Positions 1-64,000 of a DNA stretch of 64,000 nucleotides are shown piece after piece. Position numbers and translations under genes: made by a program. Source of the stretch: Candidatus Krumholzibacteriota bacterium (GTDB lineage: Bacteria > Krumholzibacteriota > Krumholzibacteriia > Krumholzibacteriales > Krumholzibacteriaceae); the NCBI GenBank assembly GCA_016932415.1, contig JAFGCX010000020.1, positions 62,001 to 126,000 on the forward strand. Direction: 5' to 3'. Under the pieces are notes generated by a model that was given only the letters and a program-made list of their open reading frames with translations, had not been told where the DNA came from and made no database searches. Positions within the stretch are counted from its first letter, which is position 1, and every line of letters begins with the position of its first letter.

Positions 1-2
1 TC

Positions 3-77
3 CTTGCCTTCCTGACGGTCGACATGGACGGCCCGGACTTGTACAAAGGATCTTTTCTGGCCAGGCGCGATGGTTGA
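3..77 (+). CDS. 3' end of an unidentified gene cut by the left edge
   Basis: A frame enters open from the left edge and stops at TGA 75-77. Its last 24 codons read like ordinary protein (…VDMDGPDLYKGSF…). I do not recognise a family from so short a piece. A second short open frame (ATG 70 to TAG 138, 22 codons) overlaps it and looks accidental. If real, the partial gene ends about 35 bases before the promoter of the rml genes. dTDP-glucose 4,6-dehydratase (rmlB) is missing from the window and might be expected upstream, but this tail does not look like RmlB. Confidence 0.3.
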   Translation, partial: LAFLTVDMDGPDLYKGSFLARRDG

Positions 78-112
78 AAAGACTTTCTTGAGACAGGCCC
101 TGATCGCCGCGC

Positions 113-141
113 TTGACATCGGCGGCAGGCCGATTTAGAGT
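113..141 (+). promoter_or_regulatory. sigma-70-type promoter for the rmlC-rmlD pair
   Basis: A perfect -35 TTGACA (113-118) and a -10 TAGAGT (136-141) are separated by 17 bases. The rmlC-like start at 183 lies about 35 bases downstream of the expected transcription start, with a GGAGGAG ribosome site just before it. The call rests on sequence match only. Confidence 0.5.
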
Positions 142-182
142 TGCTGACTTGAAGATAGCTTGAGTCAAAGTGGAGGAGAATC

Positions 183-638
183 ATGATCGATGGAGTATCG
201 GTAAAGAACCTGAGAGTCATCCCGGATGAAAGAGGCCGGTTGATGGAGATCCTCAGGTCCGACGACAGTGAATTCACTACATTCGGGCAGGTGTACATGA
301 CTACCTGTTACGAGGGTGTCGTGAAAGGCTGGCATTTCCATAAAAAACAGACGGATTATATGACAGTGATCAGCGGTATGATGAAGATCGTGCTTTACGA
401 TTCTAGAGAGGATTCCGCTACTTTTGGCGAGGTAAACGAGTTCTTTGCCGGAACGCACAATCCGGTCAGGGTACAGATCCCACCAGGAGTATGCCACGGT
501 TTCAAATGCGTAAGTCCTGGCGAAGCGGTCGTGATCAACACCGTGACAGAAAACTACAACTACGACGATCCGGATGAATTCAGGATAGACCCACGTGATA
601 ACGACATACCTTACGACTGGGACAGAAGAGACGGTTGA
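183..638 (+). CDS. rmlC: dTDP-4-dehydrorhamnose 3,5-epimerase family protein (RmlC-like cupin)
   Basis: This 151-residue protein is a short member of the RmlC cupin family, which epimerises dTDP-4-keto-6-deoxyglucose at C3 and C5 in dTDP-L-rhamnose synthesis. The N-terminus carries the DERGRLMEI-type start of the fold. Residues 48-56 (KGWHFHKKQ) hold the histidine-rich core strand, and PPGVCHGF (about 100-107) is the second typical RmlC strand. The usual length is about 180, so this is the compact form and another sugar epimerase or isomerase specificity is possible. The start is set by GGAGGAG upstream of ATG 183. It overlaps rmlD's possible upstream TTG start and is surely co-transcribed with rmlD. 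The product would supply an activated deoxysugar to the EPS or LPS transferases nearby. Confidence 0.82.
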   Translation: MIDGVSVKNLRVIPDERGRLMEILRSDDSEFTTFGQVYMTTCYEGVVKGWHFHKKQTDYMTVISGMMKIVLYDSREDSATFGEVNEFFAGTHNPVRVQIPPGVCHGFKCVSPGEAVVINTVTENYNYDDPDEFRIDPRDNDIPYDWDRRDG

Positions 639-652
639 AACCGGGAGATCGA

Positions 653-1507
653 ATGAGACGCGTATACGTGACAGGCGCCCGTGGCATGCTCGGCAAGGCT
701 TTGGTCCCTCTGCTCGAAAAGAAGTACGAGGTGAAAGCCACCGACCTTCCCGAAGCTGATATTACGGACAGGGACAACATCGTCAGCGATATAAGATCCT
801 TCTCTCCCGATTACGTATTTCATCTCGCTTCGATGACAGACGTCGATCTCTGCGAACTTCATCCGGAACAGGCGCGGCTCTCAAACACCACCGGTACGCG
901 AAACGTCGCCGAAGGGGCGAAGGAAACCGGCGCCATGATGATATATATCAGCACGGGGATGATCTATAACGGCAGGAAAAAAGGCCCCTATACCGAATAC
1001 GATCTTCCCGACCCCGTCAATGTCTATGGACGCACAAAATATGAAGGCGAACTGGAGATCGGAAGGCTGCTCAAGCGATATTTTATCTTCAACACATGCT
1101 GGATATTTGGAGGAGGAAAAGAAGATAAGAAATTCGTTTCGAAGATCCTCGAACTTGCCGGTAAAAACAAAAAGCTGAAAATCGTCGACGACAGGATCGG
1201 TTCCCCGACTTATACCGTCGACTTTGCCCGGGCGATAGCCGACCTGATAGAGCAAAACGAATATGGCAGGTTTCATTGCGTCAACAGTGGACTTGCCAGC
1301 CGTTTTCAACTCGCTGAAAAGATCCTTCAGATAGCCGGCATCACCGGTTGCAGCCTGACTCCCGTATCATCCGATGAATTTCCTCTTCCCGCGCCCCGGC
1401 CGGAAATGGAAGGGATGAGCAACTACAGGCTGACATTGATGGGACTCGATAATATGAGGCCATGGGATGAGGCATTAAGCGAATATATAAGGGAAGTCCT
1501 TATTTGA
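653..1507 (+). CDS. rmlD: dTDP-4-dehydrorhamnose reductase
   Basis: This extended short-chain dehydrogenase/reductase of 284 residues matches the NAD(P)H-dependent reductase that makes the last step to dTDP-L-rhamnose. The Rossmann motif GARGMLG is at residues 8-14, the catalytic Tyr-x3-Lys is YGRTK at about 125-129, and the RmlD-type TCWIFGGG-like stretch follows. ATG 653 is preferred because GGGAG lies at 643-647; a TTG at 635 overlapping the rmlC stop would add six residues. The 3' end overlaps the convergent rmlA end by 8 bases. The annotation as RmlD is firm at family level, but related 4-ketosugar reductases cannot be excluded. Confidence 0.85.
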   Translation: MRRVYVTGARGMLGKALVPLLEKKYEVKATDLPEADITDRDNIVSDIRSFSPDYVFHLASMTDVDLCELHPEQARLSNTTGTRNVAEGAKETGAMMIYISTGMIYNGRKKGPYTEYDLPDPVNVYGRTKYEGELEIGRLLKRYFIFNTCWIFGGGKEDKKFVSKILELAGKNKKLKIVDDRIGSPTYTVDFARAIADLIEQNEYGRFHCVNSGLASRFQLAEKILQIAGITGCSLTPVSSDEFPLPAPRPEMEGMSNYRLTLMGLDNMRPWDEALSEYIREVLI

Positions 1508-2231
1508 TCTTGTTAGCCCCCGTTTCAGCGACAAGATTACTCGCCTTGTGCAGCGAAGCGAACGTGCCGGCGTCAGTCCACCATCCGTCGAGGATATCCC
1601 AGGCAAGCTCGCCTTTTTCAATATATGCGTTATTTACATCGGTGATCTCAAGTTCACCCCGGTCCGAGGGCCTAAGGGTCTTGATGATCTCAAAGACAGA
1701 ATTATCATACATATATATTCCCGTCACCGCGTAACGCGATTTCGGCTCTGCCGGCTTTTCCTCTATCTTCACTACCTTTTCCCCTTCGAGTACGGGGACC
1801 CCGAATCTTTCCGGATCAGGGACTTCCTTTAAAAGGATCCTCGCGCCGCGCCCCGTCTCCCGAAACCTCTCCACAGCCAAAACGATATTGTTCTCTATGA
1901 TATTGTCACCGAGAACAACGCAGATACTGTCCTCACCTGCAAAATACTCGGCGAGTCTGAGCGCTTCCGCGATCCCTCCCTCGCCTTCCTGGTACGTGTA
2001 ATTTATATGCGCCAGGCCGAACTCGCTTCCATTACCCAGCAGCCTGAGAAAATCGCCGGCATGATTGCCTCCCGTAACAATCAGGATATCACGAATGCCC
2101 GCGTTTATAAGGGTCTGTATAGGGTAATAGATCATCGGTTTGTCATATACCGGCAAGAGGTGCTTATTCGTTATCTTGGTAAGCGGCAGAAGTCTTGATC
2201 CAAGTCCGCCGGCAAGTATTACGCCTTTCAT
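1500..2231 (-). CDS. rmlA: glucose-1-phosphate thymidylyltransferase (short form)
   Basis: This nucleotidyltransferase of 243 residues activates glucose-1-phosphate with dTTP, the first step to dTDP-sugars. The N-terminal LAGGLGSRLLPLT loop (about 6-18), the NKHLLPVYDKPMIYYP strand, the VVLGDNI metal motif and the EEKP and VTGIYMYD sugar-binding elements are all present. The usual RmlA is about 290 residues, so this is the short form common in archaea and many bacteria. ATG 2231 follows AAAAGGAG. It is convergent with rmlD, so the rhamnose genes are split between strands although they serve one pathway. Confidence 0.9.
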   Translation of the reverse strand: MKGVILAGGLGSRLLPLTKITNKHLLPVYDKPMIYYPIQTLINAGIRDILIVTGGNHAGDFLRLLGNGSEFGLAHINYTYQEGEGGIAEALRLAEYFAGEDSICVVLGDNIIENNIVLAVERFRETGRGARILLKEVPDPERFGVPVLEGEKVVKIEEKPAEPKSRYAVTGIYMYDNSVFEIIKTLRPSDRGELEITDVNNAYIEKGELAWDILDGWWTDAGTFASLHKASNLVAETGANKIK

Positions 2232-2387
2232 TCAATCTCCTTTTCATCGATAAAACGCAAGCCGCAGTCTACCATCACGACCGGTTTGAATCAAGGAAAA
2301 CCGGGAATCACGAATATCCTTTCAAAAAAGCCGACAAGTTGTTAATATTCCGCCTGGTTGTGGCAAAGTGTGATAACTGGAGGAATT

Positions 2388-3515
2388 ATGAAAGTCTGTT
2401 TTTTTTCGCCAACTGCCTACAGCTATTTCAATCCTGACGCCGACGAGTGGGCCGGAGGAGCGGAGACGCAGCAGGTCCTTCTGGCAAAACAGATGTCCTT
2501 GAAGGGGATCGACGTCTCCTTCATAGTCGGCGACCATGGCCAGGAGGAAGTCGAGAAATTCGGGAATATAACTGTCATAAGATCTTTCGCCCCTTTTTCG
2601 GGAAACAGGAAACTCCGTTTTCTCCCGGACATGATGAAGATCAGAAGAGCGATGCGCTTGTCGGGTGCCGATATCTTCAACCAGAGATCGACATCTTTCT
2701 ACACCGGCCAGCTGTGCTATTTCGCGTCATCTCTCGGCAAACAGTTCACTTTTTCGATCGGTATCGATTATAACTGTTATGGCGATTGTGATGGCAACCT
2801 CTCCTTTCCGATGACATCGATGTACCGGTATGGAATAAGGAATGCCGGCGCGGTGATCGCGCAGACACAGAAACAGAAAGACCTGCTGTTTGAAAATATG
2901 CGGCGCGAGTCGACTCTGATCAGAAACGGGATAGAGATACTCGACCGCGTGGAATGTCCCGTTAACTCAGGCTCTGAAAAGACTGCGGAAGGCCGGAAGG
3001 AATTCCTCTGGGTCGGCTCTTTCAGAAGACGAAAACGCCCCGAACTCTTTCTGGATCTCGCCCGGGCTGTTCCAGAAGCTGATTTCACGATCATCGGCGG
3101 TGGCGGGGACGACCGGGACTTTTACGAAATGATAGCAGCGAACGCCGGATCGATCTCCAACCTGAATTACCCTGGATTCATTGAACCTGAAAAGATCGAA
3201 GAGTATTACCGCAGGGCTTACGCTTATATCAACACATCTGTTCTTGAGGGCTTTCCAAACACGTACCTCCATAGCTGGAGGCGCGGCGTTCCTACATTTA
3301 CGATAGAGATCGATCCTGACAGGATTATCGAAGAGAACGGTATCGGTGAATGCACGGGAAGTTTCGAACGTCTCGTCGAGGCCGTCCGCGAATTATCTTC
3401 CGATGAACCGATGAGGACGCGGATGTGCCGGAGGGCTCTTGAATATGTGGCGCGCGAACATGATATCAAGGACAAGGCTGATGAATATATATCTCTGTTC
3501 GAATCACTTCTCTGA
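2388..3515 (+). CDS. GT4-family glycosyltransferase
   Basis: This is a 375-residue GT-B fold transferase. The N-terminal acceptor domain has a glycine-rich loop (WAGGAETQQ) and the C-terminal donor domain starts near EFLWVGSFRRRKRPELF. The nucleotide-sugar loop EGFPNTYLHSW replaces the more usual EGFPNTxLEAW, so the second conserved acidic residue is absent. ATG 2388 has GGAGGA 4 bases upstream; an upstream TTG frame is ignored. It is the only + strand gene at this end of the EPS locus and converges with the next transferase, overlapping it by 12 bases. Donor and acceptor are unknown. Confidence 0.8.
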   Translation: MKVCFFSPTAYSYFNPDADEWAGGAETQQVLLAKQMSLKGIDVSFIVGDHGQEEVEKFGNITVIRSFAPFSGNRKLRFLPDMMKIRRAMRLSGADIFNQRSTSFYTGQLCYFASSLGKQFTFSIGIDYNCYGDCDGNLSFPMTSMYRYGIRNAGAVIAQTQKQKDLLFENMRRESTLIRNGIEILDRVECPVNSGSEKTAEGRKEFLWVGSFRRRKRPELFLDLARAVPEADFTIIGGGGDDRDFYEMIAANAGSISNLNYPGFIEPEKIEEYYRRAYAYINTSVLEGFPNTYLHSWRRGVPTFTIEIDPDRIIEENGIGECTGSFERLVEAVRELSSDEPMRTRMCRRALEYVAREHDIKDKADEYISLFESLL

Positions 3516-4727
3516 TTTATCGATAATTTTTTCGAACAGGGCTTTCAACCTCTCGCTGTAATTCGCGTCCGAATAATTCTTCTCCATCCATACCCTGGCA
3601 TTCTTTCCAAGCTCACCGGCGAGATCGTCATCATCGAGCAAACGCAGCACCGCGGCGGCGATATCTTCAGGTGAACCGGCTTCGAGATATTCCCTTCCAT
3701 CAACCAGGCCCATACCCTCGACGCCAGTGGGAGTGCTTACAACCGGGGTCCCGACAGCGGCAGCTTCGAGCATCCTGATCCTTATCCCACCGCCGAACCT
3801 GAGAGGGATAACAAGGACGGAAGCTTCGGCCAGAGAGGAAGAAAGATCACTGACATATCCGCAATATTCAATATTCTCTCCCTTGAGAGATTCCATGTCC
3901 ACCGGATGAACGCTTCCGACTACATGGAGAACAGCCGAGGGTCTTTTCTTTCTTATAATGGGAAGAACATCGAGTATGAAAAACCGTAGCGCGTCCCTGT
4001 TGAAATCGGATAAATGCGTTCCGGTCAGAAGGATCCTGTCTCTTACCCTGATCCTGCCTCTTCTGTCGAAGTGCTTAAGGTCGAGAGATACGGGAAGGGT
4101 CTCTATTTGTTTCTTCTTTCCCCTGTACTCTTTCCTGAGAATATCCGCGTCTTTTTCCGTCACGGTCATGATCATATCGAAATTATCGTACGCCTTTTTT
4201 TCCGTCCTTTCCCTCATCCGGTCCCTGAACGGAGTCCTCTTTCCGCTCCGCTTTCCCCGCGCGAACTTCAACCTTGAAGGAGCCACCAGATAATCGAGAT
4301 CAAGAGTCACAAGCAGGTGCCTGAAACGTGGCAGGATAACGGGAAGCATGTAGAGATGCCAGTATGATGATATGATAAGATCAGGGTCTTCAGCACGGGC
4401 AAGATCGGCGACCAGCCTGATGTATTTACCGGGAGAAGCGTAACTCACTTCCGGAACGATCCCCTTCAACATATACCTTACTGCGTATCTTATCTTGAAG
4501 ATCATCCGGCCGGCCAACGACCTCTTGTTCGGAGCGATCATAGACGCGATTTTAAGGTGCTCTTTTTCCTGTTTTCGAAGTGAATCCCTTTCTTCCTCCG
4601 TAAATGTCATCGTCACCAGTACGACCTCGTGATCGACAATAAGGCCGTCAACAAGGTTCGTCATCAGACGATCGAAACCCCTCCTGACGGGGTATGGAGA
4701 ATACGGGACTGCCAGCAGGATCTTCAT
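3504..4727 (-). CDS. GT4-family glycosyltransferase, last gene of the EPS operon
   Basis: This 407-residue cytoplasmic GT-B transferase starts MKILLAVPYSPYPVRRGFDR, and its donor-site signature FGGGIRIRMLEAAAVGTPVV near residue 320 is typical of GT4 enzymes that act on lipid-linked oligosaccharides. It follows AGGAGA and overlaps the preceding gene by 4 bases (ATGA), so translation is probably coupled. It is the 3'-most gene of the long - strand EPS operon. Substrate is not predictable from sequence. Confidence 0.82.
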   Translation of the reverse strand: MKILLAVPYSPYPVRRGFDRLMTNLVDGLIVDHEVVLVTMTFTEEERDSLRKQEKEHLKIASMIAPNKRSLAGRMIFKIRYAVRYMLKGIVPEVSYASPGKYIRLVADLARAEDPDLIISSYWHLYMLPVILPRFRHLLVTLDLDYLVAPSRLKFARGKRSGKRTPFRDRMRERTEKKAYDNFDMIMTVTEKDADILRKEYRGKKKQIETLPVSLDLKHFDRRGRIRVRDRILLTGTHLSDFNRDALRFFILDVLPIIRKKRPSAVLHVVGSVHPVDMESLKGENIEYCGYVSDLSSSLAEASVLVIPLRFGGGIRIRMLEAAAVGTPVVSTPTGVEGMGLVDGREYLEAGSPEDIAAAVLRLLDDDDLAGELGKNARVWMEKNYSDANYSERLKALFEKIIDKSEK

Positions 4728-5872
4728 CTCATCTCCTGTGTCTTTTCTTTTCCGCGCACAAGGGCTTCATACAGTCGAGAGGTGAGCGATACCGACCTTT
4801 CGATAGTAAAACGTTCTTTGAATACTTCTAACGATCTTTTCGACATCCTTTCGAGCAGTTCTCTGTCTGACATCAGCCTCTCGACCGATTCGGCCAACCT
4901 GCCACTGTCGCCCTCGTCGACAAGGAGCCCTGTCTCACCATCAGAAACAAGCTCCGGTATTCCGAATATATCGCTCGCGACAACGGGGACTCCGAGAGAC
5001 ATCGCCTCGATGATGACATAGGGAGTAGCCTCGAGAGTCGACGGAACAGCGAGAAGATCCGTCCGGGAAAGAAGCCCCATGATATCATCGCTATGGCCGA
5101 TGAATTCCACCCTGTCGCCGATCCCCGCGCTCTCGACGTATTCCCTGTATTCCTTTTCCATCTCCCCCTCGCCGGCAACAGTGAGCCTTACGCCGCGGGG
5201 CAGCTTCGCGATCGCCTCGAATAGCACGAGATGACCCTTCCTCTTGTGGAGCGCGCCGATAATCGTTACTTCAAAGATATCGTCTTGAATTGCTTTGATG
5301 GTCTCTCCATCAGGGACTGCCCGGTCTATCCCGTTATATATGACTTCGATCTTATCGGATGGAATGTGATGATTCCTTTCAAGATGTCTTCTGTTATCCT
5401 CACTTACAGTGATCACCCGGTCGATCGATCTTGACGTGATGCTTTTTAACAGCATTCCTTTTGTAAATGCGGGAAACATCGGAAGATGCTCCGTTGAAAC
5501 GACCTTCCCGACACCGGCGAGTCTGGCTACCGGAGCGGCAAGTCCATACCCCGCGTCGTATGAGCCCGGGAGATTGATGTGGAAAATATCAGCTGGATAT
5601 TTCCTGAGGATCCTGTAGAGCTTTCGCGCGTTCCCGGGCGAAAAAGGCGGCGTGTATCCAAGCGACGAGACTTTGATCCCCGAATCTTCCAGCCACGATC
5701 TCAATCTCTTCAGGCCCTCATCGTTATTTATGATGACATGACTCTCGAATCGAGCCGGATCCAGGTGCGAAGCAAGAAGAAAGATATATTTCTCCGCTCC
5801 TCCCGTATATGGAGCGTCGCAGAAAAACGCGACTTTAATCTTTTCTGGCCGGTCAATCACGGAAATATTCAC
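4724..5872 (-). CDS. GT4-family glycosyltransferase
   Basis: This 382-residue GT4 enzyme has the N-terminal GGAEKYIFLLASHL loop and the C-terminal STLEATPYVIIEAMSLG with both acidic residues (E-x7-E) expected for the sugar-nucleotide site. The start codon is GTG, overlapping the stop of the upstream membrane-protein gene. An overlap of 4 bases with the downstream transferase completes a tightly coupled trio. It probably extends a lipid-linked EPS repeat unit; the sugar is unknown. Confidence 0.85.
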   Translation of the reverse strand: MNISVIDRPEKIKVAFFCDAPYTGGAEKYIFLLASHLDPARFESHVIINNDEGLKRLRSWLEDSGIKVSSLGYTPPFSPGNARKLYRILRKYPADIFHINLPGSYDAGYGLAAPVARLAGVGKVVSTEHLPMFPAFTKGMLLKSITSRSIDRVITVSEDNRRHLERNHHIPSDKIEVIYNGIDRAVPDGETIKAIQDDIFEVTIIGALHKRKGHLVLFEAIAKLPRGVRLTVAGEGEMEKEYREYVESAGIGDRVEFIGHSDDIMGLLSRTDLLAVPSTLEATPYVIIEAMSLGVPVVASDIFGIPELVSDGETGLLVDEGDSGRLAESVERLMSDRELLERMSKRSLEVFKERFTIERSVSLTSRLYEALVRGKEKTQEMR

Positions 5873-8517
5873 CTGTTTTTCGTTTCTCGTCCGCTGTTCG
5901 CATCTCCCGGGCCTGTAATATCGATCCTTCCTATAAGGGTCCCGGAAAGAGAATCCCTGTTTCTCAGGTAGTCTTTTATCATTCTATTGGGTAGATACGT
6001 CTCCCTTCTGACGATCAGGCCGAGATCGTACCTGCCTGGAGCGATATTATCGGGGAGAACAAAAAAGAGACGCTGGCCGGAATCCTCGCCCGTGCCCCAC
6101 CTTTCCGGCATAGTAGAACCGCTTCTTATCATTCCTCCAGCGGTATACCTGTAAAATGTCCCTTTTTTTCTTTCAACTATACGCCTGTACTGTTTATCGT
6201 ACCATGGCCTGTAAAGACCGCCCTGGGGATAATCGCGGTCAAGCCTCAGGTTCCAGCTGCATGGAAGACCCGGCTTGTAAGATTCCCCGGCATTCCAGCA
6301 GAAGATCCCCCTCACTGTATCTCCCGCGACTACTTCCCTTTCTTCGAGGACCAGTGAAACGAACCTTATGCCTTCCCATTCCGCCGCCTTTTCAAACCGG
6401 TTCATGCCCTCGCCGAAAATGCAGCATTCCTTCCGTGCCTCGCTTTTTACCTCGCCCACATCATTTTTCATCTCGTCAAGGAACCTGATATTGAGTTGAA
6501 ACAGTATATACCTCTCTCTTTCGCCTTTCCTGACGAACAGGCCGGGATATCTCGAGATCTTTTCAAGAAACGCCGGGACAATCTCCGCCGGAACGGCCTC
6601 AAAGAAATCGACCATCGTTTCTCCGCCGGTATCGACAACCAGGTACCTTATATCCTTTTCCATAAGCCATGCCGCGCTCTCAGAAAGGGGAAGAGCGGGA
6701 TCGAAGAGATTTCTGACGGCCGATATCCTTTCAAGAGCTTCACCGTCGCAGGGTGATCCATGTTGACCGAGCGTGACTACGGCGAAACAGTCTGTGTATG
6801 CCGAAAGCAGGTAACTCGTCGCTGGATCGGAGATCACTACCGACCCTTCAGGGAGTTCCCTGGTCAACTCACAGAGGATATCGCCCCTCTCAAGACTCGA
6901 CTCCGGATCTGTAAGCAGTATTTTCTCCGTTTCACTCATTATTCCTGAAATTGCGAACCTGAGAGGAAGAGCGGCGAAGAGAAAGATCAGAAGAAGAGAC
7001 AATACGCGGGCCGCGACTGTCCTGGCTTTCCAGGATCGCTTCTCTCCTGATACCGTCCCCATTATGATGAGCCTGCATAGATAATATATTATCAGAGCGA
7101 GCAGGCCGGTCGACGGAGCGGCATAGACCAGTCTGTAGAAAAGATAACCAAGGTGGCTCTCGAGAGGCGTAGCGGTAAGAGGATTTATCACCGCCAGAAC
7201 CGGAACGAGAAAAAGTACGCCGGCAAGTAGAGGCAGTCCCTTTTTCTCCCTTATGAAAAAGACCAGCGGGGACGCGATTAATATGAAAAAGAAAACCAAC
7301 CCCATCTGGCTCATGAGCTCGATCGGATCGACTGTCAGAAACTTCTCTCCGAGAAGGAGGAGGCCCTGCCTGTGCGTGTGTATGATGTTATACTCTCCCT
7401 GTACCATCGATATCCTGGCGATCACCGCCGCCGCGGTGACACCGGCCAGCACAGGGACTATTACCCTGAACCCCCGCATCCATCTTCTGCCGGCTGGAAG
7501 AATGACTCCATAGATAAAGAAAGAACCGAGGATGCCGAACATAAGATACGCGAAGACGATGTGATACGCGATTCCCGTCACGACAAGAAAGACCGACAAG
7601 ATCAGATCGCGCCTTTCCTTCAATCGCAGGTACCTGATCAGGTATCCGGTCGTACCCCACATCATCACTATCGCCAGGTTCTTGCTGTACCCGATCCTGG
7701 TGAGCCACGCGATGCCGTTCCCCCTCATGAACAGGACAAAAAGTATCGAAGCCAACAGAGTCAGCCTTATCGTTCCGAGAAGCTCCTTTGAATAGAACCA
7801 GAAAACGGCCAGGGCGAAAAATGCCAGAAAAGAAGGGATCATCGACCAGAGATCGTCCGGCGCGGCATCAGCCTGGTATGCCCAGAGGGAAAGCACCGGA
7901 TGCCACAATCCCTTTCTTGGATCGAATCCTGTCCCATCTCCCTCCCTGAAAAAAGAATCGTCTGGAAGGATCGTCCCGCTCTCGATAGACCTGCGGATAA
8001 AACTGATATGATCAGGCGCGTCGGTGGAAATACCAAGCTCGCCGCTTTGATCGAAAAACACGAAACAGAGGATCATCATGACAAGGATGATCGCCAGCAT
8101 CGCTCTTTTTTCTCTGGCCGAAAGTCCAGTATCCTCTACAAAGTAGGGCCTGATACGCTGGTTGACCTTTTCGTCGTTTCTCCTGATGTGCATGTGGTAA
8201 TAGAGGATCAACACGACCGTGACTGCAGAACAGGCTGTCGATATACCGGCATATCCCGTTCCAGGCAGAAAACCGAGAGTGACGATGAACGTCGCATAGA
8301 TGATCCCGCTGAAGAAGACCCTGCAGACTCCCTCTACAGTCAGCGGGACGGAACCGGAACGGATCAGCGTGATATAGATCCCCGGGAGAACGAATAACGA
8401 AAGGAAAGCCAGGATCAACCCCACTGGCGCGGGACCCGGGATGATGCGGGCACCGACCAGAAAAGAAAGGATTATTAACGAAATGCTCAACGTGAGGAAA
8501 AACGCTTTGTTCTTCAA
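5869..8517 (-). CDS. large polytopic membrane protein, GT-C-like glycosyltransferase or EPS polymerase/ligase
   Basis: The 882-residue protein has roughly a dozen hydrophobic segments in its first 530 residues, followed by about 350 hydrophilic residues. A large acidic stretch after the early helices (GISTDAPDHISFIR) resembles the D-x-D/E region in the first external loop of GT-C enzymes. The sequence ELPEGSVVISDPATSYLLSA is like the extracytoplasmic domain that follows the helices in many such enzymes. The last 170 residues look like a beta-sandwich. It starts at TTG 8517 with GAGGAG nine bases upstream. It sits next to a polyprenyl-phosphate-sugar-synthase-like GT2 and a small flippase, which fits a GT-C transferase using a polyprenyl donor. 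No separate Wzy is seen in the operon, so a polymerase role is also possible. Confidence 0.65.
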   Translation of the reverse strand: MKNKAFFLTLSISLIILSFLVGARIIPGPAPVGLILAFLSLFVLPGIYITLIRSGSVPLTVEGVCRVFFSGIIYATFIVTLGFLPGTGYAGISTACSAVTVVLILYYHMHIRRNDEKVNQRIRPYFVEDTGLSAREKRAMLAIILVMMILCFVFFDQSGELGISTDAPDHISFIRRSIESGTILPDDSFFREGDGTGFDPRKGLWHPVLSLWAYQADAAPDDLWSMIPSFLAFFALAVFWFYSKELLGTIRLTLLASILFVLFMRGNGIAWLTRIGYSKNLAIVMMWGTTGYLIRYLRLKERRDLILSVFLVVTGIAYHIVFAYLMFGILGSFFIYGVILPAGRRWMRGFRVIVPVLAGVTAAAVIARISMVQGEYNIIHTHRQGLLLLGEKFLTVDPIELMSQMGLVFFFILIASPLVFFIREKKGLPLLAGVLFLVPVLAVINPLTATPLESHLGYLFYRLVYAAPSTGLLALIIYYLCRLIIMGTVSGEKRSWKARTVAARVLSLLLIFLFAALPLRFAISGIMSETEKILLTDPESSLERGDILCELTRELPEGSVVISDPATSYLLSAYTDCFAVVTLGQHGSPCDGEALERISAVRNLFDPALPLSESAAWLMEKDIRYLVVDTGGETMVDFFEAVPAEIVPAFLEKISRYPGLFVRKGERERYILFQLNIRFLDEMKNDVGEVKSEARKECCIFGEGMNRFEKAAEWEGIRFVSLVLEEREVVAGDTVRGIFCWNAGESYKPGLPCSWNLRLDRDYPQGGLYRPWYDKQYRRIVERKKGTFYRYTAGGMIRSGSTMPERWGTGEDSGQRLFFVLPDNIAPGRYDLGLIVRRETYLPNRMIKDYLRNRDSLSGTLIGRIDITGPGDANSGRETKNR

Positions 8518-8566
8518 GGCAGCGGACTCCTCGATTCTGAGAGCGTGTCGGCCACTATTTCCAATA

Positions 8567-8935
8567 TCAGTTATATGTCCTGCTTACCAGGAAGACTCCG
8601 GCACAGATGACAATGATACCTATGAATCTCTGGATCGAAAATGACTCGTTAAGCAGATATGGCGCGAGCAGCGCCGTGATCACGTACGAGAGGCTCACCA
8701 TCGGGAACGCCCAGCTCAGTTCCGAACGCGACAGGATCAGTATCCATAGGACAGCGCTCAGCGCGTACGAAGTGAATCCTCCTATCACGTACCATGATGT
8801 AACGACCTTCTGAAAGGCTTCGACAATATTCCCAAGCCCGATCTTCCCTATCCTGTTTATTCCAGCTTTCATCATAAACTGGCCCGCTGTATTCAGGACG
8901 ACTGTAGCCATGATCATAATCAGGTTTTTAAGCAT
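8567..8935 (-). CDS. EamA/SMR-type four-helix transporter, ArnE-like
   Basis: This is a 122-residue protein of four transmembrane helices with the EamA/small-multidrug-resistance pattern: GQFMMKAGI in helix 1, an ALSAVLWILILSRSELSWAFP loop-helix region and a C-terminal GIIVICAGVFLVSR helix. Relatives of this size (ArnE/ArnF) flip undecaprenyl-phosphate-linked aminosugar. ATG 8935 follows GGAGGG. Its position between a GT2 and a GT-C-like protein supports flipping of a polyprenyl-phosphate sugar rather than drug export. Confidence 0.72.
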   Translation of the reverse strand: MLKNLIMIMATVVLNTAGQFMMKAGINRIGKIGLGNIVEAFQKVVTSWYVIGGFTSYALSAVLWILILSRSELSWAFPMVSLSYVITALLAPYLLNESFSIQRFIGIIVICAGVFLVSRTYN

Positions 8936-8970
8936 ATTCAGGGCCCTCCAGTGCGGTCACCCGCGAAGAT

Positions 8971-9654
8971 CTACTTTTTTGCCGGTCTGAAACGTAATTT
9001 CACAAGATAGAGAAGATTCTCGAAACCGTCTTTCCATTTGTTCAATTTGACCTCGCCGACGCGAGGATGATAATTGACATTGTACTCGTCGAACCTGATC
9101 CCCGGATGTCTTATCGCGGCGATCTTGATCTCTTCGCTGAGGGGCATCCCGTCGCTCTGAAGACCGAGTCTGGGATAGATCTCGCTCTTATATATCCACA
9201 TCCCCGATTGCGAATCCCTTATCGCGTGCGCGAAAAGTATCAGCGTCCCCATAGTTAGGACCCAGTTGCCGACCTTGTTTGAAAAATTCATCGATTTCTT
9301 GTCTTTCAGTGGAAAACGAGAAGCTGACACGAAATCGAGATCCTTGTCTATCAGGTGATCGATGCATTCTTCGATCTGTTCGACGGCGTAAGTCCCGTCG
9401 CCGTCCATCGTCACTGTTATATCACCGGTGACGGCAGGTAGTCCGGCCTTGTACGCCGCCCCGTACCCCTTCTTTTTTTCAAAGACGACGCGGGCTCCGA
9501 GCCCTTTCGCGACTTCGGCTGTCCTGTCGGTCGAATTGTTATCGACGATTATGACCTCATCGACCGATTCGGGAAGAGATGGTATTACCAGCGCTATCCC
9601 TTCCTCTTCGTTGAAACACGGAATAACGACCGATATTTTCTTTTCACGATACAT
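8971..9654 (-). CDS. GT2-family glycosyltransferase, polyprenyl-phosphate sugar synthase-like
   Basis: A 227-residue GT-A enzyme begins ISVVIPCFNEEEGI and carries EVIIVDNNSTDRT and the metal-binding TVTMDGDGTY (DGD) motif. It has the DPM1/DPG-synthase layout without C-terminal membrane helices. Such enzymes transfer a sugar from a nucleotide donor to dolichyl- or undecaprenyl-phosphate. The GDGTYAVEQIEE segment after the DxD is characteristic of that group. Together with the small flippase and the GT-C-like protein downstream it forms a plausible sugar-decoration module. It lies 12 bases from the flippase Wzx gene. Confidence 0.82.
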   Translation of the reverse strand: MYREKKISVVIPCFNEEEGIALVIPSLPESVDEVIIVDNNSTDRTAEVAKGLGARVVFEKKKGYGAAYKAGLPAVTGDITVTMDGDGTYAVEQIEECIDHLIDKDLDFVSASRFPLKDKKSMNFSNKVGNWVLTMGTLILFAHAIRDSQSGMWIYKSEIYPRLGLQSDGMPLSEEIKIAAIRHPGIRFDEYNVNYHPRVGEVKLNKWKDGFENLLYLVKLRFRPAKK

Positions 9655-9666
9655 AGATCATCCTTA

Positions 9667-11169
9667 TCAAAAGATCCCTGTCAGCTTTTCCTTGAAAGGA
9701 AGAGGGAGTTTATTTATCAACCCCTTCTCTCTTTCCCCTATAATATTTAAAAATCTGAATCCCGCGAAAAGCAGGGCCAATCCCAGGATCATCAGTAAAA
9801 TCAGCAGAACGGGCGAATCCCATCTCGATGAGAGAAACGCGAGAGCGGCGGTCGGAAGAGCGGCCAGGTAACACCTTGCTATAAAACCTGACGGCACTTT
9901 GATATCCGGCCTGAAATACTTTACAGTCACTCTGAATACAACGACCTCTACCGCCAGGATCAGTACCACGGGGAAAAACGCCCCCCACAAACCATACTTG
10001 GGGATCAAAGCAATATCCAGGCCTATATTCAATATCGCCATCACCGTGAGGACAAGCATGTTAACCCAGCTTTTTCCAATCACATAGAGGGCCATACTCA
10101 TCGGAGTATAGAGAAACGAATATGAAAAGACAATAAAAAACAATTGCGTAAGCCGTGCCGAGGGAACCATTTCGTTTCCGTAAAGCAAAGGAACCATCGG
10201 TTTCGCGAAAGCGAATCCCATCGCGGCAACCGGTATGACGAGCAGGAAAAGGAGCCTGTAGTATATATCGATAGCTTCGGCAAGTCTCGAATCGTCTTTT
10301 GAAAAGACTTCGGACATCCCCGCCATCACGATAGGCCAGATAGTAAGCGGAACGAATTCAAGCGCCATCTGTGGGATATCATATGCCAGGCTGAAAAATC
10401 CGGATGCCTCGGCGCCTGAATATCGGCCCAGGAATATCACCTCGGAATGACGCCAGACGATCTGAGTAAGCAGACCGGTGACTACAAAAGGCAGGGAGTA
10501 TTTCATTATCCTTCGTATCCCCGGAATATCATCTCCGGGCCTGTCGTCTTCGCGGATCAGTTCCATTATCCCGGGGAGTAGTATGACTGTCGAGAGGATA
10601 TCGATGATCGCTCCGGCTGCAAGATACCCGATTATCCCCAGCCCGGCCTTTAGAAGCAACATCATCAAAACAAGATATGCCACGTTGGATATTGCCGTTA
10701 CGATACTGAGACGTTTCGTGACATACCATGACTGAAGAATATTCGTGACCATCGAGATCAAGACTTTGAATATCACGAGGGCGACGGCTGTCACAAGATA
10801 GATATTAAAATTATCCGGCCTGTCCTCATAAAAAGAACCGAGCTCTTCCCTGAAAAACCAGACGGCACCCAGCAGGATCAACCAGGCTGCCACCTGCAGC
10901 AGCAGCAGTCTTTTTACATTTTTAAAGAAATCACCCATCCCTCCCCTGACGCGCCTCGAGGGAAGATATTTAAGCATAGCCTGCGTCCCGCCGAGCGCGA
11001 CAATGATCATGGCGAAACCGGATATCGTCTTGAGTATACTCAGTACACCCCAGTCATGGCTTCCCAGTATCCTTACGACTATTATGAAACTTACCGGTCC
11101 GGCGAACAGCCTTGCCAGCTTCGCCAGGATATTCCATGACATCGCCTGTCCGACTTTTTCGTACGTCAT
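9667..11169 (-). CDS. wzx: lipid-linked oligosaccharide flippase (Wzx, MOP superfamily)
   Basis: The protein has 500 residues and about 12-14 hydrophobic helices distributed evenly along the chain, beginning with the usual amphipathic N-terminus and ARLFAGPVSFIIVVRILG. This is the polysaccharide biosynthesis/MATE-like fold that moves undecaprenyl-linked repeat units across the inner membrane. The gene overlaps its upstream neighbour by 4 bases. It is the only Wzx candidate in the locus and implies a Wzx/Wzy-type EPS pathway, matching the OPX and chain-length proteins upstream. Confidence 0.85.
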   Translation of the reverse strand: MTYEKVGQAMSWNILAKLARLFAGPVSFIIVVRILGSHDWGVLSILKTISGFAMIIVALGGTQAMLKYLPSRRVRGGMGDFFKNVKRLLLLQVAAWLILLGAVWFFREELGSFYEDRPDNFNIYLVTAVALVIFKVLISMVTNILQSWYVTKRLSIVTAISNVAYLVLMMLLLKAGLGIIGYLAAGAIIDILSTVILLPGIMELIREDDRPGDDIPGIRRIMKYSLPFVVTGLLTQIVWRHSEVIFLGRYSGAEASGFFSLAYDIPQMALEFVPLTIWPIVMAGMSEVFSKDDSRLAEAIDIYYRLLFLLVIPVAAMGFAFAKPMVPLLYGNEMVPSARLTQLFFIVFSYSFLYTPMSMALYVIGKSWVNMLVLTVMAILNIGLDIALIPKYGLWGAFFPVVLILAVEVVVFRVTVKYFRPDIKVPSGFIARCYLAALPTAALAFLSSRWDSPVLLILLMILGLALLFAGFRFLNIIGEREKGLINKLPLPFKEKLTGIF

Positions 11170-12296
11170 CTCCGCTCCATGCCGCCGTTGCCGGGTAGTA
11201 TCATCCCCGCAATTTCAGTCAACGAGATCCGGTCTGGCACCGCCGGGACATTCGAATACAGAACACTGTCCATGCACGGAGCGCCGGGGTGATATCCGTG
11301 CATGCCGGCGATCGGCTTCTTCCCCATGAAACACGGTACTATCATCACGCCAGGATCGGCCAGAAAGATCATCTCCCCGAACCTCTGGTCGTCAAACCAT
11401 ACTCCGAGCCTCCGGAGTTCTTTTTCTTCGAGGATGCGGCCTCCCTTTATATCTGTCAGAACATTGCCGACAAGTTCCCTGCCCCTGCCTGAATTGAACC
11501 TGAATCTCGCCATCGTCGAATCGTAAAATGGTATGTAGTCTTCAGGGACTGACAACCCGAGCCGGCCGATCTCCCCCATCACATCGATCACCGCTGTCAC
11601 GTCGCACATACCGTGATCTCCCAGAACGAAGATCCTCAGGTCGTCGCGGGAAGAGGCGATCTCACCGATCCTTTTTTCATACCAGCGCAGGTGGAGCCCG
11701 GTCTCTTCAGAAAGCGTTCCGCGTCTGTGAAGGGTCGAATCGAAACCTGCCGTATACAGTAAGAAAAGACCATCTCCTCCGCCGTCAAGGGCAAGTGCGA
11801 GATCGTTGAACGCTTTTTTCTCTTCCGTATTGTAATAACGGATGAACAGTGGGATATTTTTCCGGAGCGCCGTGTCTATGATTGTCTCACGCCCCGGAAC
11901 ACTCCCCGGTGAAAAAAGTTGCTTTCTCGCGGGCAGGTCGAGAAAAGAAAGCTCCCTCGCGGGTACATCGTAGAGATTGTAATAAGCGCTTACACCGATC
12001 GACCTTGTTATCTGCCGGTCGATGATCGTCCTGACCCATCTTCTTTCGGTAGATACAAAGCGGGGCATATTTCTCAGCCATTTGAAAGGAGACCCCTGCT
12101 GGTCGAACGAATACATCATCCATAGTCCGTGATGGTCCGGTAAGGCGCCTGTCATGATGGTGGTAAGAGCAGCCTGGCTGAATCCGAAGACAGTCTCGGC
12201 CTTCGCAATTTTATCAAGCCCGGCTGGCCTGAAATCGTGATGCCTTGTTATATCGTATCCCAGGGCATCGATTATTATCATCACCGTGGCGGCCAA
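11166..12296 (-). CDS. alkaline-phosphatase-superfamily phosphodiesterase/phosphotransferase-like protein
   Basis: This 376-residue protein has the metal ligands of the alkaline phosphatase fold in order: MIIIDALGYD (first Asp), AALTTIMTGALPDHHG (nucleophile Thr region), YTAGFDSTLHRRG (Asp/His), FVLGDHGM (Asp-His) and a late GMHGYHPG His. There is no signal peptide or membrane helix, so it acts in the cytoplasm if the start is right. Start TTG 12296 has GGAAAGG nearby, and ATG 12281 is the alternative. It follows a nucleotidyltransferase-like gene within the EPS operon. Substrate unknown; release or transfer of a phospho-linked group on the polymer precursor is an inference. Confidence 0.72.
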   Translation of the reverse strand: MAATVMIIIDALGYDITRHHDFRPAGLDKIAKAETVFGFSQAALTTIMTGALPDHHGLWMMYSFDQQGSPFKWLRNMPRFVSTERRWVRTIIDRQITRSIGVSAYYNLYDVPARELSFLDLPARKQLFSPGSVPGRETIIDTALRKNIPLFIRYYNTEEKKAFNDLALALDGGGDGLFLLYTAGFDSTLHRRGTLSEETGLHLRWYEKRIGEIASSRDDLRIFVLGDHGMCDVTAVIDVMGEIGRLGLSVPEDYIPFYDSTMARFRFNSGRGRELVGNVLTDIKGGRILEEKELRRLGVWFDDQRFGEMIFLADPGVMIVPCFMGKKPIAGMHGYHPGAPCMDSVLYSNVPAVPDRISLTEIAGMILPGNGGMERR

Positions 12297-12302
12297 TGTA
12301 TA

Positions 12303-13574
12303 TCAACCTTTCCTTCCAAAGACGAGCCGATTCCACTCATCGCTGAGCCTGCCGGCCGCTTTGGCCCAATCGCCCTCACCAGCTAAAAATATCCGATCAT
12401 TCGGCCCGATGACCGAACCGGTCCCACGCGATACTGCATGGTCGAGAAGCAGTACTCCCGCTTCCCTCAGCTTTTCAAGAGGCGATGATCGGGCCAGAGC
12501 GAGCCCGACAGAAAAGACTGTCGATGCTACCGTTCGAAATGGCTTATCGCGAAGATAGCATCTCCACGCCGTAATATAATCCTTTTTAAACGATTTTGTC
12601 CTCCTGCCGGCAAAAAGGTCCGAAGCGTTCTGCTCCTCTGCCCCGACGGCGGCGCCTCCCTGAATGAACGATTCACATCTTTTCCAGCAACCGAGCAGGT
12701 CGGCCGCGACCTCGAACCAAAGAGATCTATCAGTTCCTGCTGAAAAAGGCGGCACCTTGCCGGAGGGGTCGAGCTTGTACTCCGACCATTCTAGCGCCTT
12801 CATAACTGCCCCCTGGCCTGCCAGCCTGACGCCCGGATCATCCTCGCCAGCGCCGGCAACGTACTCAGCCCGTTCCCTGTAGCCGGAGATGAAATTTCCA
12901 GATACGCATAAAGACGCCGTGATGATGTCGGCGTATCCCTTTGCCGCCTGATAGAGAAAGTGATGCCTGGAAAGCGGCCCCGAAGATGTATCGGGAGGCC
13001 ACTCCCCGATAAAGGAAGCGATCCTGTTTTCCAGAAGTATGATCCCCTCGCGGCGGTCGACCTCTTCCGGCCTGAAATCTGGAAAAAACCCGGACGCGCC
13101 GAGGTCTCCTCTCAGGACGATCGCCCTCCGGTTTATATCATATACTCCGGGAGACCGTGGAAACCTGCCTGTCTCGCCAGCGGTCACTATACCTACGTCG
13201 ACATGCCCGTCGAAGACAGCGTCCGGGAATAATGATTCGCATTCTCCGGAAAGCCGCTCTTTTTCGGGAAGAAGCTTCATCAGAAGTCCTTTGTCCTCGA
13301 TTATCGCGAGAAGATCTATGTCGGACAGAAAAACGGGGCTTTCGCCCCCGAACAGTATGCTCCCCTCGCCGATCGAGAAACTTCCTGTCAGCAGAAGGGA
13401 TTTCAAATTATCTGGTCCGATATGCCCGGCGAGAAGGTCGCCGCAACATTCAAGAGACTTTTCGAACCGGTCGTGATAACGTTTTTTTATCTTGTATAGA
13501 GGATCGCCCTCGGCATGATGGAAAAAGATATTGCTACTCTGCCGGCCTTTCTCATTTCCCTGATTTTGCAGCAA
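12303..13574 (-). CDS. nucleotidyltransferase-domain protein of unknown substrate
   Basis: The 423-residue protein contains a polymerase-beta-type nucleotidyltransferase signature near residue 63: LLLTGSFSIGEG, then SDIDLLAI (the paired Asp of the G-S…D-x-D motif), with a likely third Asp in GHVDVGIV. The remaining 280 residues look helical and match no family I know. The start is TTG, immediately after the stop of the CpsD-like gene, with no better ATG in frame. Context within an EPS operon, directly before a phosphatase-fold protein, suggests transfer or removal of a nucleotidyl or phospho group, but this is not shown. Confidence 0.6.
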   Translation of the reverse strand: MLQNQGNEKGRQSSNIFFHHAEGDPLYKIKKRYHDRFEKSLECCGDLLAGHIGPDNLKSLLLTGSFSIGEGSILFGGESPVFLSDIDLLAIIEDKGLLMKLLPEKERLSGECESLFPDAVFDGHVDVGIVTAGETGRFPRSPGVYDINRRAIVLRGDLGASGFFPDFRPEEVDRREGIILLENRIASFIGEWPPDTSSGPLSRHHFLYQAAKGYADIITASLCVSGNFISGYRERAEYVAGAGEDDPGVRLAGQGAVMKALEWSEYKLDPSGKVPPFSAGTDRSLWFEVAADLLGCWKRCESFIQGGAAVGAEEQNASDLFAGRRTKSFKKDYITAWRCYLRDKPFRTVASTVFSVGLALARSSPLEKLREAGVLLLDHAVSRGTGSVIGPNDRIFLAGEGDWAKAAGRLSDEWNRLVFGRKG

Positions 13575-14348
13575 TCAAACCCGCCTGTATATGAATTCGG
13601 GGATATAGTATTTCTTCCTGTTGAGGATCGAACCGAGGAAATGTCCATCGAGCTTTCGCACCATCATTATCGCTCGCTGCACCACTTCTCGCTTGGTATG
13701 TCCAGCCTGTATGACCAGGGCTATTCCGTTGGCCCGCGAACCTATAACGGGAGTCTCGGGAGCTTCCAGTACCGCCGATGTGTCTATGATGACATAGTCG
13801 TATCTCGCTCCGGTCTCGGCTATCAACTCGTCCATCAGGGCTGATTTAAATAGCGGCTGAGTGACATCGGGCATACGGACAGAACCACTCGTAATAATAT
13901 CAAGGACCCCGTCATCTACAGGCCGGATGATCTCTTCCAGCGTCACGTCGCCGGAAAGGTAATCTATGATGCCTTTTTCGTTTTCTATTCCGAAAAGCTC
14001 ATGTATTTTCGGATCGTTTATCGCGCAATCGATAATCAGCACCCTGTCCGCTTCACTCTGGGCCAGAACTCTTGCCAGGTATGAAGCTATCAGAGTCTTT
14101 CCTTCGCCCTTTACGGCGCTGGTGAACATGACGACCCTGGAATCTCTCTCCTTGAACTCGGAATCGATCGAATTTCTAAGGTTCATCAGGGAACGCCGGA
14201 ATTCGTCGTCGACGCCGGGGATAAAAAGATCATCCCCACCCGAGGCAGGCTTGACCGGCCTTACCGGACGCTGATTCTTGATTCGTGGAGCCCCTTTTTT
14301 CATCTCCGCTTTTCTAAGGGCATCAAATATCTTACTCAAATCAGACAA
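13575..14348 (-). CDS. CpsD/CapB-type bacterial tyrosine-kinase-like ATPase
   Basis: This 257-residue P-loop protein matches the cytoplasmic BY-kinase partner of chain-length proteins. Walker A is SAVKGEGKT (about 77-85), Walker A' is VLIIDCAINDP (about 103-113) and Walker B is YVIIDTSAV. The A' motif lacks the usual D-x-D-x-R-x-P arginine. The C-terminal tyrosine cluster is reduced to two or three tyrosines in YYIPEFIY. It therefore may hydrolyse ATP and sense assembly more than autophosphorylate. The start is TTG beside GGGGG. The N-terminal SKIFDALRKAE is shared with exosortase-linked EPS kinases. Confidence 0.82.
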   Translation of the reverse strand: MSDLSKIFDALRKAEMKKGAPRIKNQRPVRPVKPASGGDDLFIPGVDDEFRRSLMNLRNSIDSEFKERDSRVVMFTSAVKGEGKTLIASYLARVLAQSEADRVLIIDCAINDPKIHELFGIENEKGIIDYLSGDVTLEEIIRPVDDGVLDIITSGSVRMPDVTQPLFKSALMDELIAETGARYDYVIIDTSAVLEAPETPVIGSRANGIALVIQAGHTKREVVQRAIMMVRKLDGHFLGSILNRKKYYIPEFIYRRV

Positions 14349-14367
14349 CCCCCTGGTCGAGATATCG

Positions 14368-15213
14368 CTACATCGGCCGATTTCGACGCTCCGTAACTAT
14401 ACTCTCCTTGTTTTCCAGGTCTCTTATCGCCTCACGCACTATCTTTCCGTCGAGCGAGTGAGTGTTCCCCACATATCCGAGAAGAAGGACACGGTCGCAG
14501 AGAACATTGATCAGTCTCGGCGTCCCTCCCGAATAATGAAATATCTCTTCGAGCGCGTCCCCCGAAAATACCGGTCCGTTGTTATCCTCGGAAGCGACAT
14601 GAAGACGGTACTTGATATAGTTATCCGTCTCCTGGCGGTTCAGCATCGGGATCTTGCATATCCCCGGTATCCGCTGGCGAAGCTGTCGCATCTCGTTGAG
14701 GTTGAGCATATTCTCCAGCTCCGGCTGGCCGACGAGCATTATCTGTATCAGTTTTCTATCCCTTGTCTCGAGGTTCGAGAGCATTCTCAGTTCCTCAAGG
14801 ACGTCCGGCGAGAGATTCTGCGCCTCATCGATGATCAGAACGGTGTTCCTGTTTTTTTCATACTGCGATATAAGGAACCTGTTGAGGGACAGAAGCATCT
14901 GCGCCTTGTTCATCCCCTCGACGTCCAGCCCGAAATCGTTGCATACGAGATATAGAAGCTGATCGAATGGAAACTTCGTCGTAAAGACGAAAGCGACTTC
15001 CAGAGAGGGTTGAAAGAGATCGATAAAGGCGTTTACCACCGTTGTCTTTCCCACTCCCACCTCTCCGGTCACCGCGATGAAACCTTTTTTCTGAAAGATC
15101 CCGTAAGTTATATAGGCCAGCGCGTCCCTGTGGCTCTCACTCCTGTAGAGAAAACGCGGATCGGGAGTCACGTTGAAAGGCAGTTCCTTGAATCTGTAAA
15201 ATTCTTCGTACAT
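14368..15213 (-). CDS. ExeA-like AAA ATPase of EPS loci
   Basis: A 281-residue AAA protein starts MYEEFYRFKELPFNVTPDPR, the exact style of the general-secretion ExeA/XrtA-associated ATPase family. Walker A GEVGVGKTT is at about 50-58 and Walker B VLIIDEAQNL near 125; GTPRLINVLCDRVLLLGY closes the module. Unlike ExeA it lacks a C-terminal peptidoglycan-binding domain. In EPS operons of exosortase-containing bacteria it always travels with the OPX, chain-length and kinase genes, as here. No exosortase gene is in the window. Confidence 0.85.
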   Translation of the reverse strand: MYEEFYRFKELPFNVTPDPRFLYRSESHRDALAYITYGIFQKKGFIAVTGEVGVGKTTVVNAFIDLFQPSLEVAFVFTTKFPFDQLLYLVCNDFGLDVEGMNKAQMLLSLNRFLISQYEKNRNTVLIIDEAQNLSPDVLEELRMLSNLETRDRKLIQIMLVGQPELENMLNLNEMRQLRQRIPGICKIPMLNRQETDNYIKYRLHVASEDNNGPVFSGDALEEIFHYSGGTPRLINVLCDRVLLLGYVGNTHSLDGKIVREAIRDLENKESIVTERRNRPM

Positions 15214-15219
15214 CCTGGC

Positions 15220-16623
15220 CTATTTCCGTTCCATATCAGGAAAACTCGACAGCACCTGGAATCCCAGAAGGTCTTCGGCTTCCGATATATTCTTGATCGA
15301 GTGATCGAGATTATCTATGAAAAATGTAAACCCGAGCGCTATTACAAGGCTGAAAATCGGGCCTAGGGCCATCCTGACATAATCTCTTGTCTTCTTCTGG
15401 TTGCCAGGCGTGGCCGGCGCCAGTATCGTTATAGACCATTCAGGATTACTGGCAAGCGCGACTTTCGATGTCATGTGCTGGTTCTTCAGATCGCTATAGT
15501 TTATCGCCAGCCTGTCTATCGCCCTGTCTATCCTCTCAAGCTCCACTCCCTTTTCCGGGTATGAATCCTTCTCAACCACGATCGCGTCGATCATTTCCTT
15601 GAGATCCTTTTCCCTAGCGATTATATGAGAAAGGTTTGTTTTTCTTGCTTCGATGTTGAGATCGATCTCGCTTTTCAGGAAGATGTTTATATCCGATATC
15701 TGTTTGCGCACCTTTTTAAGTTCCCTGTGCTCGTCGGTATACGTAGCGGAAAGTTCCGATTCGGACAACTTCAGTTCCTGCAGCTTCTCGACATATTGCT
15801 CGATCATCGTCTTCCTCGTCCCGAACGAAAAGTTCCAAGCGGCAAGCATAGCCTGTGAATAGACTCCGTTTGACTCGGCCTTTTCCAGCGTGGTTATGAC
15901 GTCCTCCACCTCGCTGCGTTCTTTCTGGACGAGATCGAGTTCAGTCCTGTACGCTTCGATCCTGTTAAGTGTGTTTCGTTCCTGAGCCTGGATATCGACT
16001 ATTCCCCATTCTTTTTCAAGCATACTCTTTCTCTGCCGCCAGTATTCGAGATCCTCATTCACCCTTGTGAGCTCAGAGGTGAAAAAATCATCCATCTCGG
16101 GAGGAGTCCTCACCTGCTGGTAATATTCCTTGTACGAATTGACGATCGCGTTGACCGCCGCTTCCGCGAAGACCGGATCGAGACAGGTATATGTCACCCA
16201 GAGGACGTTCGAAGTGCTGATAACGCCAGATACAGTCGATCCCGGATTTATCTTTTCGGGAGTCTCATAACCATCCGGAAGAAACGAGGGAAGCATATCA
16301 TTGGCCCTGTCAAGAACGACCTGGGAACGGACCATCTCGATCTGCGAGGCTATCTCCTCTTCCCAGGTGAGGACCCTCACATAGCTGTTAAAGACTCCCG
16401 GAGCCTCTCCCCTCTTTACAAGCATCTTGCCTACAGATTCGTAGACTGCCGGTTCCTTCAGGTTGAGAATAATCACGAAAACCGTCGAGATCAGGACTAC
16501 GCCGACGATGATCCATTTTCTTCGGAAGATCACCTCGAGAAAATCCTTCACGGTCGATTCTTTTACTACACTCTTGTTTTCCATAAGGCTACTGGCTCCG
16601 TCCGACCGATCTGTAAAACTCAT
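15220..16623 (-). CDS. polysaccharide co-polymerase / chain-length determinant (Wzz/GumC-like)
   Basis: The 467-residue protein has the two-helix PCP layout: a helix at about 34-54 (IIVGVVLISTVFVIILNL), a long periplasmic region with strong coiled-coil character between about 180 and 400, and a second helix near 430-450. There is no fused kinase; that function is the separate CpsD-like gene. It controls polymer length and bridges the inner-membrane machinery to OPX. The start at 16623 overlaps the OPX gene by 35 bases; ATG 16584 (residue 14) would remove the overlap and is equally likely. Confidence 0.85.
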   Translation of the reverse strand: MSFTDRSDGASSLMENKSVVKESTVKDFLEVIFRRKWIIVGVVLISTVFVIILNLKEPAVYESVGKMLVKRGEAPGVFNSYVRVLTWEEEIASQIEMVRSQVVLDRANDMLPSFLPDGYETPEKINPGSTVSGVISTSNVLWVTYTCLDPVFAEAAVNAIVNSYKEYYQQVRTPPEMDDFFTSELTRVNEDLEYWRQRKSMLEKEWGIVDIQAQERNTLNRIEAYRTELDLVQKERSEVEDVITTLEKAESNGVYSQAMLAAWNFSFGTRKTMIEQYVEKLQELKLSESELSATYTDEHRELKKVRKQISDINIFLKSEIDLNIEARKTNLSHIIAREKDLKEMIDAIVVEKDSYPEKGVELERIDRAIDRLAINYSDLKNQHMTSKVALASNPEWSITILAPATPGNQKKTRDYVRMALGPIFSLVIALGFTFFIDNLDHSIKNISEAEDLLGFQVLSSFPDMERK

Positions 16624-17383
16624 ACATCGTCTTTACATTCACTACCTGCCATCCCCTTAGATAAAGATCGGCCGGTTTGGCGAGGATATCAAACATTTTA
16701 TTAGAAAAGTCCGCTGCCGAAGATATCCTGGATTTAGGGACCATCACAATATCGTAAGGCCTTATCGCGATGTCGAGATCATAGTGGTTTCCTTTGATGA
16801 TATCGTTGATATTTACTTCGATACCAACGATGTGATCGGGAGCGATCCTTCTTATCACCACAACGTTGTTCTTCCTCGCATCATCATTGAGCCCGCCCCC
16901 GGAAGCGAGAAGATTGAGAAGAGTCTGTCCCGGCCTGTAATCGTATCCTCCAGGGTTTCCGACTTCACCCAGCACATAGACCAGGCGTTTGTCGAATTCC
17001 CTTACCATCACGGCTATATCGGGATCATTGATTATCTCCGAGAACTTCTCGGTGAGGATACTGTCTATTTCATCGGTAGTCCTGCCGACTACTTCGATAT
17101 CGCCGATATACGGATAGGATATCCTTCCGTCCGGGCGGATCTTTATATTTTCCCTGGAATAGTTTCTGTTATAGAGAAAAAGCACATCGATGACATCTCC
17201 GTATCCCAGAGTGTAGATGCCATCCTCTTCAGCCTGCGGAAGGGCTGAGAGATCGAGCGTCGAAGTCTCAACGATTCCAGCCCTGTTGTCGATAATCCTG
17301 TTTCCGCCTCCACATCCGCCGAGAATCAGGGCAGATAGTGTCAACAATATTACCATATCGAGGCAGAATGTAATTCTTCGCAT
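16589..17383 (-). CDS. outer-membrane polysaccharide export lipoprotein (OPX, Wza/GumB type)
   Basis: The 264-residue protein has a lipoprotein signal with lipobox LILGGC (Cys24). A Poly_export domain follows (YTLGYGDVIDVLFLY…IRPDGRISYPYIGDIEVVGRT), then an SLBB-like domain (VYVLGEVGNPGGYDYRPGQTLL). This is the exit channel for exopolysaccharide in the outer membrane or its periplasmic adaptor. It is short compared with Wza (about 380), having a single SLBB repeat. Two candidate promoters lie in the 118-bp gap upstream. It heads the export block OPX, GumC, ExeA-like, CpsD-like. Confidence 0.9.
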   Translation of the reverse strand: MRRITFCLDMVILLTLSALILGGCGGGNRIIDNRAGIVETSTLDLSALPQAEEDGIYTLGYGDVIDVLFLYNRNYSRENIKIRPDGRISYPYIGDIEVVGRTTDEIDSILTEKFSEIINDPDIAVMVREFDKRLVYVLGEVGNPGGYDYRPGQTLLNLLASGGGLNDDARKNNVVVIRRIAPDHIVGIEVNINDIIKGNHYDLDIAIRPYDIVMVPKSRISSAADFSNKMFDILAKPADLYLRGWQVVNVKTMYEFYRSVGRSQ

Positions 17384-17440
17384 TGGTCTCCAGATTCAGC
17401 TACTTCAGGTCCGACCCTGTAATTCCTTTAAATCGAGGAA

Positions 17441-17469
17441 AAGTTACCCTTTCAGGCGTAATATGTCAA
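17441..17469 (-). promoter_or_regulatory. sigma-70-like promoter before the OPX gene
   Basis: On the - strand a perfect TTGACA (17469-17464) is followed after 17 bases by TAACTT (17446-17441), a weak -10. It would give a leader of about 50 bases to the OPX start at 17383. It lies just downstream of a sigma-54-like site, so the two may be alternatives. Confidence 0.38.
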
Positions 17470-17481
17470 ACAAGAATTAGG

Positions 17482-17496
17482 GCAAGATGCATGCCA
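17482..17496 (-). promoter_or_regulatory. sigma-54 (-24/-12) promoter-like site before the OPX gene
   Basis: The - strand reads TGGCATGCATCTTGC, matching the consensus TGGCACG-N4-TTGC with one difference and with exact spacing between the GG and GC doublets. It sits in the gap between the sugar transferase stop and the OPX start, about 88 bases of leader away. The EPS export block could thus be transcribed separately from the priming transferase. No sigma-54 activator gene is in the window. Confidence 0.5.
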
Positions 17497-17501
17497 GAAT
17501 A

Positions 17502-18194
17502 CTAGTAGGCCCCTTTCCTGGCGATAACTGCCGGAATGGTCTTTAGCATTATTTTAAAATCAGTTACCAGACTTCTTTTCCTGATATACTCAAGATCCAG
17601 CCTCATCCATTCGTGGAAACCGATATGGCTGCGACCGGTGATCTGCCAGAAGCAGGTTATGCCTGGGGTGACTTCGAGACGTTTTTTCTGCCATGGCAGA
17701 TAGTGCGCCACCTCCGACGGAAGATTCGGGCGCGGACCAACGATACTCATATCTCCTTTTATGACGTTGAGTAACTGAGGCAGCTCATCAAGGCTCGAAC
17801 GCCGTAGAAACCGTCCGACCCTGGTCACTCTCGGATCCTCTTTGAGCTTGAAGATCGGTCCGTCGACTCCGCTGAGAGGCCTCAGATGACCGATTATACT
17901 CTCCGCCCCCTGTAGCATCGAACGGAACTTGTAGAAATCAAATTCCCTGCCACCCTTGCCTATCCTTTTTTGTTTAAACAGGATAGCTCCGTTCGAATCC
18001 AGTTTTATCAACAACACTATTACCGGAATGACTGGAAGGAAAAGAAGCAGGATCAATCCCGCGATGATGATGTCTGTCGCTCTCTTGAAGAAGGTGAAAA
18101 ACCTGTCCTCCCTGATCTCCGTGCATTCATTCATCGAAAAAGCGGAGATCCCCGATGTAGCAATCGTCTCTTTCAGTTCCGGATATCCAGCCAT
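17502..18194 (-). CDS. initiating sugar-phosphate transferase (polyisoprenyl-phosphate hexose-1-phosphate transferase)
   Basis: This 230-residue monotopic membrane enzyme starts EPS repeat-unit synthesis by moving a sugar-1-phosphate from UDP-sugar to undecaprenyl-phosphate. One hydrophobic re-entrant helix (about 37-62) is followed by the catalytic block: KFRSM, DPRVTRVGRFLRRSSLDELPQ (DE pair) and GDMSIVGPRPNLPSEV, ending with ITGRSHIGFHEW. It lacks the four-helix N-terminal domain of WbaP, so it is a PglC-like short form. ATG 18194 is chosen because GGAGGAG precedes it and an intrinsic terminator precedes that; a longer frame reaching 18287 runs through the terminator hairpin and is unlikely to be translated. 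Confidence 0.9.
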   Translation of the reverse strand: MAGYPELKETIATSGISAFSMNECTEIREDRFFTFFKRATDIIIAGLILLLFLPVIPVIVLLIKLDSNGAILFKQKRIGKGGREFDFYKFRSMLQGAESIIGHLRPLSGVDGPIFKLKEDPRVTRVGRFLRRSSLDELPQLLNVIKGDMSIVGPRPNLPSEVAHYLPWQKKRLEVTPGITCFWQITGRSHIGFHEWMRLDLEYIRKRSLVTDFKIMLKTIPAVIARKGAY

Positions 18195-18203
18195 CTCTCC
18201 TCC

Positions 18204-18240
18204 AAAAAAATGCCCAGGCCTGTGACTTCGGCCTGGGCAT
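18204..18240 (-). terminator. intrinsic terminator in the EPS leader, directly before the ribosome site
   Basis: On the - strand an 11-bp perfect stem (18240-18230 with 18220-18210) with a 9-base loop is followed by a run of T that ends next to GGAGGAG and ATG 18194. In the + direction there is no T run, so it works on - strand transcripts only. It lies downstream of a strong promoter and upstream of the first EPS gene, the arrangement of a transcription attenuator. It could also simply end transcripts of the deoxyhypusine-synthase-like gene. Confidence 0.82.
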
Positions 18241-18295
18241 TGTGACGTAAAAAAACGCCTGTAATAGAAACTTACTTCACAATCCAAAAGTTAAA

Positions 18296-18308
18296 CCAGC
18301 ACCGAAGC
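18296..18308 (-). promoter_or_regulatory. possible antiterminator arm in the EPS leader
   Basis: The leader RNA here reads GCUUCGGUGCUGG. It can pair with CCAGGCCGAAG in the 5' arm and loop of the terminator (positions 18235-18225): six pairs, a one-base bulge with a possible wobble, then four pairs. That structure and the terminator exclude each other. Pairing was found by eye; no folding energy was computed. Confidence 0.4.
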
Positions 18309-18333
18309 AAATATCTATAACAAACGTTTCTCT

Positions 18334-18353
18334 AAGTACACCTCCCTGTACTT
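18334..18353 (-). promoter_or_regulatory. 5'-terminal RNA hairpin with CsrA-site-like loop
   Basis: The RNA from about the predicted transcription start reads AAGUACA, GGGAGG, UGUACUU: a perfect 7-bp stem with a six-base loop. GUACAGGGAGGU inside it matches the CsrA consensus RUACARGGAUGU at 11 of 12 positions, with GGA in the loop as CsrA prefers. It may alternatively be a 5' stabilising hairpin. Confidence 0.45.
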
Positions 18354-18358
18354 CATGG

Positions 18359-18388
18359 ATTGTATCACAACGCCACCGCGCCTGTCAA
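18359..18388 (-). promoter_or_regulatory. sigma-70-type promoter of the EPS operon
   Basis: On the - strand TTGACA (18388-18383, perfect) and TACAAT (18364-18359, five of six) are 18 bases apart. Transcription would start near 18352 and give a leader of about 158 bases before ATG 18194. It begins only 25 bases after the stop of the upstream gene, so the EPS operon has its own promoter. Confidence 0.65.
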
Positions 18389-18412
18389 CTCCTAAAATCA
18401 ACCGTAAACTGA

Positions 18413-19360
18413 TTATGACATCAGGGCGGAATAAAGAAGCGGGATCATGACCTCGTGATGGCCGGTAAGGGAGATAGCTTCAGCTCCAAGGCCGGCAGGG
18501 CGCCTGAGAAGATTCTCTCCTGGGCGGTAATGCTGGATCATGTCGATATTGGCTGTCGTGAGTCTTTCAAAAGGGGCCCCGAGGTTCCTCGCCGCGCTGT
18601 AAGCCTTGAGAAAAACCTCTGGAAGGATCACAGCCGAACCGATATTCAGTACGACTCCGGTCGAATGTCCGAGGTTATGGACCCGCTGGCCGAATATACG
18701 AAAATCCCGGGCCGAGAGCTCTCCCCATTTTCCCCCGTCGTACCCAGGGTGCTGGGCGACTATATCAGTACCGATCGATATATGCATCGTAACAGGGATA
18801 TCGGCCCTGTACGCCTGGGCAAGAATGCTCTTCGCTGCGTAAGGCGCTTTTGCAGTTGTTATATAGCGGCCTATCGACTCGCCAAGTCCGAGCTTGTCGT
18901 CAGATCCCGCCTCGACAGCTTCAAAAAGCATTCCGGCTGTCTCCGCGCAGAAGCCGAAGGTGCCCGTTTCGAGATTCGCAGCGACATCTTCGGAAGTCTT
19001 GCCAAAGAAGGCGATCTCGAGGTCGTGGATAGCGACAGCGCCGTTCGCTGCCAGTGCGGTAATATACCCTTTTTTCATCAGAGATATCAGGTATGGCGGG
19101 AGTCCGCATTTTATCACGTGGGCTCCTATCATCCATATCATCTCTTTTTTCTTTGCCGCTTTCGCCCTTCTGAAAGCCAGCACGAGCTTGCGGAACCTTT
19201 TCGCGGCAAGCTGATCAGGGAGAGAATCTATCCAATGCCTCAGGGCCTTTCCGCCCTTCACAGGCTCTCCATAGTCATCGACGGAGACCTTGCTTTCGCG
19301 CTCTGATATCGAAACGGTCCGGACACGGCTGAGATCGATCTCGTTATATTTGCTCGTCAT
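18413..19360 (-). CDS. deoxyhypusine-synthase-like protein without the catalytic lysine
   Basis: This 315-residue protein belongs to the bacterial deoxyhypusine-synthase-like family (NAD-dependent Rossmann-type fold). The alignable parts are ANGAVAIHDLEIAFFGKTSED, PVTMHISIGTDIVAQHP and the C-terminal GHHEVMIPLLYSALM. In true DHS a lysine in a WGK motif before the last strand carries the aminobutyl group; here that region reads RPAGLGAEAISLTG with no lysine. It may be a different polyamine enzyme or non-enzymatic. ATG 19360 is preferred, overlapping the previous gene by 17 bases; a longer frame reaches 19423. No eIF5A-like substrate is nearby. Confidence 0.68.
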   Translation of the reverse strand: MTSKYNEIDLSRVRTVSISERESKVSVDDYGEPVKGGKALRHWIDSLPDQLAAKRFRKLVLAFRRAKAAKKKEMIWMIGAHVIKCGLPPYLISLMKKGYITALAANGAVAIHDLEIAFFGKTSEDVAANLETGTFGFCAETAGMLFEAVEAGSDDKLGLGESIGRYITTAKAPYAAKSILAQAYRADIPVTMHISIGTDIVAQHPGYDGGKWGELSARDFRIFGQRVHNLGHSTGVVLNIGSAVILPEVFLKAYSAARNLGAPFERLTTANIDMIQHYRPGENLLRRPAGLGAEAISLTGHHEVMIPLLYSALMS

Positions 19361-20252
19361 CCTGGAAGATTCCCCTTTTTTCAAGCACCCTGATCGAGTC
19401 GGGACTCTGCTGATACTCCTCAAGCACCGCCTCGAAGGCCCCGACGATCACCTTCGAACGCATCAGAACAGGCATCTTGAACGTATCATCGGTCAGCCAT
19501 ATTGTCAACTTACCCTTGTTCTCGAATATCGCGCTCGTCTCGAGGACAGGTTCGATCACTACGCAGTCGAACTCACCGGCGGGAACAATTACCCTTTCCC
19601 GACCCAGCATCTTGATATATATCGGATAGTTTCTTCCGCTGGCATGATTCGCCATCGCCACCGCCTGCCCCGGTTCGAAATCAAGCGTCCTGACGTAATA
19701 GAGGGCGGCAAGAATATCGCGCGTATTTGGCGCAATAGGCATCTCCTTATCCTTGTAGAGCGCCAGATGTCTCTTCTGATCGAAGACATACTCCCTGTCA
19801 TACTTGTATTTTCCCTCTCTCAGATGCTTCTCGAACCTCAGCGAGTAGAGATTTTCATAATCGATGAAGGATTCATGCCTGTCGCGGACCTTGAATATCT
19901 TGTCGAATACCTTGTTCGTCCTCGCAACGGAGACTATATGGTAGCATCTTACGCTGTCGATCTCCGCTATATTCCTTACTTCGAGGGTTGCCGTACCGGC
20001 GTTTATCAGCCCGTACCTGATCTGGAAGATCAGGTTCTCACCCTCGCTGAACGGCACCCTTGACGCGACAGGATTGACCAGCTCGAAACCCTCGAGCTTC
20101 TTGATACCATGGTCCTTCGTCCCTACAAGAGGCAGCTTTCCCCCTGCTTCGTCGGCAGAGATCTGCCCTGAAAAGAGGACGATAAATCCTGATAGAAGGG
20201 CTACCACCCTTCCCGGCCACATTGATGCTGAATCCACATATTTAATTATCAT
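19344..20252 (-). CDS. exported DUF3108 protein
   Basis: The 302-residue protein has an N-terminal hydrophobic export signal and the DUF3108 fold: PFSEGENLIFQIRYGLINAG near residue 68, then CYHIVSVARTNKVFDKIFKV, REYVFDQKRH, ILAALYYVRTLDF and a late LTIWLTDD segment. Members are periplasmic or outer-membrane-facing proteins of unknown role that are common in FCB and Proteobacteria. It overlaps and probably couples with the deoxyhypusine-synthase-like gene. A sigma-54-like site lies 80 bases upstream. Confidence 0.82.
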   Translation of the reverse strand: MIIKYVDSASMWPGRVVALLSGFIVLFSGQISADEAGGKLPLVGTKDHGIKKLEGFELVNPVASRVPFSEGENLIFQIRYGLINAGTATLEVRNIAEIDSVRCYHIVSVARTNKVFDKIFKVRDRHESFIDYENLYSLRFEKHLREGKYKYDREYVFDQKRHLALYKDKEMPIAPNTRDILAALYYVRTLDFEPGQAVAMANHASGRNYPIYIKMLGRERVIVPAGEFDCVVIEPVLETSAIFENKGKLTIWLTDDTFKMPVLMRSKVIVGAFEAVLEEYQQSPDSIRVLEKRGIFQDDEQI

Positions 20253-20332
20253 AATACCTTTATTACCTGTCCGTTATGCTCTTTACCTTACGCCATTTCT
20301 AATTCATATCCGTGCTTCCGGATCTTCTATTT

Positions 20333-20347
20333 GCAAGGAACGTGCTA
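20333..20347 (-). promoter_or_regulatory. weak sigma-54-like site before the DUF3108 gene
   Basis: The - strand reads TAGCACGTTCCTTGC, one base from TGGCACG-N4-TTGC but altered in the first G of the -24 doublet, which is normally conserved. Spacing is exact. It lies in the 135-bp gap before the DUF3108 gene, which otherwise shows no clear sigma-70 promoter. Confidence 0.3.
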
Positions 20348-20387
20348 GAATGGTGGAATAAGTGAGCCGCGACCCATTGTTCCAGCA

Positions 20388-21074
20388 TCAGTTTCGCCTG
20401 TCTCGGTTATTCATGAGGTCCGTCCACAACCTGATCACTGTATCCTTGTTTATCGGTATAAAGTTACCTTTAGCATTCCTGTCGAATTTGAAAGTCTCGA
20501 CAGCATTTTTATTCGCCGGATAATATTCAGGTTTTCCGTTCCGTGTCACCTCAAGGAGATAAAAGGGACCGAATCTTATAAGGCGATTATCGGCCTTTTC
20601 AAGAAGACCTGCTTTTATCATATCGATCATTTCTTCCGATGGTTTGCCTAGAGCGGAGAATCTCCATCCATCGGCCTCTTTTGTCAATGATAGCCTCGCC
20701 CGCGCATGACCTTCCGCCATGATGATGAAATTGTCATTGATATATTTGCACAGATCGACAATAGAATCATCGGCGCCTAGGGTCGTCAGGTCACCTTTTA
20801 GATTGTATTCGGCGTAGTGGATTCCGACAGATACTTTCTTCTCAAGCTCCTCTATTTTCTCTTCCGGCTGCAGATATCCCCCCTCGACAAGTTCTTCGCA
20901 TGGATGCGATCTCAGAAAATCAGAATATCTTTTTATAACAAGCTCCTGCAGCTTATCTTCAGCGGCGGCGCTTTCAGATTGAGAATCGGCTGACTGGGTC
21001 ATAAGGATCATTAAAACCGGAATTGCCAGAATACAGCTCAATTTTACGAATCGAGTCTTTTGTCCTCTACGCAT
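20388..21074 (-). CDS. exported protein of unknown function
   Basis: A 228-residue protein begins with a basic N-terminus and a hydrophobic segment (LSCILAIPVLMILMTQSA), a probable signal peptide. The mature part is mixed alpha/beta and charged, with EEKIEELEKKVSVGIHYAEY and a conserved-looking LIRFGPFYLLEVTRNG. I do not recognise a family. It is the last gene of a set starting at the sodium:solute symporter and lies 31 bases after a small membrane-protein gene, so it may be co-transcribed with it. Confidence 0.7.
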   Translation of the reverse strand: MRRGQKTRFVKLSCILAIPVLMILMTQSADSQSESAAAEDKLQELVIKRYSDFLRSHPCEELVEGGYLQPEEKIEELEKKVSVGIHYAEYNLKGDLTTLGADDSIVDLCKYINDNFIIMAEGHARARLSLTKEADGWRFSALGKPSEEMIDMIKAGLLEKADNRLIRFGPFYLLEVTRNGKPEYYPANKNAVETFKFDRNAKGNFIPINKDTVIRLWTDLMNNRDRRN

Positions 21075-21104
21075 AATATCCTCCCTTTCCCTTTCAAGCA
21101 GTTC

Positions 21105-21332
21105 CTAAGCTTTTGTAGCCGCCGACTTTCTCAGGTAATTTGAATTTATCCAGTTCCAGTTCAGGATCAGATGAAGCACCCCCGACAGGGCAAGGATTAT
21201 ACCTCCACCCTCATGCAATATTTCGTACATATTGTGAGAAAGTCTCGCGTGAATCAGCCCGGTCACGACCTGATTGACGAAGAATATCCCAAGGATCAGG
21301 TTAACAACCTTAAGAACTCCCGTCTTTTTCAT
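21105..21332 (-). CDS. small two-helix membrane protein, DUF4405-like
   Basis: The 75-residue protein has two hydrophobic segments (VVNLILGIFFVNQVVTGLIHA and GGIILALSGVLHLILNW) with histidines at the helix ends, as in the DUF4405 group that resembles half of a cytochrome-b-type four-helix unit. ATG 21332 follows GGAGGTGG. The preceding 42-codon gene overlaps its start by 23 bases in another frame. The histidines might bind heme or a quinone; this is conjecture. Confidence 0.7.
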   Translation of the reverse strand: MKKTGVLKVVNLILGIFFVNQVVTGLIHARLSHNMYEILHEGGGIILALSGVLHLILNWNWINSNYLRKSAATKA

Positions 21333-21438
21333 GATCCACCTCCGTTTTTGAAAAATGCCTGAAGAGCATCTCTGTCATGAAAAATGATATGGCAAATACT
21401 ACAGCCGGGACAACGATCCCGAAAAGAACGGATTTCAT
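21310..21438 (-). CDS. 42-residue single-helix membrane protein
   Basis: ATG 21438 to TAA 21310 encodes one hydrophobic helix, MKSVLFGIVVPAVVFAISFF, followed by a charged tail (HFSKTEVDHEKDGSS). The ribosome site AGGGAGG is strong. Its start overlaps the stop of the preceding 39-codon gene (TGATG) and its end overlaps the next gene, so the three are translationally linked. No family is recognised. Such small proteins often assist a larger membrane complex. Confidence 0.6.
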   Translation of the reverse strand: MKSVLFGIVVPAVVFAISFFMTEMLFRHFSKTEVDHEKDGSS

Positions 21439-21557
21439 CAGTTGTCCTCCCTGCTGCCGTGATGTTTTCTCCATGAATGCCAGGCAAGTATAAGCCCGGC
21501 GAACGAAGTCACGTAAGCGAGTGTCATTCCAAGCACCATCTTCAGTCCATTGTCCAT
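21438..21557 (-). CDS. 39-residue single-helix membrane protein
   Basis: ATG 21557 to TGA 21438 encodes a short N-terminus, one helix (VLGMTLAYVTSFAGLILAW) and a basic His-rich tail (HSWRKHHGSRED). The pattern LGM…LAYV…W resembles small accessory subunits described beside sodium symporters, and also CcmD-like proteins; neither is certain. GGAAAGGAT lies upstream. It follows a symporter gene and another small membrane protein on the same strand. Confidence 0.55.
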   Translation of the reverse strand: MDNGLKMVLGMTLAYVTSFAGLILAWHSWRKHHGSREDN

Positions 21558-21655
21558 TTAGATTATCCTTTCCTCTTCCCAGTATATGAAAATCTACTTT
21601 TATCCGATCATCTCCACTCGGAGTCCGCCTTCAGGCAGACCGCCCGGCCAGCCGA

Positions 21656-21940
21656 TTATTCCTCCCACTTCACCTTCTTCTCAAGCTCTTCCATATAACC
21701 CTTCTGCTTCTCTTCGTACGCCTTCGATATGGCGGAGAGTTTGGGGTTGATTATTTTTACCATGACAAATATTAGAACGATACCTATAGCCAGGAGGGCA
21801 AATCCGAGCGGCATCAAAAGGGCGCTCAACGCTCCCCCTATCAGTATGAGAACGTATATTACAGGTGAGATAATCACCGTCACAGTATCGTGGATCGTCC
21901 ATCTCTCAGCTTCATCGCTTGTCCATTCTTTTCTGAACAT
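21656..21940 (-). CDS. small two-helix membrane protein next to the symporter
   Basis: About 94 residues: an acidic/tryptophan N-terminus, two adjacent helices (TVIISPVIYVLILIGGALSALL and GFALLAIGIVLIFVMVKII) and a C-terminal charged helix likely to form a coiled coil (AYEEKQKGYMEELEKKV). ATG 21940 has GGGAG at a good distance; ATG 21949 is too close to it. No family recognised. It lies 77 bases after the symporter and may be part of its operon. Confidence 0.62.
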   Translation of the reverse strand: MFRKEWTSDEAERWTIHDTVTVIISPVIYVLILIGGALSALLMPLGFALLAIGIVLIFVMVKIINPKLSAISKAYEEKQKGYMEELEKKVKWEE

Positions 21941-22025
21941 CAAGATCATCTCCCTGGGTGATTGATATCAAAACAGGCGACATCTATTGTATTCCATTTT
22001 CTCCGCTCGCCGGAGCGATCGTTCC

Positions 22026-23591
22026 TCATAACAATCCGCGCTTTTGCGCTTCCCGCCTTACCGGGCCCCACCAGCCGACAGGCCGTGACATGACATAGAA
22101 CTTGACCAGCCTGTCCATCTTCTCCGGTTTCGTGAAGAATGTCACCGGGATGAAGACAACGGCTCCGAGAAGCATCAGGAGCCAGAACTGGTGATAATCC
22201 TTCAGCTCGGGCAGAATCCCGAACGCCGGAAGCACCCAGACGACAAGCCACGAAAAAACGAGGTTCGAGACCCAGGCGGTCAGGTACCCCCAGCCGTTGA
22301 ACCTCCACCAGACGACCTGTAGTATCCCCGGAAGCCATATACCCGCCGCCATTATCCAGAGGGCGAAGATCAGCCACTCAGTGATATTCTCCATTATGGA
22401 ACCGAAGATAAAAGATCCAGCGAGCAGTATCACAGTCCCTATCCGTCCGACCCTGACAAGCTTTTCCTGGGTCGCCTGAGGATTGATGTAGTGGTGATAA
22501 AGGTCCCTTGTTATATAGACCGCGCCGAGATTCAGATGCGTAGATATCGTCGATATATGTATCGCCACTATGGCGGCGAAGAAGAACCCTATCATCCCCG
22601 CGGGCAGATTCTCGAAACCGAGCCGGAACCAGCCCATCTCGTAATCTTTCACATCGCTGAGGTTCGGATAGAGGACGAAAAAGGCGAGGATCGCGGCGCC
22701 CCATAGGGCGTTCCTGAAGATGACGAGAGCCGACCCTGCCCATATCGACCATGACGCGTCCTTGACCGTTTTTGCAGACTGGATCCTCTGCGCTTCGGGA
22801 AACCAGTCTATCGCGGTTCCCATGCCGAGTCCGCCAAGTATTCCGATAAACAGCATCGTCAGAAACCAGACCATCGGAAAATCTCCGCTGAGAAATCCCG
22901 TGAAATTGAACGGGTTGAGCCTTCCCGCCTCTCCCATCACCTCAAGCTTCGAAATTATTCCCGCCGCTCCGCCGGCAGCATGGATCCCCCAGAAGGAGAC
23001 TATGATTATCACTATGAAAGCGATTACTCCCTGCTGGAAATCGGCCATCACGACCCCCCAGTATCCAGCGGCAAGAACATAGACGGCGCAGACTGAGGAA
23101 AATACTATAAGGCCTATCCAGAGCGGCCAGCCGAACATGAATCCGCAGACCTTCCCCATAGCTATACCGACCCAGCCGAGGATAAACATATTGAGAAAGA
23201 CCTGCCAGCCCGCTACCCAGCCGCGGAGCAGCTCGCCAGACATCCCGCCGAAACGCTGAGACTGCCACTCGGCCTGCGTGTAGGCGAGAGAACGCCTGAA
23301 TATTTTAGTCGATACAAAGGCGCTGATCGCGCACCAGGCCGAAAAAAAGGTGTACCAGAGGCCGGCGAGGCCGAACCTGTATACAACTCCCGAGACCCAC
23401 ATCGGCGTATCGGTCGCCGTATGCGTAGCATATACGGAAGATGCCGGAAGCCACCACGGCAATCCCCTGCCGGCAAGGAAAAAGTCCGCCTCGGATCTCT
23501 TGCCGAGCCTGTAGAACCTCACTCCGCTTCCTACCATCAGCACGATGAACGCTATCAGCCAGAACCAGTCGAGAAAGCTGAAAACGACCAT
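22026..23591 (-). CDS. sodium:solute symporter (SSS family)
   Basis: The protein has 521 residues and about 13 hydrophobic helices, matching the SSS (SLC5-like) fold that couples sodium entry to uptake of sugars, amino acids or organic ions. Typical early features are RSEADFFLAGRGLPWWLPASSVYATHT and, later, FFAAIVAIHISTISTHLNLGAVYITRDLY, the TM8 sodium-site region. It starts 22 bases after the GH92 mannosidase gene, so a sugar released by that enzyme is a reasonable but unproved substrate. Confidence 0.87.
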   Translation of the reverse strand: MVVFSFLDWFWLIAFIVLMVGSGVRFYRLGKRSEADFFLAGRGLPWWLPASSVYATHTATDTPMWVSGVVYRFGLAGLWYTFFSAWCAISAFVSTKIFRRSLAYTQAEWQSQRFGGMSGELLRGWVAGWQVFLNMFILGWVGIAMGKVCGFMFGWPLWIGLIVFSSVCAVYVLAAGYWGVVMADFQQGVIAFIVIIIVSFWGIHAAGGAAGIISKLEVMGEAGRLNPFNFTGFLSGDFPMVWFLTMLFIGILGGLGMGTAIDWFPEAQRIQSAKTVKDASWSIWAGSALVIFRNALWGAAILAFFVLYPNLSDVKDYEMGWFRLGFENLPAGMIGFFFAAIVAIHISTISTHLNLGAVYITRDLYHHYINPQATQEKLVRVGRIGTVILLAGSFIFGSIMENITEWLIFALWIMAAGIWLPGILQVVWWRFNGWGYLTAWVSNLVFSWLVVWVLPAFGILPELKDYHQFWLLMLLGAVVFIPVTFFTKPEKMDRLVKFYVMSRPVGWWGPVRREAQKRGLL

Positions 23592-23612
23592 TGATCCTCC
23601 TTGTTATCTACT

Positions 23613-26600
23613 CTACTGCCTGTCGACCGTTATCTCGTCGATGAATATCCAGGACCTGCTGCCCTCGCCTGGATGGCCCGGCGGACATACTCCTATGTTC
23701 TCCGCTCTGACCCTGACATACCTCGCGCGCACGCTGAGGTTTTTTGAACGAGCCTCCCATATTTTTTCATCATCCGGTTCTTCGTTGAAAGGATTTTCAA
23801 TCTCTCCCGCGTCGCTGAAGCTCTCGCCGTCAGAAGATACCGCGAATCCGACTCTTACCGGCAGAAATATCCAAGCTCCTGGATCGTTCATGAAACCGGC
23901 TGATATTTTCTTTATATCGATTTCTTTTCCAAGATCGATCACTGCTTCTAAATCGATCCCCTGGTATCCCTGCCATCCCCCGGTTCGAAAATCCTCGCCT
24001 CCCCTGATCTGGTCGACAAGCGCGAGCGGGCCTCCGCCGGAATAAAGAGGACTGTATTCTCCCGTGAGCTTGACGAATATTCCCTCCTTGATCCGGGTAA
24101 AGTGGCTCATGAGCGTTCTGCTCCCGATCATCCCGGTTTTGTACGCGGCTGCTTTAATAGTGGAAGTCTCTGTTATAGTGAACGGTTTCCCGTACAGCCT
24201 TGACTCCGGTCCAGGCTCGCTGCCATCGGTGGTATACCTGATTTCCGCCTCATTCTCGGCGCATGAAAAGGAGAGAGTCAGGCTCCCGGTAAAGATCCTC
24301 CCTGAGGTATCTATCACCGGAGACGGACAGACGATCTCTTTCTCTATCCGGGATATGGGGACGTTTCCTTTTCCCATCCCCCAGGAATAGGAAGGCTCGG
24401 GACCGAGTTCGAGTTCCAGGGCGCCGCCGTGGACGATATCCCGATGCGAGATGAACGACCTGTCGTACTTCTTGCCGTTAAGGGTGGCAGATCGTATATA
24501 TATGCTCTCTGGCGTATCCCTTCGCGCCGATACGATGAATGACTTTCCATCGCTGAGTTCGATCTCAGCCTTATCAAAGAGAGGCGAACCGATAATATAA
24601 ATATCATCTCCGGGAGTTACCGGATAAAAGCCCAGAGCGCTCAGCACATACCAGGAAGACATCTGCCCGCAGTCCTCGTTGCCGCAAAGACCATCCGGTT
24701 TGTCGCCGTACATCGTGTCGATGATCTCCCGCACTCGCCTCTGCGTCTTCCAGGGGGAGCCGGTGTAATTATACAGGTAAGCCATATGCTGACTCGGTTC
24801 GTTCCCGTGGGCGTACTGCCCGATCAGGCCTGTGACATCAGGTTGATCGAGGCCTTTCAGATCGCTCCTTTGCGCGAAGAGAGAATCGAGTTTCGCTTCG
24901 AGCTCCGCCATCCCTCCATGCAGCATCGCAAGTCCGCTTATATCCTGCGGAACGTAGAAGCTGTACTGCCATGAGTTAGCCTCGGTGTAGTGGAAATTCA
25001 CCTCGGCTGGATCGAACGGCTCGATGAAAGCGCCGTTGAGCCTCGCTCTCATAAACCCGGTCGCCGGGTCGAAGAGGTTCTTGTAGCTCTGCGCTCTCCT
25101 GAGAAACTTCGCCTCGACATCGGCGCGGCCCATGGCTCGCGCCATCATCGCGATGCACCAGTCGTCATAAGCGTATTCGAGAGTCCTCGACACCGACTGC
25201 CCGGCATCCTCGGAAGCTATGAACCCGTTCGCCTTGTACGATTCGAGACCGAGATGATCCTGGCTGGCGCTCGATATCATCGCCTCGAGAGCAAGCTCTG
25301 AGTCAAAATCATCTATTCCTTTTATATATGCGTCGGCAATGACGGGGACGGCGTGATACCCTATCATGCAACCCGTCTCGTTAGCGCCGAGTTCCCACAC
25401 CGGCAAGGCGCCTCCCTCTTTGTACTGCCTGAGGAATGTCTTCATAAAATCGACTGTCCTTTCAGGCTCTATTATAGTAAAAAGAGGATGAGCGGCCCTG
25501 TACGTATCCCATAGAGAAAATACGGTGTAATATTCGAAATCATCAGTGCTGTGTATCTTAAGATCCCTTCCCCTGTATCTTCCATCGACGTCGCTGTAGA
25601 GATTGGGAGCAAGAAGGGAGTGATAAAGAGCGCTGTAGAATGTTCTCTTCTGACTCGTGTTACCCCCCTTGACTATTATCCTGCTGAGAGATCGGTCCCA
25701 TTCAGCAAGCGCTTCTCTCGCTGTCTCATTGAAATCCCAGTCGGGGAGTTCGGCATCGAGATTTCCCCGGGCCCCTTCTATGCTGACGGCGGATATCCCG
25801 ACCTTTACGAACAGAACACCTCCGTCGCCTGGATCGAATGTGAACCACCCTCGGAGATCCTCACCGGATATTTCCTTCACCGTTTCCGACGCCGGATCGC
25901 CGCCTATTGATAAGGCGTGTCTAACGATCGGCCGCGAGAACCTCGCAACGAAATAGACATGCTGATCTTCGGCCCATGCCCTCGATCTTCTGAACCCAGA
26001 GATTTCCGTGGAACTGTTTATATATATGGCCGAATCAATGACCTTGTCCCTATGCGCCAGGTCTATTACTATCGCCTCTCCCCTGCCCTCGGGATAGCTG
26101 TAGTGATGGAATCCGCATCTTCGAGTCGCTGTGAGCCTTACACCGATATCGTGGTCATCAAGATATACCGAATAGAATCCCGGAAGAACCGTCTCGCTCG
26201 AGTGGTCGAAACGAGACCTGTACCCGGCTTCCCCGTCAGCACCGTTTTCCAGTGACGGCTTTGTCTCCGGCGGGTCCAGCGGAATACTTAACGGCATCAG
26301 GAGGATATCTCCATAGTCGGAGCAGCCAGTTCCACTCAGGTGCGTGTGGCTGAATCCGTAAATATAATTATCAGAGTAATGGTACGCCGAGCACCCGTCC
26401 CATCCTGTAAGCCTCGTGTCTGGACTGAGCTGCACCATGCCAAAAGGGATGGTCGCTCCGGGATAGGTGTGGCCGTGGCTCCCCGTGCCGACGATAGGAT
26501 CGGCGAGGACGGCGAATCCCAGGTTGCTTGTCAGGAGGCCTGCCAGTTCCGCGGTACTGGATTGAAACAGATCCTTACCTTGAATGATGGCGCCAGGTTC

Positions 26601-26690
26601 TTTACTCATAGAGGGAACCGGCGTAATTCCCGAAAGAAGAATGGACGAAACCGCGACTAAACAGAAGGCTAAGCGGAATTTACCTGTCAT
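23613..26690 (-). CDS. secreted GH92 alpha-mannosidase with C-terminal accessory domains
   Basis: This 1025-residue protein has a signal peptide (about 1-28). The GH92 N-terminal beta-sandwich domain begins near IPFGMVQLSPDT (81-92), and the (alpha/alpha)6 catalytic domain contains LWDTYRAAHPLF, ANETGCMIGYH, GNEPSQHMAYLYNYTG and CGNEDCGQMSSWYVLSALGF, all GH92 hallmarks. It is followed by a chitobiase-type beta domain (RYTTDGSEPGPESRLYGKPF) and a discoidin-like domain (GWQGYQGIDLEAVIDLG). GH92 enzymes are calcium-dependent exo-alpha-mannosidases. The accessory domains suggest binding to glycan surfaces. It is adjacent to a symporter gene. ATG 26690 follows GGGAAGGG. Confidence 0.93.
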   Translation of the reverse strand: MTGKFRLAFCLVAVSSILLSGITPVPSMSKEPGAIIQGKDLFQSSTAELAGLLTSNLGFAVLADPIVGTGSHGHTYPGATIPFGMVQLSPDTRLTGWDGCSAYHYSDNYIYGFSHTHLSGTGCSDYGDILLMPLSIPLDPPETKPSLENGADGEAGYRSRFDHSSETVLPGFYSVYLDDHDIGVRLTATRRCGFHHYSYPEGRGEAIVIDLAHRDKVIDSAIYINSSTEISGFRRSRAWAEDQHVYFVARFSRPIVRHALSIGGDPASETVKEISGEDLRGWFTFDPGDGGVLFVKVGISAVSIEGARGNLDAELPDWDFNETAREALAEWDRSLSRIIVKGGNTSQKRTFYSALYHSLLAPNLYSDVDGRYRGRDLKIHSTDDFEYYTVFSLWDTYRAAHPLFTIIEPERTVDFMKTFLRQYKEGGALPVWELGANETGCMIGYHAVPVIADAYIKGIDDFDSELALEAMISSASQDHLGLESYKANGFIASEDAGQSVSRTLEYAYDDWCIAMMARAMGRADVEAKFLRRAQSYKNLFDPATGFMRARLNGAFIEPFDPAEVNFHYTEANSWQYSFYVPQDISGLAMLHGGMAELEAKLDSLFAQRSDLKGLDQPDVTGLIGQYAHGNEPSQHMAYLYNYTGSPWKTQRRVREIIDTMYGDKPDGLCGNEDCGQMSSWYVLSALGFYPVTPGDDIYIIGSPLFDKAEIELSDGKSFIVSARRDTPESIYIRSATLNGKKYDRSFISHRDIVHGGALELELGPEPSYSWGMGKGNVPISRIEKEIVCPSPVIDTSGRIFTGSLTLSFSCAENEAEIRYTTDGSEPGPESRLYGKPFTITETSTIKAAAYKTGMIGSRTLMSHFTRIKEGIFVKLTGEYSPLYSGGGPLALVDQIRGGEDFRTGGWQGYQGIDLEAVIDLGKEIDIKKISAGFMNDPGAWIFLPVRVGFAVSSDGESFSDAGEIENPFNEEPDDEKIWEARSKNLSVRARYVRVRAENIGVCPPGHPGEGSRSWIFIDEITVDRQ

Positions 26691-26950
26691 GCCCTTCCCC
26701 CGATCGCCTGGAAAGATATCCGACCACCTAAAGAACCGGGTCTGAACTATTGATCTTACGCTTTCGGATTATGATTCAGATCATCGATGAAAGTCCAGAG
26801 ATAACATCGCTGTCAGAACAGATTAAAAGCAGGGAAGATCAAAATCGTTACGTTATCAAACCAGCAATGATAAAGACGATAACGACGCTCATAAACTCAA
26901 CGATAAGTAATAAGATAATATTTTGCCCGTTCATACCGTCACTGCAAATA

Positions 26951-28103
26951 TCATTCAATAACAGTGAATTTGGCAATTTGTGTCGTTGATTCTCTGGTTC
27001 GTCTGTCCATTACTGTTACTGATAATTGAAATATTCCTCCCCGGAGTTCTTTTGCGTCAAATTCGATACGTTCCCGTTGTGTTTTTCCATAAGCTGACGT
27101 TTCATATTTAACTGATACCAAGACCTTCTCCCAAAGGCTTGATGAGGTTGCTGATTCTGTAACTCCCGTTACGATTTGAAATAAGGTCTTTAGCCTTTAA
27201 ACAGATCCGGTAGTATCCCGGATCCAGAGTAAATGTAAACTGGGCTGGAATGAGTGATGTTTTTTCAGGATTCAATCCTTTGAACGATAAACTCGTTTTC
27301 TTTTTCGCGGATACAATTTCATTCATTTCCATATCATGAATGCTGACAAAAAGTTCAAGCCGTGAATGACATTCTCAATTTTCCTCAGAATAAGTCAGCT
27401 CGGTTGTCGGTATTTCCAAATTCACTTCCGCTTTGACCTTGCCAGGGCCACCTCTGAAATGTACTATATCGAAGTAAAAATCAATCAGACCAGATATCAT
27501 TTAAAAGATAATTCCCGTTTCTATTCAACATATCTCTCATATTTCGATCGACAGTAAATATCTCCATATTGTATATGCACTCACCATCGAGCTTGACCTG
27601 TTCAAATGGGACAATGAGGCCTATCAAATGATAATACCATACTTCACCAGGCTTTTTTAAACGGAAATAATCTACACTTTGCTCCAGCGAAACCAGGTCG
27701 GCATCGACTCGATTTATCTGATCCGGTTCACCGAACCTGATCAATGTTTCCCCTCTGTGGTCCAGACCTGGAAATGTTTTTTTAGGATATTGCTCCTTCG
27801 CAATCCTGACCCTGTTCTCATGTTCAATTCTTCGTTCATTTGCTTTTGTACTGGGAATCGGATCATTCATTTTCCAGAATTTAATTATCCAATTCTCCCT
27901 CGCTGACCGTGTTCCAAGAGTAAGATATTGCCTTTTTTGGTATTTATTCAGTAGGAATCGTAATCCCTGATAATATTCTCTTTCCGGTTTACTCAAGAGT
28001 TGAAACAGCTCTTCTTCATTGAAAGCAGAAAGATTTTCATTGGTTGAACAAGTAGCGCAGCAGGAAGAATGATGATCAGGTATAGTGAGAATATGATTTT
28101 CAT
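26951..28103 (-). pseudogene. broken gene for a GWxTD-domain lipoprotein
   Basis: The pieces of one protein can be followed in three frames. ATG 28103 gives a signal sequence (MKIIFSLYLIIILPAALL). After a frameshift near 28050 come CSTNENLSAFNEEELFQLL and the GWxTD core (FWKMNDPIPSTKANE… and GLDHRGETLIRFGEPDQI). A stop and frameshift at about 27484 lead to FYFDIVHFRGGPGKVKAEVN. An in-frame TGA lies at 27375-27377, and a last frameshift near 27110 leads to the C-terminal beta segment ending FQLSVTVMDRRTRE…FTVIE at TGA 26951. GWxTD proteins are exported proteins of unknown role common in FCB and Acidobacteria. At least four lesions make loss of function nearly certain. It begins 34 bases after an attC-like repeat. 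Confidence 0.8.
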
Positions 28104-28137
28104 TCCAATGTATTCCAATAGTTTCAATAGTACTTTC

Positions 28138-28267
28138 GTATAACGTTGTGTGAGCTTGCGGCGCGGCCGCAATCCCCTATCGATATATCACCATGCACTC
28201 AAGCTCCGCGCGGCCGTAACAGCCGAGGCTGCGTCAGCAGCCGAGTGTGCAAATGCATCTGTTATGT
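28138..28267 (-). repeat. attC-like 130-bp structured repeat, copy 1
   Basis: On the - strand it begins ACATAAC and ends CACAACGTTATAC, matching the outer boxes of integron attC sites (…AAC at the start, G-TTAT-x-C at the end). It contains two internal hairpins: TGCGGC/GCCGCA with a three-base loop and GGCTGC/GCAGCC with a four-base loop. It shares length (130 bp) and most of its sequence with copy 2. It begins 14 bases after the stop of the upstream membrane-protein gene and ends 34 bases before the ATG of the GWxTD pseudogene, as in cassettes. Confidence 0.6.
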
Positions 28268-28281
28268 ACTTTACACGGATC

Positions 28282-28674
28282 TCATTGTTTATCTCGAGCT
28301 TTATACGCTCGAAGTTCCACTATCATCAGCACTATTATGATTAAGAATATGATCAGTTGAGGGAAAGCGATCCGAATCACAATTAAGTCAAACAGCAATC
28401 CAACCAATATAAATGTAAAAATATTGAGAATGATAATCCCGACTGGTATCCAAGATGCAACCCCACGCAGCTGAACACGATTCAACCCTCTCAAGAATTG
28501 CAGTAAGCCTACCCCAAGCAGTATCACCCCACCCTGGTAGATCATCACTCGGACAGAACCAATTATGGCAGGATCATCAAGATGTTTCATCAGTTCGGGA
28601 ATCTGCGATACCTCTCCGAATATTATATGTACAATACCAATGAGTAATATCAGGATTCCTGTCAGAATTGCCAC
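28282..28674 (-). CDS. four-helix membrane protein in an integron-like cassette
   Basis: The 130-residue protein has four hydrophobic helices: ILTGILILLIGIVHIIFG, MIYQGGVILLGVGLLQFL, WIPVGIIILNIFTFILVGLL and LIIFLIIIVLMIVE. No family is recognised. The start GTG 28674 has AGGAGG four bases upstream; a longer frame from 28725 would begin inside the repeat and is less likely. The gene lies exactly between two attC-like repeats, 33 bases after one and 14 before the other. Codon use is more AT-rich than in its neighbours, in keeping with transfer. Confidence 0.6.
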   Translation of the reverse strand: MAILTGILILLIGIVHIIFGEVSQIPELMKHLDDPAIIGSVRVMIYQGGVILLGVGLLQFLRGLNRVQLRGVASWIPVGIIILNIFTFILVGLLFDLIVIRIAFPQLIIFLIIIVLMIVELRAYKARDKQ

Positions 28675-28707
28675 TTCTCCTCCTATAAGTGATGCACCGT
28701 CTATAGC

Positions 28708-28837
28708 GCATAACGTTGTGAGCATTTGCGGCGCGGCCGCAATCCCCTATTTATCTATCACCAAGCACTAAGTTCGGCCGGCCGTGACTGCCGAGTCCTG
28801 GCATCGCCAGGCGAGTGCGCAAATGCCTCTATTTACG
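28708..28837 (-). repeat. attC-like 130-bp structured repeat, copy 2
   Basis: On the - strand it ends CGCAAATGCTCACAACGTTATGC, with a perfect GTTATGC end box. The inner arms GAGGCATTTGCG and CGCAAATGCTC pair except for one extra G in the left arm, like the extrahelical base of attC. The other end (CGTAAAT) has lost the AAC box. Internal hairpins sit at the same places as in copy 1; the second stem is CCTGGC/GCCAGG here, so both sides have changed together. Copies are 570 bp apart. Confidence 0.6.
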
Positions 28838-28885
28838 AATTAATGTTTCAGTTCTGATGCAATTCCCTATGCCAGTACTATACGC

Positions 28886-28913
28886 ATTATATGATAATAA
28901 TTCTATCTGAAAA
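28886..28913 (-). promoter_or_regulatory. promoter reading into the cassette-like island
   Basis: On the - strand a perfect TATAAT (28891-28886) is preceded at 16 bases by TTTTCA (28913-28908). It lies between the stop of a glycosyltransferase gene and attC-like copy 2 and points into the cassettes, comparable to an integron's cassette promoter. The -35 is only a partial match. Confidence 0.42.
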
Positions 28914-28947
28914 CATCCTGTTTGTAGATGCAATTGCGAACGATTTG

Positions 28948-30051
28948 CTACCGCATAACACCCGAATCCTTGAGGATCGAGAGCAGCTTTTCCGCTGTCC
29001 TTTCAGGATTGTGCATTGATCTCACAAGCCCCACACCGTTTCTGGAAATAACGTTTCTTTTCTCTCTGTCAGATCGAAGCGTTTCAATAGCCACGGCCAG
29101 TTTTTCCGGCTCCCCCTTCGGTACGAGTAATATATCTCTGTCCGCTCTGAAGAGCTCCCTGATCGCCGGAGTATCTGCCGTGATGACTGGCCTTCCCGAA
29201 GCGATCCCCTGAAAGACCTTGTTCGGGATGACCAGTTCGGTCTTGGGAGTCGTCCCGAAGATACCGAGAACCAGGTGATGATCGCGAATCAACTGGCTGA
29301 GCTTATCCGGCCGGACATATTCCCTGAAAATTATCTTCTCTTCAGGAAGACCTCGCGCGAGTTCTCTTGCGATAGAATATGTCTGCCCGCCTCCGACCAT
29401 CGTGAATGATACTGGACTCTCCGAAAGATGCCTTGCCGATTTGACGATCGTATCGACGCCGTGAAGAGGCAGGTAAGAACCGTAGAAGAGGACCCTGAAA
29501 GGTTCCGATTCGGGGGGTTCCTCGCACAGACCGAATTCCCCATCGTCGAATCCGACGTACAGGGTCTTTATCTTTCCCCTGTCGATACCGAACTCTTCTG
29601 AATAATATCGCGCGTGAGCGTCCGTGTCGGCGATGACAAGATCAGCCATCTTCATCGAGGTCCTGTCCAGATTCCTGTTGTGCCACGATGCGGGCGTACC
29701 CTCGGTGGCGTCTTCCCTGTCGAGCACCCTTGTAGCATACCTCGAGACGAGGGGATCGAAGACGACCTTCTTCCCCGACATCCTTGCCAGAAACCACGCG
29801 AGAGGTACATCCTTGTGCCTGAATTCGGGGACAAAGAACACTTCTCCCCTCTCCCTTGTCCCGAGATACTTCGCGGTAAGGCACGGATATCTTGTGATCA
29901 CTCTGGACTTCCAGTCGGCGTGGCACTCGTCCACCCTGACACCGATCTTTCGGAGCCCTTTTCTAATGATCCTGTTTCTCGGATATTCCTCGTCGTACCC
30001 CCCGAAAAAGAGGATTGAATTATTCCCGCTGCCATCTGATATGCCAGTCAT
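28948..30051 (-). CDS. GT4-family glycosyltransferase
   Basis: The 367-residue GT-B enzyme starts with an ILFFGGYDEEYPRNRI N-terminal strand and has the donor domain FRVLFYGSYLPLHGVDTIV, then KVFQGIASGRPVITADTPAIREL in the nucleotide-sugar site (a G-x-S-G-R-P variant of the usual E-A-x-A-x-G-x-P-V). It overlaps the next upstream gene by 4 bases and ends the LPS-core operon. The 3' end abuts the AT-rich island. Donor unknown. Confidence 0.82.
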   Translation of the reverse strand: MTGISDGSGNNSILFFGGYDEEYPRNRIIRKGLRKIGVRVDECHADWKSRVITRYPCLTAKYLGTRERGEVFFVPEFRHKDVPLAWFLARMSGKKVVFDPLVSRYATRVLDREDATEGTPASWHNRNLDRTSMKMADLVIADTDAHARYYSEEFGIDRGKIKTLYVGFDDGEFGLCEEPPESEPFRVLFYGSYLPLHGVDTIVKSARHLSESPVSFTMVGGGQTYSIARELARGLPEEKIIFREYVRPDKLSQLIRDHHLVLGIFGTTPKTELVIPNKVFQGIASGRPVITADTPAIRELFRADRDILLVPKGEPEKLAVAIETLRSDREKRNVISRNGVGLVRSMHNPERTAEKLLSILKDSGVMR

Positions 30052-31130
30052 CGGATGATCTTTCTTATCTCATCGAGGACATCATCTACCTCGATATCTT
30101 TCATACACCTGTTATCAGGGCAATCTCTGTCCCTGCAGGGAAAACATTCCATATCGACAGAGAGGACCCGATGCTTCTCGGTCACAGGATCCCATACCAT
30201 CGGATCGGTTGGCCCGAAAAGAGTGACTGTTGGAACGCCCTCAAGCACGGCGATATGCTTCGGGCCCGAATCTATCCCAACAAGAAACCTCAGTCTCCTG
30301 ATCATAGCGCCGAGCTCCGGTATCTTGATAAGAGGCGGCAATATGGATGATTTCACCGAATCGCGTAGCTTCATGGCATCTTTCTCTTCCCCCGGGCCCC
30401 AGATTATCACAGGGATGATATCGAACTCGTAATGTATCTCTCTCGCGAGTTTCGAAAGGTTCTCGATCGGCCACGATTTCGACAGGTAACTGGACGATGC
30501 GGTTATCCCGGCGTAACCACCCCTTGTCGAAGGCAGGCCAGCGAAATACTCTTTTGCCCAATCTTCCCCGTAACGAGCGGGGGGAAATCCGATCTCGAGG
30601 CTGGCGTCATCACTCCTATTTACCGGCGTCCACGCCATGCCATCGCTACCAGTGACCATCATCTTCATAAGTTCCCTGTTCGTGTCGAGAGTGTAGTATT
30701 TTATTTTTCTGCTTTCCTTTTCGAATCTTCTCGGAAGCAGGTAATGATAACACCAATCGTTTCGGCCGGTCTCCATTCCTATCCTGACCTTCGCGCCACT
30801 CAGCCAGCTGAGCTGCGCGCTGCCTGGAGAGCTGACAAGGTCCAGTATAAAGTCGTACCTGTCTCTTCTTAGCCTTCTTGCCATCATCAACCACTCGAAG
30901 ATCCCCTCTTTCAGGATGATCACGCGATCGACCTCTTCGACGCCCAGAAGGGCATCGGAGTATCGTTCCCATACCAGATAGCTGATCTCGGATTCGGGGA
31001 ATGCTTCCCTCATGCCGCGGACTATAGGTACGGATAGAGCTATATCGCCCAAGGCGAAATATCTGACAATGAGGATCCTGTCGACCCGCCCGAGTTTTGT
31101 CAGATCTGGAAGCGGTTTTTTTTGAGCCAT
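30048..31130 (-). CDS. GT9-family (heptosyltransferase-type) glycosyltransferase
   Basis: This 360-residue GT-B protein has the GT9 N-terminus DRILIVRYFALGDIALSVPIV and C-terminal site GIDSGPKHIAVLEGVPTVTLFGPTDP. It ends with the Cys-rich tail CFPCRDRDCPDNRCMKDI seen in many heptosyltransferases. It would add heptose or a related sugar to the LPS inner core in the cytoplasm. GGAGGTGAG precedes ATG 31130. One of three GT9 genes in this operon. Confidence 0.87.
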   Translation of the reverse strand: MAQKKPLPDLTKLGRVDRILIVRYFALGDIALSVPIVRGMREAFPESEISYLVWERYSDALLGVEEVDRVIILKEGIFEWLMMARRLRRDRYDFILDLVSSPGSAQLSWLSGAKVRIGMETGRNDWCYHYLLPRRFEKESRKIKYYTLDTNRELMKMMVTGSDGMAWTPVNRSDDASLEIGFPPARYGEDWAKEYFAGLPSTRGGYAGITASSSYLSKSWPIENLSKLAREIHYEFDIIPVIIWGPGEEKDAMKLRDSVKSSILPPLIKIPELGAMIRRLRFLVGIDSGPKHIAVLEGVPTVTLFGPTDPMVWDPVTEKHRVLSVDMECFPCRDRDCPDNRCMKDIEVDDVLDEIRKIIR

Positions 31131-31168
31131 CTCACCTCCGGCATTCGTTCGGTTAATATTTGCCTTTT

Positions 31169-32203
31169 TTACCAGAGAGCCGCCGAGAGCAACTCATCCG
31201 CGACATCCGAAGGTCCGATATCTTCCATGCACCCCATATCGCCGCACGTGTGTCTGTCGCACGGCGAACATTCCCGTCCTGCCGTCAGCACGCGAAAAGG
31301 CCCCATCTCTTCATATGGAAACCATATCGCCGGATCTGTAGGGCCGAAAAGGGCGACAGTCGGCCTGCCGAGTGCTACGGCAAGATGCATTATTCCTCCA
31401 TCGTTAGCCACAACAGCATCGCATGATTCGATGATCAAAGCAACATCCCTGACCGCCCGCGGCGAAAGAGTCTCGATGTCCCCCTTGGCTTCCCCGACGA
31501 GTCGACCCACGATCTTCTCTTCTCCCGGACCTGTTATCACCACGCAATGGGCGCCAGCCTTCTCCCGGACCAGATCAGCAAGCGCCGCGAAATATTCCGG
31601 CGCCCATCTCTTCACCGGCCATTTTCCTCCAGGAACAATAGCGACGATCCTTTCGCACCGTGATTTACCCCGGATCGCGTCGACAACCGCTCTTCCCTTC
31701 TCTCTCTCATTATCATCGAGATAGACCTTCGGAATCGCACCGGATATCTCTATATCCACCGCTTTCAGAAAATAGAGATGATGATCGACCGCGCTTTTTA
31801 CTCCCGGCGGAACATCGACCGCAGAAGTATAAAGCTTTTCCCTGAACCGCCTCCTGCCTCCGATCCTTACCGGTATCCCTGACAGAAATAAAAGATTGGC
31901 GCTCGCCGGGTTGTAGAAAAGATCTATCGCCGCGATAAATCTCATCTTCCTTAAAAGCGAGACCGTTCTGTGAAAGCCTCCGATCCCGGGCTGAAGCTCG
32001 ATGATACCGCGGAGCACCGGGTGGTTTCTGAGGATATCAGCGTACCCTGGCTGCGCGAGATAGCAGATCTCCGCGCCGGGATACTTCCTTCCAAGGGCTT
32101 CAAGTACAGGAGTGGTGATGATCACATCACCGAGAAATCTCAGCCTCGTGACGAGTATCTTCAGTTTGCGCCCTCTTCTTCGAGCCTCTACGGCAAGATC
32201 CAC
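31169..32203 (-). CDS. GT9-family (heptosyltransferase-type) glycosyltransferase
   Basis: The 344-residue protein has the GT9 pattern: KILVTRLRFLGDVIITTPVL at the N-terminus, VPGGKWPVKRWAPEYFAAL mid-protein, NDGGIMHLAVALGRPTVALF in the donor site, and the Cys tail CSPCDRHTCGDMGCMEDI. Start GTG 32203 follows GGAAGG and is 2 bases from the upstream adenylyltransferase stop. Together with that gene it strongly suggests ADP-heptose use. Confidence 0.88.
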   Translation of the reverse strand: MDLAVEARRRGRKLKILVTRLRFLGDVIITTPVLEALGRKYPGAEICYLAQPGYADILRNHPVLRGIIELQPGIGGFHRTVSLLRKMRFIAAIDLFYNPASANLLFLSGIPVRIGGRRRFREKLYTSAVDVPPGVKSAVDHHLYFLKAVDIEISGAIPKVYLDDNEREKGRAVVDAIRGKSRCERIVAIVPGGKWPVKRWAPEYFAALADLVREKAGAHCVVITGPGEEKIVGRLVGEAKGDIETLSPRAVRDVALIIESCDAVVANDGGIMHLAVALGRPTVALFGPTDPAIWFPYEEMGPFRVLTAGRECSPCDRHTCGDMGCMEDIGPSDVADELLSAALW

Positions 32204-32204
32204 A

Positions 32205-32681
32205 TCAGTCCTTCCCGCGCACCCTGGCTATGATCTCACTGCTTGAACGCGATTTCCTGTCCCCGGTGATGATCGTCCTGCACCCGACAGAGATCGAGCT
32301 CTCAAGCTCCGGGACATCGTCTATCATATAATCGGTCCCCTTGGCGTGCACGTCTGGCCTCAGTTCCCTTATCACCAGGTCCGCGGTCAGCCCTGGAAAG
32401 ATCAGTATATAATCGACACACCTTAGAGCCGCCAAGATCTCTGCCCTCTCGACATCGGGGACGACTGGCCTGCCGGCACCCTTCAGCTTCCGCGCCGACG
32501 CATCGTCATTTATGGCAACGACCATTATTTCGCCTTCTCTTGCAGCTTCTTCAAGATACCTTATATGGCCGGCATGCAGAATATCGAAACAGCCATTTGC
32601 AAGCACGATCCGCATTCCCGCTTCGCGGTGTGCGCCGAGGACTATCATAAGCTCTCCGGTCTTGTCGAATATCCTTTTCAT
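32205..32681 (-). CDS. rfaE2: D-glycero-beta-D-manno-heptose 1-phosphate adenylyltransferase
   Basis: A 158-residue nucleotidyltransferase of the cytidylyltransferase-like fold has the HxGH motif in NGCFDILHAGHIRYLEEA. GRPVVPDVERAEILAALRCVDY and HAKGTDYMIDDVPELE follow, and the last segment GDRKSRSSSEII matches the ISTS-like loop. It corresponds to the C-terminal half of E. coli HldE, so the kinase half (HldA type) must be elsewhere. It makes ADP-heptose for the GT9 transferases in the same operon. Confidence 0.88.
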   Translation of the reverse strand: MKRIFDKTGELMIVLGAHREAGMRIVLANGCFDILHAGHIRYLEEAAREGEIMVVAINDDASARKLKGAGRPVVPDVERAEILAALRCVDYILIFPGLTADLVIRELRPDVHAKGTDYMIDDVPELESSISVGCRTIITGDRKSRSSSEIIARVRGKD

Positions 32682-32702
32682 GTTTCCTTCGTCTCTCCGT
32701 TT

Positions 32703-33746
32703 CTATTTTCCGGGCCTGTTGCCATCCAGCAGCCGATAAAAGCCGGTCTCCATTTTATCGCAGAGTCTTTCCCACGAAAATTCAGCTACTTTTTGCCTGG
32801 CCTTCTCTCCCAGTCTTTTCCTCAGTACGGGATCCTCTGCCAGTCTCTTCACTGCTCTCCCTATGAACCATGAATTTCGAAATGGCACTACCAGCGCAGA
32901 CTCACAATCTACGGCGAAATCGCCAGTGCCGCTTCCAGTAGTCACGATAGCCAGGGAGCAGGCGGCAGCTTCCGCGGCAGTATTGTTCCAGCCGGCCCTT
33001 TTCTCTGCTGTGACGAAAATGTCTGCCCCCCTGTAGACCTCCCGGAGAGATTCCTGCGATATGTTCGAGTAGAACCTGAAAGGAACTCCAGGATCGAACC
33101 CTATCCTCCCGTCAACGCTCCCGCCGACAGCGCTGTCGAAAAGATGAAGCTCGACCCTGTGACCTTTGCGGTAAAGATCGGCCGCCGCCTTCACGGCGAA
33201 CCTCGTCCCCTTTCTCGGCCGGGATAACCTGCCGTAGCAGAGGATGTTGAGCTTTTCCCCTCTTAGCCGGTCGCAAAAGGGGCCTTCTCCTCCCTTATCG
33301 ACACTGATTTCCCTATCAGTGCCTGGACAGAAAAAGTCAGGATCTACTCCTCCTATCCCATCAATCGGTTCGATCGAATAACTCCTTCTCACCCTTCTGG
33401 CAAGCCTGGACGAATTGACCATCAGGTGAAGGGTTCTGTCGCGCGCTATCTCGCGCTCTTCTTTGAGGCCCTCGATCTGAAGGTAAAATACAGATGCTTT
33501 CGCCTTTGCTCCCTTGACCGCGTCTATATATTCGGGGCTGCCGGTAAGAAGGATATCTTGACTTGATCCCGCCAGGTCATCGATCTTCCCGGTCTTCCCT
33601 TCGAACCCCAGCCACAAAGGCTTCTCCCCTGACGGAGTATATATCGTAAAACTGTGCCCCCTCGAAACGAAGATATTTCCGAGCTCAATATATCTTCTCA
33701 CTCCGCCAAAGACCATCATGTGGGGAAGAAGAGCTCCTATATTCAT
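32703..33746 (-). CDS. GT4-family glycosyltransferase
   Basis: This 347-residue GT-B enzyme has the start MNIGALLPHMMVFGGVRRYI (acceptor domain with a G-G-V-x-R loop) and donor domain LNILCYGRLSRPRKGTRFAV. The sugar-nucleotide loop WNNTAAEAAACSLAIVTT keeps the second acidic residue. It lies 21 bases before the adenylyltransferase gene and 70 bases after the MsbA-like exporter. Probably adds a core sugar; specificity unknown. Confidence 0.83.
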   Translation of the reverse strand: MNIGALLPHMMVFGGVRRYIELGNIFVSRGHSFTIYTPSGEKPLWLGFEGKTGKIDDLAGSSQDILLTGSPEYIDAVKGAKAKASVFYLQIEGLKEEREIARDRTLHLMVNSSRLARRVRRSYSIEPIDGIGGVDPDFFCPGTDREISVDKGGEGPFCDRLRGEKLNILCYGRLSRPRKGTRFAVKAAADLYRKGHRVELHLFDSAVGGSVDGRIGFDPGVPFRFYSNISQESLREVYRGADIFVTAEKRAGWNNTAAEAAACSLAIVTTGSGTGDFAVDCESALVVPFRNSWFIGRAVKRLAEDPVLRKRLGEKARQKVAEFSWERLCDKMETGFYRLLDGNRPGK

Positions 33747-33816
33747 TCTCGCTCCGCCGCGTTGAGTTTTTTCCGTATCTGCCCCGACTCATAGATACTT
33801 TCCGCCTGGGTAAATA

Positions 33817-35679
33817 TCACGAGATACCGGTCTGCAGGTCGAAAAGCATCCTGTATATACCATCTTTTTCTATAAGTTCCGCGTGGCTTCCACTCTGATC
33901 AACCCGTCCGTCCTTTATAACTACTATACGATCAGCGTTTCTTACAGTCGATAGCCTGTGCGCTATCACAAGAGTCGTGCGCCCTTTTACGAGCCTTTCG
34001 ATCGCCTCCTGCACAAGCTTTTCGCTTTCCGAGTCGAGCGCGCTCGTAGCTTCATCAAGGATCAGGATCCTCGGGTTCTTAAGCAGTGCCCTTGCAATCG
34101 CTATCCGCTGCCTCTCCCCTCCCGAGAGCTGCGCTCCTCGGTCGCCGACGACAGAATCATATCGATCCGGCAACGCTGATATGAAATCGTGCGCGTTCGC
34201 CGCCTTTGCCACCTCTACGACCCTGTCGATCGACGCGGTACTGTCCGCGTAAGCTATATTGTTCAATATCGTATCGTTAAATAGGACCGTCTCCTGCGTG
34301 ACAACGCCGATCATCGAACGAAGCGAGGCGAGGTCGATGGTAGTGATATCCCTTCCGTCAATCGTGACAGCGCCGGAATCGGGCCGGTAAAACCTCGGGA
34401 GCAGATCGGCTATCGTCGACTTGCCTGCTCCACTCGGCCCGACGAGCGCGACTACCTCTCCCTTTCTTATGACCATATCTATCCCGCTCAGCACTGTGGT
34501 CCCTTTCCTGTAGGCAAACGAGACGTTCCTGTAAGCTATCTCCTTCTCAAAATCGTCGATCACGATACCTCCGGGATCGTCATACTCTCCCGGCGCATCG
34601 ATGATCTCGAAGACCCTTCTTCCCGAGGCAAGACCCACCTGGACGACGTTGTTAAGCTTGCTGAGGTTTCTTACCGGTCCGACGACCCATAACATCGCCA
34701 CGATGAACATGATAAGATATGATGCGCTAATCTCCCCCGAGATCACAAGCCTTCCTCCGTACCATATTATGATCACCGAGGCGACAAGAGCAAGCATCTC
34801 GCTCCCGGGAGAAGCGAGCTCGGCGTATTTTCTCATCCTGAGATATTCCATGAGATATCTCGCGCTGAAAAGATCGAACTTCCTTTTTTCCCTCTCTTCC
34901 ATCCTGAACGCCTTGACGACCCTGATTCCCGATACCGTCTCCTGTATGACCGAGGTCATATCGGACATCCTCTCCTGCGCTCTGCGTGATCTCTTCCTCA
35001 GCTTTCCTCCTATCACCGAGATCATAAGTATATTCACCGGAACGATGATCACAGTAAGAAGCGCAAGTTTCCAGGAGGTATAGAATATTATCACCGCCGC
35101 CACGGCAGTCATCAGAGAATTCCTTATAAGGCTCGCGAGGCTACCGACGATCGTTCCCCTCAGATTGGTGACATCGCTCGTGATCCTCGATATGAGGTCG
35201 CCAGTCCTGCGCCTTTCGAAAAAGGAAAGTGGCAAGTCCTGCATCCTGCCGTACAGCTTCCTCCTGATATTGTGCAGAATCGACTGTTCAAGGAATATCG
35301 TCAGGTATGTACTCATATAGCCGAAGAAGTTCTTCACGAACATAAGCAGAAAGAACAGGAGACAGAATCGGGCGAGCTTCTCAAAGGGACTGCCGCGGAA
35401 GATCATCGCTCTTGCCAACGTCCTTATCCCTTCGACCCTCTCCCTGATGGCGCCCGGCACGTTATCGGAGATGTCTTCGCCGGAAGATACTTTCCACTCG
35501 ACAGCGGCGCTCTCTTCAGTGAAAAGTATCTGCAAAAACGGCGGGATGAGCGTAAGTGAGACACCGCTCAGGACAGCAAATATCGAAGTGCATAAAAAAA
35601 GAAGGACAAGTTTTCGCCAGAAAGGCCAGAGGAAGGATAAAAGCCTGAGATAAAGTCGCCCGTCACCCCGTGGTTGCAC
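33817..35679 (-). CDS. msbA: MsbA-type lipid A/LPS ABC exporter
   Basis: The 620-residue half-transporter has six N-terminal helices (exporter fold, to about residue 340) and a nucleotide-binding domain with Walker A GPSGAGKSTIADLL, Q-loop VVTQETVLFND, signature LSGGERQRIAIARAL and Walker B ILILDEATSALD, then the H-loop IAHRLSTV. As a homodimer this family flips core-lipid A across the inner membrane. An insertion of about 40 residues after helix 1 is longer than in E. coli MsbA. Its place among core transferases supports the LPS role over drug export. Start GTG 35679. Confidence 0.83.
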   Translation of the reverse strand: MQPRGDGRLYLRLLSFLWPFWRKLVLLFLCTSIFAVLSGVSLTLIPPFLQILFTEESAAVEWKVSSGEDISDNVPGAIRERVEGIRTLARAMIFRGSPFEKLARFCLLFFLLMFVKNFFGYMSTYLTIFLEQSILHNIRRKLYGRMQDLPLSFFERRRTGDLISRITSDVTNLRGTIVGSLASLIRNSLMTAVAAVIIFYTSWKLALLTVIIVPVNILMISVIGGKLRKRSRRAQERMSDMTSVIQETVSGIRVVKAFRMEEREKRKFDLFSARYLMEYLRMRKYAELASPGSEMLALVASVIIIWYGGRLVISGEISASYLIMFIVAMLWVVGPVRNLSKLNNVVQVGLASGRRVFEIIDAPGEYDDPGGIVIDDFEKEIAYRNVSFAYRKGTTVLSGIDMVIRKGEVVALVGPSGAGKSTIADLLPRFYRPDSGAVTIDGRDITTIDLASLRSMIGVVTQETVLFNDTILNNIAYADSTASIDRVVEVAKAANAHDFISALPDRYDSVVGDRGAQLSGGERQRIAIARALLKNPRILILDEATSALDSESEKLVQEAIERLVKGRTTLVIAHRLSTVRNADRIVVIKDGRVDQSGSHAELIEKDGIYRMLFDLQTGIS

Positions 35680-35706
35680 CCCTGTCCCGCCTTCCGGTGA
35701 AAAAGA

Positions 35707-36801
35707 TCAGATCGTGATACCCTCTTTCGTCGCGAGGACCTCTTCCACTTTCGAGAAGAAACTTTTCAGCGAGAGTTTCTCTCCTTTCACACCCTTGAAG
35801 ACCCTTACGTTCGAGGCGTAATCGGGGACCCAGTTCTTGTCGTCATACCTTGTGAATACAGCCAGCGTGGGTACGTCAAGAGCCGCCGAGAAATGAAAGA
35901 GATCGGTATTCCCGGTCATGAAGAGATCGCACTGCGACAGAAGGGCGAGAGTCTCGCTTATCCCCATCTGTTCGAGGTCGATCACCTCTCCCTTCAGTTC
36001 GCCCGTGAAGCGTTCGATCGTCTTCATATCCACCGGGTTCATCAAAACGAGAAATTTCAGCTTCAGGCGTCCTGCGAGGTTGTTCGCCAGGTATATCATT
36101 ATCTCGGGGATGACATTATGCCTTGTCTTGCTCTTGCCCGGGTCTATTCCAACCGTGATGACCCCTTTTTCAGGTTTTCTGAAATGTATCAGCTGCCTCG
36201 CGTGTGCTATATCCGCCGCTGGAAGGGTGATCCGGCGATCGCATTCTTTCACGCCAAGCCCCATCGCGCCGAGAAGTCGCACTATGCTGTTACCGATATA
36301 ACTGTCTTCCGACACCCTGACCTCGCAATTTATGAACGGGAAGGCCATTGGATGGGCGAACCCGATCCTTATTCGAGCACCCGAGAGAAAAGCGAGGAGA
36401 TACCTTTCAAGCGACATCTGCCTGCTTATCAGTATCGTCGTGTCGATCTGCTCCTTCTTGAGTTTTCTTGAAAGGGCCATGTAATCGGATTTGAGGATCT
36501 TCATCTGTTTAGGTTCGTAGGAGATAATGGTATTGAGTCTCATGACGCTTTTCGCCACTCCCGCGTGCTTCCTGTCTACCAGCATCATCAATTTGATATC
36601 GGGATAGTAATCCCGGAACCAGTTGACCATCGGCGCGGCGAAAAGAATGTCTGTCATATCTCCGGAATCGAAGAACAGGATCCTTTTAGACCTGATAAGA
36701 TCGTCCGGCAGGGAAAAAGGCTTGTCCTTTCGCATCTTTTTCAGAAAGATGGAGATCGTCTTCGACATAAGAAGTTTTTCATTCTTCTTCTCGTACGTCA
36801 C
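35707..36801 (-). CDS. GT9-family glycosyltransferase
   Basis: The 364-residue protein is a GT9 relative with an N-terminal extension of about 35 residues (lysine-rich). RILFFDSGDMTDILFAAPMV replaces the usual GDxxLxxPxxR strand, and the donor loop is MTGNTDLFHFSAALDVPTLAVF. It lacks the Cys-rich tail of the other two GT9 proteins. GTG 36801 overlaps the lon stop by 4 bases, after AAGGAGT. It is divergent enough that its sugar may not be heptose. Confidence 0.78.
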   Translation of the reverse strand: MTYEKKNEKLLMSKTISIFLKKMRKDKPFSLPDDLIRSKRILFFDSGDMTDILFAAPMVNWFRDYYPDIKLMMLVDRKHAGVAKSVMRLNTIISYEPKQMKILKSDYMALSRKLKKEQIDTTILISRQMSLERYLLAFLSGARIRIGFAHPMAFPFINCEVRVSEDSYIGNSIVRLLGAMGLGVKECDRRITLPAADIAHARQLIHFRKPEKGVITVGIDPGKSKTRHNVIPEIMIYLANNLAGRLKLKFLVLMNPVDMKTIERFTGELKGEVIDLEQMGISETLALLSQCDLFMTGNTDLFHFSAALDVPTLAVFTRYDDKNWVPDYASNVRVFKGVKGEKLSLKSFFSKVEEVLATKEGITI

Positions 36802-39167
36802 CTTGACTCCTTTTCAGTCTTTTTCCCGGGCGAACGGCCGCAAAGTGCCATTTCAATCGCCTGATCGACCCTGTCTATCATCTCGAAAGTCACTTCATTC
36901 TTTATCTTTTCGGGAATATCCTCAAGTTCTTTTCTGTTCGAAGAGGGAATTATTATCGTTCTTATCCCGGCCCTGTGAGCGGCAATAACCTTGTCCTTTA
37001 TACCGCCGACGGCTAGAACCTTCCCTGTCAGCGTGATCTCGCCTGTCATCGCGATATCGTTGCGTACTTTGCTTTTTGTCGCGAGAGAAGCGAGGGCGGT
37101 AGAAATCGCGACACCCGCGCTCGGACCGTCCTTGGGGACTGCTCCCGACGGAATATGAAGGTGTATGTCATGGTCCTCGAAGAATTTTTCATCAGCCCCT
37201 CCGCTCGAACAGAAAGACCTCACGTAGCTGAGCGCCGCCTCGGCTGATTCCTTCATCACCTCGCCGAGCTGGCCAGTGAGCTTTATCTTTCCGTCTCCCT
37301 TCATCGCCAGAGCCTCTATAAACAGTATCACCCCTCCAGTCGCCGTCTTGGCCATGCCGGTCGAGACGCCGATCTCAGCCTCGCCCAGCATATCCTGTCC
37401 GGGATAATCCTTGCCTCCAAGATATTTCCTGAGGTTTCGCGTCGAGACCCTGTATGGGCCTTTCCTGCCTTCAACGAGCTTTCGCGCCACTTTGCGCGCG
37501 ATACTACCGATCTTGCGCTGAAGCTCGCGGACTCCCGCTTCCCTCGTGTAGCGCTCGACAATCTCGACCAGCGCGTCATCGGTTATCTCGAGTCTGCCTT
37601 TTTTTACGCCGTTCTCTTCAAGTTCGGCGGGCAGAAGGAACCTTCTCGCGATCTCCACTTTCTCACTGGTGATATATCCGGGGATCTCGATCACTTCCAT
37701 CCTGTCCTGCAGGGCTGCCGGAATCGTATCGGTCACGTTTGATGTCGTAATAAAGAGCACCTTAGAGAGATCGAAGGGTATATTTAGATAGTTATCGACG
37801 AAAGAGCTGTTCTGCTGGGGATCGAGTACCTCAAGAAGAGCAGAGGAGGGATCCCCCTTGTAATCGTTACCAAGTTTGTCTATCTCATCGAGCATAAATA
37901 CAGGATTGTTGCTTCCCGCGGTCTGTATCCCCTGGATTATCCTCCCCGGCATCGCCCCGATATATGTCCTCCTGTGCCCCCTGATCTCCGCTTCATCCCT
38001 TATTCCGCCAAGAGACATCCTTACGAAATTCCTTCCCGTCGCCGAAGCGATACTCATCCCGAGCGAAGTCTTCCCGACTCCTGGAGGTCCGGTGAAACAG
38101 ATGATCGAACCCTTCCCCCCCTTTCTCAGTTTTCTTACGGCGAGGAATTCGAGGATCCTCTCTTTCGCTTCCTCGAGATCGTAATGATCCCTGTCGAGTA
38201 CTTCTTTCGCTTTCTTTATATCGATGATATCATCTGTCGAAGCCTCCCATGGCAGTTCTATCAACCATTCGAGGTATCTCCTCGACACGGAGTACTCCGA
38301 CGAACTGGTATTCATCCGCGATATCCTGTTCCATTCCTTTATTGACGCTTCCCTGGCGTGGTCAGGCATCGCCTTGCCGTCTATCTGGTCCTTGAGCTCA
38401 TCGAGTTCCTCGGCAAGACCTTCGTCACCGAGCTCTTTCTGTATGACCCTTATCTGCTGCCTGAGATAATATTCCCTCTGTTCCTTGTCCATCTCCTCAT
38501 TGACGCCGGATCGTATCTGCTCACCGATCCTGGCGATCTCGATCTCGCGGTTGATCCTTTCGTAGATATATTCGAGACGGCTGATCGGATCGCTCATCTC
38601 GAGAGCCTTCTGCTTCTCGCCGATATCGAGATCTATATTCGCCGCCAGGAGATCACCGAGCCTGCCAGGATCCTTTATCCCGGGAATGACATTCCTGAGG
38701 TCATCAGGGTAGCTCTCTGAATGGTCCATCAATCTGAAAAAGGCGTTATTGACGTTGACCATCACAGCTTTTGCCTGCTGGTCGACCTCTTCACTCTCTT
38801 CCAGGATTTTTATCCTGGCTCTCATGAACGGAACATCATCGGTAAAATGTAAAATCTCTATCCTGGAAAGTCCCTGCCCTATGATCCTGATATGGCCGTC
38901 GGGGAAACGGGCCATTTTCTGTATCTGCATCGCGCAGCCTGTGTAGTAGAGATCGAGAGGCCCCGGCGCGTCAACGCTCCTGTCGACCTGCGTGAATACC
39001 CCGACTATCCTGTTTCCATCGAGAGCTTCCTCGATCAGCCGGATAAGGTTGGCGTCGCTGATGATCAGTGGCACCAGCATGTAAGGGAAAACGACTCCGT
39101 CATTTATGGGGATAACGGCAAGTTCGTCCTCGATCTGCCTGATTAAATCGGTATTATTCTCCGACAC
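36798..39167 (-). CDS. lon: ATP-dependent Lon protease
   Basis: A full-length 789-residue LonA. The LAN domain begins VIPINDGVVFPYMLVPLII, a coiled-coil follows (about 190-270), the AAA module carries Walker A GPPGVGKTSLG (near 365) with Walker B VFMLDEIDK, and the protease domain has catalytic Ser in PKDGPSAGVAIST and Lys in TGKVLAVGGIKDK. It degrades misfolded and regulatory proteins in the cytosol. GTG 39167 follows AAGAAGG. It is first in an operon whose later genes build the LPS core, an unusual neighbour set. Confidence 0.96.
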   Translation of the reverse strand: MSENNTDLIRQIEDELAVIPINDGVVFPYMLVPLIISDANLIRLIEEALDGNRIVGVFTQVDRSVDAPGPLDLYYTGCAMQIQKMARFPDGHIRIIGQGLSRIEILHFTDDVPFMRARIKILEESEEVDQQAKAVMVNVNNAFFRLMDHSESYPDDLRNVIPGIKDPGRLGDLLAANIDLDIGEKQKALEMSDPISRLEYIYERINREIEIARIGEQIRSGVNEEMDKEQREYYLRQQIRVIQKELGDEGLAEELDELKDQIDGKAMPDHAREASIKEWNRISRMNTSSSEYSVSRRYLEWLIELPWEASTDDIIDIKKAKEVLDRDHYDLEEAKERILEFLAVRKLRKGGKGSIICFTGPPGVGKTSLGMSIASATGRNFVRMSLGGIRDEAEIRGHRRTYIGAMPGRIIQGIQTAGSNNPVFMLDEIDKLGNDYKGDPSSALLEVLDPQQNSSFVDNYLNIPFDLSKVLFITTSNVTDTIPAALQDRMEVIEIPGYITSEKVEIARRFLLPAELEENGVKKGRLEITDDALVEIVERYTREAGVRELQRKIGSIARKVARKLVEGRKGPYRVSTRNLRKYLGGKDYPGQDMLGEAEIGVSTGMAKTATGGVILFIEALAMKGDGKIKLTGQLGEVMKESAEAALSYVRSFCSSGGADEKFFEDHDIHLHIPSGAVPKDGPSAGVAISTALASLATKSKVRNDIAMTGEITLTGKVLAVGGIKDKVIAAHRAGIRTIIIPSSNRKELEDIPEKIKNEVTFEMIDRVDQAIEMALCGRSPGKKTEKESR

Positions 39168-39218
39168 CGTGCCTTCTTTCGGTCTGTTGAGGGATATTTA
39201 TCCCGCATAACGGGTTAG

Positions 39219-39247
39219 AGAATAGATTAAGGACCGGTCCAAGTCAA
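39219..39247 (-). promoter_or_regulatory. sigma-70-type promoter of lon
   Basis: On the - strand TTGACT (39247-39242) and TATTCT (39224-39219) are 17 bases apart, giving a leader of about 45 bases before GTG 39167. A short CCCG/CGGG inverted repeat follows the -10. No sigma-32 motif or CIRCE element is seen, although lon is often heat-induced. Confidence 0.55.
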
Positions 39248-39263
39248 TTTGAAAAAGGATTTT

Positions 39264-39292
39264 TATAAAAACAGGGGCGCTGAAAGCGCCCC
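39264..39292 (-). terminator. intrinsic terminator after the 147-residue lipoprotein gene
   Basis: An 8-bp GC-rich perfect stem (GGGGCGCT with AGCGCCCC, three-base loop) is followed on the - strand by TGTTTTTAT. It ends transcripts of the lipoprotein gene at 39341 just before the lon promoter. Confidence 0.85.
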
Positions 39293-39340
39293 CGCGCGAT
39301 GATTATCTTTTCCAGGAGACGGAAGACCATCCTGGCCTGG

Positions 39341-39784
39341 TCATCTTCTGTCTGAAGCCTTGCTATCGCTGACTGGAATCTCCTGGTTGCCGGGGCTGTA
39401 GACATAGCTTCCTCCGTTGAACCTCTTGATGTCAATATCCCAGTCGGCAAGATTGTTCTTGTCATTGAAGGTCAGGGTGTAGATCAGGATCGACCTTGAG
39501 TCCTCGTTGTGGACATAGTAGACCCAGTATTCGTTGGGCCCGTTTTTCGACAGGAGATAGACGTTGGGAAGCCCCCACGACGCCATGACTTCGTTTCCCT
39601 CCATCCCGCGTACTATCTCTCCGGAAAGAATATTCTCGCCGAATCTGCATTCGGGATGTTTTTTAACATAATCTTCCCTCTCGCAGAGATCGACAAGCTC
39701 TTCCCTTTCTACCATCGGAAAACATGAACACCCCAGGGAAAATATCAGGGAAAGCGATACTATCGATAAAAACACCTTATTCAT
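39341..39784 (-). CDS. lipoprotein of unknown function
   Basis: The 147-residue protein has a lipoprotein signal with lipobox FSLGC (Cys19) and a second Cys at 21. The mature part contains GEIVRGMEGNEVMASWGLPN, a pattern like small SmpA/BamE-type or other outer-membrane assembly folds where a helix is followed by a G-x-P turn and then strands (EYWVYYVH… ILIYTLTFNDKNNL). The resemblance is only suggestive. It is a single-gene transcription unit with its own promoter and terminator. Proline/serine-rich tail ends at 39341. Confidence 0.72.
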   Translation of the reverse strand: MNKVFLSIVSLSLIFSLGCSCFPMVEREELVDLCEREDYVKKHPECRFGENILSGEIVRGMEGNEVMASWGLPNVYLLSKNGPNEYWVYYVHNEDSRSILIYTLTFNDKNNLADWDIDIKRFNGGSYVYSPGNQEIPVSDSKASDRR

Positions 39785-39847
39785 GTTTTCCTCCTGACTT
39801 GCTGATGCTACCGCCAGACAGCGTGTTTTGCGGGTCGAATACGAATA

Positions 39848-39874
39848 TACCGCAACGCCTGTGGCGCCGCGGTA
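39848..39874 (-). other. long leader hairpin upstream of the lipoprotein gene
   Basis: In the predicted 5' leader, TACCGCGGCGCC and GGCGTTGCGGTA flank a three-base loop. All 12 positions pair in RNA, two of them as G-U. There is no T run on either side, so it is not an intrinsic terminator. It lies about 60 bases before the ATG at 39784. Function unknown; a regulatory or protein-binding hairpin is possible. Confidence 0.4.
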
Positions 39875-39942
39875 ATATCGATCACCATGACCGGTCTATC
39901 GCACACAATAGCCCTCCAAAGCATTTCAACCCTGCATTAATA

Positions 39943-39970
39943 ATTTTATCCGGATTTTCCTGATTGTCAA
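39943..39970 (-). promoter_or_regulatory. sigma-70-type promoter of the lipoprotein gene
   Basis: On the - strand a perfect TTGACA (39970-39965) and TAAAAT (39948-39943, five of six) are 16 bases apart. This gives a long leader of about 150 bases before ATG 39784, containing the 12-bp hairpin listed separately. The rest of the 250-bp gap shows nothing further. Confidence 0.6.
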
Positions 39971-40034
39971 CCCATGAACCCTTACGCGGCAGGTATATAT
40001 CTTATATATATCAGGCAAGATCGTTGCTACTTCG

Positions 40035-41573
40035 TCATTTCTGCTCTCCGGCAGCTTTCAGGCCGAAAGGATGGACGGTGAATAGAAATATCCTCACTCC
40101 GGGAAATTCCCACGATTCGGTCTGCTCTGAACGCCTGGAAAGGGCTGATATCGCAAGGCGCCCCGGATCGACATCCCATTCCCTGCACTGGATATACCAG
40201 ATCCTTTGATTGCTTTCAACGTATTCAGCGATCTTCCGACTGGTATCCTCAGCCCCCCTTTCCACCGGGATATACCCCACTACCCGGTTCGTTCCCGTAT
40301 AATAATGCGCGAATACCGGTTCGAATCCGGGAACGAGGATCAGATCGCCCGGCTGTTCGGCCGAAACGATCACCTTCGCTCCCGAGCGCATATCATCTCT
40401 CGCGTAGAGAGGATCGAAATGATAATTCCACGCGGAAAGTGCCATTATAATAGTAATAGCCGCCATGACAGCTATCCTGAAGACCTTTTTTTCAGGGACG
40501 CCGAAAGCCAGCAGAGCGATAAAAACTGGAAAAGCGCTCATAAGATACCTGATATTGAACACCTTGATATTAAGCATCGCCGCCAGGGTCGCGGCTCCGA
40601 TCGTCACTGTCAGGATGGAAAGGAAAAGAAGAAAGACTCCCTTTCGCGCCGACATGATGATCCCGCGCAGCGCCAAAAGCCCGAAAACGAGAGAGACCGC
40701 TATGAGATGAAAACCGTACCTTCCCAGAAGCGCCATGACCGAGGATGCTTCTCGCAGGCTACGAAGGTCCGGGCCGAATGAGAATCCTGTAGAGAAGGCA
40801 TACAGGATATAAGGATAGGACCATCGGCTGATAGTCAGTTCACCTCTCAGCTTCGATTCGTCGGGAAGCGCCGAGATATCGACGACCTCGATCTGCCTTA
40901 GAAAATATATTTCCCTGTATATCCACGGAGATACCATGGCAAATGTTATTAGCGCCGCAACGAGGCCATAGCGAAGGTGATCGCCTTTGACCTTCCCCGT
41001 TACCAGTATGAAGACGAGAAGTCCCGCGCAGAGAAAAAGAGCCATGAAATGCGAAAGGCAGGCCAGGCCGAGGGTGATCCCCAGGATTATCCCCGATCTT
41101 CTTCCGGGTCTTTCGAGAAAACCCCTGAAAGCTATCATCGAAAGGGTGACAAAGAGGATAAGCAGCGAATAGAACCTCAGCTCCTGCGAATAGTAGATAT
41201 GAAGGGGATTGAGAGCAAGTATCCAGGCAGCCGTCAAAGCAACGGTCCCGGTAGCTATCATCCTTACCCAGCGATATATGAAGAATACGGAAAGGACGCC
41301 GGCAATGGCGCCCGGAGTCCTCAACCAGGCTTCGCTCTTTCCGGCAATACTCCAGAAGTGCATTACCAGCGAATAGAGAGGGCCGTGCATATCCCAGAGG
41401 ATCTTTCTCCAGTATGATATCGGAGCCGGTGGCGACGCGTATGAACCTATCGTCAATATCTCGTCGACCCAGAACGACTGGTGCCCCAACCTGACAAAAC
41501 GCATCAGCGCCGCGATGAAGATTATCGCGGCAAGGATCATCCATTCGCGCCTTACCCTGTCCATCTCTTTCAT
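40035..41573 (-). CDS. GT39/ArnT-like polytopic glycosyltransferase
   Basis: The 512-residue membrane protein has about 11-12 helices. The GT-C signature is in the first external loop: GHQSFWVDEILTIG near residues 30-43, with the Asp-Glu pair that binds the polyprenyl-phosphate-sugar donor, then WDMHGPLYSLVMHFW. A C-terminal periplasmic portion of about 110 residues follows the last helix. Members transfer a sugar to lipid A, proteins or cell-wall glycans at the outer face of the inner membrane. Acceptor unknown here. It stands alone on its own promoter. Confidence 0.82.
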   Translation of the reverse strand: MKEMDRVRREWMILAAIIFIAALMRFVRLGHQSFWVDEILTIGSYASPPAPISYWRKILWDMHGPLYSLVMHFWSIAGKSEAWLRTPGAIAGVLSVFFIYRWVRMIATGTVALTAAWILALNPLHIYYSQELRFYSLLILFVTLSMIAFRGFLERPGRRSGIILGITLGLACLSHFMALFLCAGLLVFILVTGKVKGDHLRYGLVAALITFAMVSPWIYREIYFLRQIEVVDISALPDESKLRGELTISRWSYPYILYAFSTGFSFGPDLRSLREASSVMALLGRYGFHLIAVSLVFGLLALRGIIMSARKGVFLLFLSILTVTIGAATLAAMLNIKVFNIRYLMSAFPVFIALLAFGVPEKKVFRIAVMAAITIIMALSAWNYHFDPLYARDDMRSGAKVIVSAEQPGDLILVPGFEPVFAHYYTGTNRVVGYIPVERGAEDTSRKIAEYVESNQRIWYIQCREWDVDPGRLAISALSRRSEQTESWEFPGVRIFLFTVHPFGLKAAGEQK

Positions 41574-41586
41574 GTGACCTTTATAC

Positions 41587-41614
41587 CTTATACTAAAGCT
41601 ATTTTCCAGTTGAA
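41587..41614 (-). promoter_or_regulatory. sigma-70-like promoter of the GT39-type gene
   Basis: On the - strand TTCAAC (41614-41609) and TATAAG (41592-41587) are 16 bases apart, about 14 bases before ATG 41573. The -10 is good and the -35 is weak. Confidence 0.38.
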
Positions 41615-41636
41615 AAAGATCTTTATTCGTTTCAGT

Positions 41637-42545
41637 ATGATAAGAATGCGGGGGGAAAATAACATCGGTACCGATATCTATATAGGTCCGGCCGGCTGGT
41701 CATACCAGGACTGGACGGGAAAGGTCTATCCGCCCGGAAAAAAGATCGACCATCTCCTTTACATCTCGAAATATTTTAACTGCATAGAATTGAACAGTTC
41801 TTTCTATCGCGTTCCCTCAAGATCTCTCGTATCAAGCTGGCATGACCGGCTGGGCGATTCCAAGGGGTTCAGACTGAACGTGAAACTCCATCAGAAGTTC
41901 ACCCATGAAAGGGATATCTCCTCTGCCGCTGTCGGATCGTTTATTGACAGGTTTTCCCCCCTCGCCGAAAGCGGGCTGCTCGGCGCGTATCTCATGCAGT
42001 TTCCCTGGTCATTCAGGATGAACGATGAGAACACCAGGTACCTTGCCCGGCTCGCCGGACATTTCAGAGGACATCCGCTCGCCGCTGAGGTCCGGCACGG
42101 CTCATGGGCCTGCGGGGAAGCTCTTGAGATATTCGAGGAAAATAAGATCGCCTTCTGCAACATAGACCAGCCGGTCATAGGTGATTCGCTCGGACCGACG
42201 AACCATGTCACTGATCCCTCGACAGGATATATCCGGCTTCACGGCAGAAACCATTCGAACTGGTTCAGGAAAGAGGCGGGAAGAGATGCGAGGTACGATT
42301 ATCTATACACTACCCGGGAGATCGGAGAATGGCATGAGCGCGCGAAGAAGATGGCGGGAAAAGTCAAAGAGCTTTTTATAATAACAAACAATCATTTCCA
42401 GGGCCAGGCTCTCGCGAACGCCCTTCAGATCAGGGCGCTCATCGAAAACGGCAGGGTCGAGGTCCCGCCCGCCCTTCAGCGATCGTACCCTCACCTGCGT
42501 GACATTTCGCTGACCGGACCGGACACGCTCGATCTCTCCCTTTGA
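41637..42545 (+). CDS. DUF72 (YecE-like) protein
   Basis: The 302-residue protein is a TIM-barrel-like DUF72 member. It begins IYIGPAGWSYQDWTGKVYPP and has FNCIELNSSFYRVPS, GAYLMQFPWSF, LAAEVRHGSWACGEAL, CNIDQP and GYIRLHGRN, all conserved family blocks. KELFIITNNHFQGQALANA near the end is also typical. Biochemical function is unknown across the family. ATG 41637 or 41646 are both possible; the longer open frame from 41481 lies over the divergent gene and is rejected. It is alone on the + strand here. Confidence 0.87.
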   Translation: MIRMRGENNIGTDIYIGPAGWSYQDWTGKVYPPGKKIDHLLYISKYFNCIELNSSFYRVPSRSLVSSWHDRLGDSKGFRLNVKLHQKFTHERDISSAAVGSFIDRFSPLAESGLLGAYLMQFPWSFRMNDENTRYLARLAGHFRGHPLAAEVRHGSWACGEALEIFEENKIAFCNIDQPVIGDSLGPTNHVTDPSTGYIRLHGRNHSNWFRKEAGRDARYDYLYTTREIGEWHERAKKMAGKVKELFIITNNHFQGQALANALQIRALIENGRVEVPPALQRSYPHLRDISLTGPDTLDLSL

Positions 42546-42609
42546 CAACTCCGCGCAAGACAATACGATCGGCGATCGGTCAGATATCATTCCTGGAAGA
42601 CGGTGAAGG

Positions 42610-43173
42610 TCAGGATATTACATTGATAAGTATGATCGCCGAAAATAAAAGGAACAGGTAGAAAAGAAGCCTCGGTGGAGATATGTACAGTTTTTTCGCT
42701 TTCTCCACCACCGGATGGGCAGTCTTTTCGACCTCGACCAGGGAAGACATGCAGAACTGGCAGAACTCGTCATCCTTCTTCGCTGGAAAACCGCATTTCG
42801 GACAAAGGATCGACCCGTTCTTCTTCCCCTTTACCTGGATGTCGGATGCTTTCTTCTTCTCGACCTCTGGTTTTTTAGCCTCTATCCTTCCTCTTCCCCC
42901 CGCCTCTACTATGAGGGAAAGCAGGCCGTTCGCCTTCGATTTCGAGGGTCCCGACCAGATCACCGGGTTGCTGTCGTTTATCATATGCTTTACCCTGGTG
43001 ACAGGGATATTGGCAAGGATACTGAACTTAATAGCGAATGAATCCAGCGTCTCGATCTCTCTCTCCACGCCGTCAAAGAGAACGGAATAAATCTTCCTCT
43101 TCATCATCGGCGTATCGCCAAAATAGAAATCGCCTGCTTCGCTGTTTGTCTCTCTCTGCTTTGTTCCAGTCAT
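42610..43173 (-). CDS. tail-anchored zinc-ribbon protein of unknown function
   Basis: The 187-residue protein has an N-terminal globular part (FAIKFSILANIPVTRVKHMI resembles a small regulatory-type domain). A lysine-rich linker follows, then a zinc ribbon with two CxxC knuckles (CPKCGFPAKKDDEFCQFC, about 135-152), and a single C-terminal helix LLFYLFLLFSAIILINVI, so it is probably anchored by its tail with the bulk in the cytoplasm. ATG 43173 follows GGAGG. No family name can be given. A sigma-54-like site lies just upstream. Confidence 0.68.
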   Translation of the reverse strand: MTGTKQRETNSEAGDFYFGDTPMMKRKIYSVLFDGVEREIETLDSFAIKFSILANIPVTRVKHMINDSNPVIWSGPSKSKANGLLSLIVEAGGRGRIEAKKPEVEKKKASDIQVKGKKNGSILCPKCGFPAKKDDEFCQFCMSSLVEVEKTAHPVVEKAKKLYISPPRLLFYLFLLFSAIILINVIS

Positions 43174-43199
43174 GACATTCCTCCACTTTGGGCCAAAAT

Positions 43200-43214
43200 G
43201 CATCTTTTATGCCA
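43200..43214 (-). promoter_or_regulatory. sigma-54-like site before the zinc-ribbon gene
   Basis: The - strand reads TGGCATAAAAGATGC, with the -24 GG and -12 GC doublets at exact spacing but ATGC instead of TTGC. A start near 43188 would leave about 15 bases to ATG 43173, enough to include the GGAGG. Weak evidence by itself. Confidence 0.3.
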
Positions 43215-43257
43215 TGATCATACCTGGAACGACAGTGGAAGACTTGACGAAAAGCCC

Positions 43258-43650
43258 CTAGGGAGAAGGCGCGTCGACCATTTCACATACTGTCTCGCTG
43301 CGCCATCCCTCCAAGCCGCTCATATTGACGGCGGAGACCCTGTAGCAGTAAACCATATTCCCGATCAGGTCCTCGTCGACGTAACTCGTAACTTCAGTAG
43401 AATCTACCAGTTCCGCGACACCATACGACTCGTAGAAATAATAGATCCTGAAGACCCTTACCTCGTCGAGCAATTCAGCAGGGTAATCCCATTCCAGCAA
43501 GGCGCTGTTCACTCCCGGAGTCACTGAAAGGCCGGTCGGCCTTTCCGGAGCATCGAATAAAAAGGCGGCAGGTGAATCTCCATGTTCATTGCTGCACGCC
43601 GGAACGATAATAATCGAGAATAAAAGGAATAATATTGCAACACGCCACAT
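43258..43650 (-). CDS. small fibronectin type III lipoprotein
   Basis: The 130-residue protein has a lipoprotein signal with lipobox IVPAC (Cys19), followed by a single Fn3-like domain: PERPTGLSVTPGVNSALLEW, VRVFRIYYFYES and VYCYRVSAVNMSGLEG are the standard strands. It would sit on the inner leaflet of the outer membrane or the cell surface. It lies 15 bases after the DUF5683-like gene and is probably co-transcribed with it. No catalytic part is present, so a binding or structural role is likely. Confidence 0.75.
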   Translation of the reverse strand: MWRVAILFLLFSIIIVPACSNEHGDSPAAFLFDAPERPTGLSVTPGVNSALLEWDYPAELLDEVRVFRIYYFYESYGVAELVDSTEVTSYVDEDLIGNMVYCYRVSAVNMSGLEGWRSETVCEMVDAPSP

Positions 43651-43665
43651 AATGATCTCACCTTC

Positions 43666-44145
43666 CTAAAAGGAAAAACTCTTTGAAACGAGAAAACCGT
43701 CATTTCTGATCTCAAGCGTCAGGGGTGGATATTCAGCCTCCGGCCCCCAGACCATATCGGCAATATTGATCAACCATACTCCGGCGGCGACGCCGAGAAA
43801 GGTGTTTCTGTATCCATGATAACTATCGGCGTCTTCCCATTGGGAGACCATCTCTCTGTAGTACGCGTCAGCATCCCCTATGTACTCGGCATTCTGATAG
43901 AGGACTTTCGCGCGCTCGTAAGCTTCGACGCTTCTGTCATACTGGATGTCGGTTATTCCCAGTCCGATCAGGGCGACAAGCTCAATCCCCATAAAAGCGG
44001 TCGCGCGCGTATATCTGCCGGTCCTGTACTGTCCCAGTCCCGGAAACAAGATTGAGTACATGATATCTTCGCTGTCTTTCGCGCTGAGCGGCGAAGCGCA
44101 TATGGTGACGATCACTGCCAGTACCAGCAGAAAAGTTCTTCGCAT
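43666..44145 (-). CDS. DUF5683-like membrane protein
   Basis: About 159 residues. A signal-like N-terminal helix (RRTFLLVLAVIVTICASPLS) precedes MYSILFPGLGQYRTGRYTRA, the P-G-L-G-Q motif of DUF5683 proteins, and a helix AFMGIELVALIGLGI. A Tyr-rich helical linker and another helix (TFLGVAAGVWLINIADMVW) follow, then a short beta-like tail. Such proteins are common in FCB genomes and of unknown role. ATG 44145 with AAAGGA is preferred over 44166. Confidence 0.72.
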   Translation of the reverse strand: MRRTFLLVLAVIVTICASPLSAKDSEDIMYSILFPGLGQYRTGRYTRATAFMGIELVALIGLGITDIQYDRSVEAYERAKVLYQNAEYIGDADAYYREMVSQWEDADSYHGYRNTFLGVAAGVWLINIADMVWGPEAEYPPLTLEIRNDGFLVSKSFSF

Positions 44146-44266
44146 ATCGTTTCCTTTCTTCATCATCGTCTTATTGATATTTCAGATGCCTCTGTTCTCT
44201 TTACGCATCGATCTCACGATTTGTTACAGAGATCTTCTCATAATATCGAAAATAAACAATAGCAGA

Positions 44267-44295
44267 TTGACACTTCGATGAAAAGTCCTTAGTTT
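44267..44295 (+). promoter_or_regulatory. possible promoter of the Gld-type ABC operon
   Basis: A perfect TTGACA (44267-44272) is followed at 17 bases by TAGTTT (44290-44295), a poor -10; TATAGT lies 5 bases further at less favourable spacing. It is the best candidate in the 229-bp gap before the TTG start at 44375. The gap holds nothing else recognisable. Confidence 0.3.
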
Positions 44296-44374
44296 ATAGT
44301 AATAAGTTACAGGGATATGCCAGGATAGCGGTCTTTGCCGCCGCGCGGATCCCGGCAGGCTCCGGAGGTCGGTC

Positions 44375-45319
44375 TTGATCAGGGTTGAAAACCTATCCAA
44401 ATATTACGGCTACAACAAGGCGGTCGACGATCTCTCCTTCGAGGTCAGTAAAGGAGAGATACTGGGATTCCTGGGGCCCAACGGTGCCGGCAAGACGACG
44501 ACGATGAAGATGCTTACATGTTTTCTTCCCCCGTCTTCGGGAAAAGCGCAGATATTCGGATTTGACATCCTTGAAGATTCAATGGAAATACGCAGGCGGA
44601 TAGGCTATCTCCCCGAAAGGACACCACTGTACCAGGACCTCGGAGTAAGGGAATATCTCGATCTGGTGGCGAGGCTTAAAGGGGTCGATCGGGGCTCGTT
44701 AAAACAGTCTATAAGCCGTTCGGTCGAGAGATGCGGTCTCGAAGAGGTAACGGAAAAGAAGATCGGCACTCTTTCGAAAGGGTATCAGCAGAGAGTCGGG
44801 ATCGCCCAAGCGGTGATAAACGATCCGGAGCTTCTTATCCTCGACGAACCTACTCTCGGGCTGGACCCGAGGCAGATAATAGATATACGCAAGCTGATCA
44901 ACAGCCTCGGACGCGAGAGGACGGTGATCCTCAGCAGCCATATCCTCCCCGAAGTCAGCCAGGTCTGCAACAGGGTGATCATAATAAACAAGGGGAGGCT
45001 CGTCGCCGTAGATTCCCCGGAAAATCTCAGGGAAAGACTGAGAAAATCATCGATGACAAATGTTACGGTGCGCTCGGAAAAAGCTCCATCAGCCATCAAC
45101 GATATGATATCCGGACTGGAAGGAGTCCTTATGTCGAAAGTGCGCGGCATCGAGGGCGACACGATATCGCTGATCGTCGAATCTGGCACCGACATGGAGA
45201 TACGAGACACCATATCGGAAACGCTTGTGAAAAACGAGGTCAGGCTGCTCGAGATATATAACGAGGAACTCTCCCTCGAGGAGATCTTCATGAAACTCGT
45301 GACGAAAGAACCGAAATGA
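44375..45319 (+). CDS. ABC transporter ATP-binding protein (GldA-like)
   Basis: This 314-residue ATPase has Walker A GPNGAGKTTTMKML (about 37-50), Q-loop YLPERTPLYQD, signature LSKGYQQRVGIAQA, Walker B LLILDEPTLGLDP and H-loop LSSHILPEV. The C-terminal 90-residue extension (SMTNVTVRSEKAP…) is typical of the GldA/NatA group. It would power the permease encoded next. TTG 44375 is set by GGAGG seven bases upstream. The three-gene set with the next two genes matches Bacteroidetes-type gliding ABC systems, though gliding itself is not implied. Confidence 0.9.
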   Translation: MIRVENLSKYYGYNKAVDDLSFEVSKGEILGFLGPNGAGKTTTMKMLTCFLPPSSGKAQIFGFDILEDSMEIRRRIGYLPERTPLYQDLGVREYLDLVARLKGVDRGSLKQSISRSVERCGLEEVTEKKIGTLSKGYQQRVGIAQAVINDPELLILDEPTLGLDPRQIIDIRKLINSLGRERTVILSSHILPEVSQVCNRVIIINKGRLVAVDSPENLRERLRKSSMTNVTVRSEKAPSAINDMISGLEGVLMSKVRGIEGDTISLIVESGTDMEIRDTISETLVKNEVRLLEIYNEELSLEEIFMKLVTKEPK

Positions 45320-46089
45320 TCCCTGAATTCAAAGCAATATACGCACGGGAACTGAAATACTATTTCAATTCGATCACGGCGTACGTGACTATATCGATCT
45401 TCCTGATAATATCGGGATATTTTTTCTTCAGCATATTCAGGTTTTACAACCTGATGTCCCTGCAGATAATCCAGAAAAACGATTTTTCGATGAACCTCAA
45501 TCTTATCGATGGCGTCATGCGCCCGATCTTCGGGAACCTCAGTATAATAATTCTTCTCATCCTGCCGATGATCACGATGAGGTTGATAGCGGAAGAGAAG
45601 AAACAGGGGACTTTCGAACTTCTCCTCACCTTCCCCGTATCGGACGCCGCCGTCGTCGGGGGGAAATATTTCGCTTCTCTGACGATACTGGCGATAATGC
45701 TCGCTCCAACAGCCCTATATCCGGTCCTTCTGAAGGTCTATTCCGATCCCGAACTTCTACCGGTCCTGTCCGGATACCTAGGACTCTTCCTCATGGGAGC
45801 GGCTTTCCTGTCGATAGGGACCTTCTTTTCATCACTGACATCCAACCAGCTAGTCGCGGGCGTTTCGACATTCGGGGTGTCTCTTTTCTTCCTCGTTATC
45901 GGCTGGGCCGCGCCACTGAGCGGATCGACTCTCTCGGCAGTCCTTTCGGAGCTTTCTATCCTTGTTCACTTCGAATCATTCTCAAAAGGAATCATCGACC
46001 TGAAGGATATTACATACTACCTTCTCCTGAGCCTTTTTTTCCTTTTTCTGACGCTGAGGTCACTCGAATCATCAAGGTGGAGGGCGTGA
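45316..46089 (+). CDS. ABC-2-type permease (GldF-like)
   Basis: The 257-residue protein has six hydrophobic helices in ABC-2 arrangement, starting with the cytosolic amphipathic segment FKAIYARELKYYFNSITAYV. It contains MRLIAEEKKQGTFELLLTFPVSD between helices 2 and 3, the conserved coupling region that meets the ATPase. It overlaps the ATPase gene by 4 bases. Substrate unknown. Confidence 0.88.
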   Translation: MIPEFKAIYARELKYYFNSITAYVTISIFLIISGYFFFSIFRFYNLMSLQIIQKNDFSMNLNLIDGVMRPIFGNLSIIILLILPMITMRLIAEEKKQGTFELLLTFPVSDAAVVGGKYFASLTILAIMLAPTALYPVLLKVYSDPELLPVLSGYLGLFLMGAAFLSIGTFFSSLTSNQLVAGVSTFGVSLFFLVIGWAAPLSGSTLSAVLSELSILVHFESFSKGIIDLKDITYYLLLSLFFLFLTLRSLESSRWRA

Positions 46090-46090
46090 T

Positions 46091-47653
46091 ATGAGAGGAT
46101 TGAACCTTATCCTTGGAACAGCCGGCCTCATCCTTGTGATAGCGGGAAGCGTTGTATATGGCGTTTTATATTCGAGCGGAATCGTGGCATTTCTCCCTCT
46201 TCTTGCCGGCCTCTCTCTCTCCACCGCGTCAGCGGTTCTGGCGTACCGTGGATCGGTCAGTGAAGGGTCCAGGCGTTCGGTGAGATATGGCCTCAACACG
46301 GCGGTCACGATAATCCTCGGCCTTGCGATACTGGTCTTTCTCCAGACCCTTGTCACGCGTCACACCGTACGCCTGGATACGACATCGAACAGAAGATTCT
46401 CCCTTTCAGCGCAGACCGGCAAGGTTATAAGCAATCTCGGTATCGAGATAGCGATAACCGCCTTCTTCAAGGAAGGCTCGCAGGAAAGGATCGAACTTGA
46501 AGATCTCCTTTCCGAATACAGGAATCTCTCCCCGAAGATGACGTACAGGTTCATCGACCCGGACAAGGACCCGATCTCGGCTCGGAGGTACGACCTCAAA
46601 GATTACGGCACTATCTTTATCGATGCATCAGGCCGGCGCGAAATCATATCCGAAGGAACGGAAGAGAAACTGACGAACGCGATATACAGGATCGTATCTT
46701 CCGGCGCGAAAAAGATCTATTTCACTACCGGTCACGGAGAGAAATCAATCGAAAAGACAGATCCTCGAGGCCTCAGTTCTCTCAAGGAAGCAATCGAACT
46801 TGAGAGCTACGAAGTCACGGAATTTCTTCCTCTTGGTAACGAGAGGATACCCTCCGACTGCACCGTCCTTGTGATAGCAGGTCCTCGCGATGATCTTCTC
46901 AAGGCCGAGCAGAACATAATACTCGACTATCTTATCTCCGGGGGGAAAGCCCTTATCCTTCTTGAACCTGCTACCGATATCCCCTTGATAAAAGGGATAA
47001 CGAAAGCTTTTGGAATCGATCCGTCCGACGACATCATAATAGATCCGGGTGGAAAGATGCTCGTCGACAACTTTCTCACCGCTGTCGTGAACCAGTATGG
47101 AAAGCACCCGGTGACAGACGGTTTCAGACTATTTTCGTTCTTCCCGCAGGCGAGGTCTCTCTCCGTCCTTGATCGCCTGCCCGACGCAACTACGGTGACG
47201 ATCATAGGAAAAACCGACGTAAAGGCGTACGGCGAGAGTGATATCGATACGCTTATGATCGAGGGCAAGACTCAATACGAAAGCACCAGCGACAAAGCAG
47301 GTCCAGTATCGATCGCCGCCGTGGGAGAAATGGAACTGGTACTGGCCAGGGAGGATTCGGCGGGATCTTCCGGCAAGCGTTTATCCAGGATCATCGTTTT
47401 CGGAGACAGCGATTTTACAGGCAATTCGAATTTCAGGCTTTCGGGAAACAGGGATCTGGTGCTCAATTCCATCAACTGGCTCGCCGAAGAAGAAGACCTG
47501 GTGTCGATACGCCCCGCTGAAGTCCTCAATCAGCCGGTCCTTCTGAGCAAGAAAGAGGGACTTGTCGTTTTCTGGATACCGGTTGTCGCTTTTCCCTCTC
47601 TTTTCGCCATCGCCGGCCTGCTGGTCTTCATCCGCAGGCAACGCGCGTCATAG
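46091..47653 (+). CDS. GldG-family ABC auxiliary protein
   Basis: The 520-residue protein has two N-terminal helices (about 5-45) and another near 75-95, a large extracytoplasmic region, and one C-terminal helix (VFWIPVVAFPSLFAIAGLLVFI). The soluble part is the ABC_transp_aux-type domain: TSNRRFSLSAQTGKVISNL, FFKEGSQERIELEDLL, KIYFTTGHGEKSIEKTDP and ALILLEPATDIPL. It forms a membrane complex with the two genes before it. Confidence 0.88.
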   Translation: MRGLNLILGTAGLILVIAGSVVYGVLYSSGIVAFLPLLAGLSLSTASAVLAYRGSVSEGSRRSVRYGLNTAVTIILGLAILVFLQTLVTRHTVRLDTTSNRRFSLSAQTGKVISNLGIEIAITAFFKEGSQERIELEDLLSEYRNLSPKMTYRFIDPDKDPISARRYDLKDYGTIFIDASGRREIISEGTEEKLTNAIYRIVSSGAKKIYFTTGHGEKSIEKTDPRGLSSLKEAIELESYEVTEFLPLGNERIPSDCTVLVIAGPRDDLLKAEQNIILDYLISGGKALILLEPATDIPLIKGITKAFGIDPSDDIIIDPGGKMLVDNFLTAVVNQYGKHPVTDGFRLFSFFPQARSLSVLDRLPDATTVTIIGKTDVKAYGESDIDTLMIEGKTQYESTSDKAGPVSIAAVGEMELVLAREDSAGSSGKRLSRIIVFGDSDFTGNSNFRLSGNRDLVLNSINWLAEEEDLVSIRPAEVLNQPVLLSKKEGLVVFWIPVVAFPSLFAIAGLLVFIRRQRAS

Positions 47654-47665
47654 ACAGGTATTTAG

Positions 47666-48991
47666 ATGAAGATAAGAACGACTGTCATCTTTTTTCTCGT
47701 GCTGGCTGTCATAGCCGGCTACTTCTACTTCGATCAAAAAAAGACAAAATCGGCCGATGAGGAATATTCCGCTTCAAAGGCCCTTCTGCCATACACTTTT
47801 GATGAGATAGACAGCGTAGATTTTTTTAATCCCTTCGGTGACCTGATCAAATGGAAGCGCGATGGCGATGGCTGGCAGGTCACTTACCCCGTCGTCACGG
47901 TAGGCTCCAAATCGATGATAGACTATATGTTGAAACTGACCGTACCAGGGAGAAGATGGAAGAGTTTTGACGCCGAAGACAGATTCGCCGATTACGGGCT
48001 CGAGAACCCGTCGACATCGATAATACTCCATAACAGTCTGAGAAGCAGATGCGACACGATCCTTTTCGGCGACAAGACTCCCCTGAACACGCAATGCTAT
48101 GTCAGGCTCGGATCATCAAAAGAGATCATTGTCACGACCGATCTTTCCCGGAACCTTATGGAGAAAACCCTTTATCATCTCCGTGACAAGAATCTTCTCT
48201 ACATGGAAGCCGACTCGATATCGGCGTTCTCCTTCCGTAAAAATACAAGGAGTTACTTTTTCGAAAAAGACGCTGAAGGGAACTGGGTCGTAGCTGGCAC
48301 ATCCGTCCTCGCTGACAAGAATCTCATAAAACCTTACCTCTACGACCTGGTGGACGCTTTGATATATGGTTTCGCTGCTGAAAATATGCTTCACGCTAAT
48401 AAATTCGGGATAGATCCAAAATCAGACAATATCCTTCTGTCCACCCGGTCAGGGACGGTCGAGGTCTCGTTCGGAAAAATCGATGAGAATTTTGTCTACG
48501 CAACGCGAACCGGACTTGGAAAAATCGTAAAGATCGAATCGAGGTATCTTGATATCTTCGACTGGATAGACGAAAGGATAATGGTGCTGAAAGCCGCTTC
48601 ATTCGATCCGGCGGAAGTGAGTGGCCTGGTCTGCGAATATCCTTCCGAAACGGTCAGGATCGACTTTGCCACCAAAAGCCTCTCGATCGATGGGAATCCA
48701 TCGATCGAGATATCGACAGTCGATATCCAGCGCATACTTTACATGCTCATCTCTGTATCTTTCGACTCCGGTATATCACCCGCGGCAGATGATGATTCGG
48801 AAGTCCGTGCCGCGCGATATTCTATCCTGGGAGAAGATGAAATACTCCTTGATCGACTTGATTTCTACATCGATCAGAACGGAATGGAGAATGTCATGGG
48901 CTTCAAGACACGCTCGTCGGGATCTACCGGCACGAAAAACTCCCGCGAGATACGGACCTTTATACTCAGCCGCGCGAATTCTTCGAGATAG
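47666..48991 (+). CDS. DUF4340 protein of the Gld-type ABC operon
   Basis: This 441-residue protein has one N-terminal anchor helix (TTVIFFLVLAVIAGYFYF) and an otherwise extracytoplasmic beta-rich chain with DUF4340 repeats: DSVDFFNPFGDLIKWKRDGD, GWQVTYPV, LENPSTSIIL, and SFRKNTRSYFFEKDAEGNWV in the second half. It regularly follows GldG-type genes and is thought to be a partner of the complex; its role is unknown. It starts 12 bases after the previous gene. Confidence 0.88.
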   Translation: MKIRTTVIFFLVLAVIAGYFYFDQKKTKSADEEYSASKALLPYTFDEIDSVDFFNPFGDLIKWKRDGDGWQVTYPVVTVGSKSMIDYMLKLTVPGRRWKSFDAEDRFADYGLENPSTSIILHNSLRSRCDTILFGDKTPLNTQCYVRLGSSKEIIVTTDLSRNLMEKTLYHLRDKNLLYMEADSISAFSFRKNTRSYFFEKDAEGNWVVAGTSVLADKNLIKPYLYDLVDALIYGFAAENMLHANKFGIDPKSDNILLSTRSGTVEVSFGKIDENFVYATRTGLGKIVKIESRYLDIFDWIDERIMVLKAASFDPAEVSGLVCEYPSETVRIDFATKSLSIDGNPSIEISTVDIQRILYMLISVSFDSGISPAADDDSEVRAARYSILGEDEILLDRLDFYIDQNGMENVMGFKTRSSGSTGTKNSREIRTFILSRANSSR

Positions 48992-49068
48992 GCCGGAAGG
49001 CTCGATATCGAGACGGTGTCTTTATCCGCGCATACTCCTCCCCATCCGGAAGAATCTCTTCTTCCTGC

Positions 49069-49097
49069 TTGTACGATCGATCTTTTTGGTTTATTAT
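49069..49097 (+). promoter_or_regulatory. candidate promoter of the AmmeMemoRadiSam operon
   Basis: TTGTAC (49069-49074) and TATTAT (49092-49097, five of six) are 17 bases apart, giving a leader of about 15 bases before TTG 49119. A GGAAGAA/TTCTTCC stem lies just upstream but has no T run. Confidence 0.4.
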
Positions 49098-49118
49098 CCA
49101 ATGTAGAGGTGAACCTGA

Positions 49119-50279
49119 TTGAAAGATACTCGTATTAATAATCCCCGCATTTCATCCTACGCGAACAGATCGATTACAAGGAGGAGTTTTCTATCCGGCG
49201 GTGCCTCTCTCGCGGTTGCCGGGATCGTCCCCGGATACCTTTACGCTACTGATGAAGGTCCTCGTGAAGCCTGTTTCTATGAAAAGCTTGGAAACGGCAA
49301 GGTGTCATGCACCCTCTGTCCCCACAACTGCAGGATCTCGCCTGGGAAAAAAGGTATCTGCCGCGCGCGAAAGAATATCGGTGGCACCCTTTTCTCGATC
49401 GTCTATTCCAGACCCTGCTCGTTGCATATCGACCCTATTGAAAAAAAACCTTTCTTTCATTTCCTTCCCGGCACCCGGGCTCTTTCGATCTCCACGGCGG
49501 GTTGCAACATGCGATGCAAGTTCTGCCAGAACTGGCAGATATCCCAATCCGATCCAGAAGATATCTCCCTGGATGCTGTCTCACCGGAAACGATCGTTTC
49601 GAAAGCAGTCGGGCTAGGCGCGGAATCGATCGCTTATACATATGGGGAACCGGTGGTATTTTACGAATATATGAGTGACATCGCCACACTCGCCAGGAAA
49701 AGAGGGGTCAGAAGCGTGGTAGTGACTAATGGATATTACTCTTCCCCGGCGATACAGTCGCTTTGCGAAAAAGTCGACGCTATCAAGATCGACCTTAAAT
49801 CATTCAGCGACGCGTATTATCGAGATATCTGCGGAGGATCGCTTAAACCTGTACTCGATGCTCTTGTCGCGGTAAAAGGATCCGGTGTCTGGCTGGAGAT
49901 AGTATACCTGATGGTCCCCGGCCTCAATGACGACCCATCGATGCTAAAGAATATGTCACGGTGGCTTGTAGATAATCTCGGCGCCGACGTCCCACTGCAT
50001 TATTCAAGATTCCAACCCGCGTACCGCCTCTCCAACATCCCTCCCACTACAGCCGAATCGCTCGAGCGGGCGTGGAGTATCAGCAGGGACGCGGGTATCA
50101 GATTTGTCTATATAGGCAATCTGCCAGGCCATGCCGCCGAGAACACATATTGCCCGGATTGCGGAGAAAAGATCATATCAAGAAAAGGTTATACAGTTGG
50201 GAAAATAGATATAGTCAATGGAAAGTGCCTGTATTGCGGCAATACGGTCCCCGGATCGTGGGGGGAGGCGATCGATTGA
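49119..50279 (+). CDS. amrS: AmmeMemoRadiSam radical SAM enzyme with a Tat signal
   Basis: The 386-residue protein has an N-terminal twin-arginine signal (TRRSFLSGGASLAVAG, about 21-36). The AmrS family blocks follow: CTLCPHNCRISPGKKGIC, then the radical SAM cluster motif CNMRCKFC (CxxxCxxC) with NWQISQ, TYGEPVVFYEYM, VVTNGYYS, AIKIDLKSFSDAYYR, and a C-terminal zinc-ribbon-like CPDCGE…CLYCGN. Radical SAM enzymes cleave S-adenosylmethionine by an iron-sulfur cluster; the substrate of this family is unknown. A Tat signal implies export after the cluster is built. TTG 49119 follows AGAGGTGA. It overlaps the next gene by 4 bases. Confidence 0.88.
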   Translation: MKDTRINNPRISSYANRSITRRSFLSGGASLAVAGIVPGYLYATDEGPREACFYEKLGNGKVSCTLCPHNCRISPGKKGICRARKNIGGTLFSIVYSRPCSLHIDPIEKKPFFHFLPGTRALSISTAGCNMRCKFCQNWQISQSDPEDISLDAVSPETIVSKAVGLGAESIAYTYGEPVVFYEYMSDIATLARKRGVRSVVVTNGYYSSPAIQSLCEKVDAIKIDLKSFSDAYYRDICGGSLKPVLDALVAVKGSGVWLEIVYLMVPGLNDDPSMLKNMSRWLVDNLGADVPLHYSRFQPAYRLSNIPPTTAESLERAWSISRDAGIRFVYIGNLPGHAAENTYCPDCGEKIISRKGYTVGKIDIVNGKCLYCGNTVPGSWGEAID

Positions 50280-51817
50280 AGAGCCTGAAAGCTATCTTGA
50301 CCCTTTCCGCCCTGATCGTAATCTTCACGGGAGCCGCTTTCTCTGGCAGGAAAGGTGATCCGATGAAAGACCATACGCGTTCGCCGGCGGTTGCCGGCCA
50401 GTTTTATCCGGACGACCCGGCAAAATTGAGATCTATGATCGAAAATATGCTTTCAAATGCTTCGTCGAAAAAAGTAAAGGGAAGGATCAGGGCGATCGTC
50501 GCGCCCCACGCGGGATACGTATACTCCGGGCATGTCGCCGCCGAGGCTTATTCGCTTCTCGGCCCGCGATACGCCGGAACTGTCATTGTGATCTCTCCAT
50601 GCCATGTCGATCACTTTCCCTATGCCTCGATCTTCACCGGTTCCTCATATACCACGCCACTCGGAAATATCGAGATAAACGAAGAACTTTCTGAAATGAT
50701 AGCATCGAAGACCGAAGCGGTAAGAAGGGACGACAGGGGTCATACCTCGCGCGCCGGCGGAAGGGGCGAACATTCCCTCGAAGTGCAGCTTCCATTCCTC
50801 CAGGTGGTGATCGGAGAATTCCGGCTGGTACCGATAGTGATGGGAGATCAATCTACGGCGCTGATAGAATCGCTTGGCAAAGCCATCGGAGAATCGATCA
50901 AGGGTGAAGATGTTCTGATCGTGGCTTCCACCGACCTGTCCCATTTTCATCCAGCCGATCACGCAAATATTCTGGACGAAGCTTTCATTAAAGCTCTCAT
51001 GGAATTCGATCATGAATCGGTAATCGCCTCGATCGTTTCCGACAGATCCGAAGCATGCGGAGCGGGACCTGTCGCGGCAGCTATAATAGCTTCAAAAACA
51101 GCTGGCGCCGATCGGTGTGAAATAGTCAATTATGCCAACTCGGGCGATATCAGTGGCGATTACAGCAGCGTGGTCGGGTATCTCTCCGCGCTCTTTATCG
51201 ATGATACCTCGATAAAGGAATCTTCGTCAGACATCAGGGCCGCATCTTCGAACGAGGATGATATCTCGCGGGAAGACCGGCTTTTTCTCCTTCGTTATGC
51301 CCGCCGTGTAATAGAAGACAGGCTATCGGGGAAGGAGACCGATGACGATATACCGGACTCCCGCGTGCTGGGAGAAAAACGCGGAGGCTTTGTGACACTA
51401 AAGAAAAGGGGACAGCTTCGAGGCTGTATCGGATATATCGAGGCGATCAAACCACTGGCAGAAACGGTCGCCGAGATGGCCGCCTCAGCAGCCTTTAACG
51501 ACACTCGTTTTAATCCGGTGTCAAAAGAAGAACTCGACGATATCGCGATAGAGATATCAGTTCTTTCTCCGGTAAGAAAGATCGATGACCCGTCAATAAT
51601 CGTCGTAGGCAAGCACGGGATAATCATCACGCGCGGAAGAAACCGGGGGCTGCTCCTGCCCCAGGTAGCGACCGAATGGAAGTGGGACAGAGAGACTTTT
51701 CTGTCGCAGACCTGCGTGAAAGCCGGTCTTGATCCAGACGCGTGGAAACTCGAAGGGACCTTAATAGAGATCTTTTCGGCGGAAATATTCTCCGAGGAGG
51801 AACTCGGACTTCGCTGA
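50276..51817 (+). CDS. fused AmmeMemoRadiSam B (MEMO) and A (AMMECR1) protein
   Basis: The 513-residue protein begins with a signal-like helix (LKAILTLSALIVIFTGAAFSG). The MEMO domain (about 35-300) has SPAVAGQFYPDDPAKL, VAPHAGYVYSGHVAAEAY, SPCHVDHFPYASI, GEHSLEVQLPFLQ and STDLSHFHPADHA; its His/Asp cluster is that of extradiol-dioxygenase-like metal sites. The AMMECR1 domain (about 335-513) has GGFVTLKKRGQLRGCIGYIE, FNDTRFNPV and RGLLLPQVATEWKWDRETFL. Usually the two are separate genes. TTG 50276 follows GGGGGAGG; ATG 50363, with AAAGG upstream, would remove the export signal. Confidence 0.87.
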   Translation: MKSLKAILTLSALIVIFTGAAFSGRKGDPMKDHTRSPAVAGQFYPDDPAKLRSMIENMLSNASSKKVKGRIRAIVAPHAGYVYSGHVAAEAYSLLGPRYAGTVIVISPCHVDHFPYASIFTGSSYTTPLGNIEINEELSEMIASKTEAVRRDDRGHTSRAGGRGEHSLEVQLPFLQVVIGEFRLVPIVMGDQSTALIESLGKAIGESIKGEDVLIVASTDLSHFHPADHANILDEAFIKALMEFDHESVIASIVSDRSEACGAGPVAAAIIASKTAGADRCEIVNYANSGDISGDYSSVVGYLSALFIDDTSIKESSSDIRAASSNEDDISREDRLFLLRYARRVIEDRLSGKETDDDIPDSRVLGEKRGGFVTLKKRGQLRGCIGYIEAIKPLAETVAEMAASAAFNDTRFNPVSKEELDDIAIEISVLSPVRKIDDPSIIVVGKHGIIITRGRNRGLLLPQVATEWKWDRETFLSQTCVKAGLDPDAWKLEGTLIEIFSAEIFSEEELGLR

Positions 51818-51821
51818 TCGC

Positions 51822-54044
51822 TTATCTTCCGATCCTTATCGTGATCGCCGCGAAAAGATGGATCGCCGCGATAAGAACGAGAGTCGACAGCACACCCGCC
51901 ACTGGAAGAAGGAAAAACCCTCCCGTCAGACCGCCGAGCGTGGCACCGAGCAGATCTGTCGAGTAATAGACTGCCGGGACAGAACGCTTTTCTTCATCGT
52001 ACGACAAAGAAACGACGGTCCTGTAGTACGATCCGGTAAGTATGCCCCCCGCGAAAGAGGCTGCGTAAAAGACAATCGGTCCAGCGAGACTTATCATGCC
52101 TTGACCAGCCCTGCCGGTAAGAAGGGCGAAAAGCACGCCGGTGGTGAGAAGGAAACCGATATGCAGCTTCCTGACACTCGATGCCGGTCTTTTCCCTGCC
52201 ATCGACTTTCCGGAAGATCCCAGAGAGATACCTGCCATAAAAAAGGCGCTTAGAAGTATGAGCCCATGGTAAAGCACGCCCGAAATGATCTGGAAGAGGG
52301 TCATTATCGTCATCTGAAGCAGAAAACCGGTAAACCCGGTGATGAATATCGCCGTTCTGTCGATCGCCCGTTTACGGGTCATAAAGATCAGTGACGAGAT
52401 AGCCGTAAATATCAAAGCAGCGTATAAAAATCCCGGAACGCGCGCGAGCATCTCAAGTATATCAGCGGCGCCACTGCTTTTTCTTTCCGCTTCCAGTATC
52501 ATCTCATGGTATGGAAGGACCGGATGGAGATCGCTGTTTACGCCTGCTTCGGGACAGCTGCCAAGACTCGCTTCGAGAGCATCGAACCTTTCTGGAGAAA
52601 GCCTTGAAGGAAGATATGCTTCATTCACGTAAGATGCGTCGAGTTTTCTATCGTGAAGATTCCCAAGGAGCCTCTCTCCGATTCTCCCGGGAACAGCCCC
52701 GGCGATGAAATGCGCTGTACTTCCCGGAATCATCCCGACATCGCCGAATACTTCTTCAAGAGTCTTCTTCAGAATGCCCAGAACAACGCACTGTCTTCCG
52801 GAAATGTAATTCTCCGAGGAAGGATGGGATATGTCGAATATCCCTCCGGCAGCAAGGGCTTTCCTGGCCGACAGGAAAAACTCTCTGGTATAAAACCGGT
52901 TCCACAGGATATTGACCGGGGCGGGGACCGAGACGATTATCAGATCGTATTTTTTTTTCGAAGAGAAAAGAAGAGCCCTGGGATCGCCGAAAACCCGGTC
53001 GATTTTCAGTCCTTCCAGCCGGTAGACTCCTGGCCCGCCCGGCACTGTTCTATCGATGCCTTCGACCAGCCTGGAGACCCCTTCGTCAAGTTCCATCAGA
53101 TCGATCGATTTTACCGAGGGATGTTTTGACGCTTCATTTACAACCCCCTCCGACAAAGAACCGATTATGAGGACGTCACGGGGATCGTCGTGGCAGAGAA
53201 GGGGAATATCGACTGCTTCCTCGATTCTTTCTGGCTCTGGGATCGAGAATATCCTTCCGCCCCCAGCGTATACGGAAAGCATATCCTCGCGCTCCACCGC
53301 GACAAGTTCAGCGTATTTCGAAGAGATGAATCCCCTTAACTGATACCCCGGGAAAACAGCGGATATCGACGACTCGTCGATTATCGCAAGCGCGGGCAGA
53401 ATGGCCGCGCACAAGATTGCTCCCGCGGCGATTACCGCCGGCAACTTCCACCCCGGCCTGAATCTGACAAACGAGGAGACGAGTACGGTCATGAATATTA
53501 TGAATGATGCTTCAAGCTGCGAGAATCTTCCGATCAGAACGAATGAAAACAAAAGCGCCCCGGCTACCGAACCGGCCGCTTCGGACCTGTAAACAGAGGT
53601 TATACTCTCGCGCATATCGGCGAACTTTTTCCTGAAAAGAAGACTCGCAGTATTGTAGATCCATCCGTACAGGAAAGTAAAAGGAGCGATGATGAAGAAG
53701 GAGAAGGTCAAAGCCTTGAAATAACCGGGGAATTCACCGCGAGCCTCCTGGAGAGGACCGCGTGACAACCTTATCAATATAACGGTAAGAGGTAGTAGCG
53801 ACCCGGCTGCTATGGAAAGGATCCGGGTCAAACTTTCGCGGTCAGTGATCCTGGCTGTCATTCTTCCACCAAGAAGACCTCCCGCGGCGATCCAGAACAG
53901 CCATGAAGCGAGAAGAAAACCTATCGTGAATTCAGTACCGTGAAACAGCCCGAGAAGTTCCCTCAGGAATACAGCCTGGGCTGTCACAGCGCATGCCCCA
54001 AGGATCAGTATCTGGGGCCTTCCCGGATAGATATCGCCATTCAC
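51822..54044 (-). CDS. membrane protein with a degenerate spermidine-synthase-like domain
   Basis: The 740-residue protein has about six N-terminal helices (to about 225), a soluble Rossmann methyltransferase-like domain (about 230-490) and about seven C-terminal helices. The central domain aligns with spermidine synthases: DVLIIGSLSEGVVNEASKHP, SIDLMELDEGV, FGDPRALLF and NRFYTREFFLSARKALAAGG. The glycine-rich GGGDG loop is GSLSEG, and the catalytic D-x-P-D/E-P segment reads VSVPAP, so aminopropyl transfer is doubtful. It converges on the MEMO-AMMECR1 gene with 4 bases between. Function unknown. Confidence 0.78.
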   Translation of the reverse strand: MNGDIYPGRPQILILGACAVTAQAVFLRELLGLFHGTEFTIGFLLASWLFWIAAGGLLGGRMTARITDRESLTRILSIAAGSLLPLTVILIRLSRGPLQEARGEFPGYFKALTFSFFIIAPFTFLYGWIYNTASLLFRKKFADMRESITSVYRSEAAGSVAGALLFSFVLIGRFSQLEASFIIFMTVLVSSFVRFRPGWKLPAVIAAGAILCAAILPALAIIDESSISAVFPGYQLRGFISSKYAELVAVEREDMLSVYAGGGRIFSIPEPERIEEAVDIPLLCHDDPRDVLIIGSLSEGVVNEASKHPSVKSIDLMELDEGVSRLVEGIDRTVPGGPGVYRLEGLKIDRVFGDPRALLFSSKKKYDLIIVSVPAPVNILWNRFYTREFFLSARKALAAGGIFDISHPSSENYISGRQCVVLGILKKTLEEVFGDVGMIPGSTAHFIAGAVPGRIGERLLGNLHDRKLDASYVNEAYLPSRLSPERFDALEASLGSCPEAGVNSDLHPVLPYHEMILEAERKSSGAADILEMLARVPGFLYAALIFTAISSLIFMTRKRAIDRTAIFITGFTGFLLQMTIMTLFQIISGVLYHGLILLSAFFMAGISLGSSGKSMAGKRPASSVRKLHIGFLLTTGVLFALLTGRAGQGMISLAGPIVFYAASFAGGILTGSYYRTVVSLSYDEEKRSVPAVYYSTDLLGATLGGLTGGFFLLPVAGVLSTLVLIAAIHLFAAITIRIGR

Positions 54045-54047
54045 CTG

Positions 54048-54461
54048 TCAGTTTTCATTGTTGAAGTAATCCTCTTCAAAAACCCTGGTAAAATCGTACC
54101 GGTCCCTGAAATCCTCTATACTGTCTTCAGCAGTCTTATCCAGAATACCGTAATCTACCAGTCTGAAAACAATATTGCCCACATCTTCAGTCTCGAAAAT
54201 ACCCCATGAATTAAGTACTTCCTTCGCCATGGGACCATACCTGGATGAAGCGTAGATCCTGAGGCCGTCGAGGAGTATCTCTCCCGAGATATGCCGGGGC
54301 ACTTTAAGAGAGTTCTGGATCTCGTCTATTACAAGCATCACGAAAACGTAAGCTTCCCCCTTGTAACGGGGATAATTCTTTGTTATCAGTTCTATCCAGC
54401 CATCTTCCGCGGATCTGTCTTCCATCATCATTCTTTCGATAAGATCGTATCCTTTTCCCAC
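54048..54461 (-). CDS. Minf_1886-family protein
   Basis: The 137-residue cytoplasmic protein matches a small conserved bacterial family of unknown role: ITKNYPRYKGEAYVFVMLVI, RHISGEILLDGLRIYA, RYGPMAKEVLNSWGIFETED, VFRLVDYGILDKTAEDSIED and a final YDFTRVFEEDYF. It overlaps the nadB 3' end by 34 bases if GTG 54461 is the start; ATG 54431, overlapping by 4, is as likely. The same-strand spermidine-synthase-like gene follows 3 bases later. Confidence 0.8.
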   Translation of the reverse strand: MGKGYDLIERMMMEDRSAEDGWIELITKNYPRYKGEAYVFVMLVIDEIQNSLKVPRHISGEILLDGLRIYASSRYGPMAKEVLNSWGIFETEDVGNIVFRLVDYGILDKTAEDSIEDFRDRYDFTRVFEEDYFNNEN

Positions 54462-56002
54462 CGGGGGTCGGTATCGGGGTGATCGGCGTTGAAATGCAGC
54501 CCTCTTGATTCCTTCCTCATAAGTGCTGACTCGATTATCAGGCTGCTGACAAGGACTATGTTTCTGAGTTCGATTATATCTGCCGACACGCCGTATTCCG
54601 AATAAAGTCTTCCAACCGTCTCTGATATCTGCCTCATCCTGTCTCTTGCTATACGCAACCTTTCATCGCTTCGCACTATCCCGACGTAATCCCACATGAC
54701 CCTTCTCGCCAGATCCCAGTCGTGATCGATGATCACGGTCTGCAATCTCTCGGGGTCGCTGATCCTCGGGCAACCCGCCTTGATATTTTCTGGATCTACC
54801 GTGCGCCTTTCGGATCTCGATACGAGCGTGGCGCATCTGTCAGCCATCACAATCGATTCAAGAAGGGAATTACTTGCCAGCCTGTTCGCTCCATGCACCC
54901 TCGAGCATGCGACTTCACCTATCGCGTATAATCCATCCAGGTTCGTCTCTCCGTTTATAGTCGCCAGCACTCCTCCAACCATATAATGCGCCGCCGGCAC
55001 TACCGGTATCGGTTCCTTTCTTATATCTATCCCGAACTCCATGCAGGATTGAAATATATATGGAAATCTTTTCATCAGCCATTCTCCCGGGCGGTGGGAG
55101 ATATCAAGCAGTACAAATTTCTCTCCGCTGTTTTTCATCTCGGTATCGATCGCTCTCGCCACTATATCCCTCGAAGCGAGTTCTCCACGGGGGTCGTAAT
55201 CGGTCATGAATTCTACACCGGCATGATTCTTAAGGATCGCTCCTTCGCCTCTTAACGCTTCGGAAATCAGCCTCGATTTCGCTTCAGGGTGGTAGAGGCA
55301 TGTCGGATGGAACTGTACGAACTCGAGATTGGCTATCCTCGCTCCCGCCTGGTAAGCCATCGCTATTCCGTCACCGGTCGCCACGTCCGGGTTCGACGTA
55401 TAAAGATATGTCTTTCCCGCGCCACCGGAGGCCAGGATGGTACTGGGACTCAGGCAGGCTGTGATCTCATGTTTCTCGATATCGAAGAGGTACGCCCCGC
55501 ATATCCGCCCCTTTTCGTCCTTTATCAGGTCGATCGCCAGTTGTCCCTCCACGAGTCTTATCGACCTGTGCTCCTTGCAGCTCTGGATGAGCCTCTCTTC
55601 AAGTTCCCTTCCTGTAAGATCACCGTAATGGACGATCCTCGATTTCGAGTGTCCTCCCTCTCGTCCGAGCTGAAGTGGCCCGTTTTCCCCTTCCCTGCTG
55701 AACCGGACACCGAGCCTGATCAGCTGCTCGATCTTGTCAGGGCCTTCAGTCACCATTATCCGCACAGATTCGGGATCTGAAAGTCCCTTACCTGCCATCA
55801 GAGTATCTGATATATGCAGTTCCACCGAATCGCCCGAATCGATCACTGAAGCGATCCCTCCCTGAGCGTAGTTGGTATTCGACTGCTCGGCCTTTTTCTT
55901 TGTCACGACGAGCACATCGGCGTTATCCGCCGCTCTCAGCGCGAAATAGAGGCCGGACGCTCCACTTCCAATGACAAGCATGTCTGTCGTGATTTTTTTC
56001 AC
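54428..56002 (-). CDS. nadB: L-aspartate oxidase
   Basis: The 524-residue flavoprotein has the FAD dinucleotide motif VIGSGASGLYFALRAA (about 10-25), TNYAQGGIASVID, EGGHSKSRIVHYGDLTGREL, and the active-site region FVQFHPTCLYHPEAKSRLISEALRGEGA, AAHYMVGGV, GANRLASNSLLE. The C-terminal helical domain ends normally. It oxidises L-aspartate to iminoaspartate, first step of NAD synthesis. NadA and NadC are not in the window. The extension after about residue 505 is short. GTG 56002 follows AAGGAAG. Confidence 0.94.
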   Translation of the reverse strand: MKKITTDMLVIGSGASGLYFALRAADNADVLVVTKKKAEQSNTNYAQGGIASVIDSGDSVELHISDTLMAGKGLSDPESVRIMVTEGPDKIEQLIRLGVRFSREGENGPLQLGREGGHSKSRIVHYGDLTGRELEERLIQSCKEHRSIRLVEGQLAIDLIKDEKGRICGAYLFDIEKHEITACLSPSTILASGGAGKTYLYTSNPDVATGDGIAMAYQAGARIANLEFVQFHPTCLYHPEAKSRLISEALRGEGAILKNHAGVEFMTDYDPRGELASRDIVARAIDTEMKNSGEKFVLLDISHRPGEWLMKRFPYIFQSCMEFGIDIRKEPIPVVPAAHYMVGGVLATINGETNLDGLYAIGEVACSRVHGANRLASNSLLESIVMADRCATLVSRSERRTVDPENIKAGCPRISDPERLQTVIIDHDWDLARRVMWDYVGIVRSDERLRIARDRMRQISETVGRLYSEYGVSADIIELRNIVLVSSLIIESALMRKESRGLHFNADHPDTDPRWEKDTILSKE

Positions 56003-56024
56003 CAGGACTTCCTTTCGTTACCAG

Positions 56025-56054
56025 ATAATAGGTAAAAGAAGTCTGGAGAGGCAA
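56025..56054 (-). promoter_or_regulatory. candidate promoter of nadB
   Basis: On the - strand TTGCCT (56054-56049) and TATTAT (56030-56025) are 18 bases apart, giving a short leader of about 15 bases to GTG 56002. The remainder of the 233-bp gap holds the divergent sigma-54 promoter. Confidence 0.42.
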
Positions 56055-56166
56055 CATAAAGAAGTGCATTCTGCATAAAGAGAGGCCGACGGAGTTTATC
56101 CCGATATTTACGGTTTTGTAACTATAATTAACACAAGACATTAGACTTTACAGCATGACCGTGTCC

Positions 56167-56182
56167 TTGGCACAAACATTGC
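56167..56182 (+). promoter_or_regulatory. sigma-54 (-24/-12) promoter of the 205-residue lipoprotein gene
   Basis: The sequence TTGGCACAAACATTGC keeps every strongly conserved base of TTGGCAC-N5-TTGC with exact spacing. The expected start near 56194 gives a leader of about 40 bases containing GAGGAGG before ATG 56236. No enhancer-type inverted repeat is obvious upstream. It is the best sigma-54 match in the window. Confidence 0.65.
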
Positions 56183-56235
56183 GTAACCCTCTCTGAAAAC
56201 TATTAAATGCCAGATATCGACGAGGAGGTTACCCG

Positions 56236-56853
56236 ATGTCCGTAAGAAATTTCGCCACTCTGGCTGTAATTTTACTAGTCGCTGCAGTGACTTTCACCGC
56301 AGGCTGCGACACAGATTCCAACTACGACGAGAGAACGATCGTTTATGTCAGCAATGTAAACGAGGGATACCCGTTCATCGCCGATGTCATCAATCAGGGC
56401 GATTCGCTTTATTACAAGGACACTTTTGTTTACAAGTATGAAGATGATTACATCGTGGAAGACTGGATGAAGGTCGAGATCCACAACAGGCCCTATAACA
56501 GTACTATAGACCCGACGACGAGCGCTCTCGGCGATTTTCTCGTCACGGGATATACGGTGGAGTTTGTAAGGCTCGATGGCGGACCTGAGGTCGTCGCTCC
56601 CTTCACCGGCGAAATGAGCCTGCTCGTGCCGGCGAATACGATCGTCGAAGCCTACTTCCTGGCGGTTCCTTACGTCGCGAAAAACACCGGGATACTCCTG
56701 GGAGTCCAGTATACTACACAGGAGATCATGACCAATATGCAGGTGACTTTCCACGGGCATGAGATCCAGACGGACAGGGAGATCGATTTCTCGGCGGGAG
56801 TAATGGTCAACTTTGCCGACTGGCTTGGAAAAGAGGACCCGAACGAGCATTGA
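56236..56853 (+). CDS. lipoprotein of unknown function under a sigma-54-type promoter
   Basis: The 205-residue protein has a signal helix and lipobox FTAGC (Cys24), followed by CDTDSNYDERTIVYVSNVNE. The mature chain is beta-rich with many aromatic residues (YPFIADVINQGDSLYYKDTF, VTGYTVEFVRLDGG, GILLGVQYTTQE) and may be an Ig- or beta-sandwich-like domain. No family recognised. It is a single gene with its own promoter and a strong terminator, so it is probably expressed in a specific condition. GAGGAGG precedes ATG 56236. Confidence 0.75.
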   Translation: MSVRNFATLAVILLVAAVTFTAGCDTDSNYDERTIVYVSNVNEGYPFIADVINQGDSLYYKDTFVYKYEDDYIVEDWMKVEIHNRPYNSTIDPTTSALGDFLVTGYTVEFVRLDGGPEVVAPFTGEMSLLVPANTIVEAYFLAVPYVAKNTGILLGVQYTTQEIMTNMQVTFHGHEIQTDREIDFSAGVMVNFADWLGKEDPNEH

Positions 56854-56861
56854 TCACGCGA

Positions 56862-58061
56862 TCACCGGGTAATCAGAATAGAATTGATGTCAAACGATCC
56901 GTCCCCCGGGGCGGATCGTTTTTCATTGTCCCCTCCGGACTGAGCGGATATCTTCATCTCTATCTCGAGAGAGTAGACATCAGCCTTCTGATCTATCAAT
57001 GGAAAAGATTTGGCCCTGTCCTTTTCCGTCGTAATAAAGACTGTACTACCACTTCCTTCCGACAGGATCCTTTCGATCTCTTCTTTAGTATATGACGCGT
57101 GGTCAGGATAACGGATCGACCTGACAGGCTCGATCCCGACTTTTCTTACCGTTGATTCGAACGAATCGGGCCTGGCGATACCTGAAAAAAGGATGACTTC
57201 TCTCCCCTGGCAGACTGAAAAGGGAAGTATCTTGCCGCGCTGGTCTCTAAGTCCCGACGGAAGATGCTCGGCAAAAAATATCTTTTTCCCCTCGACATAC
57301 CGGCGGACCCTCTCAGGCACGGTCCTGTCCGTTGCCCTGGTGAATATCACTACATCGGCCCTTCTCGCCGACGAACCGGGTTCTCGTAGCGTTCCCGCCG
57401 GAAGGAGCCATCCCTTGCCAAGTGGAGCGTCATGGTCGAGAAGAAGGATATCTATGTCCTTCCATATCTCTCTCTGCTGGAAGGCGTCATCGAGGAAGAT
57501 ATGGGTGGGCCCGAATAGTCTTGTAGCCGTTCTGACGGCACGGTCTCTGACGGGGTCGACGATAACGATGAATCCTCGCCGGGCAAGCATCGCAGCCTCA
57601 TCTCCGAATGCCGCGGCTTCGGCGTCTTTTTCCACACGACCTTCAGAAACCAGACGGGAAATAAAGAGTTCCGCAGATATGTAATCTTCATCTTCCTGGT
57701 GCCACGCACCGTTCTCCGCCGATATTACAACGCTCTTTCCCGCTCGTTCGGCGGCTCCCCTGTATCCCCTTGTTACTATTACCGGCTTTCCACCCGCTTT
57801 TTTCACTGCACCGGCAAAGGCGATCACAGCCGGGGTCTTTCCGCCTCCACCTATCTCGATATTTCCGATCGAGATCGTCAAGGGTCCGCTTTCCTGTCTT
57901 TCTCTCCCCTCTTTTTTTCCCGTTCCATATCTTCTGGACAGATACAGGTATTCCCAGTAAAGAGCGGCCAGAAGATAGCGCAGCGGTAACAGAAACGCCC
58001 AGCCTCCCCGTCCGGCGAATACCCTCAGCCGGCGGTCATATCTTTCGATAATCTCCATCAT
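56862..58061 (-). CDS. lpxK: tetraacyldisaccharide 4'-kinase
   Basis: The 399-residue enzyme phosphorylates the lipid A precursor at the 4' position at the inner face of the inner membrane. The N-terminal membrane-associated helix (FLLPLRYLLAALYWEYLYLS) precedes SIGNIEIGGGGKTPAVIAF, the LpxK Walker A. VTRGYRG, GDEAAMLARR, FLDDAFQQREI and GKGWLLPAGTLREP (family signature) follow. The last 30 residues (QSGGDNEKRSAPGDG…) form a probable disordered extension that contains the overlapping terminator DNA. The start overlaps the acyltransferase stop by 4 bases. Confidence 0.92.
   Translation of the reverse strand: MMEIIERYDRRLRVFAGRGGWAFLLPLRYLLAALYWEYLYLSRRYGTGKKEGRERQESGPLTISIGNIEIGGGGKTPAVIAFAGAVKKAGGKPVIVTRGYRGAAERAGKSVVISAENGAWHQEDEDYISAELFISRLVSEGRVEKDAEAAAFGDEAAMLARRGFIVIVDPVRDRAVRTATRLFGPTHIFLDDAFQQREIWKDIDILLLDHDAPLGKGWLLPAGTLREPGSSARRADVVIFTRATDRTVPERVRRYVEGKKIFFAEHLPSGLRDQRGKILPFSVCQGREVILFSGIARPDSFESTVRKVGIEPVRSIRYPDHASYTKEEIERILSEGSGSTVFITTEKDRAKSFPLIDQKADVYSLEIEMKISAQSGGDNEKRSAPGDGSFDINSILITR
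56893..56923 (+). terminator. intrinsic terminator of the lipoprotein gene, inside the 3' end of lpxK
   Basis: A 9-bp stem AACGATCCG / CGGATCGTT with a GC-rich loop is followed by TTTTT on the + strand. It lies 40 bases after the lipoprotein stop. The same DNA on the - strand encodes about residues 379-389 of LpxK, near its C-terminus. Confidence 0.82.
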
Positions 58062-58741
58062 GCGTCCTCATGCGGCCATAGATCGATCCCACTGTACCCT
58101 ATCTCCCGATCGAGCCGCCTTGTCAACACGCCAAGTGAATCCTCAAGGGCAAGCCTTATCCTTTCCCTCTCTTCAGGATCACTGTCACGGGAAACGCTAA
58201 AAGGCTTTTCGTATTCGATTATCACTTTCGCGAAAGGGTACGGGATCTGGAACCTGTCCCAGGAACGGGTAAGGAACCTGCCTTTGGCCGTGCAGGAGAC
58301 CGGTATGACTGCTTTCGAGGCGAGCCTCCCAAGCTCGATCGCTCCCTGTTGAACGATCCCCCGCGGGCCCCTTGGCCCATCGACTGTCAAGGCGATATCT
58401 ATCCCATTCTTCAGAAGAGAGGTCATCGTCATCAGCGCCCTTGCCCCACCTCGCGTACTCGATCCCTTTACATGACCGTATCCGAGACGCTCGATCGTCT
58501 TTCCCATAAGATCGCCGTCGTAGTGTTCCGAGGCTAGCACATGAACATTCCGGTTTCTATGCGACCAGGTCATTGCCAGCATCCTTCCGTGCAGAAAGGC
58601 AAATACCACCTGCCCGGATAACGCCCTTGCTTCATCCAGATGACCGGTCCCCCGCCATTCTATCCTCAACGTGACCCCTAGTAACCTGATGAAGATCGCT
58701 CCGAGGAAACTCGCCACCGATCGATTCACCCTGATTTTCAT
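58058..58741 (-). CDS. DUF374 lysophospholipid-acyltransferase-family protein
   Basis: This 227-residue protein is related to lipid A late acyltransferases and to 1-acyl-G3P acyltransferases. FAFLHGRMLAMTW carries the catalytic His of a modified H-x4-D motif, and LTVDGPRGPRGIVQQGAIEL the substrate loop; PVSCTAKGRFLTRSWDRFQIP follows. A hydrophobic N-terminal helix anchors it. DUF374 genes habitually lie between lpxB and lpxK, and a role in secondary acylation of lipid A is likely. ATG 58741, with GAGGTGG upstream and 19 bases after the lpxB stop, is preferred over TTG 58780. Confidence 0.83.
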   Translation of the reverse strand: MKIRVNRSVASFLGAIFIRLLGVTLRIEWRGTGHLDEARALSGQVVFAFLHGRMLAMTWSHRNRNVHVLASEHYDGDLMGKTIERLGYGHVKGSSTRGGARALMTMTSLLKNGIDIALTVDGPRGPRGIVQQGAIELGRLASKAVIPVSCTAKGRFLTRSWDRFQIPYPFAKVIIEYEKPFSVSRDSDPEERERIRLALEDSLGVLTRRLDREIGYSGIDLWPHEDA

Positions 58742-58760
58742 AAGGAGACCACCTCTGCCG

Positions 58761-59876
58761 TCACGGCAGACAGATATCAAGCGTTTTCTCAGCTAAACGC
58801 CTTATTCCGTTATCAACCAATAATTTGTCATATATACTTATCAAGCTCTCAGAGATATTTCTATATCTTTCCGCGTCGGTCAGGACAGAGAGTGTTTCGC
58901 CGGCGATCCTCTCGGCTGTCGCGTCCGATTGAATCAGTTCCGGCATAAGCGTCTTTCCAGCGAGCAGATTCGGCATCGCGATCCATCTGACCTTGACGAG
59001 GAGGCGTCCTATCAGGTGCGTGATCGCTGAACTTTTATATATCACTACCGCGGGAGTACCCGAGATCGCTGTCTGAAGGGTCACAGTGCCTGAAGATGCT
59101 ATAACAAAGTCCGCTTCGTCGAGCATACTCGAAGCATCCTCGCGTATCTCGACAGAATCCCTGATATCGGCGGGAATCGATTCCCTGTCGATATCGATCA
59201 GCGGGGCAGCTCCGATGATAAAATTCGCAGAGGGAATCGAAGAGCGGATGATCCTCGCCGCTGAAAGAAGCAGCGGCAAATGTTTCGAGACCTCCTGTTT
59301 CCTGCTTCCGGGAAAGAGCAATATCAATAATCCGTCCCGATCCCTTCCTATCTCCTTCGGCCTGCCGGGAGGCCGAATCGTATCTGTCATGGGATGACCG
59401 GCATAAAAGACTTCTATCCCGGCTTCTTTGAAATACTTCTCCTCGAAAGGAAATATCACCGCCATCATGTCGATCGAGCGCTTCATCTTCCTGATCCGCC
59501 ATCCACCCCAGGCCCAGACCTGCGGGGAGATAAAATAGATGACCGGCACCCCTCTCTTTCGCGCGTATCTTGCGACCCTGAGATTCAATCCAGGGTAATC
59601 TACCGGGATGAAAAGTCCGATATCGCCGCTGTCGATAAGCCTTCTAAGCTTTTTTTCGAGAGCGATTATCTTCGGCAGTCCGGTTATTATCTCGGAAAAA
59701 CCCATGAAAACGAATTCTTCCATGGGAAAAATGACGCGCGCGCCCGCAGCAGCAAGCTCTTTCCCGCCCATGGCTACGATCGGGCGGTCGGGGTCGAGTC
59801 GTTTCAATTCCGCCACAAGGCGAGCGCCATGCTCATCACCGCTCGTCTCGCCGCATGTCATAAGGATAGACTTCAT
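58761..59876 (-). CDS. lpxB: lipid-A-disaccharide synthase
   Basis: The 371-residue GT19 enzyme joins UDP-2,3-diacylglucosamine and lipid X. It begins ILMTCGETSGDEHGARLVAEL, the LpxB signature, then MGGKELAAAGARVIF, VDYPGLNLRVARYARKRGVP, YFISPQVWAWGGWRIRKMKR and LLLFPGSRKQEV. The donor site follows with ASSGTVTLQTAISGTPAVVIYK. Length is normal. It lies 4 bases from the oxidoreductase gene. Confidence 0.94.
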   Translation of the reverse strand: MKSILMTCGETSGDEHGARLVAELKRLDPDRPIVAMGGKELAAAGARVIFPMEEFVFMGFSEIITGLPKIIALEKKLRRLIDSGDIGLFIPVDYPGLNLRVARYARKRGVPVIYFISPQVWAWGGWRIRKMKRSIDMMAVIFPFEEKYFKEAGIEVFYAGHPMTDTIRPPGRPKEIGRDRDGLLILLFPGSRKQEVSKHLPLLLSAARIIRSSIPSANFIIGAAPLIDIDRESIPADIRDSVEIREDASSMLDEADFVIASSGTVTLQTAISGTPAVVIYKSSAITHLIGRLLVKVRWIAMPNLLAGKTLMPELIQSDATAERIAGETLSVLTDAERYRNISESLISIYDKLLVDNGIRRLAEKTLDICLP

Positions 59877-59880
59877 ATCC

Positions 59881-60852
59881 CTACCGATCGGTCTTGATGC
59901 TTTCGATTACCTTCTCAGCGATGATGAGGGCGTTGAGGCCTTCCTCTCCCGTGACTTCCGGATCATTACCTCTCCTTACCGCTTCAAGAAACGATTCTAT
60001 CTCCATCATCAGGGGTTCGCTTTGATCAACTTCTATATCAAGCTTCTCAATGAACGATCTCGGATCGGATGATAGCCTGTCCATCGAGATATTATCCGCC
60101 TTTGAGAAAGCCTCGATCTCCTTCGCCCTGAAATCGGCCGAGACATAGATATTCTCCTGAAAGAACCGGATCTTCCTGAGAGGTTCTCTCGAGATCCTTG
60201 ATGATGTCAGGTTCGCCACGCAACCGCTTTCGAATTCAAGACGCGCGTTGACGATATCCGGTTCACCGGTGAGGATCGCCGCCCCGGAAGCCTTCAGGTC
60301 TACGAGTTTTTCCCCGCCGAGGATATCAAGGACAAGATCGATATCATGTATCATAAGGTCGACCACTACAGAGACGTCGATCCCTCTTGGAACGAAAGTG
60401 CCGAGGCGGTGGGATTCGATGAAAAGAGGCCTGTTGATAAGTTTTCTAACAGCCTTGTATGTCCCGTTGAATCTTTCTATATGACCAACCTGGAATACCA
60501 GTCCCCTGTTTAGGGCGAGATCTACCATCTTGCGGCCCTGGATCGAATCTGAAGCGATCGGTTTCTCCACGAGAACGTGTACATCTTTGCCAAACGCTTT
60601 CATTACCGAATCAAAATGATCGGTCGCGGGAGTACAGATACTTACAACGTCGCAGATATCGAGAAGTTCTTCGTCCGTAGCGCAGACTGTCGCGTCATAC
60701 TCTCCGGCGATCTTTTCGGAGCGGTCCTTCATGATATCGTAAAGGTAAACTCCGCTGATATTCGAGGAGGAGTGGTACAGCCTGGCGTGATTCTTTCCCA
60801 GGCTTCCAGTGCCTATTACACCTGCCTTGATGCTCCGTGCCGGATCGTTCAT
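59881..60852 (-). CDS. Gfo/Idh/MocA-family oxidoreductase in the lipid A operon
   Basis: The 323-residue NAD(P)-binding protein has GVIGTGSLGKNHARLYH (Rossmann), CTPATDHFDSV, VLVEKPIASDS (the family's E-K-P with catalytic Lys) and the C-terminal beta-sheet domain with DVSVVVDLMIHDIDLVLDIL (His of H-D). Its place between lpxA and lpxB recalls GnnA, which oxidises the 3-OH of UDP-GlcNAc for 2,3-diamino lipid A. The partner transaminase GnnB is not in view, so this remains a hypothesis. Another role in UDP-sugar oxidation is possible. Confidence 0.83.
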   Translation of the reverse strand: MNDPARSIKAGVIGTGSLGKNHARLYHSSSNISGVYLYDIMKDRSEKIAGEYDATVCATDEELLDICDVVSICTPATDHFDSVMKAFGKDVHVLVEKPIASDSIQGRKMVDLALNRGLVFQVGHIERFNGTYKAVRKLINRPLFIESHRLGTFVPRGIDVSVVVDLMIHDIDLVLDILGGEKLVDLKASGAAILTGEPDIVNARLEFESGCVANLTSSRISREPLRKIRFFQENIYVSADFRAKEIEAFSKADNISMDRLSSDPRSFIEKLDIEVDQSEPLMMEIESFLEAVRRGNDPEVTGEEGLNALIIAEKVIESIKTDR

Positions 60853-60883
60853 TATATCTCCTGGTTTAAACTGGTAAGAACGG

Positions 60884-61660
60884 TCACTTGGTCAGCCCGC
60901 GCCTCGAATTGCAGATAAATTCAAGGAGAGTCCTGATCTCTTCCGTCTGATCAAGCTCCTCTTTGATCTTTTCGGCGGCCTGGGTGACATTCAATTCGCT
61001 GCGGTAGAGATATACGTACGCTTTTTTAAGAAGAGCCCTGGTCTCCAGACTGAATCCGCGGCGTTCAAGCCCGACGCTGTTAAGCCCGCTTACTTTAGGT
61101 GGATTACCGGCGAATTTGAAGTAGGGCGGGATGTCTTTTGGTATCCTGCTGCCGCCTCCGATGAAAGCGTGCGCCCCGATCGATACGAACTGGTGAACAG
61201 GGACCATACCACCGATGATCGCCCAGTCATTGACGGTGACGTGTCCCGCCAGATTCACCGCGTTGGAGAGTATGACCCTGTTTCCGATCACGCAGTTATG
61301 CGCGATATGAACGTAGGCCATGAGCAGACAGTTGTCTCCAACCAGCGTGCTCTCTCCCTCACCTACCGCCGCGTTGATAGTGACGAATTCCCTTATCACA
61401 TTATCGTTGCCTATCCTTACATGGCTTTTTTCGCCGCCGAACTTCAGATCCTGTGGAGGTGCCCCTATCGCCGCGCCGTGAAAGATCGTATTCCCGCTTC
61501 CTATAGATGTATGACCTTCTATCAGGACATTGCTTCCGACTTTCGTTCCATCTCCTATCGACACATCCTTGCCGATTACCGAGAATGGACCTACTTCTAC
61601 CTTATCACCGATCCTGGCATCCTTATGTATAATAGCTGAATCATGAATCAACCCTGGCAT
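60884..61660 (-). CDS. lpxA: UDP-N-acetylglucosamine acyltransferase
   Basis: The 258-residue trimeric left-handed beta-helix enzyme performs the first acylation of lipid A synthesis. Hexapeptide repeats run from LIHDSAIIHKDARIGDKVEV to about residue 190. The catalytic His is in LLMAYVHIAHNCVIGN, and GLNSVGLERRGFSLE starts the helical C-terminal domain that binds acyl-ACP. ATG 61660 has GGAGGG at good spacing; a GTG at 61675 would add five residues and overlap lpxC/fabZ. Confidence 0.94.
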   Translation of the reverse strand: MPGLIHDSAIIHKDARIGDKVEVGPFSVIGKDVSIGDGTKVGSNVLIEGHTSIGSGNTIFHGAAIGAPPQDLKFGGEKSHVRIGNDNVIREFVTINAAVGEGESTLVGDNCLLMAYVHIAHNCVIGNRVILSNAVNLAGHVTVNDWAIIGGMVPVHQFVSIGAHAFIGGGSRIPKDIPPYFKFAGNPPKVSGLNSVGLERRGFSLETRALLKKAYVYLYRSELNVTQAAEKIKEELDQTEEIRTLLEFICNSRRGLTK

Positions 61661-61671
61661 TATTCCCTCCA

Positions 61672-62979
61672 TCACCGTTCCACCAATGTCGATGTAAGAT
61701 CTGCTTCGGCGACGATTTTTCCATCAACGTATGCCAGACCGCGCATCTTGCAGAATCTTTTCTTAAGCGATTTCAATTCAAGTTCGAATCTCACCTGGTC
61801 TCCCGGAACAACCGGTTTTCTGAACTTGGCGTTATTGATACTCATGAAATATACGAGGTATTTCTCATGGTCATCTACTGACGAGAAGAGAAGAATACCG
61901 CCTGTCTGGGCCATCGCTTCGATTATCAGAACGGCCGGCATTATAGGGTGCCCGGGAAAATGCCCGATGAAGAAAGGCTCATTTATAGTAACATTCTTTA
62001 TTCCGACGACCCTCTTCTTGTCCTCAAGCTCAAGTATCCTGTCAATCAGGAGGAAGGGGTACCGGTGGGGCATGATATCCATTATCCTGTTTATATCCCA
62101 GTGGTTGCCAGACTTGACGATTGTCCTTTCAGCCTGATCGCGTTTGTCGCTCAGTAAACGGGCGAATTCCAGGTTGTAATTGTGCCCCGATCTTATGGCT
62201 ATTATATGACCTTCGACAGGGGCTCCGGCAAAAGTAAGATCACCTATGATATCGAGTATCTTGTGCCTTACGAACTCATCCTTGAACCGCAATGGCTCCT
62301 TGTTCATAATCCCGTTTTCATCGACAACAACAGCGTTTGCAAGACTTCCGCCCTTAATCAGTCCTTCCGCCTTCAGCATATCGACATCTGACATAAGCGC
62401 GAAGGTGCGGGCGGGAGCTATCTCCTTTGCGAATATCTCCGGATTGATATCTATCGAGAGGAACTGCGTCCCTATGTGGACATTATCATACTCGATCGTA
62501 AAACTGATCCTCAGCCCATCGTATGGCAGAGCTATCAGTTCGGCATCATCCCTCTGGTAGGCGACCGGGGTATCTATCTTGAAATACCTTACCGCTTCTT
62601 CCTGTTCTTCTATTCCGGTGGCAAGGAACTTCTCCACCAGTGACGCGACACTTCCGTCCTTCGGTTCAGGGGGCTCCTCGGCATCGATCTCGACCACGAG
62701 GTTGTCTATCTGCAGTCCCGCGACTGCCGCCAGGAAATGCTCGACTGTATGGATCACCGCGTCGCCGTTGACTATGGTAGTGTTCCGTTTGACTTCCCTG
62801 AGATCTATATATTCAGCCGTTGCCGGGATCTCGACTACGGGATCAAGATCGACTCTTCTAAAGACGATACCTGATCCGGGAGGCGATGGGAGAAATCTTG
62901 TTTTGACGCTTTTCCCTGTATGAAGTCCTGTCCCGATATATTCGAATGCTTTTTTAATCGTCTTTTGATTGCGGATCAA
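61672..62979 (-). CDS. lpxC/fabZ: bifunctional UDP-3-O-acyl-GlcNAc deacetylase / 3-hydroxyacyl-ACP dehydratase (LpxC-FabZ)
   Basis: The 435-residue fusion has LpxC in residues 1-285: [15 protein letters not shown], the zinc histidine in [14 protein letters not shown], then [13 protein letters not shown] (His and Asp ligands) and the catalytic His in [14 protein letters not shown]. FabZ occupies about 290-435: [17 protein letters not shown] with the active His, and [20 protein letters not shown] with the Glu helix. LpxC commits the cell to lipid A; FabZ competes for the same 3-hydroxyacyl-ACP. The fusion is typical of FCB bacteria. TTG 62979 gives the normal LpxC N-terminus; TTG 62997 is possible. 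Confidence 0.94.
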
Positions 62980-64000
62980 TATCCGATCCTTTCTCAAGAG
63001 CTTCTACTCTTTTCTGAAGATCCCTGAAATTTTTCAGAAGATCGGGAAGCCTTGTACTCGCCGCGTATATTTTTCTGGCGAAAGAATGCTCCCTCGCCGG
63101 ATAACCTGAAACAGTCGTGCCGGGTGGAATCGATTTGGTCACTCCCCCCTGAGCGCCGACCATTGCTCCTTCACCTATTTTTATATGCCCCACCAGGCCG
63201 GCCTGGCCCGCCAGCACGACATTCTTTTCCAGTTCCGTACTCCCTGAAACTCCCACCTGGGCGGCAAGAACAGAATTATTTCCAATAACGACGTTATGCG
63301 CTATCTGGACTAGATTGTCGATCTTCGAGCCGCTCTGTATAAGGGTCACTCCTGTCGTCGCCCTGTCCACAGTCGTATTGGCCCCTATCTCGACATCATC
63401 CTCGATCCTTACAATACCTATTTGCGGGATCTTGTGGTGCTCGCAACCCTGCTTCGCGTAACCAAAACCATCGCTTCCTATCACAGTCCCGGAATGAATG
63501 ATCACCCTGTCGCCGATCTCGCAGTTCTCCCTGATGATCACATGAGCGTAAAGAAGGCAATCTTCTCCGATCCTCACATCGCCGGAAACAACGGTCAGAG
63601 GAAGAATTGTGCTTCTGTCCCCGATTACCGCATTATCGCCGATTACAACATATGCACCTATCGAGACATCCGACCCGATAGAAGCGCTCCCGGAGATCAC
63701 CGCGGTCCCGTGAATTCCCCTCGGGTACCTTTCCATAGGGCTTTGGGAAAAAAGAGTCACGACCTTCAGAAAAGCAAGATACGGATTATCGACCGTGATC
63801 ACAGGACCCTTGAAATTGCCGTTGCCTGCCGCTATAAGCGCCGAAGCCTTAGTCGAAGCAAGATACGATTCATATTTCGAATTGGCCAGAAAGGTTATCT
63901 GCCCTTTTCCCGCTTCCTTTATACCGGCCACGCCGGTTATCCTGACTGTAGGATCACCTTCTACTTCACCGCCGACGACCCGGGCAAGTTCTTCAAGAAT
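62954..64000 (-). CDS. lpxD: UDP-3-O-acylglucosamine N-acyltransferase, 5' end beyond the window
   Basis: At least 348 residues are present; the gene enters from the right edge at about codon 5-15 of a normal LpxD ([20 protein letters not shown]). The uridine-binding N-terminal domain ([17 protein letters not shown]) is followed by hexapeptide repeats from [20 protein letters not shown]. The catalytic His lies in [15 protein letters not shown], preceded by the [19 protein letters not shown] loop. It N-acylates UDP-3-O-acylglucosamine after LpxC. The last residues form a short coiled coil ([13 protein letters not shown]). It overlaps the lpxC/fabZ start. Confidence 0.94.

Follow-up and report, generated by a model that had tools for sequence, protein, structure and literature searches.

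The established agent of gene-cassette insertion is the integron integrase, IntI. Its I2 domain has been reported as necessary for cassette capture, and deletion of the domain abolishes the function of IntI1 (PMC7790495); one survey took I2 as the definition of intI (PMC2426708). The question of which came first, the attC sites or the I2 domain, has been stated as a paradox (PMC4792948). Conservation of the insert in integron-like tyrosine recombinases has been noted as incomplete (PMC8138268). Among the closest described systems, CALIN (IntegronFinder 2.0, PMC9024848) have at least two attC sites in cassette geometry and no integrase nearby, while sedentary chromosomal integrons combine IntI (TIGR02249) with attC arrays that carry toxin-antitoxin-like and lipoprotein cassettes. 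Cassettes outside integron platforms, at genomic attG sites, are also known (Loot et al. 2024, as cited in PMC11023631).

The window considered here is a 64-kb stretch (G000:C20:62001-126000) of a 3.1-Mb draft genome in 38 contigs. The segment 28137-28837 of this window is, with high confidence, the relic of an integron array, isolated within a polysaccharide-synthesis locus and remote from any integrase, that is, a CALIN. This reading follows from a covariance model that finds both sites although it was built without them, from a homologous seven-site array in G001, the only genome of the same genus, from stem pairing above controls, from cassette spacing, and from the presence in the genome of both IntI and a second, insert-less tyrosine recombinase, labelled XIL here. 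The relic is a two-site attC cluster with one complete cassette, a class assigned with a home-made model, and its two sites are both imperfect. By itself, a two-site CALIN is ordinary. The coordinates are collected in Table 1.

Table 1. Features of the window locus, and XIL genes in this and related genomes (window positions unless a contig is given).
Feature	Position	Strand	Description	Basis
attC site A	28137..28268	minus	3' end of complete cassette	Covariance model R1 (site left out of model): 56.3 bits, E = 3.3e-13
Site A R' box GTTATACG	28144-28137	minus	Copy A ends ...ACAAC, then GTTATACG	
Site A R'' box ACATAAC	28267-28261	minus	Retained; 5 pairs	
attC site B	28707..28837	minus	5' side of cassette	Covariance model R1 (site left out of model): 77.1 bits, E = 9.7e-19
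Site B R' box GTTATGCG	28714-28707	minus	Copy B ends ...ACAAC, then GTTATGCG	
Complete cassette, 570 bp	28144..28713	minus	G/TT cut in site B to G/TT cut in site A	Sequence and geometry, R1 site boundaries
Cassette ORF, 130 aa	28282..28674	minus	GTG start 28674, AGGAGG Shine-Dalgarno, stop 28282	
GWxTD-domain pseudogene	26953..28104	minus	Directly downstream of site A	TIGR04514, 56 bits (cut-off 28)
Glycosyltransferase gene	28948..30051	minus	Borders cluster; conserved chromosomal neighbour, not cassette	Pfam; homologues in relatives
GTTATGCG in last glycosyltransferase codons	28952..28959	minus	Candidate 5' junction or landing site of cluster	
XIL, own genome	L014 (G000:C25) 135-968	minus	End of contig C25	
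XIL, G001	L074 (G001:C6) 8061-9026	minus	Heads G001:C6 array	
XIL, G020	L168 (G020:C1) about 6188-7009			
XIL, G008	L170 (G008:C30) about 6437-7207			

A first-pass annotation of the sequence had described two repeats of 130 bp lying 570 bp apart, and both the repeats and their start-to-start spacing of 570 are borne out. Over their first 63 nt the copies are 86% identical, and BLASTN aligns them at 80% over 127 nt (E = 5.6e-24). On the minus strand, both copies show the layout R''-L''-spacer-L'-R', with the GTT core of the cassette junction present in both R' boxes. The attC-like outer boxes claimed for the repeats are found in the R' of both copies and in the R'' of site A; the R'' of site B has been lost by mutation, reading GTAAAT (TAAAT instead of TAAC). 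The claim that the inner arms pair except for one extra G is exact for site B, in which GAG[G]CATTTGCG pairs with CGCAAATGCTC and a single G remains extrahelical, but the arms of site A pair with further bulges and are more disturbed.

Model R1 was built from the seven G001 sites and one site on contig C35 of the own genome, with no window site used. Over the 64 kb it returned exactly two sites, A and B, and none else, and chance is therefore excluded. A further model, R2, also scores site A at E 3.3e-13 or better. Rfam at its gathering threshold gave no match, and a scan with hand-written R and L boxes missed the window sites, its boxes being too strict. Judged on sequence, A and B are attC-type sites. 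The area is AT-rich, as had been noted, with a GC content of 0.38-0.43 over 26750-28750 against about 0.53 in the surroundings.

Between the sites lies the gene that the first-pass annotation had placed there as a membrane-protein gene, and its distances are as given: the ORF starts 33 nt inside from site B and stops 14 nt before site A. A longer reading from an ATG at 28725, within site B, is the alternative. The hydrophobic product probably has several membrane helices; it matches nothing in Pfam or NCBIfam, and the sole homologue match in relatives is weak and partial. The gene beyond copy A, which had been taken as further evidence of cassette geometry, has decayed into a GWxTD pseudogene that carries frameshifts and has lost two internal segments; an intact homologue in G012 aligns to it at 54-59% in three frames. 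The pseudogene was considered as a second cassette and rejected, since no third attC site was found behind it; thus, one complete cassette remains.

On the other side, the homologues of the glycosyltransferase in relatives adjoin heptosyltransferase-type genes. The copy of GTTATGCG in its last codons sits where a cassette edge would be expected; it was noticed post hoc, and the 16 occurrences of GTTATNYG in both strands of the 64 kb correspond to about 0.015 expected in a stretch of 122 nt. An empty site, reconstructed by joining the flanks, found no support and was not recovered.

The suggestion that an integron elsewhere left this pair behind as a lone attC cluster agrees with the distribution of this site family, which is arrayed on contig C35 of the own genome and in G001. 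Searching the whole genome for other copies of the repeat, as the first-pass annotation had advised, R1 finds four full sites, all adjoining short ORFs. BLASTN locates a further copy at the start of C35, where two ORFs, one of them of lipoprotein type, accompany a further full site at 538-659. On contig C6 of G001, seven such sites are spaced about 0.9-2 kb apart, each between short genes. The cassettes there (L074 242-6926) encode DUF4411 with an M78 peptidase, a zeta-toxin-like ATPase, an RNase T-type exonuclease and an outer-membrane barrel.

Across 28 sites of the family, 89% of the R- and L-stem cells are paired versus 20-47% when slid, and stem changes on both sides number 29 versus 10.8 expected by shuffling. 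Both figures come from an alignment fitted to the tested structure and biased in its favour, but the values for the slid and shuffled controls are much lower. The distant members in G020 keep the structure with little of the sequence, for example GCATAACAGCAGATATGCG...CGCATATCCGCGAAATGTTATATG and ATATAACAAGGCATTCCCG...CGGGAATGCCTGAAATGTTATGCG. Such conservation of structure over divergent sequence is typical attC behaviour. A second attC array was seen in G020 (C2, L177 8941-17058), a near-complete genome with only broken IntI fragments. A half attC, CATAACAGAGGCATTTGCGCACTCG, was also seen near contig ends in two further genera (L071, about 5071; L072, about 6474, minus strand), just ahead of an apparent tRNA gene 3' end.

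The reported lack of an integrase holds for contig C20, on which there is no integron-integrase match, but not for the genome. The recommended search for intI recovers an intact IntI on contig C17, scoring 455 bits against a cut-off of 265, with the contig ending 238 bp past the gene, and contig C25 carries XIL beside an attI-like core. Canonical IntI exceeds the cut-off in 26 of 58 genomes of the same class, so that integrases are common in a lineage in which integrons had been called little described; among open-licence papers, no literature on integrons in Krumholzibacteriota was found. The IntI of a Krumholzibacteriia MAG (L100) groups beside those of same-class genomes, which makes Krumholzibacteriota the likely phylum. 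In G054 (L067, G054:C4 10034-17312), an attC array lies behind a canonical IntI and shares the orientation of intI, which is the reverse of the class 1 layout.

XIL differs from IntI in its domain structure. The C25 protein scores 238 bits against the IntI model (TIGR02249), below the cut-off of 265, with positions 171-233 unmatched, and the IntI-specific I2 domain of about 40 aa is absent. Between the G.G.K.R and H.LRH motifs there are 100 residues in IntI, 59 in XIL and 65 in the measurable chromosomal Xer proteins. Of 80 genomes of the phylum, 8 carry XIL, every one of them from a single order, and the C25 copy is 82% identical to the gene heading the G001:C6 array. In trees computed without the insert columns, IntI forms one clade (100/100 or 100/99) that excludes XIL; the latter is placed near mobile-element recombinases that also have no insert, an exact position that is provisional because long branches were flagged in the first tree. 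XIL does not derive from an IntI by recent loss of the domain. Relatives on viral contigs and plasmids are 36-54% identical among the matches listed, and R2 found no attC beside the ten best viral-contig matches. On an Acinetobacter plasmid (L291 2543-4564), an insert-less recombinase with about 51% identity to XIL is the immediate upstream neighbour of tet(X3).

With respect to its origin, the window cluster probably arose by cassette insertion, through a recombinase whose gene lies elsewhere in the genome and which cut G/TT in the R' box (GTTATRCG), perhaps with the GTTATGCG at the glycosyltransferase 3' end as the landing point. The cluster would then have decayed, through mutation of the site B R'' box, disturbance of the site A arms and degeneration of the downstream gene, and the cassette is presumably no longer mobile. 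One candidate for the acting enzyme is the canonical IntI of C17, which is intact here and of the kind known to perform such insertions; the other, suggested by the site family, is the XIL of C25.

That XIL, and not IntI, placed these cassettes and generally maintains attC arrays in this order is a tentative proposal, plausible but falling a little short of probable. In all eight XIL genomes, the recombinase gene is followed by a conserved attI-like core, which reads CRCAAATAARCTGTTATNCG in most; between genera, this region is 79% identical up to GTTAT and 29% after it, where unrelated genes begin. Behind the gene, attC arrays are present in G001 (7 sites), G008 (4) and G020, a two-contig genome with about 12 sites over 18 kb, so that the integron parts seen at XIL loci are the recombinase gene and adjacent core in all eight and the array in these three. 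Close relatives of the window sites sit in the G001 array and share the GTTATNYG boxes, and the gene beside XIL in G001 has a homologue on contig C35 of the own genome. Furthermore, five of the eight XIL genomes yielded no intact IntI: it is broken in G008 and G020 and was not found in G014, G017 and G022. However, most of the genomes are drafts, and an IntI that was not found may lie in a gap. The intact IntI of the other three (G000, G001 and G007), which include the present genome, could act in trans. Finally, IntI1 is reported to need I2 for its activity (PMC7790495), and the activity of XIL is putative.

Several contigs end at these loci. In the own genome, contig C25 stops exactly at GTTATG next to XIL, and the contigs of G014, G017 and G022 end about 260-460 nt from it. 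The end of C17 and the starts of C25 and C35 (L013, L014, L015) likewise break at or near GTTA-type cores adjoining the recombinase genes. Contig breaks at cores are as expected of repetitive arrays, or of cassettes that vary within the population sampled.

An ordinary rearrangement, which moved an array-end piece together with the neighbouring GH92-transporter genes into the polysaccharide locus with no site-specific insertion, is rather doubtful. In G001, the counterparts of the GH92, transporter and small membrane genes (21656-26690) do lie apart from the glycosyltransferase, on contig C12 next to another attC array, and the rest of the locus is syntenic with G001:C7. Nevertheless, other genes separate GH92 in G001 from the nearest attC, over 5 kb away, and the core-like GTTATGCG at the glycosyltransferase end speaks against a mere rearrangement. 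The block itself, found in different places in the two species (L076 4318-9363 in the other), comprises a small membrane gene, an SSS-type transporter (94% identical) and GH92 (66%). An ordinary intergenic palindromic repeat with no relation to integrons is most improbable: the two copies are alike, whereas attC sites within an array often diverge, but the family lies at cassette ends in G001:C6 and passes gradually into the divergent, structure-conserved sites of G020, its full matches in the 3.1-Mb genome are only the four beside short ORFs, and the arrays already contradict such a reading.

Compared with known systems, the relic array in the window resembles CALIN (PMC9024848) in its site number, its cassette geometry and the lack of a nearby integrase, but it is minimal, its sites are decayed, and it was classed by a home-made model, not by that of IntegronFinder. 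Like the attG insertions (Loot et al. 2024, as cited in PMC11023631), its cassette lies outside a platform, beside a G/TT-like site; in the present case, insertion is inferred and the empty site was not found. As for insert-less integron-like recombinases, the available text of PMC8138268 describes no attC arrays headed by them, in contrast to XIL, and no description of such arrays was found among open-licence papers.

The window CALIN thus led to attC arrays behind a recombinase without the domain held essential for capture. Conceivably, and with nearly as much in favour as against, this order carries integrons with a working integrase that lacks I2 and does not descend from IntI, the window pair being a fossil of such a system. 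If so, attC-cassette recombination needs no I2 and could predate it, and an active XIL would provide a natural test of the paradox of attC versus I2 order (PMC4792948). Loci of the XIL type would be scored as CALIN or overlooked. Set against sedentary chromosomal integrons, the lineage shares attC arrays with toxin-antitoxin-like and lipoprotein cassettes as well as an intact IntI, on C17, whereas at the XIL loci the recombinase heading the array lacks the IntI-specific domain, and the array shares the orientation of its gene.
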